From Thuidium tamariscinum (Eukaryota; Streptophyta; Bryopsida; Hypnales; Thuidiaceae): 64,000 nucleotides of DNA. Under the pieces are notes generated by a model that saw only the letters and a list, made by a program, of their open reading frames with translations, ran no database searches and was not told where the DNA came from. Positions 1 to 64,000 of this stretch are shown here, piece after piece. Where the stretch lies: the NCBI GenBank assembly GCA_947034885.2, contig OX344750.2:33156821-33220820 (forward strand). Reading direction: 5' to 3'. The position numbers were made by a program, and so were the translations under genes. Position 1 is the stretch's first letter. Each line of letters starts with the position of its first letter.

Positions 1-1345
1 ACATCAAGAGTTGAGACCTTGATGGGCCAAAGTATACTACACTTTAGTATACTTTAGTTTCAAATTTTGAATTAAAATAAATTCTAAAAAAGTCAAAAAT
101 AGCACAAAAACATTTTCATTCAAAATCATTTTCTCAAACTGCATTAAAGCACCCCTATTTAAAATTTAAAAAATTAAAAAGAATAACTTTTTCCATTTTT
201 AGGCCCTTTCAAAATTATCTATTCATCAATTGTTAGTCCATACAATGTTCCAACTTGTAAGGTTATGAAAAGTGCAAGGAAAACTAGCTAGCACTTACAG
301 ATGAGTCAATTTATTTTTCCAAGTAGAAAATTTATAATGAAAACCTTAGGCAAACTACCAATTCATAGAGTTTGAATTTTTTTTTCTAATTCAAGTAAAA
401 ATGTAGCAAATAACCAAAGCATAACCAAAGTATATCAGTGGACAACTACATACTAAAGGTAAAACAACCCATCAAGGTCAAATGATCTATGATGAATAGT
501 TGAACACTTAGGAAATGACCTTGTTATAGTTTATTTTCGATAAATAAGATTTAGGCCACAATCAATGTTTTAATTGATAGTAATGGAGTGATTAGTAACT
601 TCATTGGGAACTTCAAACTTTTAAATATGAATTCACTATAGGAAGTGATTTTCTTAGGCCTTCTACATTAGAAAATACTATGATTGCTTTAGATGAGTAA
701 AATGAGCATTATGGATAAGATTAGACCACCTATTCTCAACCAACATCCCACATCCAACTTGTAGATAGAATTATTCCCAACCAAGGCTAGAATGGACTTC
801 CAACCAAATCTTGAAATGTTTTTTTTCTCCTTTTCAAGGTTGAGACTAATAAGTCCATGACATTTGTCCCAAAGTAGTGAGTGAGGAAGTAGGAAGGAGT
901 GAGCAGGAAAGTAGTTCTTGAATGATCGAAATTGGAAGAGTTTAGACATTGGCTATGGGTCCAGAGCACTTTTTTCCTTTCAAAATTCATGAGATTTTTG
1001 ATTCAAGCAAAAAAATTACTAGAGTTTTTGCAATCCCTATCATTCATATCATTACACCTTTGAAAATATTTACTTTGCCTTGCACTACTCTAGATCATGG
1101 CTTCACCTTACTACTTGTTGATTTTGGACTCTTTTGAGCAGTTCACTTCAAAAGTTTGTAACAAATTCATACTTTGTGGAAAAAATGTACTTTCATTTGT
1201 TCTCACCATTTTTCACACTTATCTTTATGTGAAATTTTTTAAAAAAAAATTCATCAAAGACCGACATGAGGGCAAACTCGTCATGCTGACCACAATTGGG
1301 TTGTTTTAGCTTATAAGTTAGAGAATATGAGATTTTTGACTGGTT
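1..1345. other. AT-rich intergenic DNA upstream of RHD3
   Basis: No gene is supported here. The apparent ORFs are short, mostly lack ATG starts, and resemble no family I know. From about 700 to 1150 the stretch contains one copy of a dispersed repeat listed separately. Base composition changes sharply near 1350, where GC-richer sequence leading into the RHD3 promoter and 5' UTR begins. Confidence 0.6.
700..1150 (+). repeat. dispersed repeat R, copy a
   Basis: This segment aligns by eye with 20440-20830 and 59985-60420. Shared blocks include CATCCAACTTGTAG, TTCCAACCAA, GACTAATAAG followed by CATGACA, GCAGGAAAGTA, and a long AT-rich tail with TTTGCAATCCC. The three copies are diverged and have no clear ends or coding capacity, so the class of element is unknown. 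Confidence 0.7.
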
Positions 1346-1705
1346 TGGCTCAAATTTCTCCCCGGACACTGGTTCCAGGACTAAAGGGTGAGTAAGCAAA
1401 ACCCAAGCCCATTCGACATCTGGTCGCCAGGCATCAGCTGCCAACTGTTCCTCACAGCCCACGTGGCATCCCAAGAAAGGGTCGAAACCGCCTCTCTCCA
1501 TGACGTGGACATCACAGCTGGCGCCTCGAGCTCAAAGGAAGGAGAACCTTTCTTCGTGTAAGTGCCGGCCGCGACGAATCCCCCGTCAAGCTTGAGTGAT
1601 GCCCAACTCCATCCAGAGTCCGTGAAGCAGATTAAGTAGACGATTGAATTCTTACCTAGATCTCTCGCTTTCACGCACATCTTCCTCGCAAATTTCCTAT
1701 GAGCT
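1346..1705 (+). promoter_or_regulatory. RHD3 promoter / 5' UTR region
   Basis: The sequence turns GC-richer here and leads directly to the RHD3 start codon. No clear TATA box is visible. The extent of the 5' UTR is inferred, not seen. Confidence 0.4.
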
Positions 1706-4700
1706 ATGGCGCAAGAAGGAGCTCCTGCGATTCAATTGATAGATGAGAAGGGTTCTTTCAATGAAGCCGCCCTGGTGGATTTCTGCAAGGCGGTGAATCT
1801 CGCCAACTGCGGCCTCTCCTACGCCGTGGTGGCCATCATGGGTCCCCAAAGCTCCGGTAAGAGCACATTGCTCAATCACCTCTTCGGCACCAAGTTCCGT
1901 GAGATGGATGCTTTGCAGGGTCGCAATCAAACTACCAAAGGCGTGTGGTTCCAACGCGCGGACGGCATCGACCCTTGCACTCTTGTCATGGATCTCGAAG
2001 GCACAGATGGACGCGAACGCGGCGAAGACGACACCGCTTTCGAGAAGCAGAGCGCTCTCTTCTCCCTCGCAGTCGCCGACATTGTTCTCATCAACATGTG
2101 GTGTCACGACATCGGCCGGGAGCAAGCTTCCAACAAACCGCTCCTCAAAACGGTCTTCCAAGTCATGATGCGCTTATTCTCCCCCAGGAAGACAACCATG
2201 ATGTTCGTGATTCGGGATAAAACCAAGACGCCCATGGAGATTCTGGAGCCCATTCTGAGAGACGACGTACAGAAGATTTGGGATAGTGTACCCAAACCAG
2301 GGAAGCATAAGGATACCCCCTTGACAGAGTTTTTCAACGTGGAAGTCTCGGCGCTGTCGAATTACGAGGAGAAGGAGGATCAGTTTCGAGAGGAGATTGC
2401 GCAGCTGAAACGGCGGTTTAATAACTCTGTGGCGCCAGGTGGGTTGGCAGGGGATAGGAGAGCAGTGGTACCAGGGACTGGGTTTCCGTTTAGTGCACAT
2501 GAGATGTGGAAAGTGATTAAAGAGAATAAGGATTTGGACTTACCTGCGCATAAAGTGATGGTGGCGACGGTGAGGTGCGAGGAGATTGCGCATGAGAAGC
2601 TGGAGAGCCTGAGAAAAGATGAGAAGTGGAGAGAAATTGAGGAAGGGGCGAGAGGGGTGGGGGTGGTAGGGGGGTTTGGGAAGAAAGCGAGTGCTATTCT
2701 GGAGAAGTATACTTCCGAGTATGATGCGGAGGCGGGATTCTTTGAGGAGAGTGTGAGGACGGCGAAGAGAAATTATCTGATTTCGGAAGCGCTGGAAATG
2801 ATGCAACCGGCGTATGATGCGGTGATTGCGAATTTGAGGGCGAATGCGCTGGAGAAGTTCAAGAAGGAGTTGCGAGATGGAGCGGAGTCGCAAGAGAGGG
2901 CATTCGCGGGGACGGTGAGGCAGTGCTCGGAGAGCGCGTTAGCTTCGTTCGATGAAGCCTCCGCCGGTAAGTACAATTTCGTATTGCTCAATGTTGAAAT
3001 TAGGTATTTATTGCGCGTTGATAACACCATGCTCAGAATAAATTAACCCTTACAGAGCCGAGAAACACGAATCGGGTCTGATGATTAGGGTTATTTGCAG
3101 TTCTGATTAGGTCACAGTATTTGCAGGGACTTCCTATTGCCCAACTTCACTTATTTTTCTACCTACACATGCAAAGTTATTTATGGATTCTAGTGATATT
3201 AAATTTCGGCCCATTGGAATTACTGTTGTGTCACAATATTGATCTTTTGGGGTTTAAGAATCACTAGGGCCGATTTGGGTCTCGTACCTTAGTTTGGCAG
3301 TTTTCTTACGTCCAATCTTATTTATTGTCGACCAAAACATTCATTGTTCTTTGCTAATTCTTGGTCACATCTGAATTACAGAATTTCTCAGTGAGATCAA
3401 ACAAATTGGTCATGCTAGACCCATAATCCTTAGGTCTTTAGCGGAAAAATCACTCATTTTAGTAGAACCATGAATTCTTAGATCTTTAGGGGTCAAGAAT
3501 CACTAATCGTGCCAGTGCGGAATTGGGTCTCGTACCTTATTCTGCTAGTTTTCATACGTCCAATTTCATGCAGTATTGATCAGCACATCCAATGTTCTTA
3601 GTTGATTCTTGAGATCGACAAAATTATGGCTACATCTAAAACTTAATCTTTCAAAATACGACCACTCGCATTCATCGTAATCAAACCATGAATCCTTAGG
3701 TCTTTAGGGGTTAAGAATCACTAAAGCCAGTGCTGAATTGCGCCTTCTTCCTTACTTTGGCAGTTTTTTTGTGTACAACTTCGTTTAGTGTGACCACTAC
3801 AATCTTTTCCGCGGCGTATTGTGATCGATAAAAATTTGGTCCCATTTGAAATGTAACCTTCACAATATGATTAAGCGCATTCGTCGTCATCGAACAATGA
3901 ATCTTGCTGGGGTTAACCAATGCTACCTTTGAGTGCAGATGCGAGAGTTTCGCAGGCGTCATGGGAGACCTCCAAAGCCCGTGAGAAGCTCACTCGCGAC
4001 ATGAACGCCTACGCTCACACCCTCCGCTCCGACCGCCTCCAGCAGCTGAACTCCGAGTGGCAACGCCACATGGAGGAAAATCTCGGGGAGCCCGTCTCCG
4101 CCCTCCTTGACGCCGCCCCCTCTGAAGCCTGGCCCTCCATTCGCGAGCTCGTGGATTCCGAAACCTCCAAAATCACAGAAAGCGTTACGACCGCCCTCAA
4201 GGGCTTCGAACCAAGCCAACAGGAACAGGCCGCCATCCTCACCAACCTCTCCAAATACTCCCGCACCATCGTTGAGAAGAAAGCGCGCGAGGAAACTTCC
4301 CAGGCGCTCATTCGCATGAAGGATCGCTTCAACAATATCTTCGGCCACGACGAGGAGTCCCTCCCTCGCGTCTGGGGCGAGGAGCACAACGTCCGTGCCA
4401 TCACGAAATCCGCACGAATTGGCGCGCTCAAACTGCTCGCCGTGATTGCTGCTCTTCGACTAAACCCTAACCCTAATCCTGAAGACGACCCGATCGAAGA
4501 CGCTCTGTTATCGCTCGTGGAGGAGGAGGGCTCGACGTCCTCAAGCACCAACCCTCTCGCATCGTCAACATGGCCGGGGATTGCACCCGAAGACACAATG
4601 CTCACTCCCTCGCAATGCCGATCCTTGTGGCGACAATTCCGAGCGGAGACAGAGTACACGATTAGTCAAGCGCTCTCGGCCCAAGAAGCCAAGCGCCAAG

Positions 4701-5035
4701 GCAACAATTGGATGCCCCCGCCATGGGCCATCGCGGCGATGCTCGTTCTGGGATTCAATGAGCTCATGACTGTTCTCCGCAACCCCCTGTGGATTCCGGT
4801 CATCTTCGTCGCGTTTTTGCTCGGGAAAGCTCTCTGGGTGCAAATGGACCTTGGTCGGCATTTTCAATATGGTGCGCTTCCTGGGCTTGTGTCAATCTCC
4901 ACGCGCTTCTTGCCGACGGTCATGGAAACGTTCAAGGGCTTGGTAGACGCCGGGACTACGACCGTGCCTGTTGCGGCTGCTGCGACTCCTGCGCGACGTC
5001 CTGAAGCTAAGCGTGCTTATGACTCCGATTCCTGA
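1706..5035 (+). CDS. RHD3: RHD3/SEY1-type dynamin-like GTPase (ER membrane fusion)
   Basis: Two exons, 1706-2966 and 3939-5035, join in phase at GT/AG sites (the split codon is Asp) to give 785 residues, close to the usual length of plant RHD3. Visible motifs are the P-loop GPQSSGKST (46-54), the switch motif [12 protein letters not shown] (96-107) and the atlastin-type RD base motif in VIRDK (170-171). A long helical middle region follows. Near residues 679-722 are two closely spaced hydrophobic segments ([14 protein letters not shown] and [15 protein letters not shown]), which form the membrane hairpin, then a short cytosolic tail ending SDS. In this family the GTPase tethers and fuses ER tubules. 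The ATG at 1706 is chosen because the family N-terminus follows it directly. Angiosperm RHD3 genes have many introns, so a single intron is unusual. The gene is convergent with APC4. Confidence 0.97.
3232..3925 (+). repeat. tandem repeat filling the RHD3 intron
   Basis: The only RHD3 intron (2967-3938) contains three diverged direct repeats of about 215-240 bp. Each carries a block like GGGGTTAAGAATCACTA, near 3249, 3488 and 3707, followed by a shared run containing CTCGTACCTTA or its variant, GCAGTTTT/GCTAGTTTT and ACGTCCAA. A partial fourth start (AATGAATCTTGCTGGGGTTA) lies near 3897. The repeats do not extend into the exons. Confidence 0.75.
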
Positions 5036-6226
5036 CTTGTGCTAGAGCTCTGAAACCCTAATTGTCACCGGGAACTGTATGTATAACTGAGGTGTTGAGT
5101 ATTTAGATGTGTTTAGGTTAGATTATGGAAAGGTTTAGTAGAATCTGTATTGTACAAAGGTGTTAGTCGCGAGGTAATTTATCTGCGGAGGAATCCGCGC
5201 TTGCAATCATCTGGGATTCTGCAAGTGTTCTGAGTTTTGAAAGCAAAAACTGGCTGGAATCCAGATGAATGAATAACATGCATCTCTTTGGAAATAGAAT
5301 TGGCATGGTTAATAATAGGTGGACATACCTTAACCATAAGTGCTTCAGAGTTCATATTTTGGATGTGTTGTCCATGTAACTTCTCTTTCATACACCCCCG
5401 AAGTAATGCTTGAATCTTCAAGAATCCTACTCTATAAAACTGAGAAATAATATATCCTTTCTTCAGATATTAACATATAAAAATATGCAGAAAACTAAGT
5501 AATATTGGATAATACTATCATGTCTGTCATCAAAGCCTCACCATAGGGTATTCGGTATCATAACCCCAGAACCCTGTGTCTATGAAAAGGAACCTGTAGA
5601 TTTATCAACAGGTAATATTCACCATGTCATAAATTAAATTAAATGTATGCATTGTATGAGCATCAGAGAATTTCCAACATGGTGAGGGGAATAAATTAGG
5701 TTATGGACGGTTACTCCACAATACTTTGGATAAATTTGGACAATTCAAAATCTATAAAATTATAGAACAGTGTACTCTGATATTGGAAATGATACCAGCA
5801 TGGTACATGGTACCTGTACTGTTAGTAGATGCAACTTGACTAAGGTACTTTTAAGAAGAAATTGGAGAGAAATTCGTGTCACATGTGAAAGGGACGTGTA
5901 GTCTAGATCCCTCACTGCTCGACAATTGTAATGCTTCTGAAAAGGATCTTTTTGCAAGTGAAGCACATCACTGTCAATAATTAACTAAAATTTCTACACG
6001 TTCCCTGTCGGTCCAAGATCTTTCTCTAACTATAAAACTGTATATTTGTCGCTTGTCGGGTTACTGGGATGCGTTCAGTGAGGATCCTTACCTACTGTAC
6101 TGATGAGGAATTGTTCTTACCAGCAGATCGGAATTGACTTGATTCGAACTGTGGTTAGAGAGAGAACCTTTGTGTGGTTCCCAGTGATCATCAGAGAGTC
6201 TCGCGAAAATGAGAACAAGTTCAGCT
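5036..6226. other. convergent intergenic region between RHD3 and APC4
   Basis: This 1.2 kb stretch lies between the stop codons of two genes that face each other and should hold both 3' UTRs. A telobox-like AAACCCTAA lies just after the RHD3 stop, near 5052. I see no further gene; short ORFs here resemble nothing known. Confidence 0.5.
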
Positions 6227-9200
6227 TCATTCCATCTCGTCATCCTCGCCTTCTTCATCCTCCTCCAGATCGTAAAGCAGGGCACGTCGTTGTCCAGCAA
6301 AAACACATGCTAGTCCCCGAGAAGCTGTTTTACACATTGAAACTTCATTAATCAGGACCTGGAATTGCTCTTTCAAACTCTTTCAAACTCACAAAAACTA
6401 AATGCACGTTGGTTGAACAGAAGTTTTTCATGGATATTTTAGACAATTTGCATTCGGAATCAAACAAGAGAAAGCCAACCTCGAACCCCTAAAATTACAG
6501 TATTTGGGTCACTCTACAGTGCACGAGTTGAAGCAACAAGCTTGTAAATTAGAACCACTGATGACCATCATATGCAATTAGGGGTGAGGTTACAAGCTTA
6601 AAATAACCCAGTTCATTCATGACTCTTTGCGATGTATTTGAGGTAACAAATTTCCAATCCACCTACGAGGTGGCGTAAAACCTTGTTATCTCAAATATTT
6701 TTAGCATGTCACACAGGAGCCATGAAAGCACCACCTCTTCATCATCATTGTTACTTTTACTCGAGTAAAACTGAAATCGAACAAAGTAGGAAAACAAAAT
6801 TAAAATGATATACTTGCACCGATTAAGGTGTAGGTTTCTTGTCAACTACAGCTCGTTGCTTCAAGTTGTGCAATCTGAAGTGGCCCTAAGTCCCTATATC
6901 GGTTCAGGACGGAAGCTTACCACTGACAGCCAAGGGAGGAACAACATCAAGCTGTGCAATAGCCCTCACTTTTCCACTTTTCAAGCCCACGTCCGCGACT
7001 GCCCCCTGGTCAGAAACACCAATACGTTTTCGTCACAAAATCATCACTACTTACTTTTTCGTTTGGAAATCATGCATTTAATATTCAAAACTAGGAAGCT
7101 CTGCCTTCACTGAATCGGACCAATGTACTTGCTCTGCAAAATCTCTCAAAATAATAGCACGGGTAAGATCTTAACAAGTGGTTCAATACATACAAGATTG
7201 CATGCATCAACGCACCACATTAAAAATGTAAGAATTTTGTGAATCTTGGACTTACAAGATTCGTGCACAGATGCAATAGGGGCAAATGGCTCATAGATGA
7301 ACTGGCGGGGGACAGCGGCACAAATTCCAGGTCCTTCAATTGCAGCAGCATTAAGTATGTTTGACTAGTCTTGTCATTCTCGTCAAGATCCTTCTCGCTA
7401 ACTAACAATATCAACTGTCTTTGCTGTCATCATAAGAAGTTCACAGAAATGCATAATTCAGTACCAAGGTGGAGTAAATCAGACAAAACATGCACAAAAA
7501 TACAAAAGCACACACAAATACCACTGACGTTCAGCAGATTAGTGAAAAGTATGATACAGTTACAATTCGACAATCACGTGAAAATTAAGTACCTTGTAAA
7601 GAGCCAAGTCAACACAATGTAGAGTCCTCTCAAACCGCAAGGCCAAAACTTGCGGAGCTTTTGCTCCTGCTACAGAGAAATCTGACATTGTAAAGTTGCG
7701 CAGTATAATCACCACATTCTGATGAGGTGCACTCGCATCATCTTGCACTCTTAAACAGATGAAGTCCTCAAGAGGGCTTCCCTCTTTTTTGCTTCCTGAA
7801 TTGACCTGCTTCAACCCAAGCAGAAATAAATGATAGGTCATCAGTCAACGGCATGTCCCACTTGCTGAAATTAAATCATGGCTTGCAACTCATTACCAGC
7901 ATTTCTGGAGGATTGATCGATCTACGAACTTGCAAAAAAGGATTAGGAGATGGAACCTCGAAGTAGGTTAGAGAAAGAGGTATTGTCGTAAGAGGCGGTA
8001 GTGATGAGGGGAGGGGGCATAACAGCAGCATGCAACGTGCTTGAAGGTTAGGGGAAATTTCTTTGACTGGCATTGCAAATGCCTCTTGACAGCTGCCACA
8101 ATTCAGTGAAAAGATTGATTGTAACCGATAGAAACCTACAAGAAATGCATGGATACCGACTTCAAAGACCTCTAAAGTATAGCGCATCCCACTCGTGTTG
8201 AAAAAGTAAAAAATTGTAGTACCGAGGTCACCAAGATTAAAAAAAGAATGTTTCAAACCTAGCTCGAAGTTGATAGATCTGTGAGGATAGAGTTCGGCTC
8301 AGGAACTTAGTGTCCGCAAAGCCTCCCATAATTGCAAGCTCCTCCATCCTGGCCTTCTCCTCTCTAAAATTCAAGACAAAAGGATGTTGGAAGCAGAGAA
8401 CTGAACTCAAAATATAGGTAATAAATAGATCATGATCACTTGGTGAACCCAGCAGAAATAGTTTGGAAACGTTAAAGAACAAGTACACCATAACGTTCTA
8501 ATAAATTGATGGGTTTGCCTAGAAAGAGATAACTCACGGTTTGACATCCATAACGAGGCCATCTGTGGCGGGTGCAAGATGTGGCCCGACTGGGTCCCTC
8601 TCAAAGTGAGTACGTAAAAAGTCTGCCACCCCTGCACTGTCATATACAAAGTATACGCCTTGATAAATATTACAGTTCACCATTATTGCCCGTAACACTA
8701 TCTCGTTAATTCAGAAGTACCAAAAACCGTGGAAATTGTAGATATTAAACGGGTAATGAACTCACCTATCAATGGCCGGAAGCTGGTTGGCTTGTGGTCC
8801 AGTATCACCATTAAGCTGACGTAGTGACTTGGTCAGCCATACAAAAAAGAGCCGAAACTGACAAAAAGAACAACACAGTTGCAATGTTATACTTCAGCTA
8901 TAGTTGCTAAAACCTTGCAACTTCAAGACAGAACTAACCATGCAGAGAAAGGCTGAACGCATTGCATAATTCAGTTTCGGGTCGGTATGTCGCAAACCTG
9001 GCCATTCGTGTCAGATACAGTGCGCAGGAGGCGCTCAACTTGAACAAGAAGCATGCCAGCGTTCTCCATGGCATTCTCCATAAGAGCTTCATGCAGTCCA
9101 ATCTTTCGCAAGCGTGACCTCCATCGAGACAGTCCTCGTAATTCTCCGACTCGGAATGCGATGATCTCAGCTGCTGGCTGTTCACAGACAAGTCCCAAAG

Positions 9201-12200
9201 TACAGTATTAAGCACATGGTAAAAGCCAACTTTATTCCCAGATTCTCAGAGAAAAAACTGACACAGGAGAAGAGAAAATCACAAAAAAAGTTACTCAAGA
9301 ATCATCACAATAGACACTGCCATGACGTGCTCAATCCTGGGACCTCGGCAGAAAGACAAAGACTAAAGGCGACAATTTTGTGATCGTCACCTGCAAGTGT
9401 TCTGCAATAAGGTTGTGAAGTTCCCTTCCAGCAGTGTCTACACTCTTTGCCAGCCGTTTCAGCCCCTGAAAACGCATGCAGGTGTAGTCAGAAGGATTGC
9501 ATCTATCATGGCACCCATGGTTGGAAGAGAGAGTGGAGTACAACCTAGGTGCAATCTGCCAAAGTCCAAGTTGCTACAGATATTACCACTGCGAGATCAC
9601 ACGTTTGCACTCTACAATATGCAACAGCAACCAACACACTAATTCGTAAATTACCGCTTCTCCCAAGGAAGCAGCGAGAAATTGGTGCAGGGCTGCACTT
9701 GCGGAGCCACCAGCAAGAAGACTTAAAAACTCATCACGAGGCTTAACAGATGAACCTGCCAGTATACACACCGCCAGCATTAGCAATGAGGATACATGCA
9801 CTTCAGGACTGTTCACTATTTCATGTCTACAAAACTCACAGTGATTACTTTGTACTCCGCATGACAATACAAAGCCACAATTTGAACGATCTCGTTCTTC
9901 CAGGAGTCGGAGTTCGCGATTTTATGTAAGGATGTAAGTAGAATACAGGGGGGATGATGGAATTTACCATGTTCCAGGAGTAGGGTAGATAAAGAACGAA
10001 ATTTGTCTTCAAATGTGGAAATTGCTTCACTCCAATGCTTGCGCATCACTGTCACAGTGGTCTCCACAACTTCCAGCAACTCTTCCACACTGGAAGCTTG
10101 AAGTGCCAATTGCCGCAATTCCTTTCTCCTGTCTCGTCATGTATTCATGCAACTAATTTCAGTGACGATAAAGGTCCATCGGCTGCTAGGTATTGAGGTG
10201 CCATCACTATGTCTCTAGGATATGAGTACGGTATTCGACCATGAAGGAAGGCTCTGCAGGGTCCAAGACATTGGTGCGAGGTACCAGCGTACACTTTACT
10301 TGCGAAGCAGTCAGAGCATATCCACCAAAGAATACCAAAGCGTCAAAATGAGTATGCAAAAAATTTGACGTTGGTGAAAGCATTGTTGAAGAACTACCTA
10401 TCTCCTAGTAGAGATGTGTCAACAGAAATTGCATAAAGCCCAGATGCCTTAGACTCAGCACCTGCCATAACTTGTAAGCTCTCCACTGCCTGGGCTCCAC
10501 TACAAATGACTATCATCTTGCGCAGGTCTTTTGACAAAGAGATCTGCTAACACATTTCCAGCTCAAAGCTATTGTTCAGTTCAAGATACCCAATTTCGAC
10601 ATGCACCTACAAATGAGAAAGCACTTGGATATTCAGCACACCACAGATCCAAAACCCACTTTCAAAAACAAGCTTGCTGTGCGCCTGCTACTTTACCTGT
10701 AGAGCTGAGGCATCCAGAAGTCGATAAACTGGCTTTGCCACACTCTTGAACTCTGCAGTCATTCCACGAATGGCCAGATCTCTGATGTCCTGTGATCCAA
10801 TTTCGACCACACTCGAGGTCAGGTCTTAGGTCGGAACGAAATTTCACGCCACATTATTCAAACGAAGTAGTTAATTTCAAGAAAACGGCAATACTCCACT
10901 CACCAACTTGCCAATCGGAAACACACCAAATGCACTCAAGCAAATGATGCCATTTCGGTCTCCACTGCAGAGAATATAAAGGCGTTGCTGAGCAGCACGT
11001 AGAACATTCTTCCTATTAGCATGGCTTTGGTCTTCAGCAACGTGACCTAATACTCCAGACATGTCAAAGTTCGAGGCCATCCCAGGCATTGGGGGAGTAT
11101 GTGGGGGCGACGGAAAGAATCTTGAGGTTCGATCTTCATAGCAGAATACGTCATCTCCATGACCCTAAGTTACCCACTCATAGACTTTGAATACATGGAA
11201 ATTTAAAGCCTTGGTACAAACTTGAGGTCAGGTACTATCAAAGAATTTGAGTTAGCGTGAAAACTATACAAAAATGTGCAAGAAAAATTAGAAAAAGAAG
11301 CTCCTTATCACTCAAGAAAAATGAGATACGTTTCCGCATCCTTAGCTTCCAGTAGAGAATACTGCTCCTCAATACGTACCACAGATTCCTGACCCTCCTG
11401 AGCCCAATATAGGCATTCGACCGCTGCCTCGTGCGTTGCGAGCTGTCGCAATACATCGCCATTCTGAACCAGTCCACGGCATTATCACATTTAGAGATGC
11501 CATCTGCATTTGATGAAACCAACAGCATGAAGCGAAGTCTTTTCAGCTGCAAATGTGATACAATGAATCACACCTCCACGTCATGAATTGCGATGCTGCC
11601 ATCATCGTGTCCTACTGCCAAAGCCTTTCCATCAGGACGCCAGCACAGTGAGGTAACTTGCATCTCTGGAACAGTTTGGATCAGTGTCAGAGATTGTGCC
11701 TTGTGCATTTTAGTATGATAGAGCTTCACAATTATATGCAAGACGACCCTGCGCGGGGTAAACTATGATGGCGACAAACAAACTGACGCTCGCACAAAGA
11801 TTGGTCCCGCGAACACCATTTCGACACTATGAAGAACAGGTCTACCTCTCAAAAAGTCCACTAATAGATTCAGACTTATGGAAAAATTAATTTTAATCGA
11901 ATAAAAAATTACAGTTGGTCAATATTAAGATAATGTTACTTTGATGTCAACGTAGTGTTGTCTTAATGTTAATGTTAAATACTGTAGTAAACTTTTGCAA
12001 TCCAATCGGGGTCAATTGTGATCCAACCTCTCGATCATAACGAGGCATTGTGAGGCATCGCATGACACAGCAAAAAAAACGATGCAAAAAATTCACATTT
12101 CATCCAGACAAAAGTAAGCATTTCAACATCTCCTAAGCTATAACGAAGAATAGCAGTTGTCGACGCCCCTAACCTGGAGTGATTGCCCAAAGCCGCTGCC

Positions 12201-13061
12201 AGTTGAACCGATGCACAATGAGCTGATGGTCGCGCGTGGCCATGGCAAGTAAATCCTTGTCTGGATTCCATGATGCCCTATCAACCTTCGAAAGAAAATC
12301 AAACAATCATTGCTTCTTAGTTTCAATCACTTCAGTGTGACGACCTGCTACAGCATTCCAGACTCAACACAAAATGATCACATTCTCTAGAGAGAGCTTT
12401 CAATAAAACATTGCAATTTACGCAACATTGAATTTAACAGTGCAGACAAGAATGTAGACCAAATAACGCAAGCTTCCCTCTTGCGTTTCTCTCAATACCA
12501 CGCTAACCACACCAAATTGCGACACCAACCTAAATGCACCACTCCAATGAATACAAATTATGAGACTGTACAACTGCTCAACTTCAACACTCACTTAGGT
12601 TTAAATCATCTACCAATAAACCTTTGAACGCTTGTAACTTTGCATACAATATCCAAATAATGCATTGTTTAGTGCATTGTAATCCTCTTTGGATTTATAA
12701 CAAAAACATTAGAAAATCTGTCCATCTCTAATAATAAAAACTACGTTCAGCACTCAAACTGTCGAAATTACTCGTGATTATCACCCCTACAGCTACGTCG
12801 TATTACATCATATGGAATGAAATTTAGGACTTGGAAATCCAAATCTCGCGAATCACAGCGAACACAAATTCTCGACGTGAACGGAGTTATGATCGCAGGA
12901 CAGGGGTTTAGGGGTTTAAGCGACAGAATGCGGTGAAAAGAAAGGAATGACAAGATAGAGGGAGAAAAAGAAGATAATACCTGGCTGGAGAGAGGCTTGT
13001 CGAGATGCAATGTGAAGGCCAGAGCGTCCCCGGCGCCCTCTTCTTCGACGACGTCCGCCAT
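6227..13061 (-). CDS. APC4: anaphase-promoting complex subunit 4
   Basis: APC4 is a scaffold subunit of the APC/C ubiquitin ligase, which drives mitotic exit. Exons by homology and phase: 12981-13061, 12174-12285, 11574-11665, 11380-11463, 10904-11164, 10697-10789, 10398-10543, 9968-10128, 9655-9755, 9391-9465, 8998-9177, 8766-8857, 8538-8636, 8259-8363, 7897-8092, 7593-7805, 7256-7423, about 7111-7131 (uncertain), 6921-7005, 6227-6324; about 820 residues. The N-terminal WD40-like half shows [20 protein letters not shown] and [18 protein letters not shown]. The middle has the APC4 long-domain signatures [17 protein letters not shown] and [13 protein letters not shown]. The C-terminus has [20 protein letters not shown] and then an acidic tail ending DDEME. 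The ATG (MADVV) is followed directly by the conserved HLDKPL block. The upstream region has no TATA box that I can see. No disabling change was found; only the penultimate small exon is unresolved. Confidence 0.96.
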
Positions 13062-13890
13062 CGCTGCTGCTGGCCCTCTGCAATGCAGCAACTCGGTCCT
13101 CTGTCTTCGGAGGAAGACGACGGTCCTCGTACACGTATCTCTACAGTATCCGCGTATGTATTGTAGCATACTGGCGATATCGATATTGTATGTCCTCTTT
13201 AATATCACTTTCTGTAATATCACAATCCTCTGTCCAGAGCCGATGCAGTTGGAAAGAGGGAGAGTGCCAAAATCTAGAGTTTGCAAAACTTTGAAACCTA
13301 ACCAAGCTTCTATTTTTATTAGTTCACTTGTATTTAAGCAAACTTCTCTTTAAATTCTAGTTTTAGTATCAAAAATCTGATTTTGAAAATGATTGATTAT
13401 GATTTTTGTATTCAAGATTTCGTGCAAGGATATACATTGCAATTTTGACTTTCTGTAGAGAATTGAAGGCTTTTGGAAATGAGCCTCAAATACAGTAGAG
13501 CTTAGAGAAAAAATCACATTAGAAAATCATTTAAAAAAATTGTAGAGTAGATTTTGAGGGGTCATAATTGATTGGGGTTTTGCATGTTAGGCCCTTTAAC
13601 CTCCTTTTTTTGGTGACTAAAGATTAAGATTTGACATGCAATGAAAAGAAAACCAAAAGAATTCAACTCACTTTTGCAATTTTGACACCCTTATGATCAA
13701 ACATTATAATTTTTCAATCCACAAGTGATATAGTTGAGTTTTTCTTTTCCTAAGTGATCTCTAACATGTCTAGTTTGAATTTTTATGGTTACTTTTTTTT
13801 TTAAATTGATAAAGCTTATCACAATGTTGACTTCTAGTTCAATTTAGAAAAAATTCCAAAAAGATCAAAAAAATCTTGGATAGTTAGAAC

Positions 13891-14583
13891 TTAACCCTTT
13901 AAGGACATGGTTGATTTAGAGGGCACACGTAATTTCTACATACAATTCTTGAAAAGTTCCATTTTGTGACTATTCTATGGATGTAATTCTATATCAAATT
14001 GTATGAATTGGTTCTATAGAGAAAATCCTTGAACCAAACAAAAAATGAAAGTGATTCAACGATTCACATCCTTGTAATTAATCTTTAAAGATTGATATGA
14101 TGCAAACAACCTTTAGCATTGGTGCTAAATATGATTTGCCACAATTAGGCATAAATTTCACTAAATGCCTTAGAAATCAATCCTAAACCTCCCATTAAAT
14201 GTTTTTTGGGAGATTAGAAGATTGCTGTGAACAGTCAAAATAAAATGTAATAAAAATAAATAAATAAACATTTTTTTTTAAAATTTAATTATTTTTAAAA
14301 TTTTAAAATATTATTATTTGATGTGTTAGTCTCTTAGCCACGTCAGATTGTAGATGTGGCAATTCCCAATAGCGTTCCCACAGTTGAGAACTCGCAGTCT
14401 TCTAAACTGTAGAAAAAACATCTAATGCAACTACTTCTTTCAAACATATATGTAGTCATCTTTTACATTCATTATATATATTTTTGCAATATATCACATG
14501 TGAAGGGCCAGGCAATTCAAATTTGGACAAGCGTAGCTAATGCATTTTTGCATGCATTTCTTTAAAGGGTTAACTTTCCTTAC
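13891..14583. mobile_element. non-coding TTAA-bounded TIR element (distinct subfamily)
   Basis: The left end reads TTAA followed by CCCTTTAAGGACATGG. The right end reads GCATTTCTTTAAAGGG followed by TTAA. The ends are inverted repeats (about 10 of 12 positions) lying just inside TTAA, the layout expected of piggyBac-type insertion. The 685-bp interior is AT-rich and non-coding. A piece of its interior (near 14330, GTCTCTTAGCCACGTCA) resembles sequence near 44600. Confidence 0.65.
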
Positions 14584-14838
14584 ACTATCTTTTTTGTTTG
14601 AAAGGTGTGGATTGTAGATTCCACTTTTGCTACAAATGTTTTGTTTGCAAGACATATCTTTGTTTGAATTTTACTATCTTCTTCCATATAAGATATATAA
14701 ATAGATTACTTACCTTCATTTCATTAAACTAGTAATAAAGATATAAGAATTGTTTTGGATGAATAAGATAGTATTTGGACTGAATTCCATCTATAGCAAG
14801 ATGTTGAAGCCACCTTGAAAATAGACATTCAAAAGAAA

Positions 14839-14890
14839 GGTGATTGCAAGAAACACATTTACTACATATTGTGTTTTGCAATAGTAATCA
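14839..14890. mobile_element. 52-bp remnant made of two inverted ends of the 4-bp-TSD TIR family
   Basis: GGTGATTGCAAGAAACAC is followed after a 14-base spacer by GTGTTTTGCAATAGTAATCA, an imperfect inverse. The first block matches the terminal repeat of the elements at 37128, 54113, 48368 and 61610. It looks like a two-ended minimal derivative or a deletion remnant. Confidence 0.5.
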
Positions 14891-15642
14891 TGATTTTTTT
14901 GGAATACTTTAAAATTAGAGAAGTATTTTTTTGAACACTATTAAGCCACCGCATTATTATACATAGGATTAAAATTAATATGATGAGAATGATTCTAACA
15001 ACAATATTCCACTAATCCACTCTATTCCATCCTATATCTAAGGTAGAAGTACCTATTTTAGACAAACCCCCTTTTAAGGCTTCATAGGCTAACCTATTGA
15101 GGACTACACTTGAATGCACTATTTATTGAAAAAGACTCTTTGTTAGTAACTTCTTGTCCAATCATCTCTTTTTAATTATTGCTTAGGAAGAAGTGCCAAA
15201 GCTAATCATAATAGGTGAGTCTATAAAACCAAAATGGGTCCTAATCAAAAATCTGCATTTACATTCAATAAAATATTCACATTTGAGGATTTTTTTTTTT
15301 CATTGTTCCTCATCCTTATGTTTGCACACTCTAAGCTCAATTTCACAGTGAATAGGTACTTCTACCTTAAACAATATAGCAATGGGACAGATAATCATGA
15401 AACAACGAAAAGAAAATAGAGGAATGTACTTTACTTTGAACTGCTGTCGTGCCACTTATTGCCATCAAAATACAAGTGAGAAATTGTGCTAACTTTCTTT
15501 GTGTTATGAGCGAGGTGACTATGCACCACGTTCTGGTGGTCGCGAATGAACTGCAACGAGCACCTGTCAATTTCAATTTCAAGCTGAAAATTTTCTGTGT
15601 ACAAGTTTCGCAACCCGAATTTTGCAAACATCAGACCAGGTA

Positions 15643-18600
15643 TCAGCAGAAGTGCGGTTTCTTAACGAATTCACTGTCTTCCATATTAGGAGTTGCCTCA
15701 GCCAAGAATTGCTCAATCTCGTCTACTTCTTTAGGAGCGTCCTTCGTGAGTACCTGCAAACAGATAGCATGCGGACGATGAGAACAATGGTTAAAATGTA
15801 CAATTTCTTACAGTGCAGCGTCATAATCCAATTTCTCCATTCTCCAGAGAAGCAAAGTTCTACTGCTATCCCAAGCCAAACTCAAGAGGGAATTAAACTA
15901 TTGTAATGGTCAAATGGCATGATTCCAGGGAGCCACATACCTCATGGCCTGTTGCTGTGATGAGAACCTCGTCTTCTATCCTTATTCCAATGCCTCGATA
16001 CCTGCAGAAGATTGACGCTATGAGATTTACGACCGTGTTTCCTGAAAAATGATTTGAGGCTTCCAATACAATATGCTATACAAAAATACAGCCACTACCA
16101 TACATACTATTTTAGTATTGAATATAAATGTTTGAATGGAGTTGCAGTACAAAAAGATTCGCTTGTGCCTTAATACTTAATCTTAATTTGATCTGGCTCG
16201 CAAAAATCTTACTTTTCAGGTATTGTCAGCTTCACAGGTATGTATAGCCCTGGTTCAATGGTGATCACCTACTCCAGTACACACCACAACCCTGCGTAAG
16301 GTTTCGCGGGCAATTGTAGAGGTATTCATATTATGCTCATGCTTAATTGAAATACAAGGAAACCCTTAGATTTGCAATCTTCGTTACTTACTACACCAGG
16401 CTGAAGAGGTCGATCTATGCTGACAGTCGAGCAATCGTGTACATCCGTACCTAAGTAGTGTCCTGCAAGAAATAAAATGTTAGTAGTATACTCGTGCCTG
16501 AATTGAACATCGCCCGTTTCAGATAGTGAAAATGCGAACAAAAATGATCCAAACGTTAAGAGGAGCAAGCAAGTTACCAATATGTGTCATATTGAAGCCG
16601 TAGAACTTGAATAGATCAAATGGGCCTTTCACTAGACCCAACTGCAATAGACCTTCCCAGAGCAACTCCACCTGCAGAGGAGATAAGGTAAAGTACATGG
16701 TCAAATTCAGACTCTCATTTTGTATATTAATTTTCTTGCATAGAACATACTCCTCAAAAAACGAGATAAATGATATCATTCTAAAACATAGCTCTCGGTG
16801 TATACAGAATACAGTTCCAATGGTCAGTTCTATTTCATCTCCAAGTTGCGGCCAACTGCATTATAAAACTTACAGAGCGACTGTGTATTTGAGACAAGGT
16901 CACGCCGGGCCGGCACATCTTGAAACACTCTTTCATTACATCCAGTACGATGTTGTAAACTTGTTTCTGAGCTTGAAAGGATACAGGCTTGTCAGTGACT
17001 ATTCCAAATGTTTGGTTCACTTCAAGAGAATTGTCTTATAGCAAGGCGGTGTTTCTTTGCTCAGCAGTAATATCAGGCAAGTCTACATGAAAAAAGTATC
17101 AAGTAAATTTTTACCCTGGCAGCAGTGAAATAGCCACAAGGAGGCCAAGTACGAGTCATGTCACTAACATAACCGTGGTATTCGCACCCCACGTCCATGA
17201 GAACCAAAACTTCGTTACCAATCTGGTTCAACCAACCCAAAGGAATCAGTAATTAACATAAGAAAACCTGAAGACTTAAGTGGAACTGTAGCTATCTGAT
17301 GCTTAAGCAGCATGAACCATCCTTCGCAAGTAACTGCTAAATTTTATTCTTTGACATTTTCTACGATAGTCAAAACTGAACCAAAGTGAACAGTATTAGA
17401 GAATAAGTTCATCACCATTCGAAGTGTTTAATATGTTATAAAGTTCATCACGAAAGTACTCATGCAACCGTTGCAAAAGCACAGGCCAGAAATAACTCAC
17501 CATCTTATCATGTCGAGAATAGTGGACGATGCTTCCATTCGGCTCCCCACCTACAACCGATGGGAACCTGTTGATCAACCAGAGCTTCCATTGAAAATGA
17601 ATTCAAATAACTGCAACCCAGCATTCAATTCTAAGTGCCCATAAGTCCTAGATTATGTCGTAATAAAATCCTCTTTCATTTTGGTCGATCCATGTTAAAT
17701 TAGCACAGGACTGTACAAATCTCTTACGCCATTTGTTGGGCTCCTCGACGCTTGCATTCATATTCCACAGTAGCTGCTAATAAGTGTTCGTGTTGCCAGG
17801 CTCTTGAAACTTGCATGCTCCGCTTCACTGCCTGTCACCCAAATTAAAGATACAGTTTAACTCTCCCCAAAAGGCACCCCATGCCTTCATGGCTATTCAA
17901 ACTTCAAATCAAGCATACGGCTTAACAAGAGTGAAGTTCACGAGCAGCCTACGAATTCTGATTACAAAAATTGATCATGCTCAATGTTATTTCCAAAAAC
18001 TGGTAACATGAAAACACCAGACAGAGAGAATGCAAAATTATTCCAGAATGATGAACACTTATCTCCACTGCAAAGGCTCTATGTGGCCTGTATTGATAAA
18101 TAGACAGTACTATTCTGAATCTGAAGGCCTCGTAATTACAGCGGTTCAGAGTATTTGATGATCAGTAAAATACTAGACTAGATATTCGCTGACCTCGCAT
18201 GTGATAGATGCCGCTTGTCGCATTAGATTGAGCTCTGAAGGCGACTTAACCCAACGTACTTGATGAGAATACCTGTTCAAACTCCGCACTCTACCCTCCT
18301 GCAAAGCATTTTGAAAAGCTGCTAGATCTGCCACCAATGGAGTAAGCGATCCTAAGTCGCAAAATATTGCTTTAGCGCGTCCGAGCATTTCTGGTAAAAC
18401 CTGTGAGAAACCCAATACCACTTTACAAGTTACTTTCAGTGCAATCAATAAGTTGTTATGATCTGTCGGACGAATGCCGGTTCAAAGATGGTACATTACT
18501 GGAAAGTTCTTGGGTGACATGCTTGACACACATATACCTTAGGAAGCGTTCGCAATGTATGAGTGGCGACTGCTCCGAACACACGACTGGCCTCCTCAGT

Positions 18601-19948
18601 TCCTGCTAATTTCCCTGCCCAGGTTTCCCTCTGTGCGAAGGCTGTAATCAGATCGCAAAGTATATCCAGATCAAACTTCTTACTTCAATGTCTATACAAG
18701 AGCCATAAAACGTGTAAACCAATCAAAAATGAAATGCGTACATACACTTACAACTCGTCGAGGAATTCCCGTACCACAACTTGTACAAAATCATCAGGAT
18801 CTACTGTAAATACATATGTACTCTTAAACAGAAGAATTCTTACTTCAAGGTCACGGTCAGGCATGAACATGCACAACTCTACATGATCATCAAGCACTGC
18901 AATTCCCCCCGGCTGCTGACATCCTGTGTAATACAGATAGTCAGCATCTTGTCGAAAAGGATAAGGAACAACGTCCGTCATTTGTTTCACAGTAGCAGCT
19001 GACAGTATGACCATGCTCTCCGTGGGTAAACGGGATCGCAGTGCAGTTCTTCTGTCCACAAACTCTCGAAGACCGATGCCTGGGAAAAGCTCATCTCCTG
19101 ATAGAAGCTGCCACCCTTGCCCAGATCCAGCACATTACTTACATTCCCACCTCCATTTTGTCCAGCAGTCAATACTGAACTTTGAAAACAATATGTAATT
19201 TTCTCAAAATGGAGACACACCTCAGGATGTGACTTGGAGGTCGGCTGTCCCGCATCGTAGGGAGCCGTCCACTGCTGAGAATACCTTCGCAGAGTTGCAA
19301 AATAGTGGCTCTTCTCAGCACCGATTACGTGTGACTGCAATCATGGAAAAATTCGGTCACGCATGATTATTGCACAGCTCTGCTCACTTCATCCTCTGAG
19401 TAAGAGCCTTTTAAGCATGACAATAGAGATTTTGAAATGTTCTAGAATAAAAGTCACCTCTCGACCATACAGAACGAATAGCTAAAGTGCTTCTATTCTC
19501 ACCCTGAGCCTCTCATCTTACTAATCTACACTCTGTCGAGATCCGCAAATTGCTCTTCGACATTCCCAGGGTACTCTAAGCATCTTCTTCATATTTTGTG
19601 CTTGATCAACTCGGTAACTCTTCTTAGCTTCAACAAAAAATGAAAGTGAAAAAATCTCCCACAAGACGGCGCTACTTTTGTACCTCTCCATAGTGAGTTG
19701 TTTCAAAAGCCCCAACTTCAAGGTGGCAAGCATGGATTTAAGAATCGTCACATGATCATCCCATAATAACATTGCCATATTATGGAGTCTCATAATATGA
19801 AGGTCAGACGATAGCAACTTTACCAAACTAAAATTGAATAAAACCCTAAAAACCTTGGAATCAAACCCCCAAACCCCGAACTCACCATAGACACCGTTCT
19901 GCAACATACTCTCCACGGCACCGGAACCATTCGCCTCCACGCCACCAT
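15643..19948 (-). CDS. ICP55: mitochondrial intermediate cleaving peptidase (M24B, Xaa-Pro aminopeptidase 3 type)
   Basis: Fourteen exons join in phase to 501 residues: 19886-19948, 19221-19334, 18844-19107, 18538-18630, 18194-18400, 17728-17831, 17501-17567, 17115-17222, 16874-16966, 16578-16671, 16392-16462, 16213-16268, 15941-16001, 15643-15753. Exon 1 (start MVAWRRMVPVPWRV) is Arg/Trp-rich without acids, as expected for a mitochondrial presequence. The AMP_N domain shows TDVVPYPFRQDADYLYYTGC. The five M24 metal ligands are intact: Asp314 (LMDVG), Asp325 (SDMTRT), His404 (GHYLG), Glu431 (TIEPG) and Glu454 (RIEDE). In plants this enzyme removes residues from imported mitochondrial proteins after MPP cleavage, stabilising them. 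The ATG is the first in its frame. Length matches the Arabidopsis protein (about 490-500). I see no disabling change. Confidence 0.96.
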
Positions 19949-20440
19949 TGCAGTGCGAAAAATAAATTTTGCGCACACGTTTCCAATAACAGATCGAGAA
20001 ATGTTTACAAAATCCTCCCGAATTGCATTCACTGCGATTGCGTTCCTTCCACAAATCGGATGCTGATTCACACAGCAGAACCAAGCTAACCAAGCAAACT
20101 CCGAAATTAAATCTAAAAGGAAACCGAAGCCATTTCCTGAGTTTTTTGCAATCAATTCCTACAGCGCCTTGACTTCAATTGCTTACGAGCGACTGGAGCT
20201 CGATTGATTGCGAGCATCACAGGGGAGCTTCTCAAGCTAGAGTCTTCATACTTCGTTTTGTCTTGCAAGCCAGGTTCATAGATTTGTGAAAGTCTTTCCT
20301 GAAATGTACAACTGAAGACTGACTTTCAATCAAAATCGGTAGATTGTATGTCTGTTGTATGCCATCCACAAATTTACGAATGATTCATGTGAAGTGAGGT
20401 AGATGTACCCATTTCTAACACACGCCCCATCAACAATAAA
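19949..20440 (-). promoter_or_regulatory. ICP55 promoter / 5' UTR region
   Basis: This is upstream of the ICP55 ATG. The reading frame stays open back to about 20155 but contains no earlier ATG, so it is probably 5' UTR. No distinct core promoter motif stands out. Confidence 0.35.
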
Positions 20441-20830
20441 TAGGATACTCTATTCCAAAGAAGATTGAAATGGATTTTTGTTTTCTCTTTGGAATGTGTG
20501 TCTTTGTACTTTTTCAAAGCTTGGACCAATAAGTAAATGACACATAAGTGAGCTTAAACGTAGGAAGTAATTAGTGGAAAAGTATTCTTGAACAATGGAA
20601 ATTAGATGACTTTAGATGTTGGTTATAGGTCAAGCCCAACTTTTGCCTTTCATAATTCATAATAATTTCAATTTAAGAGATAAAATTACCAAATCTTTTG
20701 CAATCCCCATTATTTTTCTCAATGCATTTTTGCAAATATTGTTTTGGCTTACACTACCTTGGATTATACCAAATGTGCTTATTTTATCAGTTATGGGTAC
20801 ATCTACCTTAACACTACCTAAATAAGGGTT
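20440..20830 (+). repeat. dispersed repeat R, copy b
   Basis: This copy aligns with 700-1150 and 59985-60420: GGACCAATAAGTAAATGACA, TGGAAAAGTATTCTTGAA, CCAACTTTTGCCTTTCA, TTTGCAATCCCCATTA and a run of CTTACACTACCTTGGAT follow in the same order. It is non-coding. Confidence 0.7.
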
Positions 20831-20949
20831 TGAGCATGGTTTTTATTATTGAACTTTAGAAGCTTTTGTAGGATTTTGTAGTTGAAAAAGAATTCAAGTT
20901 TTTTTAGAATGAATGTTTTGAAATCTATATAAATATACTATAAATTTTC

Positions 20950-22210
20950 AAAACGCTGAAAATAAGAGTAGTTCAAATTGTCCTTAAGCTATCATATATG
21001 AAGATTGTATAATAGGACACCAATCAAAATGACATTTTCGAATTTGCATACAAAGAAATTTCAATGCTACCAACTTTGACATCTTCTTAAGGACTAAAAA
21101 ATTGTTTTTTTACCATGAAATTTTTTTATGTGATCACCTCTATATTAACCCCTAAAGGACCAACCCTTTGGTTTTGGCAACATAACTTTTTTGGGCAGGT
21201 ACCTGTGAATGGAGTTTTTAATATTTTTCTTTGAAATTTTTACACAACATGGGATCTAGGAATATCTGTAAGGCCCAACAATTTTCATAACTTTTGACTA
21301 CATTGTCAAAAAGTTATTGCATAATATGTTGCTTTTTTCTCAACTCGGGCAGTTCGGGCAGATCTGAAAAAATCACTTTTTTGAAAAATTGAAATTTGAA
21401 ATTGGTTTGTCAAACTTATATATACATGGAAAGCTTTAAATCATTCTAATTTGATCAATGAGATGAAAGTTATGAAGTTTTTTAGTTTGTGGGCAGTTAT
21501 GGATTCTTTACTTTGAAATAAACTTTGAAATCGTTTATCTAACTCAATTTTCAATATTTTTGAAAAAAAATAAAAACATTAGATGTAGATATTTTATTAT
21601 AATGTCACAACCGTTGGGATTGTCATTTTTTAATTCTATAATTAAATTCTTAACAATTTAGTATATTACATGATTCACTACTTCTTTCTACTTACTATTT
21701 TTTTTCTATATGTTGTACAATTCCAAATGATTTGAAATTTTTTGAGCACGTAGCCAACTTGTTCTTACTAAAGAATCCAAAGAAGCACAACCATTTTGAC
21801 CATTTTTTCATACAAATCAGACCTTCTGAACCGCAGCTGCCCAATTTTCAGCAGGGTTAAAAAAATGAATTTTTCAAATTCAAACGCTAATATCTTGCAA
21901 TCCACACGGTGGATTCTTCTGAAATTTTTTCCACATCATTTCTATCTACTTTACTACAAGATCCTACGGTTACATTTGTCCAAAAATATTTTTTTTCTAA
22001 GACTTGGTACTTGCACTAAAAATGACAGTTTTGGAGAGTTTTTAGTGGAAACATAGTCAAAGAACTTTAGGGGTTAATAAAATATGTCACAAATTTCAAG
22101 TTCAAAAGATTTGCAAAATAAGAGATATATAAAATCTGTCAACATATGTAGTTGTGACCAAAATTTCAATGCTACTAACTTTGACATCCTTTTGAGGGCT
22201 AACAAATAAC
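20950..22210. repeat. older AT-rich repeat interrupted by TTAA element P1
   Basis: Left flank 20950-21148 and right flank 22074-22210 belong to one older repeat, split by element P1. Related uninterrupted copies are at 44185-44370 and 48060-48250. Both flanks also carry TTTCAATGCTAC followed by AACTTTGACATC, so this repeat has an internal duplication. Confidence 0.65.
21145..22077 (+). mobile_element. TTAA-bounded non-autonomous element P1
   Basis: The element starts TTAA-CCCCTAAAGGACCAA and ends GAACTTTAGGGG-TTAA, so a 9-bp terminal inverted repeat CCCCTAAAG lies between two TTAA copies. The 925-bp interior is AT-rich and non-coding. It is homologous along its length to P2 (49243-50180, opposite orientation) and P3 (56288-57207); shared blocks include GATCCTACGGTTA, AATATCTTGCAATC and GCCCAACAATTTTCATAACT. 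The flanking older repeat exists elsewhere without the insertion. Confidence 0.88.
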
Positions 22211-23850
22211 CCTTCTTTAACTAATTATGGACTTATTCAGAATTTATGGATTAAATCATTGACTTCATGACCCACAATGTATCCACAAATTTTGAAATAA
22301 GATGTAGATTTACATGAACTTCATCAAAATATATACACAATTTTCTATCAAGAACCCAAATTAAAAAATTATATTCCTTAAAGTTTCTTGGACAAATAAG
22401 ACAACTTTCAACATTGATAATAAAAACTAATTTGTTTCTAAAATCTGGCACATATATAACTACTATGATGTAATATGCAATGGTGAAAAAACACTAAATG
22501 TAGTGCAAAAATCTCATTCCATGAGAAATTAAAGATTTCTAACTCTATCGAATAAGGTCTAAAAAATCCTTTTCTTGTATAAGCTTACAATCTATACAAT
22601 CAAATGGACTAAAATTTTCTGAATTCCCGTAGCAACTATCTATGGTAGTATGCTCAAAAACTACTCATTTAAGAACCGATATGCCTTTTTCATGTATGTC
22701 CTTTGATGGAAATATTTTTATCTGATTTTTGAGTCAAAGGAAAATAGATGATGAATCTAACACAAGTTGTTTCATATTTTTTGAAGCATTATTGAATTAG
22801 TTATGAATTTTCAAACACAATCTGCCATAGTGCCCTAATTGTGACCAATAGGCCCTTGGAAACCCATACATGCAAAGTTTTGAAAAAATCAAGCTTTGTT
22901 TAAAAACTAGCATTGCAACATGTCAAAAGTAATAGATATAGTTTCTAAAATGCATTTCTTTCTAAAACTGAAATGAATGATTGAATTCATCATTATTTCA
23001 GATTTTTTATCATTTGAAAGAAGGTAGTTGAACAACTAAATTTTATTTTGAATAAAATTAGTAGACACCTATTCACTTAGTTAAAAATAAACCCATTGTA
23101 GCTCTAAAACTATCCTTTGAAGAAGTGTAAATGAAATCTATCATGCTCCAAAGTAATCCACACTTTTTTTCTCACAGTAATCCACAATGTCAAGAGTCAA
23201 TTTCATAGCCCTCTACTGAACAATTGCAAGAACATGCACAATTTTTGAGCATCCTACCATAGTACTCTTCCATACAAGTAAATTTCAAAAAAGAAACTTT
23301 TTCTATTGTATTTTCTCTCAATGCGCTTAAACATGACAATTTTTGATGACTTTTGTTAAATGAACTCAAAGTCTTGTAGGGATTAACTTCCAAAATTGAC
23401 ACCAAGGCAAGGATCAAAATTCAAGTCACCTAATTATAAGCACAATAGCTAAAGCAACTAGAGTAAACTCACTATTGGAAAAAATAAAAGCTTACATGGT
23501 CTTCTTCTTGAAGGAACAACTTCAAAATAATCAATTGATATTTTCAAGTAAAAAGTCTTGTCAATAAAGAATTCTTAGATTTCGGTGTTGCCAATAGAAG
23601 GATGATTTGATAGTGCTATAATCATTTCTATAGCCAAATTTGCTGACCTTTGATTTTGTACTCTTCACAAAAATAATAGGTGAAGAAATTGCAAGAGGTG
23701 AAAACCTCTTTGAACATGAACTTGGAGTCATTTCCAACCAATGGAATAGTTTTCAATCAATAATCAACACCTTAACATATTTACGGATGATAATAAATTC
23801 CAATGAAGAGCTCCAAACAATAACATAGACTACAATTGGTCGGGACTGCC
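22211..23850. other. AT-rich intergenic DNA 3' of the PPR gene
   Basis: No gene is supported. A stretch near 22740-22850 (CAAGTTGTTTCATATTTTTT, GAATTAGTTAT, GTGCCCTA) is related to 38300-38400. The right-hand end should include the PPR gene's 3' UTR. Confidence 0.5.
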
Positions 23851-23857
23851 AACCTCA

Positions 23858-26800
23858 TCACCAATAATCACCACAAGAACATACGCCATTTTGGAAGTGG
23901 TGAAAGCGATTAGCATCCCTCACAACAATCTCTCGTTCAGTCACCTTTGAGATAAACTTGGTTGCTGTATGGCAATCTGAACACACTCGAAGGTTCTTGA
24001 ACACCCGAATTGGCTCCCCAAGGGGTGTCCGCATGAGTCCGTAAGCAATAGCCAACTTCTCACTATGGGAGCAAAGAGCAAGTTCTTTCTCCTCCTCCTC
24101 AATGTTCCGCAACACTAGCCGGGTATCAGGAATGTACCCTTCGATCTTAATTTTCTCACTCAATCTCCGCAGCTCAGCATAGATCTCCTTCGCTTCTGGG
24201 TGAGAAGTATCCCCTACGACGAAGTCATGGACCTTGTTATCAACTTCAATCCAGCTACGCCCTGGCTCCTTGCGTATACCTCTCTCCTGCATCATAGTGC
24301 GCACCCACAACACCTCCTCCCACTTGCCAGCTGCAGCATAGATATTCGAGAGAAGCACGTATGCAGAAGCATCCATCGGTTCCAACTTGAGACTCTCATT
24401 AGCGGCAAGTTTGCCCAAATCCACATTACCGTACGTTCTACAAGCACCAAGCAAGGCTCCCCAAGTTAACCCATCCGGTTCCACTGGCATGTTCCCAATC
24501 AAGAGCTTTGCTTCCTCCAAGTGTCCTGCACGGCCAAGAACATCCACCATGCAGTTACAAGGCACTACAGTAGGTTCGATGCCATAATCTTGTGTCATAG
24601 CGAGAAAAAGTCTACGGCCCTCATCCACAAGGCCAGCATGACTACAGGCCGACAACACTGCAACGAAGGAGATCAGATTAGGCTTCACATCGTCTGCAAT
24701 CATATTTTTGAACACTTCCAGGGCTTCGTGCCCACATCCATGGTCTGCAAGTTCGTCAATCATCACGGTCCATGTGATCACGTCACGATCCTTCATCCGG
24801 TCAAAAACTAGCCGAGCATCAACCAAACTGCCGCACTTTCCATACATGCGGACAAGCGCATTGCCCACACGCAAATCCGACTCAAGTCCCGCTTTGATGA
24901 CATGCCTGTGAACCTCCTTCACCCACTCCAAAGCTCCTGCGCTTGAACATGGATTCAGAATGCTCGAATAAGTGATTGCATTGGGTTCGAGGCCTTCCTG
25001 TTTCATTTGGAGAAGCAGCCCATAGGCTTCACTCCCACACCCATGCTGTGCAAGTCCACCAATCATCACGTTCCACGTGACCACATCCCGATCCTCCATC
25101 CGGTTAAAAACTAGCCGAGCATCAACCAAACTGCCACACTTTCCATACATGTGGACAAGCGCAGTGCCCACACGCACATCCGACTCCAGTCCCGCTTTGA
25201 GGACATGCCTGTGAACCTCCTTCACCCACTCCAAAGCTCCTGCGCTTGAACATGGATTCAGAATGCTCGAATAAGTGATTGCATCGGGTTTAAAGCCTTC
25301 CCTTTGCATTTGCATAAACAGTTCATATGCTTCTTGCCCACAACCGTGTTCGGCAAGTCCACCAATCATCACGTTCCATGTGATCACATCGCGATCCTTC
25401 ATCCGGTCAAAAACTAGCCGAGCATCAACCAAACTGCCGCACTTTCCATATATGCGGACAAGCGCATTGCCCACACGCAAATCCGACTCAAGTCCCGCTT
25501 TGATGACATGCCTGTGAACCTCCTTCACCCACTCCAAAGCCCCTGCGCTTGAGCATGGATTCAGAATGCTCGAATAAGTGATTGCATTGGGTTCGAGGCC
25601 TTCCTGTTTCATTTGGAGAAGCAGCCCATAGGCTTCACTCCCACACCCATGCTGTGCAAGTCCACCAATCATCACGTTCCACGTAATCACATCACGATCC
25701 TCCATCCTATCAAACACTAGTCGGGCATCGTCAACACTTCCAGCATTTGCATACATGTGGACAAGCGCATTGCCCACACGCACATCCGACTCCAGTCCCG
25801 CTTTGAGGACATGCCTGTGAACCTCCTTCACCCACTCCAAAGCTCCTGCGCTTGAACATGGATTCAAAATGCTCGCATAAGTGAATGCATCGGGTTTAAA
25901 GCCTTCCCTTTGCATTTGCATAAACAGTTCATATGCTTCCTGCCCACATCCGTGTTCGGCAAGTCCACCAATCATCACGTTCCATGTGATCACATCCCGA
26001 TCCTCCATCCGGTCAAAAACTAGCCGAGCATCAACCAAACTACCGCACTTTCCATACATGCGGACAAGCGCATTGCCCACACGCAAATCCGACTCAAGTC
26101 CCGCTTTGATGACATGCCTGTGAACCTCCTTCACCCACTCCAAAGCCCCTGCGCTTGAGCATGGATTCAGAATGCTCGAATAAGTGATTGCATTGGGTTC
26201 GAGGCCTTCCTGTTTCATTTGGAGAAGCAGCCCATAAGCTTCACTCCCACACCCATGCTGTGCAAGTCCACCAATCATCACGTTCCACGTAATCACATCA
26301 CGATCCTCCATCCTATCAAACACTAGTCGGGCATCGTCAACACTTCCAGCATTTGCATACATGTGGACAAGCGCATGGCCCACACGCAAATCCGACTCAA
26401 GTCCCGCTTTGAGGACATGCCTGTGAACCTCCTTCACCCACTCCAAAGCTCCTGCGCTTGAACATGGATTCAAAATGCTCGCATAAGTGAATGCATCGGG
26501 TTTAAAGCCTTCCCTTTGCATTTGCATAAACAGTTCATATGCTTCTTGCCCACATCCATACTCGGCAAGTCCACCAATCATCACGTTCCATGTGATCACA
26601 TCCCGATCCTCCATCCGGTCAAAAACTAGCCGAGCATCAACCAAACTGCCGCACTTTCCATACATGTGGACAAGTGCATTGCCCACACGCAAATCCGATT
26701 CAAGTCCCGCTTTGAGGACATGCCTGTGAACCTCCTTCACCCACTCCAAAGCTCCTGCGCTTGAACATGGATTCAGAATGCTCGCAAACGTAATTGCATC

Positions 26801-27793
26801 GGGTTTAAAGCCTTCCCTTTGCATTTGCATAAACAGTTCATATGCTTCTTGCCCACATCCGTGTTCGGCAAGTCCACCAATCATCACGTTCCACGTGATC
26901 ACGTCACGATCCTTCATCCGGTCAAAAACTAGCCGAGCATCAACCAAACTACCGCACTTTCCATACATGTGGACAAGCGCATTGCCCACACGCATATCCG
27001 ACTCAAGTCCCGCTTTGATGACATGCCTGCGAACCTCCTTCACCCACTCCAAAGCCCCTGCGCTTGAGCATGGATTCAGAATGCTCGAATAAGTGATTGC
27101 ATTGGGTTCGAGGCCTTCCTGTTTCATTTGGAGAAGCAGCCCATAGGCTTCGTGCCCACACCCATGCTGTGCAAGTCCACCAATCATCACGTTCCACGTG
27201 ACCACATCCCGATCGTCCATCCGGTCAAAAACTAGCCGAGCATCAACCAAACTACCGCACTTTCCATACATGTGGACAAGCGCAGTGCCCACACGCACAT
27301 CTGATTCAAGCCCAGCATGTCTTACATACGCATGAACTTCTTTGCCCCACTGCAAAGCTGATGGATCGGCACATGCCTTCAGGATGCTCGCGAAAGTAAA
27401 TGCAATTGGCTGGACCCCTTTTTGGCACATTTGATTGAAAAGTTCCATTGCTTTTTCAGCATCATTGTGCTTTGCATAACCTCCAATCATAATGGTCCAA
27501 CTGAAGACGTTCTTGTTCACAAGTTTATCAAACACTCCACGTGCATCCTCCAATTCTCCACACCTGATATACACGCTCACAAGGTTGTTTGCCACATATG
27601 TATTCTGCTCCATTCCACTCTGGTTGATGTAGTCGTGAAGCTGCTTCGCGACATTAACATTAAGGTTTTCCTCCTTCAAGCACCGTCTCAAAACTTCAAC
27701 ATACATAAATGAGTCGATGGCCATGCCTTGTTCTAGGCCTTTCTTCAAATTACCAATTGCTTCAGTCGTGCTTCTTGCAGTTTTCAAGGACAT
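23858..27793 (-). CDS. PLS-class PPR protein with E and DYW domains (organelle RNA editing factor)
   Basis: One uninterrupted ORF of 1311 residues. The reading frame extends about 50 bases further 5' but has no ATG there; the first ATG is at 27793 (MSLKTARST). PPR repeats of P, L and S type run from about residue 30. Residues about 200-1008 are eight near-identical 101-residue P-L-S triplets. E1/E2 motifs follow (EPGRSWIEV), then a complete DYW deaminase domain with HSE (CSHSEKLAIAYGL), the zinc ligand pair CSDCH, and the terminus HFQNGVCSCGDYW. Such proteins bind organellar RNA and deaminate C to U. No target peptide is obvious. Triplets are of two kinds: QHGCG.EAYGLLLQMKQ with Asn as last P residue, and EHGCGQEAYELFMQMQR with Asp. 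Coding sequence is intact, so a working gene is likely, though the array is recently expanded. Confidence 0.97.
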   Translation of the reverse strand: MSLKTARSTTEAIGNLKKGLEQGMAIDSFMYVEVLRRCLKEENLNVNVAKQLHDYINQSGMEQNTYVANNLVSVYIRCGELEDARGVFDKLVNKNVFSWTIMIGGYAKHNDAEKAMELFNQMCQKGVQPIAFTFASILKACADPSALQWGKEVHAYVRHAGLESDVRVGTALVHMYGKCGSLVDARLVFDRMDDRDVVTWNVMIGGLAQHGCGHEAYGLLLQMKQEGLEPNAITYSSILNPCSSAGALEWVKEVRRHVIKAGLESDMRVGNALVHMYGKCGSLVDARLVFDRMKDRDVITWNVMIGGLAEHGCGQEAYELFMQMQREGFKPDAITFASILNPCSSAGALEWVKEVHRHVLKAGLESDLRVGNALVHMYGKCGSLVDARLVFDRMEDRDVITWNVMIGGLAEYGCGQEAYELFMQMQREGFKPDAFTYASILNPCSSAGALEWVKEVHRHVLKAGLESDLRVGHALVHMYANAGSVDDARLVFDRMEDRDVITWNVMIGGLAQHGCGSEAYGLLLQMKQEGLEPNAITYSSILNPCSSAGALEWVKEVHRHVIKAGLESDLRVGNALVRMYGKCGSLVDARLVFDRMEDRDVITWNVMIGGLAEHGCGQEAYELFMQMQREGFKPDAFTYASILNPCSSAGALEWVKEVHRHVLKAGLESDVRVGNALVHMYANAGSVDDARLVFDRMEDRDVITWNVMIGGLAQHGCGSEAYGLLLQMKQEGLEPNAITYSSILNPCSSAGALEWVKEVHRHVIKAGLESDLRVGNALVRIYGKCGSLVDARLVFDRMKDRDVITWNVMIGGLAEHGCGQEAYELFMQMQREGFKPDAITYSSILNPCSSAGALEWVKEVHRHVLKAGLESDVRVGTALVHMYGKCGSLVDARLVFNRMEDRDVVTWNVMIGGLAQHGCGSEAYGLLLQMKQEGLEPNAITYSSILNPCSSAGALEWVKEVHRHVIKAGLESDLRVGNALVRMYGKCGSLVDARLVFDRMKDRDVITWTVMIDELADHGCGHEALEVFKNMIADDVKPNLISFVAVLSACSHAGLVDEGRRLFLAMTQDYGIEPTVVPCNCMVDVLGRAGHLEEAKLLIGNMPVEPDGLTWGALLGACRTYGNVDLGKLAANESLKLEPMDASAYVLLSNIYAAAGKWEEVLWVRTMMQERGIRKEPGRSWIEVDNKVHDFVVGDTSHPEAKEIYAELRRLSEKIKIEGYIPDTRLVLRNIEEEEKELALCSHSEKLAIAYGLMRTPLGEPIRVFKNLRVCSDCHTATKFISKVTEREIVVRDANRFHHFQNGVCSCGDYW
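24771..27194 (-). repeat. 8 x 303-bp in-frame tandem array inside the PPR gene
   Basis: The block CAATCATCACGTTCCA (+ strand) recurs at 27181, 26878, 26575, 26272, 25969, 25666, 25363 and 25060, spaced by exactly 303 bp, i.e. one P-L-S triplet. In protein order the units are A B B A B A B A, so much of the array also has a 606-bp period. Neighbouring copies differ by few bases, which points to recent unequal crossing-over or gene conversion. Confidence 0.95.
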
Positions 27794-28011
27794 ACTACCG
27801 CCACCACCCGGTACAATATGCCTCGACTCTCTTGCAGTACTAGGCACAATGCATCCTCTTCCATTGTAGCCCTTAGATAGCCTGATTCATCAATAGATTC
27901 TTCAATAGAAATCCCTTCGAAAGAAGAACACTGATACACAGTGAAAGGGTGCAAGACCACTAATGCCCAGTACTCACATATTTCAACATCCACAAATTTG
28001 CATCCATCCAT
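27784..28011 (-). other. 75-codon upstream ORF overlapping the PPR start codon
   Basis: An ATG at 28011 opens an ORF (MDGCKFVDVEICEYW...) in a different frame. It ends with TGA at 27786-27784, so it overlaps the PPR ATG at 27793-27791. It may be a translational control uORF in the PPR leader, a piece of the upstream OSB transcript, or chance. It resembles no protein I know. Confidence 0.35.
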
Positions 28012-28202
28012 TTGAATTCTTAATATCTCTCACATACACAGCAATTCATTGCAAATCATTCCACTTTAAGTGCACCCAATAACCAAAATGGAAGAACTGA
28101 GCATATTGAACACACAAAAATCCTTAAACTCACCCACAATCACATATTTCTAGATGCACCTACTCTAGTCAATAGACAAGGTAGCCAACTCAATTCCTAA
28201 AG

Positions 28203-28760
28203 TTACCTGTCTCCTTGTGTTATGTCTTCAGAATCTTTGGAGCGATAATCAACAATAGGCTGCATTCTCCCTTCAGTTGTCAACTTGAGCATTGCCTTTA
28301 CCCATGGTGGAGTTGACCAGCCATATATCCAAAGTGCTTTCCTTGCCACCTTATGCCTAAAGTCAGGTGATCTAGGATTCCTCTGTAGGCACCACAACCC
28401 ATGATCAGATCCTAAGAAACTGTTTCATACTCATTTTGCATCTAACAATCAATATTCCAGGAATATTTGTTGATGACACTGCAATGGTCTGAGCGGTGTT
28501 TACTCCACTCAATGACAGCAAACAACGCAATTTCATACTTGTTGCTTTACGAAGTGCCCACAAGTGCCCATGGCCTTGTACAAGCAAGAAACGTCCCGTC
28601 ACTCGTTGAGCCGAGTATTGTATCCGCTTTCTTTTATCTAGTCATACCTTGTCAGCTCTGTTGTCCCACCACTGCGTAGGATCCGCAAAGTACTCTTTCC
28701 AAAGTTCTTCAACCGACTGTAATTCACCTGAATCCACCGCAACATGCTTTACCCATGTCA
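28203..28760 (-). CDS. OSB-type organellar ssDNA-binding protein, C-terminal PDF-motif exons (partial)
   Basis: Two exons spell the PDF motif of plant OSB proteins. The upstream exon (28648 to about 28760) encodes LWKEYFADPTQWWDNRADK and ends at a GT donor. The second (28203-28382), after an AG acceptor, encodes RNPRSPDFRHKVARKALWI, then GWSTPPWVKAMLKL, and stops at 28203. They join in phase 0. OSB proteins act in plastids or mitochondria on single-stranded DNA and limit illegitimate recombination. I could not find the OB-fold exons or the transit peptide. Either they lie between 28.8 and 31.4 kb in diverged form, or this is a truncated copy. The stop lies 410 bp upstream of the PPR start, on the same strand. 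Confidence 0.78.
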
Positions 28761-31450
28761 GTCACATTCTCACCACGAGAGGCAAACTCTTTCTGTGACG
28801 ATGGGCATATGATACATACCTGAAGCATTGGAATTCGAAGGTGATCTCTTCCAAACTGATGAAAATGGTGAACACCGGATTGGTCCACTGCCTCGTATGT
28901 GAGAGGGAAAGGGCAGGGATAAAGAAAGGTAGATAGGCCATGGAGACCTGAAGACTGAGATTGCACAGATATTCTGGGTACACAAACGTCAACACTCTGT
29001 TAATAAGCAACTTCGTACCATTCAAAGCGCTCTTCCCATCAATACCGGGGTTTAGGGTTCGGTCAACCATGTTCATATACGGTTACGTTTGGAAAAATGT
29101 GACAACCTCTTTATCAAACATTGCTGTAAAGGAGAACTCAAATTTCGACACATTTGTTGTCAGCATGACCACAGTAGTCCAACCCATGTCACAAGTCATC
29201 CAACCGCTTAATTCACTCACCTGTGCACCACCTAGTCCACGCACCGACAAAAAGCTTCTCTGTTCTCTCCTGCACTGCAATCGCTGTCTACAATCTAAAT
29301 CCCACGACACCAATTGGGGTGGCAGTCCCATCACTATCTACCCACATTACAGAAATCAATTCACAATAACTGTTACTAAGAAGAACATCACAAAGAACAA
29401 CGCCGGAATGGACCTCAGAATTGAACCTGTGGACAGAAACACGTCAAATTGAAAAGAAACTACATGTGTGAAAAATCTGCTACTACTCCAATCCTGAAAA
29501 CCCGAACACATTAACCCTTAAACGTCGGTCCGGGCACCGTCGGAGAAAGCGGGCTGCGACTAGTGTTGCTGATCGAAGGTGGACACACTGTTCACGATCT
29601 ATGAACAAAGTTACGGAAATGATGCAGTTGGGCAGCCCGGCGACTGCAAAAGGGGAACAGTGGAAGCGGTCATTGACAAGGTTACCAATGCCCTTCTCAC
29701 ACGATTTTCATCTGTGTGTCCGAAACCAGTGGAATCAACGGACACGTCTGTAGCTACAGTCCCACCCACATGTGCCGTTTGTCCAGACAGTGGCGTCCCT
29801 TTCTTCCTTCCTAGCAGTAATGTAACAGCTATTTTGTGTAATTTGCCACTTTGCGAAGATTACAAATTGTGTTTGTTCGAGCATGTGAAGAACTACTGAG
29901 ACAAGCACTAGAGTAACATGTGGAAGCAGAACATTACTCTACTTCAATTGAAAGCTTATATATATATATATGGGAAGTTCGGAGCTTGCATCCCAACTCT
30001 TTGGTACAAATCACTTTCTTGCTGCAGCATTCTCTCCGCCTGATAAACAGAAACGATCATACCTAAAGACTGAATGAAGCACATTCACGTAGTATTCTAT
30101 TCCACACGCTTTCCAGGTCATGTTCTTATGGACCTGCATATATGATACAGTGCACATGATGAGAACAAGAAAATCATGTCCACGTTTCTACAAGCTCCTT
30201 GATAGTGATCCACATGTGGTAAACAACACAAACAAATTGGGAAAATGACAAGAGGGGAACCAGAATACAAAAGATGACATGGTGAGCACCAATGACTGCT
30301 CTCACCTTTTGAAAGCAGAACACAACCAATTACTACGTTCACTGAGGTACAGAATGAGACCACGGGAGCTCATTACCCTGATATGTACATTGCTATCTAC
30401 TCGTGAACAAGACAATGACCATGGACATTGCTGAACTCACATTGAGGTCTAAAATTCTCTTCCGACTGATCCGCTTCATGGGCTGAAGTCGAATTTCAGA
30501 CACAAGAGACTCACATCGCTATGAAGAGGACGGTGCTGCCATTGAAGAGACCCAAAAATTCTTCCCAAGTCATGTACCTTCACGAAGAGCACATCGTACT
30601 GCAGAAGAAGAAGCGATATATCCCGCTCCACTGACGCCTGCCGCAACCAAGTTCGTCAGTCAAAGTTCGGAATCTATGACAACAATCAAGAACTTGCGGA
30701 ATTTGCAATGACGTTTCTCCAGATTCCAATAGCACTGTTCACAAAATGGAGAAAATGCACAACTCATAATGGAGACACGCTGGAGTGACTCAAGTACCTT
30801 CTTCTCTCTCAGCAACCCAAGAAGTGACTGCCTGCACAGTAAAGGTGAAGCGAAGCTGAATGACTCTGACAATCACACTGCAAACGGTAATGCAAAAGCC
30901 CAATTGACGTACCTTCTTCATGGCTCAGTAAGTTTCCCACAGATTCACACTGCGTTGGCTACTTATTCTCCCCCTACATCTGAGCATCCATTTTCCTCAG
31001 TATCGAGCTGTCATGAAACCATACCAGCGAGTTCTCCTCAGCGCAGATGGCACTAACATTGTTCTCAAGGCACTTGTCTTAAAAACACGTCCACTACTTA
31101 GCACACAGTCAGCATCGTCTGCAAGGCATTTCTCGTCTTCTTCGAGTCCTTCTTCGCTGTGTTCTCTTTCTCAATTAATGCAAACAGCGGAAGAAATGAA
31201 GGCGAAGAGCAGTGTTAGTGAAGCTCCAGCTTGGAAGTTTTGAACGTCGGAAATGTTGAACAAGTCTGGAGTCTTCCAGGTACAATGCAATTCCTCCTGA
31301 TGAAGTAGTTGCCGCAATTCGTTCGCCAGCAGGTGACTCCCTCACTAGTAAGAGAAATGACCGCTATCCACCGGCTGAAATTGCTACGGCGAACAGTCCT
31401 TCACCTCCCGCAACAGGGCACTGAAGGTGCGATTAGGGTTTCATCATAAA
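28761..31450. other. moderate-GC region upstream of the OSB exons, gene content unresolved
   Basis: This stretch lacks the AT-rich repeats seen elsewhere and may contain OSB introns and 5' exons on the minus strand. A double telobox (AACCCTAAACCCC on the minus strand, near 29050-29063), common in promoters and leaders of plant housekeeping genes, is followed on that strand by ORFs in all three frames but none matches an OB fold. A short TA microsatellite lies at 29958-29970. Open stretches at 29579-29899 (+) and 30660-31056 lack ATG starts or recognisable domains. Confidence 0.4.
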
Positions 31451-31954
31451 CCCTTCCGGGGTGAATCGACCCCCTCGTTGGGAAAACACTGAAATTTTTT
31501 ATTTTTCATGCATGAAATGCTTTGCAAATTCTGAATTCATATTTGCAATCTAAATGCCCCAAATTCGCTAAAAGGCATCTAGGAGCAATCCAACCGACAC
31601 CGTAGCTGGAGTTCAAAGCACACTTTCAAATATATTAAATGAGAATCAAAGTAATTTTTTATCTTTCAATTGGAGATTATAGTAGCTAAGATCAACGACT
31701 AGTCCAGTAGCTAGGATATTTACATAGGTGAATTTCTTTGTATCTTAAATACATGTACGAAGTTTTTTCTTGCAAATTTTGCACAACCTCCTAGTCTTCT
31801 CCATAGACCATGGTCCATGAATTGCATGTACGTGGGGGGCAAAACTAAAAAAACTTGTCACTCTATCCGACCATTTCAAAGACAGTTTTTTTGCCAATTT
31901 CATTTGAAATGACAAGTGGATCATAGCATCTATTAGGAATTTGAAACTAAGTCA

Positions 31955-33350
31955 CTATAAATGATCCAAGAGCTATTAATGGTTGTGTTTAAAAGAAAAT
32001 GAAAGAGATGGTGCCACCATTTGTGACTACCTGTTAAGGTACTATAATACCCTTGAAGTTGGTTAACACTATTAACACTTCTCATATTTCTTTGATATTA
32101 TAAATGCATTAAGCTTGTTCAAATATGGTTTTTTTTCCCTTTGCACTTTTTTTGAACAATGTCTTTTTCTCTCCATCTTGTCAATGTGCCTCATCATGCA
32201 TGGATAATAACAGAATAGGAACTCTATCTTTCCAAACAACACAACAAATTTGTCGTGATATGTACATGTGAAAATCCATCTACCCCATGTCCTTCTTCTA
32301 AGTAATGTTCTTGTCCTATAATTCTTTGGGCACTTATTTGCAATTTGGCTTTAAAGTCCTTGTTGTCATGGTCCCTTGATCCAATAACTGTAAAAATAAT
32401 GGTACGAATGTGAAAAAACTATCCATTGTCACAATGTGGCCTAGACCATGTAGGGTTCTTATGAGATCCAAGATCACTTCTACTCCTTGCATTCCAAATT
32501 CCCTTTCCTTTTTTGCCACAAATTGTGAACACTGCATAGGTTGTGAAAACAAGGTACTATATTTGGAGTCTTTTCTAAAGTAAACTCAAAAAACCCACAT
32601 GTATTTCACAATAGCATCTGTCATTGCCCAAACCTATATGCCAAATTGTATTTGTTTCACTAGCATATATTGCCTTATTGGATTGTATTCGCCCTTATAT
32701 CTAACCATATATTCATCAATAAGTCATTGTTGATGAGGCTTCCACAAAATTTGACATCAGAAATGCATAACTTTATGTAACCAACACACTTTTTCTATTT
32801 TATGAGCCCTATCTAATGCCCCATTCACCACATGCAAACATTGTAATATATTTTCAAATCTTTTTCTATTAAGAAGTTTTGATATTACTAGACAAAACAA
32901 TAAAGGTTTTTCTTTTGACCAATAACATCTCATTCAAAAATAAAAGGACCCCTAAATATGTGCAAAATTCACTATAAAAAAATGTGGGTATAAATGACTT
33001 GTCCACAATGACTGCAGAGACAACAATGACAATAGTCATTTTGTAGTCATTTTGCAATCATTATTGTTAGTGCAATCATTGTGGACAAGTCATTTATATC
33101 TACATTTTCTTGTAGTGATTCATGATACACTAAAGGAGTTCAATCTTGACCACCATGACTTTGACCCATTTCTTTGAGCCACACAATTGAGGCATAATGA
33201 TTAGTCTCTTTAATAATTTTGATCATTGTCCTTGGAGTTAAAAACTTCTCAAACTTGAAGATATATTGATAATTCTTTATAACTAGTTGCACACCTAATT
33301 TTGGGACCAAAGAAGGGGATTGGAGGACTTGCATAATTTTGAACACCAAG
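31955..33350 (-). pseudogene. decayed piggyBac-like transposase
   Basis: Read on the minus strand, the pieces occur in the order of a piggyBac (DDE_Tnp_1_7) transposase. First is FEKFLTPRTM...IKETNHYA (near 33260-33180), then GVLLFLNEMLL, RKRFENILQCLHVVNG, then a core with IDEYMVRYKGEYNP, RQYMLVKQ and WAMTDAIVKYMWVF, then VTMDSFFTFVPLFLQLLDQG (near 32400), and near 31980 HKWWHHLFHFLLN. Stops and frameshifts interrupt it throughout and a CACTA MITE splits it, so it cannot encode an enzyme. In the family the protein cuts and pastes elements at TTAA. No TTAA/CCC ends were found flanking it. Family assignment is from motif order, by eye. Confidence 0.82.
32967..33120. mobile_element. 148-bp CACTA-type MITE with 3-bp target duplication
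   Basis: The element runs 32970-33117. It begins CACTATAAAAAAATGTGGG and ends ATTTTCTTGTAGTG, with long inverted arms that include GACTTGTCCACAATGA and its complement. ATT lies immediately on both sides (32967-32969 and 33118-33120). CACTA ends with a 3-bp duplication define the superfamily. It sits inside the piggyBac-like pseudogene. Confidence 0.88.
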
Positions 33351-33695
33351 AAGCCTTATCTCAAAGGCAAATTTGATAAGCATAGGATCCAAGTCCTCAT
33401 CATTTTTTTTGGATGACCATTTTAATTTCAATGATATTTTGTGTGATTTTTTTGTACACCTACTAGAAAGTGGTAGTCCTTCTCTACTTGGTCCATTATG
33501 TACCCTCTTGAATGTGTTAACTTTGGTTTGCGTTGGAGGATGGATATCTAGTTGTGTTTTTCTTTTCATTTCTAAGATGGACAAAGGTTCCTGCTCTAGT
33601 AATGGATGAATGGAGAGTATTGAAGCTATTACACAACCATCCCCCTTTTCACCACCATTTTCTAGCATTTCTCAATGCTCTCCTTGCATTCAAAC

Positions 33696-35234
33696 TGTTG
33701 GAATTGTAATTCTTGGATAATTTAGCTTGTCATCACTGTAGTCGCTGCGCTGTTGAGTTGAGAGAAACGCGCTTAGGGAACACACGGGGTGTCTGGCTAC
33801 AAATTGTTGAGTATCAACAAGAATATCTTGAAACTCAAATCTTCGCTTGATCTTCCATTGGGCTATCTTGAGTGGATTCTAAAGGGCTAAGGGTAAGGGT
33901 GTGTGATAAGAAACAAGTTTTCAGACGAGTAAAATAGGACGGCCAAATCACGAACTGAACCGTTCAAAAAATTGGCTCCTAAACTTTCAAACTCCCGGTG
34001 ACCAACCTTAAGAAACAAATTTCATCATGAGAACAAGCAAGTCTCGACCATGTGAGCTATTAACCCCACTTCGTCACCCAGATTCGACCATGTGGGCAAT
34101 TAATTCCACTTCGTAGCCCACGACATAAAATGAGGCTAGCGTTGGTTTTACCCAAGCCACCTGCAATAATAAAAATTATGAAGCCACAAGTTACACACGC
34201 AAATATACAAATCTTCAAAACTCCTTCAACAGCAACTTCAATTCCTAAGCTGAATTTTGGAAGAGTGCCACTGTTGCTTCATAAATTCAAATGAGCTAAG
34301 TGATAGTTTATTAGAAAGATAACACAAACTTCTACCCAAACCACCCACAACAACAAAGATTATAAAATCACAAGCTACATACACAAACACACAAATCTTC
34401 AAAACTCCTCCAACCACAACTTCAATTTTCAAGCTGAACTTTGGGAGAGTGCCACCGTTGCTTCACAAATTCAAATGAGCTAAGTGATATTTTTTTGAAA
34501 ATATAACACAAACTTTTACTTCTCCTCGAAATTTCAAGTGATTCTAAAACTTTGTTTAACTTCTATCGCCATCCAAAATTTTGGCCTTAAGAAAAGAAAG
34601 GCAACAGACTCTTCTTCACTTCTATACTCACAACTCACTCATACAAGCTCCAAATAGAATGAATGATATATTCCTAAAAAATTAACTCAATTTTCTACAC
34701 TTCCTCCAAATTTTATTGCAAACCAAGAACCTTTCCATCTTTTATGGTTGGTCAAAGTTTCTGCCTCTTAATTTTAAAGGCAACAAACCTCCCTCCATTC
34801 AAACTAGCACGATTTTTGATTCACAACTTCAAATCAAGTGAGATCAATTTAAAAACTAAACACCATGATACACAAATCATCTAATTTTCATTTTAAACTT
34901 CTCAAAACTCACAACACAACGAGTCCTCAAACATTCGGGTTCTCTCCTAAACTGACAATGAGAAAAAAGATGAATAGTACCCACTTTTCTCTCTATTCTA
35001 TCTTCACTCTAACCACACAAACAAATGGGGTTAGCCCCTAACTCATTCCTCAAACTCTTTTAACAATAATTACTTGGCCCCACAACTATCTCCTTATCTT
35101 TATTTTTGAAGGAAATTCACTTCAAGTTCACCTAAAAAGCAAACCATTCGAATATTTCCCTCCAACTACTTCACAAACACACAATTAATATAGAAAATCA
35201 CTCTAAGTATGAAATGAAGAACTAAAACTTAACA
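33696..35234 (+). mobile_element. possible LTR of a retrotransposon (solo or remnant)
   Basis: The segment begins TGTTGGAATTG and ends TTAACA. TATCAGAGG follows six bases later and partly matches the initiator-tRNA primer binding site common in plant LTR elements. No second copy, target duplication or gag/pol is visible, so this is only a suggestion. Confidence 0.25.
34148..34518 (+). repeat. two-copy 185-bp direct repeat
   Basis: Two adjacent copies, at about 34148-34332 and 34333-34518, share blocks such as AATCTTCAAAACTCCT, GCTGAA(C/T)TTTGG(A/G)AGAG and TTCAAATGAGCTAAGTGATA. They are about 85-90% similar by eye and non-coding. Confidence 0.75.
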
Positions 35235-35285
35235 TATATCTATCAGAGGTAAAAAACTAGAAGTTCAATCAAAATATTATTTCAT

Positions 35286-35800
35286 CTACAAGAACTTGAG
35301 GATGCGTTTGACGATAGTAGCAATATAATTGACATGATCCGCCTTAGTTAAAGGATTGACTGGCCTCTCTAACCATTGTTCATAACCACGACTCCCTTCG
35401 ATAAACCTCACCATGTCATAATACTGCTCGTCGTTTAAACCTTCAAAACATTCTTCAAATGTAACTTCACGGTTGCCGAACTCAACACATCCAACCTGCA
35501 ACAGAACCATCAATGCTCGAACGTCACGTTGAAGATTGTCGTGCCATTGTTTCTCCACACGAGGTTCTTTTGGTGGTCACGATGGCCCAGCTTCATCTTC
35601 TGGCCGCCTATGTAGCAATGAAGAACCTTCTGGCAGTTGTAGCTGATCCGGCAGTTGTGGTTGATCTAGCAGTTGCAATAAAGGAAATTCAAACTCACGC
35701 TCCACTTGAGATTCTTCACCTTCGGACTCAGAAAAAAAACCCTCCAATTCAACATAGTATAATCTAAATGAATAACAAAGAAAATTCAAATCAAATGTAA
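35286..35800 (-). pseudogene. charged hypothetical ORF interrupted by one in-frame TGA
   Basis: One minus-strand frame is open from about 35800 to 35286 except for a single TGA at about 35577-35579. The first part contains EGFFSESEGEESQVEREFEF and a QLLDQPQLPDQLQLPEG repeat. The second contains FEECFEGLNDEQYYDMVRF and LTKADHVNYIATIVKRILKFL. No ATG opens the first part, but a TATAAATA sequence lies about 40 bases upstream on this strand (near 35826-35834). I do not recognise the protein. It may be a decayed gene, an exon, or a transposon accessory ORF. Confidence 0.4.
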
Positions 35801-36533
35801 TAAAATTCTCAAATGAATCTTTCTATTTATAGTATAATAATAACAAAGAGAAGGCGTCACCTTGAAACCATCTCAAATGACGTCATCTTCTTTGTCACGT
35901 TATGAGTGTCAAAATTTATCTAAAGTATATAGATGTACATATTTTTACATAGTGTTTGCATTTGCACGCTTTCCCTAGAGGTTGATTTCATCATCAAAGG
36001 AGCTTGTAGAAGTTGAAGTTGCACTTGAATTCCAAAAAAATTTATCCATTTTATTTTATTTTTTGCCTTATAGATAGGATATGCAACAATTGATGTCTCA
36101 AAAAACACCATTAAAATTTTCAAATAATGCAAAAGTATGTTGACAAAGCATGTCACATCAATATAATTTGGGGTCCACATCCATATAATTTGGGGTATAC
36201 ATCACTTCATTTTCAAGTCCATGTCACAACCGTGGTTAAAATGGTGTTGGATGAAAAAAATTCCCATGTAGCATTGCCCATCCTAAAAAAAGATTACATA
36301 ACATTTAAGACCCTTCCACACATAAGACCTTTGTAAGACTCCATTTTATTTGACATCAAAAAAAAATTTAAATGTGTCACTTGAAATTTTGGTACGTTTT
36401 TTGCTCAACTTTTATGATGGATTTTAAGTAATATCAATGATGATCCATTTTTTGTCAAAGGTAACATTTTATCATATTTTTTTCAAATGTCCAAAAAAAC
36501 ACATATTCTTTATAGTGTCCCTCAAAAGTTGCA

Positions 36534-36857
36534 TTCTCTCAGCCTCATCTTTTAGGTTCCCCTTTCAATCCTCGGATTGTTGACAGTTCCACTTCCTTAT
36601 CCCTTATTGTCTCTCTTCAAGTACCGTCTACTTCAGAGTTGGTAACAAGATTGATAGAAGGGCATTATATTGTCGAAGGAGTTGAAGTTGAGTTAGCACA
36701 TGATTGTCCGCTAGAAGGACCTCCAAAGGCATTGATCCTTCAGCACTCTGCAAGTGAAGATCAAGATCTAATTGGTGGCCAGCCAATACATGCATCAATG
36801 AACCCTTCAGAGCCTTATAGAAGTAGGACCAAAGGCAAACCTATAAAGTGTTCCTGA
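36534..36857 (+). other. open exon-like stretch, unrecognised
   Basis: About 105 codons are open without an ATG near the start, ending at a stop after KGKPIKCS. The residues look protein-like (IEGHYIVEGVEVELAHDCPL, HSASEDQDLIGGQPIHASMN), in contrast to the surrounding AT-rich DNA. I recognise no domain. It could be a retroelement fragment or an old exon. Confidence 0.3.
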
Positions 36858-37123
36858 ACCTTACATGATTTTTGTTGTTCTAATCAATTGAAGGCATCAA
36901 TCGGTTGAGCAAAGCATGGTCGTCTCGACAACCTTGCCAAAAATAGAAGCTTAAGCAACATTCTAGAAGTGGATTTGTCCTACGAGCGTTTGTCTCTGTT
37001 ACCTAATCATCATAGAAATAACAAGCATCAATGAACTTCTAGAGGTCCATCATAAGCAATGTATAGTATTATGTAGTACTTGAAATTCCCTTGTGAAATT
37101 CTAACCTGCAAAAATACATACGG

Positions 37124-37889
37124 TACAGGGTGATTGCAAGAAACACTTCACGTTTTTGGCTCAAAACATTGTTTTTGGACATAGTACTGGCAGTACTATG
37201 TGATCCTGACAGTACAGTGCATCTGACGCCCGCCTACAAATCTCAATCGTTGATTTCGTGCGCCTGTAGATCTGGGTCGTCAGTGTAGTACTATGCAGTA
37301 CTATAGACTACTACAAGTACTTCACAGGCCACAGGGAGCAGAAAATAGCAGAAAAAGGGTCTATGGATTTTTTTTTTTTTAATAATTAAAAAAATCAAAA
37401 AATTATTTTTAAAAGAATCCATTTTTTTAAACATAATTGTGTTCATATCGCAACAAAAAATTCCTCTAAATTTTTTTTCCCTCTTTGCAGCATTTGTGCA
37501 AAGGAAGGTCACTTTGACCTCATGTGGACAATAGATATTTTACTATTTTTATAAAAAAAACTCAATGTCAATCCTTGAAATGTTAGTAGACCTCCAACTT
37601 GTCCAATTTGTGGCTTCAAATTTGTATTTTTGAGTCAAAAATAGGACTAAAAACCTCCAAAATGGCCAAAGTAGACAACCAATTGGGGACAGTTTAAAAA
37701 TAGTAAACTAATTTTTTTTAAATTAAAAAAATTACACAATATATAAAACTTTTGTGTGCACCTTCATTCCAAATTTCAAGTTGATAGGGCAAAATATGCA
37801 AAATTTATGAGCAAAAAACTACCTGTTGGAGGTCAAGAGGACAAGAAATAGGACAAGTGTTTCTTGCAATCACCCGCAATCACCCTACA
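37124..37889 (+). mobile_element. TIR element E1 (4-bp target duplication TACA)
   Basis: Element 37128-37885 starts GGGTGATTGCAAGAAACAC and ends GTGTTTCTTGCAATCACCC followed by an extra GCAATCACCC. TACA flanks both sides. The right end therefore carries a doubled terminus. The interior shares ACAGTTTAAAAATAGTAAA and CAAAAATAGGACTAAAA with E2 and E3. The left part is unique and includes a 23-bp palindrome at 37179-37201. It is non-coding. Confidence 0.9.
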
Positions 37890-38382
37890 TTTTTATTCCT
37901 TCAACTTTGTAGTATTGTAATGTAGGACATTTTTATATTATATTAAAATGAGAGCTGATATGTATTATGTGTCGCTTGTTAGCTGATATCCTTTGCTATA
38001 ATCTATATACTTTCTATTCTTTTCAACATCTCATGTGATCATTATTTTTGATTGGCAAAGTACTCACTGCAAAAAGCAACATCTAGTAGTTACATCAAAG
38101 ACAATTTGCCATCAAGATCTAATGACAACAAGTATGACAAGCAATTGTAGGAAAAGGGAGATGGTGCTTTGCCCTGTTGAAGGCTTTAGGTAGTAAGGGA
38201 GGAGGTCCATAAACCGACCATCTAAGGGCTGGAACAGAATTTTGGGCAGGTCAAACATCTTGAAATATTTTTTTGAGAATTTTCCTTGAAAGACAACTTG
38301 AATAGGCATCTAACCCAAGTTGTTTCATATTTTTTGGAGCTCTCCAGAATTAGTTATCAAATTCTGAAGTTGAAAGGGCATA

Positions 38383-38498
38383 GGGCTCTAAAATGGTGCC
38401 CTAGCTAAAATGTACATTGTCAGTACACTGCTGAAGGCTATGAAAATGCAACATGTACAAGTACTATACATTTAAGATAGGGCACCATTTTAGAACCC
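38383..38498. repeat. short inverted repeat
   Basis: GGGCTCTAAAATGGTGCCCT at 38383 and AGGGCACCATTTTAGAACCC at 38479 are inverse with one mismatch, separated by about 76 bases. It may be a small MITE or part of the decayed sequence beside it. Confidence 0.55.
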
Positions 38499-39041
38499 GC
38501 TCCATTCAAGAACCTCGTCCTATACCTCCCAATAATTTCTTCCTCATAGACATCAATCGGACACTCATATACTATGAGTCAATGCTTATTAAAAAAATCA
38601 GAAGGTCATTTAAAAGGATACCCCTTGATTTAGACCGAGTCTCAGGTCCTTGATGTTTTGCATTCATGCAGAATTTGAGATTATTTTTTGGTCCAGCATA
38701 ATTGAGAGGAATTTGGAGTTGCGCTTTCAAAGTACTAAGAGTGAAGTACTTGAAGTACTCTGAGTAATGACTACCTTTGATTCTCACAATCAATGTGTCT
38801 TGAAAGTACTAATAAAGACCCCAAGAACTTCAACTAATCCTACTTTTTGAAATGGCCAACCTTATTGTTTGGTTCTCCAAAAGGATTGTTTGGTAGTGGA
38901 GCAACTATAGAGAATTGCCTTCTAATTGACAATTTGCCCTATAAAAACATTTTGAAAGATCCTTATGCAGTTTTTCATCCTCCTACTTATACAAAGTTTT
39001 TAGAGGCAAAGCTCAAACTTGGGAAATTACCATCCTTGTAG
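38490..39041 (+). pseudogene. decayed FCP1/NIF-type phosphatase fragment (copy 1)
   Basis: A start resembling the DxDxT motif (FLIDINRTLIYYES near 38540) is followed after stops and frame changes by NCLLIDNLPYKNILKDP and VFHPPTY (near 38905-38985). The latter matches the LLIDDSPYK...N....P signature at the end of NLI-interacting-factor phosphatase domains. The catalytic motif is altered and the frame is broken, so the copy is dead. The assignment rests on the two motifs and their order. Confidence 0.5.
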
Positions 39042-39581
39042 AGGATCATGATTTTATTCCTTGAGAGAAATTTGAGGTCTGGTCTTACAATTACATAGTA
39101 CTATGAGGCCATTGGTTAGGCTCACTGCCTTGAAGGAAATCTAGAGTATAAGCAGTTTATTTGGCTTACTCTAGGATTATAAACTATATATGATAGTATT
39201 AGCTCTTCACGGCACATGGGGGATGAGGATTCTTAGTTAGTCATCCTTCCAAAGGAGATTGCTTACCATATTGGTTGCCAACTAATACCATTTATGTGAT
39301 TCTGATTATAGATATCTTGTAGAAATCTTGTGGTACAAATCCTGTGATTAGTTGCTACTTGTGGACTTAAAACTCCTTATTGGATAATTGTTTATATTTA
39401 GGGATTTATTTCAAAAGTAAAAGTATTTTACAGTCGATTGACTAAATATCTATTTCATTGAAATGTAGTCATTTAGTGTACATTTGCATCTTCCATTGAA
39501 TGTTTTTGACAAATTTATATTAATAGATCAATAGGATGTTTTGGTTACTATTTAGCTGATGCATTTCACTTGTCAGCTAAT

Positions 39582-42500
39582 GTGAGTCCCCGATTTGTCA
39601 CCAGGGACTCACGGGTTCTTTTTTCGAATTCCTACATAAACTAAGGCGTAATTGGGCTTATAAAACCCACAAAAGGGCATTAAACCGGTATTGGCATTAC
39701 ACATACCAATGTGCCATTTGGTCATTAGGTGGGATTTAGGATAGTTTACATCCAAAACGGGCCTTGTCTTAGCTAAATAGACGCCAAACTGATAAAGATA
39801 TGCAGGATTAGGGTAAGAAGCCTAAAAAGGCCCTGTATAGGCTAGGAAGTCCTCATAGGGGGATCTAGGAGGAACCCCCCACTCCCCATAGCATCGAAGA
39901 GAATACGAATGAAATACTAACCTTGAAATGCAAGTACCGGGCAAATTCCTAATTCTAGGAGCACGCAGTGGGGATGCAGATTTGCATCCAAGTGAGGGGA
40001 TCCCATGGGTGGTCCCCTCTAAAGTTTGGGAATTTTACGACATTGTTTGGATATTTTCCCAGACGATCAACCGCGGTGGACTTTGGGTGGGAATTCGAAA
40101 GAATATCCCAAAGTGCGGTAAAATCCCACTAAAAATCCGGCGAGGCGGTCTCACACCAACGGAGCGCTTCCCCAAGTTTCAAGACAAATCGATAGTTGAA
40201 AGATCCCGAATCGGCGACATTCCTCCCCAATTGACAAATTAAATGACGGAAGTTGCAGTTGACCGGCGTACCGGGGCCATATGACATCAGAATGAAGCCT
40301 ATCTTGGGTCTATTCCTACCCCCTTCCATCTACTTAGAAGATTGGTGAAGGTTTGGGGTCCAAAATTGCCAAACTCCAAAAGTTAGTGGAGGTGGCTCCA
40401 AGTGCTTGGTGTAAGTAATTTCAAATTAAGTAGGTGGGAACACATGGGAACTTCTCCCATGTGAGAACTTGTAGATTTTGGGGAAGGTAAATTAGACGGT
40501 TTTGCAAGTTCTTGTAAGGTTAGGTAAGATTTGAATTTCTCAATTCAAATTGTGTAGATTTTAGGTGGATAATTAGATTTGGGATGGGTAAATATGTACG
40601 GACCTCCTAAATTCCTTCATCTAGTTATTCTTAGTAGATTAAGGGGGGGGGGTGCTCCCTTTTGGGTATAAAAGGGGCGGCATTCTCCTCTCATTCTCTC
40701 TCTCTCACTCCTACCCATTTAAGAGAGGAGCTCTATTGGGCCCGGGTTATGCCGGATTTCCTTTGGCTTTTGATGCCAAAGGAGCCTTTGATAGTTTTGG
40801 AGTTGTTGCACCCTTGGCTCTTGTGGTTTGCACTTGGGGACTTGAGACCCCCCAAGTCTTGTTGGAACTTTTGTTAATTGATGGTGGTCCACCTTTTGTA
40901 TTGTGAAACAAGTGAAAGTTGTTGTGGGAGAGACTAGTGAGGAACCGAGGGGTAACTTGGGAGGTGACTTTGAGAGTATGTTTGCAAATTGTATCTACCT
41001 CCTCCCCTCTTTCTCTTGTGCACAAGGCTAGGCTAGTCCCATGAGGGACGGCGGAGCCTTGACCCTCCTCTAAACACTTAGCCTTAGTAAATAGGAAGCC
41101 CCTCTCTTCTCCCCCTTCTCTTGTCGACGGGAATAGACTAGTCCCATGAGGGACGGCGGAGCTATGGCCCCCCCAAGTCTTTAGGCAAATAGAAGTCTTA
41201 GTCAAGTGTCAAAAATACACCCTCACGGCGAAGCTTTGAACCCCCTAAGTCTTAGCGGGGTGTCAAATGCAAGTTCCTTTAAAATAGCAACAACATTTAG
41301 TTTCCAACACCTTGGAAGTTAACCCAACGTTTAGCTTCCAACAACTTAGTAAGCAAGCCCTCACTTAGCTTAGGAAAAACTAGTGAAAACCCAAACACTT
41401 AGCCTAGCACCCTTGCATTGCATTGAGAGTAAAAAAAACAAGATTCAGCCCAAGTCCAGAGCCAGCCCCAGCCAGAGTCAGCCCCGTAGAGCAGCCGCGG
41501 GTATCGGGAGGGGGAGCGCAGGTATCAGGGGGTCCGTGGGTATTGGAGGGAGGGCCGCAGTAGTTGGGAGGGCCGTAGCAGTGGGAAGGCCGCAGCAGTG
41601 GGGTTAGCCCACAAACTAAATATACATATGGGATAGTTAGAATTAGAATAGAGATAGGTTAGAGGGGGGTTAGCACACAAATCAAATACACATATTGGGT
41701 AGTTAGAATTAGAATAGAGATAGGTTAGAGGGGGGTTAGCACACAAATTAAACACAAGTGTTAGAATGGTTTAACGTAGGATAGCAATAGTGAGGAAAAG
41801 GTTGGGCCCAATTCACAACCAAACATACAACGTAGCCGGGAGCGCGAAATGGCGATGGTGCGGGACAGAGAAGGTCCGGCATGGGACATACACGGAACGG
41901 AGGTGGGTCTCTAAAACTCTCCCTTTGAATTAAGTAGTTGATACCATTAGGAATCCGTTAGTAGGAAAAGGTTAGCATCCCAAGTGGGATTACGGGCCGG
42001 TAATTAGCAACCACAAATAGGAGAATAACCACAACTAGAATAGAAAGAAGAAGGAGGAATACACGAACATAGAATAAAATACATAGAGTAGAATAGTACG
42101 AATACATAGAGTAGAATAGCACAAATACATAAAGTAGAGGAATACAAATATGTAGAATAGGTTAACCAAATACCAATACGTAGAGTAGGCCAAAACAAAT
42201 ACAAAGACGTAGAATAGGGCAAGATAAATACAAATACGTAGGATAGGATAAAAATACGAAGACGTAGTATAGATCAATAGAATACCAATACGTAGAATAG
42301 GCCAAAACAAATACAAAGACGTAGAATAGGGCAAGATAAATACAAATACGTAGGATAGGATAAAAATACGAAGACGTAGTGTAGATTAATAGAATACCAA
42401 TACATAGAATAGGCCAAAACAAATACAAAGACGTAAGGTACACCAAGATAAATACAAATATGTAGGACAGGATAAACTACCAAGAGGTAGAGATAGGATA

Positions 42501-42830
42501 GGAAATACCATACGTAAAGAAGTAGGACAAGAGAACGAAACAAACAAACACTTAGAGTAGAACAGAGGGAACATAGGAGTAGGACAAGAGAACGAAGCAC
42601 ATAAGGTAAGGAGCAATTAGAAGTAAGACATGAGAACGAAACAAACCATTGGTAGGACAAGTAGGCTAGTAAAGAAGATCCATTGCTTGGAAGGCACAAT
42701 GGATTGACGCTTAGACACCCGTAGGTAATAGAATCGTTAGGACCAGAGCCTGGTTGTGATCGCTTAATTCCAAAGGTGGGAATGAAGCGCCCACAGCTAA
42801 CGGCCAATACTAGTCTCTACATTCAAAATG
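39582..42830. repeat. GC-richer composite repeat unit with TATA box and several tandem arrays
   Basis: Composition differs sharply from both sides. It opens with a hairpin GTGAGTCCC/GGGACTCAC (39582-39612). A TATA box (GGTATAAAAGG near 40667) is followed by a CT-rich run. Tandem blocks follow: a 106-bp repeat (about 41034-41170, GTCCCATGAGGGACGGCGGA twice), a 66-bp repeat (41601-41760, GTTAGAATTAGAATAGAGAT) and a 112-bp repeat (42190-42480, ACAAATACAAAGACGTAG) built from shorter TACGTAGAATAGG units. This could be a long LTR or leader of a retroelement, but no ends, primer site or polyprotein are seen. Confidence 0.5.
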
Positions 42831-42973
42831 AACCTAATGTATATATTGCTTATTTGTATTAGGAAAAATTTCAACCCTGTAAAGGGCTATTAAGATGTGA
42901 TTTTCAGCCCCTTGTAGTGCAAATACAGAATATTATTTAAAATATTAGAAATTGAAAAAAATATTAAAATATA

Positions 42974-42975
<2 letters not shown>

Positions 42976-43025
<50 letters not shown>
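42976..43025. repeat. AT dinucleotide microsatellite
   Basis: About 24 uninterrupted TA repeats follow TATAGAA and end before ATAGTCATTATG. Confidence 0.97.
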
Positions 43026-43027
<2 letters not shown>

Positions 43028-43189
43028 GTCATTATGATGTGGCACTTATGTAGCACCAATGATGCCATGTCAAATTCCAAATTTTAAAAAATAGAATAAT
43101 TTTTTTATTTAATTTTTTTCTATAATTGCACCATAGAGGTTCAAAACTTACAGCCTCTTTGAAGGTTGAAATTTTTTCTAATGAGGGCT

Positions 43190-43870
43190 TTGCGATGTGT
43201 TTTGTTCAAGAATCTGCCACTGATCTACAACATTCCATGAAGAAATGTGTAGTTCTTTGTGTTGCTAGATTGCTATGCAATATTGACCCACATATCCCTA
43301 CTAATCGTTGGAATTTGCATCGAAATATTGTGCCACATCCCAAGCTTAAATCCTTATTTAAGATGCTATTGCAAAGATTTCATCTAGTTATTTGGTCAAA
43401 GTTGCCTATGCAAGAATTGCAACCTTTACTATTATACTTACTTTGACACAATGTCATTGCCAAATTGTCATTCATTTTTAATTGAGAATTTTGTATTGAT
43501 AATGAGAAATTTCCTTGGTGCTATAAGATGTTGATAACACTTTTATGCAAGAGGCAATCTAGGGAGATTTGCATAGAGGATCAAACCCTTAGGGTCAATA
43601 TTAGCCTAGTTTTACTTTGTCAAACCTTAGATAATGCTTGCTACATTCCCTTTCCATTTGTTTGAGAACTATCATCTCCAAATATTGGTCATGTTATTTC
43701 AGATGTATATACTGATATTATTCCATTTATTTATCTTTTAGCAAACTATAAATTTGTTTCAAAATACTTGAAGTCTTTTGCAAGGCCTGGCCAATTCCAT
43801 TATGAAGTCAAAAAATTCTATCCAATATGCAAGACCCGATTGGCATGGCGTTTTTTGGTGAGTAGTCTTT
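43190..43870 (+). pseudogene. decayed FCP1/NIF-type phosphatase fragment (copy 2)
   Basis: The frame reads KKCVVLCVARLLCNID, where the family has hhhDhDGhL, then WNLHRNIVPHPKLKSLFKMLL and RFHLVIWSKLPMQELQPLL, which fits the RPxLxxFLxxL...hhhWSs motif. After a stop and a frame change come CIDNEKFPWCYKMLITLL and ISLVLLCQTLDNACYIPFPF, matching the late hhxDDSP..AhhPPP block. Both catalytic aspartates are lost and several stops interrupt it, so it is non-functional. Together with copy 1 it suggests a dispersed, perhaps transposon-carried family. Confidence 0.5.
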
Positions 43871-46800
43871 CAACACATATCCGTTGGAGTTCTAGTTCAC
43901 CAATTGAGAATCTCTAATTTTGTAGTTAGGTAGTTAGGTAGTTTAGAATTTGTAGTTAGATAGTTTGGTAGGTAATGTTGTAGCTTTAGAATTTAATTAT
44001 TTTTCAACTATGAGCCAACAAATGTACATGGCTAAATATGCCTTATCTTGAATGAAATGCACTAGATTGATTTAGTTTCATTCATGTAGTTGTCTTTCCA
44101 ATCTACAAGTTTTTATTGCTATAAATTAAAATGTGAAGTTGACCATTAGCCATTTCTCTTTATGGACTATACAATAGTCCATAAATAATTAAATACAGGT
44201 GAAATTGGTTTTTTACCATGTAATTCTTTTTACAAAATCTTCTCTAAGTTAATAACACATATGATAAATTTCAAGTTATAAAGATTTGCACAGAAAAAGA
44301 TATTGGAATTCTACCAACATGTATTACTATAAGAGACAATTTTGCTAGTGACAACTTTGACACCATCTCCCACTTGATGAAAAATCCATCAGATGTTTTT
44401 TAGCCCCACAAGAGATTGCTTGTGGGCTATTTTCCAAAACTATTCCCTGTGTTGTATACCATCAAGTACTCTAATTTGAATTTTTGAATTTTTTTTTTAA
44501 CTTAAAAAATTATAAAAAAATAATAAGTAATTTTAAGAAATATAAATTTTATAAAAAAATATTTGACAATTAACTTTTAAAGTCTTAAAATAATAAAATC
44601 TGACATGGTAGTCTCTCAACTACGTCAAATTGCCTATATAGCAAGGTTGTTCTATCGGACCATGGGGAGGACACTTCTTGCGTTTTAGCAACCCACGTGT
44701 GGTGGAATACATGGTGGATTTAATTAATTTTGGCTAATATTTATAAAAACTTATAAAAGAATTACATATAAAGTAGGGGACATGAAAAATGGCAAGTTCA
44801 TGATAAGTAATGTAGGTAACTAAAAAATATGGTCTATTAATTTTTAGGTACATGTAATTTAGGGGCAAAAGAATTAGATCCAAGGAATTGTATTTAGTAG
44901 GGTTTGTTTATACCAAATCAAAATTACAATATAGTAATATGTCAAACTTATAGTATAGTATCATATGTTGAGGGCAAATTCATCACACCCTAAACAAAAT
45001 CTGTTCTTTTTGCTTAAATTTCCCTTTCATTCAACCAAAAAGAATTTTCATGATTTGGTTTATTGTAATTAGAAATATTTTGTTAATTGTAGCCACGGCC
45101 CTCCTGCTTTATTACATTGCAAGCTCAATATGATAGAAGTTTTACAAAATCTTATTTTACATGCCAAAATAAGGTAGGCTTTCTAGAATTTTGCTCTACT
45201 CAGGCTTAATTAAGGCTTTGCTATTAGGTTTGAATAATGAAGGCCATACTATCAGTTTATAAGCTAAAATCAAGGCTTAACAATTAAGTCTTACCGCTTT
45301 ACAACATAATATATGGAGTATTATTTTATATGATTTTTTAATTTTTTGCAGCACGTGGATAATATAATATTTAATTTTTTCATCAAATTTTTTTTGAAGA
45401 TTTCAAATTGTTTTCATTAATCTTTTCTACACTATCAAACTTATCACGTCATGATTTCTGAAAATTTCATCATGTGCCATATTTATTTAATTTTGAATTA
45501 ATTTTTGACAAATTTGACCCAAGTGTAGAATACTCATACGTTAGAATTACAAGATGAAACTCCAAATCATTGGATGAAGGTGCTATTTTATAGACTTAGA
45601 GTTTTAAACACTAGAAGAAACCTGTGTTAGAAATCTGCGAAACGCGTGGGCTGAAATTTGTTGAGTTCCACGTTTCCAGCGCAAAAATCTGCATTGGAAT
45701 GCATTTTTCATATGGCTTCTAATTGTTGAATATGGCTTTTAATTCTAATGTTTTGTGTTTGATTCATGCATAATAATTGGTGTTTAGAAATTTAATCTTT
45801 TTTTCTATAAACTCTTTCCTTATCACTTTTACTTTTTCATTAGTTTTTTATTTAGTTTTTTTACTTACAAAAAATATAGGCTAATTGCATTGACCTACAT
45901 ATTATAAGTAATGATATGGATGATTATATAGGAAAAAAATTTACATTAGGTAATGATAGGGGCCCTCTCAATGTTGCCTAAGAGGTAAATAGGCTCCCAA
46001 AAAATATCCCTTCGCCACACATGGGTTCCCCAGAGAGAGTATGTAGTGAGAGTGGCCCCCAGGGAGATTACTCGCGAATTTTAGAAAACTATGTGAGTTA
46101 AAAGATAGGGTCTATTTGATTCAAAAGGGATAAATTTTGTATTATATGTAGGGCTACCATAGGGTCCTTGAAATGTCACATATCCTATTATGTATAAATT
46201 AGGCTATAGACAAACATCATTTAGTAGGAATTTTTATGAATAAATTAGCCTTTACAAATAGGGTTTGTAGAATTTGTTTGTAATACAATGACTATAGATG
46301 TAAACAAAAAATTTTAAGTGAATGATAAAACTTACATAATCTAGTAAATCTAAGGATTTTTTTCTAGAGATTTTTGGTAGCTATCAAATAATTTCAGCTT
46401 GTACATGCAAATCTTTTCATAAGTATGCCAACTATGTAATAGCATGTGAGAATTTACTATTCCAAGACAAAAGAGTTGAACTTTAAATTTACAATGAGGT
46501 TGTACTACGAGGATATGATTTCACACAAAGTACCCATTAAGAAATTAGTTTAGGGTTTGGGTACCATCATTTCTATAAATTAGAGTGTTAGAGGTGCTAT
46601 TTTTGGTGGAATTACTTATCTATTGCAACTGCTAATCTATAGAAGTTGTTGATTTACAACAATTGTATAGAATCTTTTCTATCCTTTGACACTATAAATT
46701 CTAAATTTACCTCAACTATTTGTACATGTACTTGTAAATGTTTATAATCATCTTCTTTTTAGTGTTGTTTAATAAACATTCTTTTATTTTTTGATTCTAA

Positions 46801-47500
46801 ATTCAAAACCATTGCATTGTTTTTACAGTGTCAATTTCTCATATTGTTCATGCTATATTGCTGGTATTGGGGATTTTTTTAGTTTCAGCATCATAATTAT
46901 ATTTAATGTTTTTATAACGTTGTTTGTTATTTACTATATCACGATGTTTACAATACATGACATAGAATTTAGAAATATTTAAAAATAGTATTGCATTTTA
47001 CTTTTTCATTTGTCATTTGAAATTGTACTACAATACAAATAGTACATATATAAAAAAAAGTCTACATATAAGACACTAGTTTTATGGTGTGTATTGTATA
47101 TGGATATGAAAAAATTAGACATGTAAGTTTTGTATATAAGATAGCCCTACTATAAAAACCATATGATTGAATTTATAAAAAATCATAGGATATTAAAAAT
47201 ATGTCCTAAGTATCTTTATATGTAAAATTACGATCATCTTAATTACTATAACGAAGGTAAATAGTCTCATGTTAAATACCCTCTTAACTTAGGGGTATAC
47301 TTAAAATTACAAGGAAGGATCTCCTTGGGGAGTGTCCTCCCCAAGTATCTGACACATTTTTGGGTTTTGGTGTCAAGTTGTCTATCTAATGTCGCATATC
47401 ATATATGACAAGTGTCTATCATGTATGATACTCTCGCAGTCGCTTTATTCATGGTTGTCCAAATTTTCAAATTTTTTGCCCAATCAAGAGCAAAGAATTT
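43871..47500. other. AT-rich gene-free DNA
   Basis: No gene or complete element is recognised. It includes one copy of the older repeat (44185-44370), a 10-bp hairpin AGCCCCACAAG/CTTGTGGGCT at 44402-44428, and a stretch near 44600 similar to the interior of the 13.9-kb TTAA element. The ORF at 46791-46982 lies in biased AT-rich sequence and has no domain. Confidence 0.5.
44185..44370 (+). repeat. older repeat, uninterrupted copy (paralogous empty site)
   Basis: TTTTTTACCATG, TCTCTAAGTTAATAACACAT and AATTTCAAGTTATAAAGATT correspond to the two flanks of element P1, joined by a single TTAA (44249-44252). Confidence 0.65.
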
Positions 47501-47630
47501 CTTCTAACATGGAAAGTAAAAACCATGTTAGCATAGGCAATTGCACATGGGGCACTTGTAAGTAAGGAGTGGGCAACCACGGGTTCAAAACATTGAGCGA
47601 TTGCATGACAAGGGAAAACTTCAAGTAGAG

Positions 47631-47826
47631 CAACTGTAGGTAGGGATCAAAAATTAACTTCTTTTGTAATTTTTCATTGCAATTTTGGGAATTATTGAGC
47701 ATATAATATATCATTGAAAAGATAATTTCAATACCTTTCTAATGATATATTAGAGGCCCCAAGATTCTGAAAATTGCAGTGAAAAATTGCAAATGAAGTT
47801 AATTTATGATCCCTACCTACAATTGC
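47631..47826. repeat. foldback sequence with about 90-bp arms
   Basis: CAACTGTAGGTAGGGATCA...TTAACTTC at the left is inverse to GAAGTTAATTTATGATCCCTACCTACAATTG at the right. The arms continue inward through AATTTTTCATTGCAATTTT to ATATATCATT/AATGATATAT. The RNA could form a long hairpin. It may be a MITE or an inverted-repeat small RNA source; nothing shows expression. Confidence 0.75.
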
Positions 47827-48059
47827 CCTACCTTCATGCACCCTATCCACATGCGTCCCATTTCGTGCCACATGGAAGCTACATGGCCAACGGACACACC
47901 AAAATTTTTGTTCAAAAGTCAAAGACAAATTTGACTCTATTAGATGATTAAGGGATAGAATTCTTGTCGTATTTGACGTGTTCATTGAGTTGTCGAGTTA
48001 TTTGGCTTAACAACCATGCTACAGAGTAGTGTTCCTAGAGTTCACATAATTTGAAAACT

Positions 48060-48250
48060 TATAATCTTCTAAATGCCCAAGAAACATCTAAAGGATTTTT
48101 TACAATGAATTTCTTTTACAAGATCATATCTATATTAATAACATATGTGACAAATTTTAAGTTCAAAATATTTATGGCGAATTTCGTTAAAACGGCGGTA
48201 TTCCATCAGTATGACACTTTTGACAATTTAGACCACACAATCTGAAATGT
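48060..48250 (+). repeat. older repeat, uninterrupted copy (paralogous empty site)
   Basis: CTATATTAATAACATATGTG and CAAATTTTAAGTTCAAAA match the joined flanks of P1 closely, with one TTAA at 48135-48138 where P1 lies at 21145. Confidence 0.72.
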
Positions 48251-48363
48251 AAAATCGTCATAGATTTTTGAAATCTATATGAGTTGTAGATTTTTGAACT
48301 CTATACTTCTCCAAGATATTTTAGACTACATGGTCTAAAATGTAAAATTGTTATAGATTTTGA

Positions 48364-49106
48364 AAATGGGTCGTTGCAAAAAACACTTACCAGTTTTGGC
48401 TCAAAATGGCTCAAAATGGCTCAAAATCAGTGAGTCGTATGAGTCCTGTGACTTTTGGAAAAAAAAATTTGAAATTGAAAAAAATATGGATAATTTGAAG
48501 AGAAATGAGAATATTATGTCTCTTGAAATTCAAATCTAGGAAATTTTTTCTCTAAATGTTTTACACAATCAAAAATACAATGAAAATAGCTCTTTTTCAC
48601 TAATTTGGTAAAAATAGTAAAAGAACTCAAAAAATAAAAATAAAAGATATTTTTTTCTCCAAATAAAGGTCTTTTTTTTCAAAAAAATTTCATCTTTGGA
48701 AAAAATAAATTTTATTCTCCACACTTGTGCAAAGTGAGCCATTTTGATGACATGTGGAGGTTGAATAGTATAGTATTTTCAAAAAATCTCTTCATGGTCT
48801 TGTGTAACTTTAGATGAGGTCCTTGCATGCCAATTTTCAGCTCAAAATTTTCATTTTTGGGTCAAAAATAGGACTAAAACCCCCCAAAATGGCCAAAGTA
48901 GACACCCAATCGGGGGCAGTTTAAAAATAGTAAAATAATTTTGAAAAAATTGAAAAAATTGAAAAAAATGTAAAACTCTTGTAGGCACCTTCATTTCAAG
49001 TTTCAAGTCAAATGAAAAAAAGATGAAAAAGTTATAAGCAGAAAACTACCTCTTAAAGGTCAAGGGGACAAAAAAAAGGACAAGTTTTTCTTGCAATCAC
49101 CCAAAT
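48364..49106 (+). mobile_element. TIR element E2 (4-bp target duplication AAAT)
   Basis: Element 48368-49102 starts GGGTCGTTGCAAAAAACACT and ends GTTTTTCTTGCAATCACCC; AAAT lies on both sides. It is about 90% identical along its length to E3 (61610-62337) and shares the distal part with E1. It is non-coding. Confidence 0.9.
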
Positions 49107-49242
49107 CTATATGTGTCCTAGATTTTTGAAAATCTATAATGGTAGTGTTATTATTATCATTCAAAAATGTATTGTCTTGTCTAATATTTAATTTAGAAGT
49201 ATTTAGTTTTCTTAACCAAACAAATTATTAACTATTTTAGAA

Positions 49243-50180
49243 TTAACCCCTAAAGGTTTTGGACTATGTTTTCACCAAAACCGCTTCAAAACTGTCATTT
49301 TTTAGACAACTATCAAAATTTTAGAAAAAAACATTTTTTGACAAAAATAACCGTAGGATCTTTTAGAAAACAAGTTTAAGAATATGTGGAAAAAATTTCA
49401 GCAATTTCCGCTGAGTAGATTGCAAGATATTGGTGTTTAAAGTGACAAAAATCATTCTTTTACCACTGCGGAAATCCGGGCAGCTGCACTTCAGAAGACC
49501 ATATTTGTGTGGAAAAATGTCCAAAATGATTGTAACTCTTTGGATTCATTTTTCAAGTGAAGTTGGCTACATGCTTGAAAATTTTCAGATCATTTGAAAT
49601 TGTACAACATATAGGAAAAAAATAGTAAGTAGAAAGAAGTAGAAAATGAGCCAAAACACTAAATTATTAACAATTTATTTATAGAGTTAAAAAAGACAAT
49701 CCCAATGGTTGTAATGTTGTGTTAAACAATATAAACCCAATGTTTTTATTTTTTTTCAAAAATATTAAAAATTGAATTAAATAAAGAATTTCAAACTTGT
49801 TTTGTAGTTTAGAGATTTTATAACTAGCCGAAACTACCTCAAACTAAAAATCCTCATAACTTTTGACTCATTAATCAAAATGGAATGATTCAAAGGTTTC
49901 CTCTTTGATAAAAATCAAAGAAACCAATTTCAAATTTTAATTTCTTAAAAAAGTAATTTTTTTGCTGCCCGAGTTGCCCACCGAGTAGAGAAATTACATA
50001 TCAGCCAATAACTTTTTCACTATGTAGTCAAAAGTTATGAAAATTGTTGGGCCTTAAAGTTACTCCTTGGGCACATCTTGTGTCAAAATTTCAAAGAAAA
50101 AAAACAAAAATTCCATCTGTAATGAACTGCCCGAAATCGCTGTGTTGTCAAAAAACGCAGTTTGGTCCTTTAGGGGTTAA
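49243..50180 (-). mobile_element. TTAA-bounded non-autonomous element P2
   Basis: Ends are TTAA-CCCCTAAAGG and CCTTTAGGGG-TTAA, a 10-bp perfect inverted repeat. The 930-bp interior is homologous to P1 in reverse orientation (CGTAGGATCTT, GATTGCAAGATATT, CATAACTTTT in complementary order). It is non-coding. Confidence 0.9.
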
Positions 50181-50639
50181 ATTAGATAAGACTAATCACA
50201 TGCACAAGAATCTAACTTACCAAAAAAAATCAATAAAATTGTTAAGAGAAACAATCTTTGAAAAATTATCACTAGATTTAACCACAATGACATAAAACTT
50301 TGGGATTGAACCCAACAACTTGTAACTTCAAAATTATCACTACATAGCACCATATGTAGTTCCTCTTATCACATTGTATACTCCTACCGCCAGTAATCTT
50401 GTGATAGAAGACAATGATTACCTTGCTTGTCACACAAACAAACTCCATGATATTGGTTTCCATCAGCCCTTTTTTTTTTGGCGATATGGTGCCAAATGGC
50501 ACCATTCCAAAATAAGTTTCTACTTTTCGCCAAATAAAAGTAATCTTTTTTCGCCAGAATTTTTTCATTCATATTCAAAATATAGATGATATCGCCAAAT
50601 TTGGATGAAAAAGTGTATGGATATGACTGAAAAGTGTTT
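50181..50639. other. AT-rich gene-free DNA
   Basis: No gene is seen. An imperfect palindrome ATGGTGCC-AAAT-GGCACCAT lies at 50485-50504, with several nearby TTTCGCCA/TGGCGA motifs. Confidence 0.4.
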
Positions 50640-51860
50640 TTTAGTCAAAAAGATGGATGGATGGAGATATACAATGCTTCACCAAATTTTAAGTTGTCGC
50701 CATCTTGGCACTTTCTCAAAAACCAAAAAAAAAGGGCTGGTTTCCATATAAACATCTCCTCACTTTTTCTCAATGGAGATGCACATGAATTGAACAAATA
50801 GCCTCCCCCAGTAGGTAGAGTACTTCTAGGTAGCAGATTCATATGCATCACCATCAAGGAAAGGTGAAGTGAAGTTTGGACTTGAGAATCTCCCATCAGG
50901 CTAGAGTTAAATACAAGTTGGAACATGCTTGATATGAATCTTGAATCTTCAATTTGAGGATGTTATTTTTCCATGTCAAACTTACCTTCAACTTTGCTTG
51001 ATGATAATGCATCTGAATTGGAAGGAAAAGTCCTCTTGTATACAATGTTTCCTCTAAATCAAATTCAGATGCATTACCATCAAGGAAGGTGAAGTGAAGT
51101 TTGGGCTTGAGAATCTTCCATTTTGAAACCCGTTTCCAAGACCAAGGTGTGAACCACGTTTGCCCTGCCGATCTCGCTTTCAGTTCTAAATCTTTCCATA
51201 TCAATCTTTCTTTCAACTGTCCTTGACGGTAATACACATGAATTCAAACAGAAAGCCTCCAGAATCCAGATTATGACATAGAGTGCTTCTCTAGATCAAA
51301 TTCGTATGCATCACCATCACGGAAAGTAGAAGTGAAAATTGGACTTGATCGAGACATTGATTCTCCCATTTCAGAATTTGCAAAACTAAGCAGGCTTGCA
51401 CTGAATATTGGTTAGTGGATATCTCCTTTCTATCGGGCTTTCCATATCAAATTTTCCTTCCACTGTCTTTGATGGAGATGCACATGAATTTCAACAGATA
51501 GCCTCCCCTCGAAGAATGCTTCCTCGAAACAAAAATCAGGTGCATCACCATCAAGGAAAGTGGAGGTGAAATTTGGACTTGAGACACTGATTTGATTCTC
51601 CCGTCGTAGAATTTGCAATAACAGGCTTGCACTGAATCTCGGTCTGCGAGTGTCTCCGGTCCATTCCGTATGATCAAACTTTCCTTCCACTGTCCTTGAT
51701 GGAGATGCACATGAATTTGAACAGACAGCCTCCCCTCGAATTAAGAGTGCTTCTCCGAAACAAAATCATGTGCATCGCCATCAAGGAAAAGTGGAAGTGA
51801 AGTTTGGACTTGAGATTCGCTCTTCTTGTCGATTGAAACCTCCCTTCGTTTGGACAATGC
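50640..51860 (-). repeat. five-copy array of about 230-bp units with coding-like blocks
   Basis: Units lie near 50760-50900, 50990-51130, 51225-51400, 51460-51640 and 51690-51850. Each has GGAGATGCACATGAATT(T), then TGCATCACCATCAAGGAAAG and AAGT(T)TGGACTTGAGA. On the minus strand parts read PNFTSTFLDGDAPDFCFEEA, SVEIHVHLHQRQWKENLIW and LHFTFLDGNASEFDLEETL, so the units look like repeated exons drifting out of frame. No known domain is recognised. It could be a decaying gene or a repeat-rich non-coding RNA. Confidence 0.65.
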
Positions 51861-52069
51861 AAACCCAATTGCAAACGCAACCCAATCAAACCAATGGGTA
51901 AGTCACGATCTACGGTATTCTCAGTGACACAGCAATGCACTTCCAAATTGGCTAATGACTTTAGCTCCAACAACACCCAGTACGCATCGACAGCATTCCT
52001 TCAATTCTACACGGGTAATCAAATGAAGACAAAGCTAATAGACGCGGCAACATTAATTGCCAATTAACC

Positions 52070-52790
52070 TGATCGAGGTACATTCGTAGAGAACTACACA
52101 ATTAGCAAATAAACGACGTAACCCTCTCAACAGTATGACTACAGAACGAGCAAGACAGCGCCGTTTACAGGAAGCTAATGCTGTCTAGCTAGCAGCACGG
52201 TTAACTAACCTGAATTGATCAAGGCATATTCATACCTGGTCCACTAATATATATACCAACTATGAATCTTTAAGTACACCAAATGAACGACATAAAAATC
52301 TGACTCTTCTGCGTGAAAAGATTTAGAGATACCGACTTATAACTGCAGAATGAGCAAGACGTACAGCCATTTGCAGGAAGCAGAAGCTCGATCTCTAGAT
52401 CTAGCAGCATGGCCAGCTAACCTGAATTACTTATCAAGGCACATCATTCATACCACTAATATACACCAACTATTTACATCAAATCAATGAACAACGTACA
52501 TGTATTACATTACAATCTGACGTACGAACTCTACTGCACTGAAAGATCTAGAATTACCAACATATAATTACAGAATCGAATGAGCAAGACAGACTGAGCC
52601 AATTCCAGGAAACTAGCTAAAGCGCGATCTCTATCAATCTAGCAGCATGGCCAACTAATTAACTTGCACTGATATATCAAGGTACATTCATACCACTACA
52701 ACGAAACGTTTACATACACCAAATAAACGACATAACACTCTGACTCCAATGCGCGTGCGCAGGGCAAGAGATACCGGCCAACGTTGATAC
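52070..52790 (-). repeat. second tandem array, three to four units of about 205-225 bp
   Basis: Units near 52130, 52340 and 52560 share GAATGAGCAAGAC, TACAGGAAGC-like blocks, CTAGCAGCA(C/T)GG, AACCTGAATT, ATCAAGG(C/T)ACAT and CACCAAATGAACGACATAA. It is GC-richer than neighbouring DNA. It is directly 5' (plus-strand sense) of a promoter-like region and downstream of it on the minus strand. Confidence 0.7.
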
Positions 52791-52849
52791 TTCCAGATCG
52801 ACTGCTAGACAATGCACAAGCTAGGATGACACAGACAGAGTCTTTGATC

Positions 52850-53340
52850 GACAATCAATTAAGGAAGGAATTGAAGGAGCAGCTAGCGGCTCCAAGTTCG
52901 AGGAGCTGGAGATGGTGCAACTGACTGACTGCGAAAGTGGGGGACGATCGATCCATCATCTGTTGATCGATAGTTCGAATGTGGTGGAGTGAGGGTGTGG
53001 ATGTTCGTATTTAAGCTGGCTGGGAATTGAATCGGAACGGCTGCGAAGGGAAGGAAAGCGCATTTGGAAATGCCGAGTGGCGACAATCGGTCTGGACCCG
53101 GATTCACGTAAGTCAACCGGTTGAACGGAGTGGAGGGCCCGTCGGTAGCGCTTGGAAAGAGGAGGAGCGGAACGCGGCGGTCCTAATTAGGAAGGGAGAC
53201 CTCGAAGACGGGAACGCGGAGTACGGTCCGAAGCCCACCTGGACGAACGCGCTTTGGCTTCCTGCGCGCACGAGATGCCTGGCAGTCTACCGGATGAAAG
53301 AACTGAAGAATAATAGGCAAGCTTCATCCTAGCATGGGTT
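52850..53340 (-). promoter_or_regulatory. promoter-like region with a possible 5' exon
   Basis: Here GC rises. On the minus strand a TATA-like TTAAATA (near 53007-53013) precedes ATGATGGATCGATCG at 52959, a 34-codon ORF ending before the second array. This would suit a minus-strand transcript running through both arrays. On the plus strand an ORF at 53027-53332 opens with TTG rather than ATG. I cannot name any product. Confidence 0.3.
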
Positions 53341-53487
53341 TTATTATTTCACGCAGCCAGTGACACTAATTTTGGCATTGACACTAATTTTGAGGCCCCA
53401 GTGCAGCCAATTTTGGGGGCTGGGGCCGTGGTTGCCGAGGAAGAATTTCTGTCAGAATCAGACTATCTGCTTTTGGCACTCGCTTCT

Positions 53488-53979
53488 TTAACCCATAAAT
53501 GACACGGAGGCCATTTTTGGGTGGGTGAAGAAGAGAGAATCTTTTTGTCTAGGACGAAGATGCAACTAAGGTGGGTACACCTAAAATTGCACCTCACCTA
53601 AAAGGGCCATCTATAGTTGTTGTACATTTCTGAATTCCATTATGTACCTATTTGGCTAGAGCGCTTTTAGAAACAGACTTTGAACCTTAATAACTTTTGC
53701 ATATTGTATCCAAATGCTACATTTTTTGGTGCATTGGAACAAGCTTTCACTTGCCAAGAAGACTATATAAAAATTCAATTAGACTAGTAATAGTTTACCA
53801 AAAAGTGACGCTTTTAGGTGTATCCACCTTATTCATCTTCGGAATTAGGGATAGAAAGCAAAGATCTTCTACAATGCTTTGATTTTCAACAACTGCTTAT
53901 AAATTTTTTTGAACCAATGATTCCTACGGTATCAGAATTCATGATTTTCACGGCTACCAATTCATCATTTAGGGGTTAA
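53488..53979 (+). mobile_element. TTAA-bounded element P4
   Basis: Ends are TTAA-CCCATAAATGA and TCATTTAGGGG-TTAA, inverted with one mismatch. The interior carries GTATCCAAATGCTACA, TTTTTTGGTGCATTGGAACA and GCTTTCACTTGCCAA, which recur inverted near 57600-57690. It is a different subfamily from P1-P3. Non-coding. Confidence 0.75.
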
Positions 53980-54108
53980 CATAGAGAGCATTGAATCCTC
54001 CATTCAAAGTAGGTGGATTAACCTAAGGGAAAGAGGCAAGAATTTTTGTTTTTTTCACATAATGTTTTTTTGCAAACTTTGAATTTGTATTTGCAATTGA
54101 AGCCCCCC

Positions 54109-55962
54109 TAATGAGGGTGATTGCAAGAAACACCTACAAGTTTTGTTGTGTTCCAATTTTGGAACGCTATAACTTTTGAACTATCAATTAAATGCCAAAA
54201 TAAATAAATAAAATACTTCTAGATATCTTAATCTTAATTGTATCCCTTATATTTTAGGATTTTAAAAAAAAATTATATATTTAAGAGAGTCAATTTTGTT
54301 AATTTGTTACACTTTGATATACATAGATTTTTATACTATAGAGTGGTTTGAATTAATGGTTTTGAGGTGAAATTTTTGTGGTATATTTTCCTAGTAGGCA
54401 CACATGTTCATACCAAAGGAATTCTTAAAATGAAATATTTTATATCCTCAACATTTGTGCATATAGGCCTCCCTTATGCATGCACTTCTCAAAATTAGAG
54501 ATGGTTTTGACCTCAGTTATTGGATCAAATCTCATCACCAATAAGTCTTCCCAAATGGCCAATTTTTAGTTTTGCTGAAAATTGATTTTTATTTTCTACA
54601 AATAAAAAACATTGAAGTATGTATTTTCTTGGTTGTATTCTTGGACATCAAATTTTGGCCAAGAAAGTTTTAATAATTCAACGTTTTAATTTGTAGAAAA
54701 TAGAATAATCAATTTTCAACAATATTAAAAATTAGGCATTTTGGAAGACTTATTGGTGATGAGATTTGACCCAAAAAATGAGGTCAAAATCATTTCTAAT
54801 GATTAGAAGTGCATGTGCAAGGGAGGCGTATTTGAATAAATATTGAAGGCATAAAGTAATTTATTTTGAATACACCTCTAATAGAAACATATGTGCCTAT
54901 TAGGAAAATATACTACAAAAATTGCAACTCAAAACCATTAATTTAAAGTTTTCGATAGTATGAAAAACTTATATATGTCAAAGTATGATAAATGAACAAA
55001 ATTAACTTTTAAATATAAAAGTATTTGAATTTATTTTTGAAAATTAAAGGATACAACTACAATAGTGCTAGTATATGAGTATGAAAGTATGAGCATGTGA
55101 GCTTTAAAAGACAAACTATTCTATTGCCAAGTAAAGGTTCAAATAAGTGTTTTAGAATGACTTTAATATTTGTGTCCAATTTTTTTTTAGATTTGTTAGT
55201 TTTTAAATGAAAAAAATTTAAAAAATAGATAATTCTAGTTTCTAGCCTAGATTATAATATCATTATTTAACCCCTAACTATCCTATCAACCATATATCAA
55301 CTATAGTTTTTAAGATTAACTATTGAAAACTTTCTTTATCACTAAAAAAATAAATTTGATTTTTGAGAGGTCCTCCAAGGCATTTATGCATCATTAGTGG
55401 AAAAGTCACAAAATTGCAGAGAAGAAATGGGTATATCAAGGGTCTAATTTTTAGTAAATCAACCATGGTGAAATTTTAAAAATCTAAAAATCCAATTTGT
55501 AAGGACTTGATAGGAATGTGATTTCAACAAAAGAATGAACTTGAAACCATCTTCAATGTTTGGAAGTATGCACATTATAGAGCTCCCTTTTTGGCCTTTT
55601 TGTATGAATGTAAAGGACATAAAATAATGTATTTTTTGATGCACCTCATATGGAACATGACTAACTAGTGTAGAAATAGAATAGCCTAATTCCAGCTTAG
55701 GACCATTAAATTTGGATACTTCCTTGCACTAAAAAAGACCAAAAAAATCCAAAATTGTGACAAATTAGAGAAATTGACTTTCAAATAAAAATTGATTTTT
55801 TGAATTTTTGAAAAACAAGGAATACAATTACAATCAAGACATATACAAAAAAAGAAAGTTCAAAATTCTTTAGGATCATGCTTCAAAAGTTATAGCAAAA
55901 GACAAAACTAATTTGGCAAAAACTTTACTATAATGGTTGATCTTTCTTGCAATCACGCTAAT
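54109..55962 (+). mobile_element. long TIR element E4 with a large internal inverted repeat
   Basis: The left end has GGGTGATTGCAAGAAACAC starting at 54115 and the right end has TTCTTGCAATCACGC ending at 55958. TAAT may be the duplicated target (54109-54112 and 55959-55962). Subterminal blocks also pair (ATAACTTTTGAACT and TTCAAAAGTTATAG). Inside, about 54230-54610 and 54680-55062 form an imperfect hairpin (AATCTCATCACCAATAAGTC versus GACTTATTGGTGATGAGATT). A third diverged copy of the arm runs at 55500-55850. No transposase is visible. Confidence 0.75.
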
Positions 55963-56287
55963 AGAAAAGGGATCACATTACATTAAGTTATATTGTAAGA
56001 GCACAATCCTCAAGGTTAGAATCAGCACTTAATGGATGTGCACATGGGTCTTTGAAACCATACTCTTGCACCATAATTTGATGTTCAATCCTTTCTACCA
56101 TCTAATACTTTTTATCACTTTGTTTTCACTACTTTTATGAAATTTTTTTATTAAAAATGGCACCATTCTACACCTTTGGCACTTTTACAATTTCTAAAAT
56201 TATTTGATTTGAAATGTATAACTATCCTAAATGTCATTTTTATCATTTAGACCATGCAATTTGAAAATAGCATGTAGAATATACCAT

Positions 56288-57207
56288 TTAATCCCTAAAG
56301 GACCAAGTTCAATTTTTTGGCAACATAGGAATGTTGGGTAGCACAATACAAATGGATATTTTTATTTTTTACTTTGAAATTTTTATACAACATTAGGTGA
56401 GGGATGTCTTTAAAATCCAACAACTTTCATAACTTTTGACTACATAATTAGAAAGTTATTACACAATATCTTGTTCCTTTCTCAACTTAGATAGTACAAG
56501 CTTATAAAAAAATCACAAAAGAAAATTTGAAATTGATTTTCCATATTTATATATATATTATAAGCTTTGAATAATTTCATTTTGATTAATGTTATGAAAG
56601 TTATGAGGAATTCAAGTTTGTAGGTAATTATAGATTTTCTATTCTAAAATAAACTTTGAAGTCTCTTGTTAAACTCAATTATAATTATTTTTGAAAAAAA
56701 TAAAAATATTGGATTTAGATTGCTTATCAAAACATTACAAACATTGGAATTGAAATTTTTCAATTTCATAACTAACTTTTTAATAATTTAGAGCTTTAAA
56801 TCATTCTTTACGTCTTTTTATTTAGTTCTTTCTTTCAATATGTTGTACAATTCCAAATAATCTAGAATCTTTCAAACATGTGACCAACTTTCCTTCAAGA
56901 ATGAATCCAAAGAAGTACCAATAACATGAACATTTTTTCACACAAATATGACCTTGTGAAGTGCAATTGCCCAATTTTTTGCAAGGCCAAAAAATGGATT
57001 TTGGTTAATTCAAACACTAAGAACTTGCAACCAACATGGAAGAAATTTCTAAAAAAATTACCACATCTTCTCACACCAATGTACTAAAAGATCCTATGGT
57101 CACATGTGCCTAAAAATGTCTTTTTTACTAAAGCTTGATGCTTCTACTAGAAATGGCAGTTTTGAAACATTTTGGTGAAGACACACTCAAGGAACATTAG
57201 GGGTTAA
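56288..57207 (+). mobile_element. TTAA-bounded non-autonomous element P3
   Basis: Ends are TTAA-TCCCTAAAGGACCAA and ACATTAGGGG-TTAA. The 912-bp interior matches P1 in the same orientation (ATGTTGTACAATTCCAAATA, AGATCCTATGGTCACAT, CAACTTTCATAACTTTTGAC) but is more diverged. Non-coding. Confidence 0.85.
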
Positions 57208-57336
57208 TGAAATTCCCTATCTTTCTTGTAAAGAGCATAACATTCAGTAGCCCATAGAAGGACTGCCTTTCCCTTTGTGAAGTCCCCATCACCTAATTTC
57301 ATCTGACATTTCTTGAAGTTTGCAATTTTAGTTACT

Positions 57337-57406
57337 AAATGGTGTGGAATATTCCGCACCATTTCATCTGCTGGATGGAATGGTGTAGAATATTCCACAC
57401 CATTTC
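57337..57406. repeat. duplicated short palindrome
   Basis: A 28-base near-palindrome centred on GGAATATTCC at 57337-57364 is followed by a second copy at 57378-57406 (GGTGTAGAATATTCCACACC core). The two differ by few bases. Confidence 0.7.
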
Positions 57407-57499
57407 ATCCATTGGGAGGCAGTGTGACAAGCTGCTATTGAATGTTACGAGAGTTCAAATGTATTTACTTCTTAAGTATTTTGGCTCCACAATCAATAT

Positions 57500-57863
57500 T
57501 GGTCTGTAATATTTAGGATGTGGTGACAACCAATAAGGTGGATATACCCCAAAAAAGCCACTTACTAGTTCTGTACCTAGTTGTTGTTATAAAGTTGTTT
57601 AGACTTTCATATAATCTTGTTGGCAAGTGAAAGTGCATTCCAATGCACCAAAGAATACAATGTTTGGATAGAATATGCAAAAGTTATTATGGGTCAAAGT
57701 TTATTTTTGAAAGCATTATCTATAGCATGTGTACATAACTAATTTTGGAAATGTACACCAATGTAGATGGCGCTTTAAGGTTAGTTGCACTTTTAGATGT
57801 ATTTATTTTTGTAAGAAGGGGCATTTTGACCAAAAAATTTGGCATTCCATGATACAATATTAA
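57500..57863 (-). mobile_element. partial inverted copy of P4
   Basis: TTGGCAAGTGAAAG, CATTCCAATGCACCAAA, GGATAGAATATGCAAAAGTT and GTGTACATAACTAATTTTGG parallel the reverse complement of 53560-53830. The left end is not clear. The right end runs to TTAA at 57860-57863, which is also the left TTAA of element P5. Confidence 0.6.
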
Positions 57864-58754
57864 CCCCTCAACACCCAAGTGGCCTCTCATAGTTTGGCAA
57901 TCTAAGTCAAAGTGCTATAACTTTTGCATTCAATGTCTGAATTTAATAGAGCTAGTTGCTAAAGTTACAATGCATTCTAGTCTAATTTTTGTAGTAAAAT
58001 TTTCAAATCAATCCAAGATGTACAAATTTTTTGGAAGCCAATTGAAGTTCATAGGTTCAATTTGAGCACACCAAATTGTAGTTGATGGTTGCAACTTTGG
58101 GGACTTGTATTTCCTTCATCCAATGTTTGTTTTCAATAAAATTTAGTGGATCTTATTCTTTTAGTTCAAAACCAGAAAATTCTGGTTTACACTCAACTTT
58201 AGCAGCTTATTTCTTCTTCATACAGTGCCTATTTCTAATTTAAAAAAATTTAAAGGGTTGCATATTCTATTCTACTTTGAGTGGCTAAAATTTTATATAT
58301 ATCAATCCAAGAACTTATAAATAATTGAGAAGCATTTTAGTAGGAAGTTTAGTCATAGATGTGTTTTTTGTACCCTTTTTTGGTATTTCATAGTTATTTT
58401 GCAAATACAATGAGTCAATTGAATGACATTTTTTTCACCAATGTCTTTGAATGTTCATTTTGAAGCACTTTTTAGTTTAAAGTTTTTTCATTTAAGTAGG
58501 TTTAGAAATCAAATTTTACCTCCAAATGTATTTTTAGGAAAATTTGAACTTCTCTTTTCAACACTAAAACATTATACTCTTGCAATTTATGAGGTCAAAT
58601 GATTCCTAATTTGATCCACATCATCTACAACATGCACACTACAAGATTGTACAGTTGAGATTTTCATACCTTAGTTACATTTACACTTACTAGGCTTGAA
58701 AAGCAAGAATGTTTATAAAACCAAAAAAAACTTCAAAGGGCCTTGAGGGATTAA
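57860..58754 (+). mobile_element. TTAA-bounded element P5
   Basis: Ends are TTAA-CCCCTCAACACCC and GGGCCTTGAGGGA-TTAA, inverted over about 7 of the first 8 positions. The 887-bp interior is AT-rich, non-coding, and not clearly related to P1. It abuts the partial P4 copy through a shared TTAA. Confidence 0.68.
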
Positions 58755-59984
58755 GATCCATTATTTCAATTCTAGACATTGCATTTCCATTAATACAAAA
58801 TTTAAGAATTATCACACTTTATGTATTCTCGTACAATAATGTACCAATTTGATTGTAGACAAATCTATTTCAGGAATTTTAGTAAGTTCATTTATGTTTT
58901 TTGGAATTTTATTCTTTGCAAAGGAATCATAATATACTAGACCTTTGTATAAGCCATTTTCAAAAATTTTGATTTTGAGTATGCTAAATCTCAACCTAAG
59001 CATTTACCTTGAACAAAAAGATTCAAACTAAATTCCACATCCTCCAATTTCATTGAATTTTGAAGTTAAGATACATCTATAGGTATTTAATAGAAAAATA
59101 ATAATTTGTACTACTTTCAACTTAGTTTGAACCTACAAATCTTGTAAATGATAATAGAATTGAGTGAGAATTTTTTTTTAAAGCCTCTACAAAAGTGAAA
59201 AAAATCCCAGAGTCAATCCTATAATTTGATACATTTTTTGACATCCAAATATCTTCATCTAGTGGTGATAACTTGAATGTTAAGCTCGTAAGCATAAATT
59301 CAAGAAAAAATTAAAGGTGAATGAATTGTTGTAACAATTGAAATAGCATTAGGACAAATCAATATAGAGTGACTAATATGGTAGTTATTGCTAATTCTAA
59401 GTGCACACTTCTGTCACTATGCACTCAAGATTTTAATTAATTAATTAAAAAAAATTGTAAGAAAAATTAAGAAATTCTTCTCAAATCCCCCTGGGTTTTA
59501 AAAAAAAGTTATTAATTAAAATTAATTCCCTCCCTCCCCTTTCCTGCAATTTTGAGAACCCAATTAACTTCACAATCAATATAGGGAAATTCAAAATCTT
59601 GTATCTCATATCTTGTATCTGTATCCACTCCCATATCCGTAATCAGACCCATATTCACTATTTAGTATCCATACCATATCAAGTATTCATATCCATATTT
59701 GGTACCATATCCATATTTTATTTTTAAAGAATATCTGTATCCATATTCTAAATTTGTATTTGGATGGCTCAAATTAAATCTCACAAAGATCAACGGCTTG
59801 TGATTTTTTTGAGAAATCAACAACATTTTTGAAGGAGAAACATTTTAAAATCAAAACAAATCAACAACTTGTGATTTTTGAGAGAAAGGACAGGGGAACT
59901 AATGGCAAACCAAGAGGTTACTGCCACTTTTGGATGCATAGGCATAGTGATAAAGCTAGTTATTGATGCATCAACATGCTTGAA
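58755..59984. other. AT-rich gene-free DNA
   Basis: No gene or clear element is visible. A run near 59600-59760 is rich in repeated CCATATCCATAT / GTATCCATATT motifs, a degenerate short tandem. Confidence 0.45.
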
Positions 59985-60420
59985 TGAAAGATGGAGAAAG
60001 TAGATCCAAAAAATATATATTGTGGCAGAACCATCTATTGTCAACCAAGGATCCATATCCAACTTGTAGGTATAGCTATTTCCAACCAAGATTAAAATTG
60101 ATTTCCAACCAAAGCTTGGAATGCATTTTTTTGTTCTTTTTCAAGATTGGGACTAATAAGTTCATGACACATGTCCTAAAATACTAAGCAGGAAAGTATT
60201 TCTTAAATGGTCAAAATTGGAAGACTCTTCATATTAGTAATGGGTTTAGGCCAACTTTTGGCTTCCAAAACTCATAGTAATTTAAATTCAAGGAAAAAAA
60301 TCACAAATAATTAGTAATTTCCATGATTTCTATCTTCCTACCTAGCCATAATTTACATTGCCTTATATTGCTCCAAAGCATGTGTCAAATCACTTAAGTG
60401 TTCAACTATAGGTAGTTCTA
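59985..60420 (+). repeat. dispersed repeat R, copy c
   Basis: TCCATATCCAACTTGTAG, TTTCCAACCAA, GGGACTAATAAGTTCATGAC and AGCAGGAAAGTATTTCTT match copy a (700-1150) in order. Copy b shares the later half. Confidence 0.75.
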
Positions 60421-61605
60421 CTATAGCTCATTCAAAAGTATTCAATAAGGAATTGGGAGCAAAATTTATGCCACCAAGCTAGGTATAAAATGCTAGAGTT
60501 TGGGCAATTTTTTAAGATTTCAAATTTTTTGAACTAGAGTTCTTACAATTACTATTTTCCAAAGATTGTAACTAAATTCATTTTTGTGTGGAAAGTTTTA
60601 TTTTTTCCATTTGAATTAGTCATGTAAAAATCACAAAGACTTTTGTTTTGTAAGTAAAAATGGTGGCTCAATGAAAAAACATTTAACAAATTTCATTTTT
60701 GAACTTAAATAGTATTTCAATTTTTAAAATCAAGTCTACTATGTTTAATGTTTTTTAGAAAAAGCAAAAGAACTATTAGGATATGTTTTCAATCCATTCA
60801 GAGCTACTAACAATTCATTCCCCCCCTCCTTTCATAAACTTCCTTCTACTCAACAATCAACAAGTGAATGAAAATCAAGTCTTTTAGAACAAATTATTTC
60901 CTATATTTTCAATTAATTCTACTACAAAAAGATCTTCAAAGTTGTAGATCCAAAGTTTGATGGCCATCCATGGCAAGCTATAATAAAATGTGTTTATTTT
61001 CATTTTTGATGTTATATCTCATCATCTACATGGTTAAAGCTTCTAAAATCATTTTCATATCTTCTTATATTCCCTCCATTCTTACTGAATGATCTTTTGA
61101 TTGGACAAAGTATTCAAAATTAAATCTAAAAATGATATTTAAAAAACCCTTTTGCATTGTATGTATAGTTCAATCCACTCCTATTGTACTAAAAAATATA
61201 TAAGTTTTAGAGCCTTTTAAAAAATGTAATTATGGATACAATTAAAAAACTGGAATTTGGAGGAAATTCTCAAAAAGCATCTATGGGCATTGAACTATTG
61301 AGTGTGAATCCTATTCTTTTGTGGGCAATTAGAATGGTCTAGAATATATGTGAGGATCTTTGTTCCACCTCCCAAAGCTTCATCTCCTTCAATTGGACAA
61401 TACGCAAAGAGATGCAAAAAATAAGAACACTCTATGATTGACACCTTTTGTCATCTCATTTGTATTGACAAGTGCATGGATGGGGAAAAACTACTACTAA
61501 AAGTTGTTTTGTTCATTTCAATTAGCAATTAAAAGCTCAATCTTGTTTATTCACAACATCACAAAATGCAATAGGAAGATTGTTTCTAAATAGAAAATTA
61601 AGGCC
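60421..61605. other. AT-rich gene-free DNA
   Basis: I see no gene, repeat or element with definable ends in this stretch. Confidence 0.4.
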
Positions 61606-62341
61606 AATAGGGTCGTTGCAAAAAACACTTACCGGTTTTGGCTCAAAATGGCTCAAAATTAGTGAGTCCTATGAATCTCGTGACTTTTGGAATAATTTTT
61701 TTTAAATTGAAAAGAATATGGATAATTTGAAGAGCAATGAGAATATTATGTCTCTTGAAATTCAGACCTAAGAAAAAATTTCTCTAAATGTTATAGACAC
61801 TGGAAAATACAATGAAAATAGCTCTTTTTTCACTAATTTGGTAAAAATAGTAAAAATATTCAAAAAATGAAAATAAAAAATAAATTTTTTTACCAAATAA
61901 AAGTCTTTCTTTTTCAACAAATTTCATCTTTGGAAAAAATAAATTTTATTCTCCACACTTGCGCAAAGTTAGCCACTTTGACGACATGTGGAGGTTGAAT
62001 AGTATAGTATTTTCAAAAAATCTCTTTGCAGTCTTGTGTAACTTTAGGTGAGGTCCTTGTATGCCAATTTTCAGCTCAAAATTTGCATTTCTGGGTCAAA
62101 AATAGGACTAAAACCCCCCAAAATGGCCAAAGTAGACACCCAATCAGGGGCAGTTTAAAAAGAGTAAACTCATTTTGAAAAAATTGAAAAAATTACAAAA
62201 AATGTAAAACTTTTTTAGGCACCTTAATTTCAAGTTTCAAGTCAAATGAACAAAAGATGCAAAAGTTATGAGCAAAAAACTACCTCCTGAAGGTCAAGGG
62301 GACAAAAAAAAAGGACAAGTGTTTCTTGCAATCACCCAATA
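61606..62341 (+). mobile_element. TIR element E3 (4-bp target duplication AATA)
   Basis: Element 61610-62337 starts GGGTCGTTGCAAAAAACACT and ends GTGTTTCTTGCAATCACCC, with AATA on both sides. It is nearly colinear with E2, including CTCCACACTTG(T/C)GCAAAGT and CCCCCCAAAATGGCCAAAGT. Non-coding. Confidence 0.9.
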
Positions 62342-62780
62342 GGAAGATCATTTTGGGACAAAGGTAGTACAAATCTAATGCAAGATTATACAACTACTTT
62401 TGCAAAAAAGAAAAAAGAGAAATCATTATTGTTCTTTGCATTAAAAATTTGAATTTGAGAATGAATTTTAGATAAACATAGTCATAAAACTTTAGGAACT
62501 AAAATGATTGTTGAGACTTCATTAGTGTGTAGAGGGGGATTTTGTAGAAAATGAAAAGATTTCAACTAAACATAGTCAATAATATTACAATCAAATTACT
62601 TTGAACAAAAAAATAAGTATATTTTAATCCAATTAAACCTATAAATTATAAAATAGAGATCATAAGGCTTAATACCTCCTAATAATACTAAAAAACACAT
62701 AATATGAGAACCATAAAGACATAATATATTGATATAATGGTGTCATTGATGGTGCTATATATAAAATTGTGTTTTTTCAT

Positions 62781-63050
62781 TTAATCTCTAAGGGGCTACA
62801 ATGTTTTGAAGCCCAAAACTTCATCAAAATTATTAGACCAAAATCAAGGCTAAAAGATGTTCATTTTCTTTAATTTTCTAGCAAATCCAATAGTCTAACC
62901 ATAGGGTCTTGCAGTTATCTTATTCTAGTACATCTTCTCAAAGATTTAGAATGCATATCCCCACTTATTGCAAGTTCAATGTGCAAAAACTTCCAAAAAT
63001 AGTTTTTTTTAGCCTTCTTCAAGTAGGATTGTTAGTATTGCATTATGTTT
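62781..63050. mobile_element. degenerate fragment related to P1-P3
   Basis: The start TTAATCTCTAAGGGGC, then CATAGGGTCTTGCAGTT and TATTGCAAGTTCAATG, parallel the end of P2 read from its 49243 side. The other end is missing and similarity is weak. Confidence 0.4.
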
Positions 63051-63077
63051 AGACAAATGCTAAATGGACAAAATATT

Positions 63078-63243
63078 GGGATTCAATCCCAATGTCCATT
63101 AAGATCTTGAAATTTTTTTTAGACAATCCATCAATTAGGTTGGACGGTTGTCAATAGACAAGTTGTGTAGGTTGTCTAACTTAATAGATGGACCACCTCC
63201 GATTTTTTTTTCAAGATTCCAATAAATGGTAGGGTTGAATCCC
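63078..63243. repeat. 166-bp inverted-repeat (MITE-like) sequence
   Basis: GGGATTCAATCCC at the left pairs with GGGTTGAATCCC at the right. The arms continue through ATCTTGAAA/TTTTTTCAAGAT and TCCATCAATTAGGTTGGAC/GTCTAACTTAATAGATGGA. No target duplication is clear. Confidence 0.6.
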
Positions 63244-64000
63244 AAGGTTTTGTTTGTTTAGCTTTTGTCAAGACATGACGCAATATTGACAAGTTTGGCT
63301 CATCCTACCTTCAATCCTATCAAAAGACGTGCAACCTAAAGCAAATGTTAAGCGTTTTATTCTCTTGTTTCTCTTTTCAAATAATTGGAATAGGTAGGTC
63401 CTCAAACTATATGTGAAAGCTTCATACAACTCAAGTTGCTTCTGAGAGGTCTTATCAATGGGCCTTTATGGGCACACTCTAGGCATTATAGTTCATCTAC
63501 AAATCTAATATAGTATTACTTTGTACAATTTGGTGATGGCAAGTAGTATGCAAAGGTTCTATATTAAATGCATCCAAACTATGACTTTGATATGGTTTTT
63601 TCTAATGTCCTCTTCTTTCAAATAGTCAATCTTAAATTGACTTCTTTACTTCTTTACTTTCAAATAATACTTATGGGCGATTTGTGTGTAAAAGAATCAA
63701 AACATCACAAAAAATAATAAGAAAAAATGAATTTTTTTGTGAAAAGGCTAATCCTAAAATTACTATCATTCCAATGCAATGTAACTAATCCAACAATTTT
63801 TCATACTTAAGCTAACAACTCCCATCACAATTTGAATACTAGTAGTGTCAATATCCTTCATTGGCTTCATATTTAACACTGTAATATCTCTTGCTAGTTG
63901 CATAGTTTTCAATAATATTTAATGTCAACTAAAAACCATGGTTAGAATCAAAACAAATGTATATGTGAAGAGTATAGATATCATTTACAATTAGGAACTA
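63244..64000. other. AT-rich gene-free DNA at the window edge
   Basis: Nothing supportable is seen in the last 750 bases. Confidence 0.4.

Follow-up and report, generated by a model that had tools for sequence, protein, structure and literature searches.

Introduction

In the genome of the moss Thuidium tamariscinum a short segment, here called P1, lies within a repeat and is bordered on both sides by TTAA, which raises the question of what kind of element it is and how it came to be there. The original prediction, made on the 64,000-nucleotide stretch of DNA analysed here (the window), was that P1 had inserted at TTAA and duplicated it, and it gave the signature as piggyBac, or else Kolobok or Sola3, and as uncommon in plants. 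Here we present evidence that P1 is almost certainly a non-autonomous, MITE-like transposon of the piggyBac superfamily, 925 bp long and belonging to a land plant.

For the piggyBac element of T. ni, hairpin intermediates, insertion at TTAA and seamless excision are described (PMC7351741). In beetles, piggyBac ends are described as being most often CCCT (PMC12732532), although CCC is not universal, as many bee elements start with CAC (PMC10140906). Four sources contain passages that list piggyBac, or annotate it, in land plants (PMC4438587, PMC6890710, PMC10004981, PMC10794571), and coding families are known from a haptophyte alga (PMC5963040), so that its presence in a plant is not in itself new. 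One passage describes the insect element as yet to be tried in P. patens (PMC5505980).

P1 interrupts an older repeat at a duplicated TTAA

The limits first drawn for the insertion, 21145-22077, have the right place but take in both copies of TTAA, and the element proper lies between them (Table 1). P1 is without coding capacity and ends in CCCCTAAAG...CTTTAGGGG, with CC...GG as its terminal bases. The string CCCCTAAAG is present at either end, each thus beginning with the CCC of piggyBac TIRs, and the 3' block that goes with the CCCCTAAAGGACCAA end is AAGATCCTACGGTTA. One A/T-rich 10-mer is the extent of the repeats common to both subterminal regions in all three full-length copies of the window (P1, P2 and P3).

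When the flanks of P1 were joined at one TTAA and compared with the window by BLAST, they aligned through the TTAA into both of the uninterrupted copies on which the original prediction relied. The match to 48096-48173 covers 78 bp, ungapped across the junction, at 84.6% identity (E 2.7e-19), and that to 44202-44320 covers 119 columns across the junction, with one gap, at 76.5% (E 9.5e-19). Each copy has the single TTAA claimed for it, and the one outcome named beforehand as fatal, flanks non-homologous to these copies at the junction, did not occur. Since P1 interrupts the host repeat, the latter is the older of the two. The TTAA at the paralogous empty sites may never have been used, or may have been vacated without a trace. 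The host repeat also carries a 47-bp direct repeat (87%) on either side of P1, at 21056-21102 and 22161-22207; with P1 removed its copies are about 176 bp apart, as a small tandem duplication.

Table 1. Positions in the window of P1, its target sites and its relatives
Feature	Position	Strand	Details
P1, non-autonomous element, almost certainly of piggyBac type	21149..22073	+	ends CCCCTAAAGGACCAA / CTTTAGGGG; at most 94 codons between stops
Left TTAA target-site duplication of P1	21145..21148	.	
Right TTAA target-site duplication of P1	22074..22077	.	
Paralogous uninterrupted copy of the target repeat of P1	48096..48173	+	single TTAA 48135-48138
Second paralogous uninterrupted copy of the target repeat	44202..44320	+	single TTAA 44249-44252
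P2, full-length relative	49247..50176	-	77% to P1; 930 bp; TTAA 49243-49246 and 50177-50180
P3, full-length relative	56292..57203	+	74% to P1; 912 bp; TTAA 56288-56291 and 57204-57207
Decayed piggyBac transposase relic, older coding copy, nearest to the EA/E847 lineages	31763..33410	-	five pieces aligned to EA hold 12 stops, with frame changes between them

Relatives and neighbours within the window

P1, P2 and P3 are 73-77% alike in pairs. At E 0.01 their flanks do not match one another, and for P2 and P3 no match within the window bridges the junction once the flanks are joined. An nhmmer search of the window with a profile of the three found no further good copy and weak matches alone (best E 8e-4). 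A fragment at 62436-62496, ending in CTTTAGGAACTAA, resembles the 3' end of P1 (75%, E 0.001) and is perhaps a decayed, truncated copy. The transposase relic of Table 1 has a possible 3' end at 29511, where TTAA adjoins CCCTTAAACG.

About 140 bp from P2 there is a repeat of 455 columns, whose two copies (48651-49104 and 61885-62339) are 92% alike and part of which recurs at 37603-37875 (82%). The window also holds an RHD3/Sey1 GTPase gene as two long open stretches on the forward strand (1703-3046 and 3917-5035), and in the gap between them repeated strings mimic the right end of P1 (CTTTAGGGG at 3484 and 3702). On the reverse strand, a PPR-DYW gene of 1342 codons (23858-27886) contains 8.5 tandem copies of a 303-bp unit (87%) at 24722-27310, which looks like a recent expansion of PPR repeats. 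Both the DYW-PPR gene and the RHD3 gene indicate a land-plant host.

Near-identical copies of P1 in the genome

We searched the genome to which the window belongs (363 Mb, 19 contigs) with P1 and scored the 40 best of 9664 first-look candidates. Among the 42 matches to P1, two are short and 40, including P1 itself (L001), are full-length or nearly so at 99-100% identity. All 40 are exactly 925 bp long, and the near-identical copies are scattered over the chromosomes in unrelated flanks. TTAA stands on both sides of 39, and CTAG on both sides of the remaining one (L027). Because L005 and L006 have common flanks, the 40 copies represent 39 independent sites, 38 with TTAA and one with CTAG. Taken together with the empty sites, these flanks bear out the claim of insertion at TTAA with its duplication.

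The same sites bear on the length of the duplication. At a single site, a duplication of TA, TTA or TAA by an element with A...T ends is formally possible, and P1 could then be a Tc1/mariner or PIF/Harbinger MITE that lies in TTAA by chance. However, the CTAG on both sides of L027, together with the 38 TTAA sites, means that all four bases were duplicated and not just two or three; the families that duplicate TA or 3 bp have negligible probability and were rejected.

It is also conceivable that the copies were spread by segmental duplication and not by transposition, as the two flanks common to L005 and L006 might indicate. Against this, no other pair of the 40 exceeds 50% ungapped identity in the 100-bp flanks, and paralogous empty sites exist. 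We therefore rejected segmental duplication, the chance of which is practically nil, and take the P1 copies to be transposed ones.

Pairwise differences among the 40 copies over 925 bp range from 0 (L005/L006) to 12 with a median of 8, and of the 71 variable sites 40 are singletons; one change is private to the copy in the window. As the best-scoring of the 9664, the copies are a non-random set biased to the youngest. Judged by the median among these best-scoring copies, P1 is best read as recently amplified.

Abundance of the ends and two lineages, P and Q

The 19-bp end string TTAAYCCCTAAAGGACCAA has 3621 exact occurrences in the genome (1828 + 1793), and its reversed control 0 + 0; since some subfamilies have the string whole, or nearly so, at both ends, there may be fewer elements than 3621. 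The exact string had 0 matches in viral_contigs, from which records near this genome have possibly been left out.

We sampled 20 left ends, about every fifth of 100 places listed, all on C1, and sought right ends with at most one mismatch. A right end adjoining TTAA was present for 13 of the 20, at 907-946 bp (L092 has two string matches, of which the 946-bp end was used). The right end of L077 is decayed, and for six others (L074, L076, L079, L082, L088 and L090) none was found within the approximately 1.1 kb fetched. One of the 20 (L085, 98.7%) belongs to the burst that includes P1.

These relatives fall into two lineages. Lineage P comprises L075, L080, L083, L085, L086, L089, L092 and L093 together with P1-P3, and lineage Q comprises L078, L081, L084, L087 and L091, which have the perfect 14-bp TIR CCCCTAAAGGACCA. 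A perfect TIR of 14 bp is thus found in 5 of the 13 sampled relatives, and one of 0-12 bp in the remaining 8. P and Q are about 53% alike and yet colinear with few gaps, and conserved blocks follow in the same order across both, among others at P1 positions ~273-332, 396-425, 725-828 and 857-901. Across the sample (L074-L093) and P1-P3, the elements of both lineages are non-coding and hold the length range given above. That a length of about 0.92 kb and a block order have been kept despite identity of about 53% suggests that the interior itself may be needed for mobilisation.

Like MITEs, the P1 family is short, non-coding and present in many copies of uniform length. At 925 bp, P1 is longer than most MITEs.

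piggyBac transposase genes in the same genome

The piggyBac profile PF13843 gave 116 matches in the genome from 659 candidates, on C1-C10, each row listed being above the cut-off, and matches in 0 of 14 control genomes. Several of the matches sit in TTAA-bounded elements with the DDD triad. Nine of the 11 rows with a 1023-codon open frame (L052-L060) are 99.9-100% identical over ~3.98 kb, differ in the 20 bp outside the element and end in TTAA followed by CCCTGAAACG. One of them, L054, is a family-A coding piggyBac whose insertion point is precisely the TTAA next to a P1-like element (79%, 225 columns).

Element ends were sought in nine loci, with E1214 and E916 counted as one family, and in L050. 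CCC ends adjoining TTAA were found in 9 of these 10 coding loci, 4039-6312 bp apart, and no CCC ends were found for E744 (L065). The ends of E847 are only loosely alike (CCCTAATACG / CCCTAGAAGG), which makes its limits less sure. For L050 the second-scoring pair (CCCCTAAATG / CCCCTAAGTT, 5135 bp) was chosen for its CCC ends, the top pair being an A-rich chance pair.

Three aspartates align in nine transposase lineages, and a Cys-rich tail closes eight of the nine ORFs, that of E840 stopping before it. The transposases of E885 (E 5e-25) and E774 (E 5.9e-27) match T. ni piggyBac in the PDB (6x67), and both match piggyBat there too. E774 has an uninterrupted ORF of 613 codons (613 aa), stands between TTAA on either side and begins with CCCCTAAATGCCCAA. 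The remark that such a signature is uncommon in plants agrees with most of the literature passages at hand, but in this genome piggyBac is abundant.

End homology links the P1 family to E774

The ends of P1-P3 were compared with those of the coding elements, taking the best of 18 ends compared and 300 dinucleotide shuffles for each. The 3' ends of P1, P2 and P3 match E774 with z of 12.8, 10.4 and 4.9, a score reached by 0 of 300 shuffles in each case, and the matches lie at equal distance from the end. Against E885, the 3' scores of P1 and P2 were reached by 0 of 300 shuffles and that of P3 by 16 of 300, so that P3 does not stand out. The 5' ends are only weakly like that of E774, shuffles reaching the score in 3 (P1), 29 (P2) and 52 (P3) of 300; in a second shuffle test of the P1 5' end it was 0 of 200. 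The 5' end of L089 gave no match to E774.

Lineage Q gives a closer link. L078 matches E774 over 5' positions 1-91 (76%, 93 columns, E 1.7e-12) and 3' positions 674-921 (71%, 257 columns, E 2e-30), the numbering from corresponding ends being in register. At a BLAST threshold of E 1e-4, two of the five Q elements match E774 at both ends (L078 and L091), L081 at the 5' end alone, and L084 and L087 at the 3' end alone. In the shuffle test L078, L081 and L087 pass at either end (0 of 200).

These comparisons bear on the two other families named at the outset. Kolobok also duplicates TTAA, but its termini are given as 5'-RR...YY-3' in a passage of PMC9587614, whereas those of P1 are CC...GG, and the ends of the P1 family match a piggyBac-coding element instead. 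On both counts a non-autonomous Kolobok element was rejected as having next to no probability, and of the alternatives in the original prediction it is piggyBac that is supported. TTAA by itself does not tell P1 from Sola3 or another, undescribed TTAA-targeting element beside which the abundant piggyBac would be coincidental, and the weak likeness of the P1 5' end to E774 leaves some room for this. We nevertheless consider it very improbable, as the P1 3' end matches E774 and E885, and Q, a sister lineage colinear with P1 along its length, matches E774 at both ends.

No transposase-coding element with the exact CCCCTAAAGGACCAA end of P1 was found, and a pattern meant for coding relatives with P1-like ends occurs at 5 places. 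As the interior of P1 matches no transposase gene of the coding elements compared, P1 is not a simple internal deletion of them. Given the homology of the Q ends and of the P1 3' end to E774, we read the P1 family as a non-autonomous lineage of piggyBac, and P1 itself, judged from its sequence, as a young branch of that lineage.

Discussion

We propose that a transposase of the E774 lineage would bind both the CCCCTAAA... ends and the 3' subterminal block, which is conserved, and that it would then excise the element through the hairpin pathway that piggyBac is known to use and join it to a TTAA elsewhere. Mobilisation in trans of this kind could raise the copy number of P1 without a protein of its own. 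As to the wider picture, we judge the chances to be evenly balanced that this land plant hosts a diverse native piggyBac system, recently and perhaps still active, in which several coding lineages stand beside an old, non-autonomous one that has thousands of ends and whose constant length and block order would reflect a need for the interior in mobilisation.

Among the literature matches listed, no title or abstract opening reports native piggyBac in a moss (one search stem missed the older spelling Physcomitrella). Nor does any of these matches describe a land plant, moss or otherwise, in which near-identical coding elements occur alongside non-autonomous ends by the thousand. A report on Niphotrichum (PMC10619864) was set aside as a false match to the word 'piggybacking'. 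What seems new is how abundant native piggyBac is in this plant and how recently it has spread. With its uninterrupted transposases, its coding copies at 99.9-100% identity and its fresh non-autonomous family, this genome would offer a native plant piggyBac for study, which would serve footprint-free genome tools, and a horizontal-transfer origin of plant piggyBac becomes a question that can be asked.

The P1 family shares with T. ni piggyBac and its superfamily the TTAA target, the 4-bp duplication, the CCC ends and asymmetric end regions, and its coding relatives share with T. ni piggyBac the DDD triad and transposases homologous to 6x67. These relatives, where ends were found, measure 4.0-6.3 kb, whereas T. 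ni piggyBac is given as 2472 bp (PMC10140906). P1 differs from the superfamily in being non-coding and in its land-plant host, piggyBac being best known from animals. In a non-seed plant, the fern Ceratopteris, an annotated PiggyBac class counts 1230 copies and 122,417 bases, although the annotation, as far as the available part of the source goes, gives no ends, duplications or transposases (PMC6890710). Similar in form, by description, are the piggyBac-type MITEs listed for angiosperms (PMC10004981), which in the passage at hand are likewise short, non-coding and bounded by TIRs; in contrast to these, the assignment of P1 is based on end homology to a coding element of its own genome and on target duplications at many sites.
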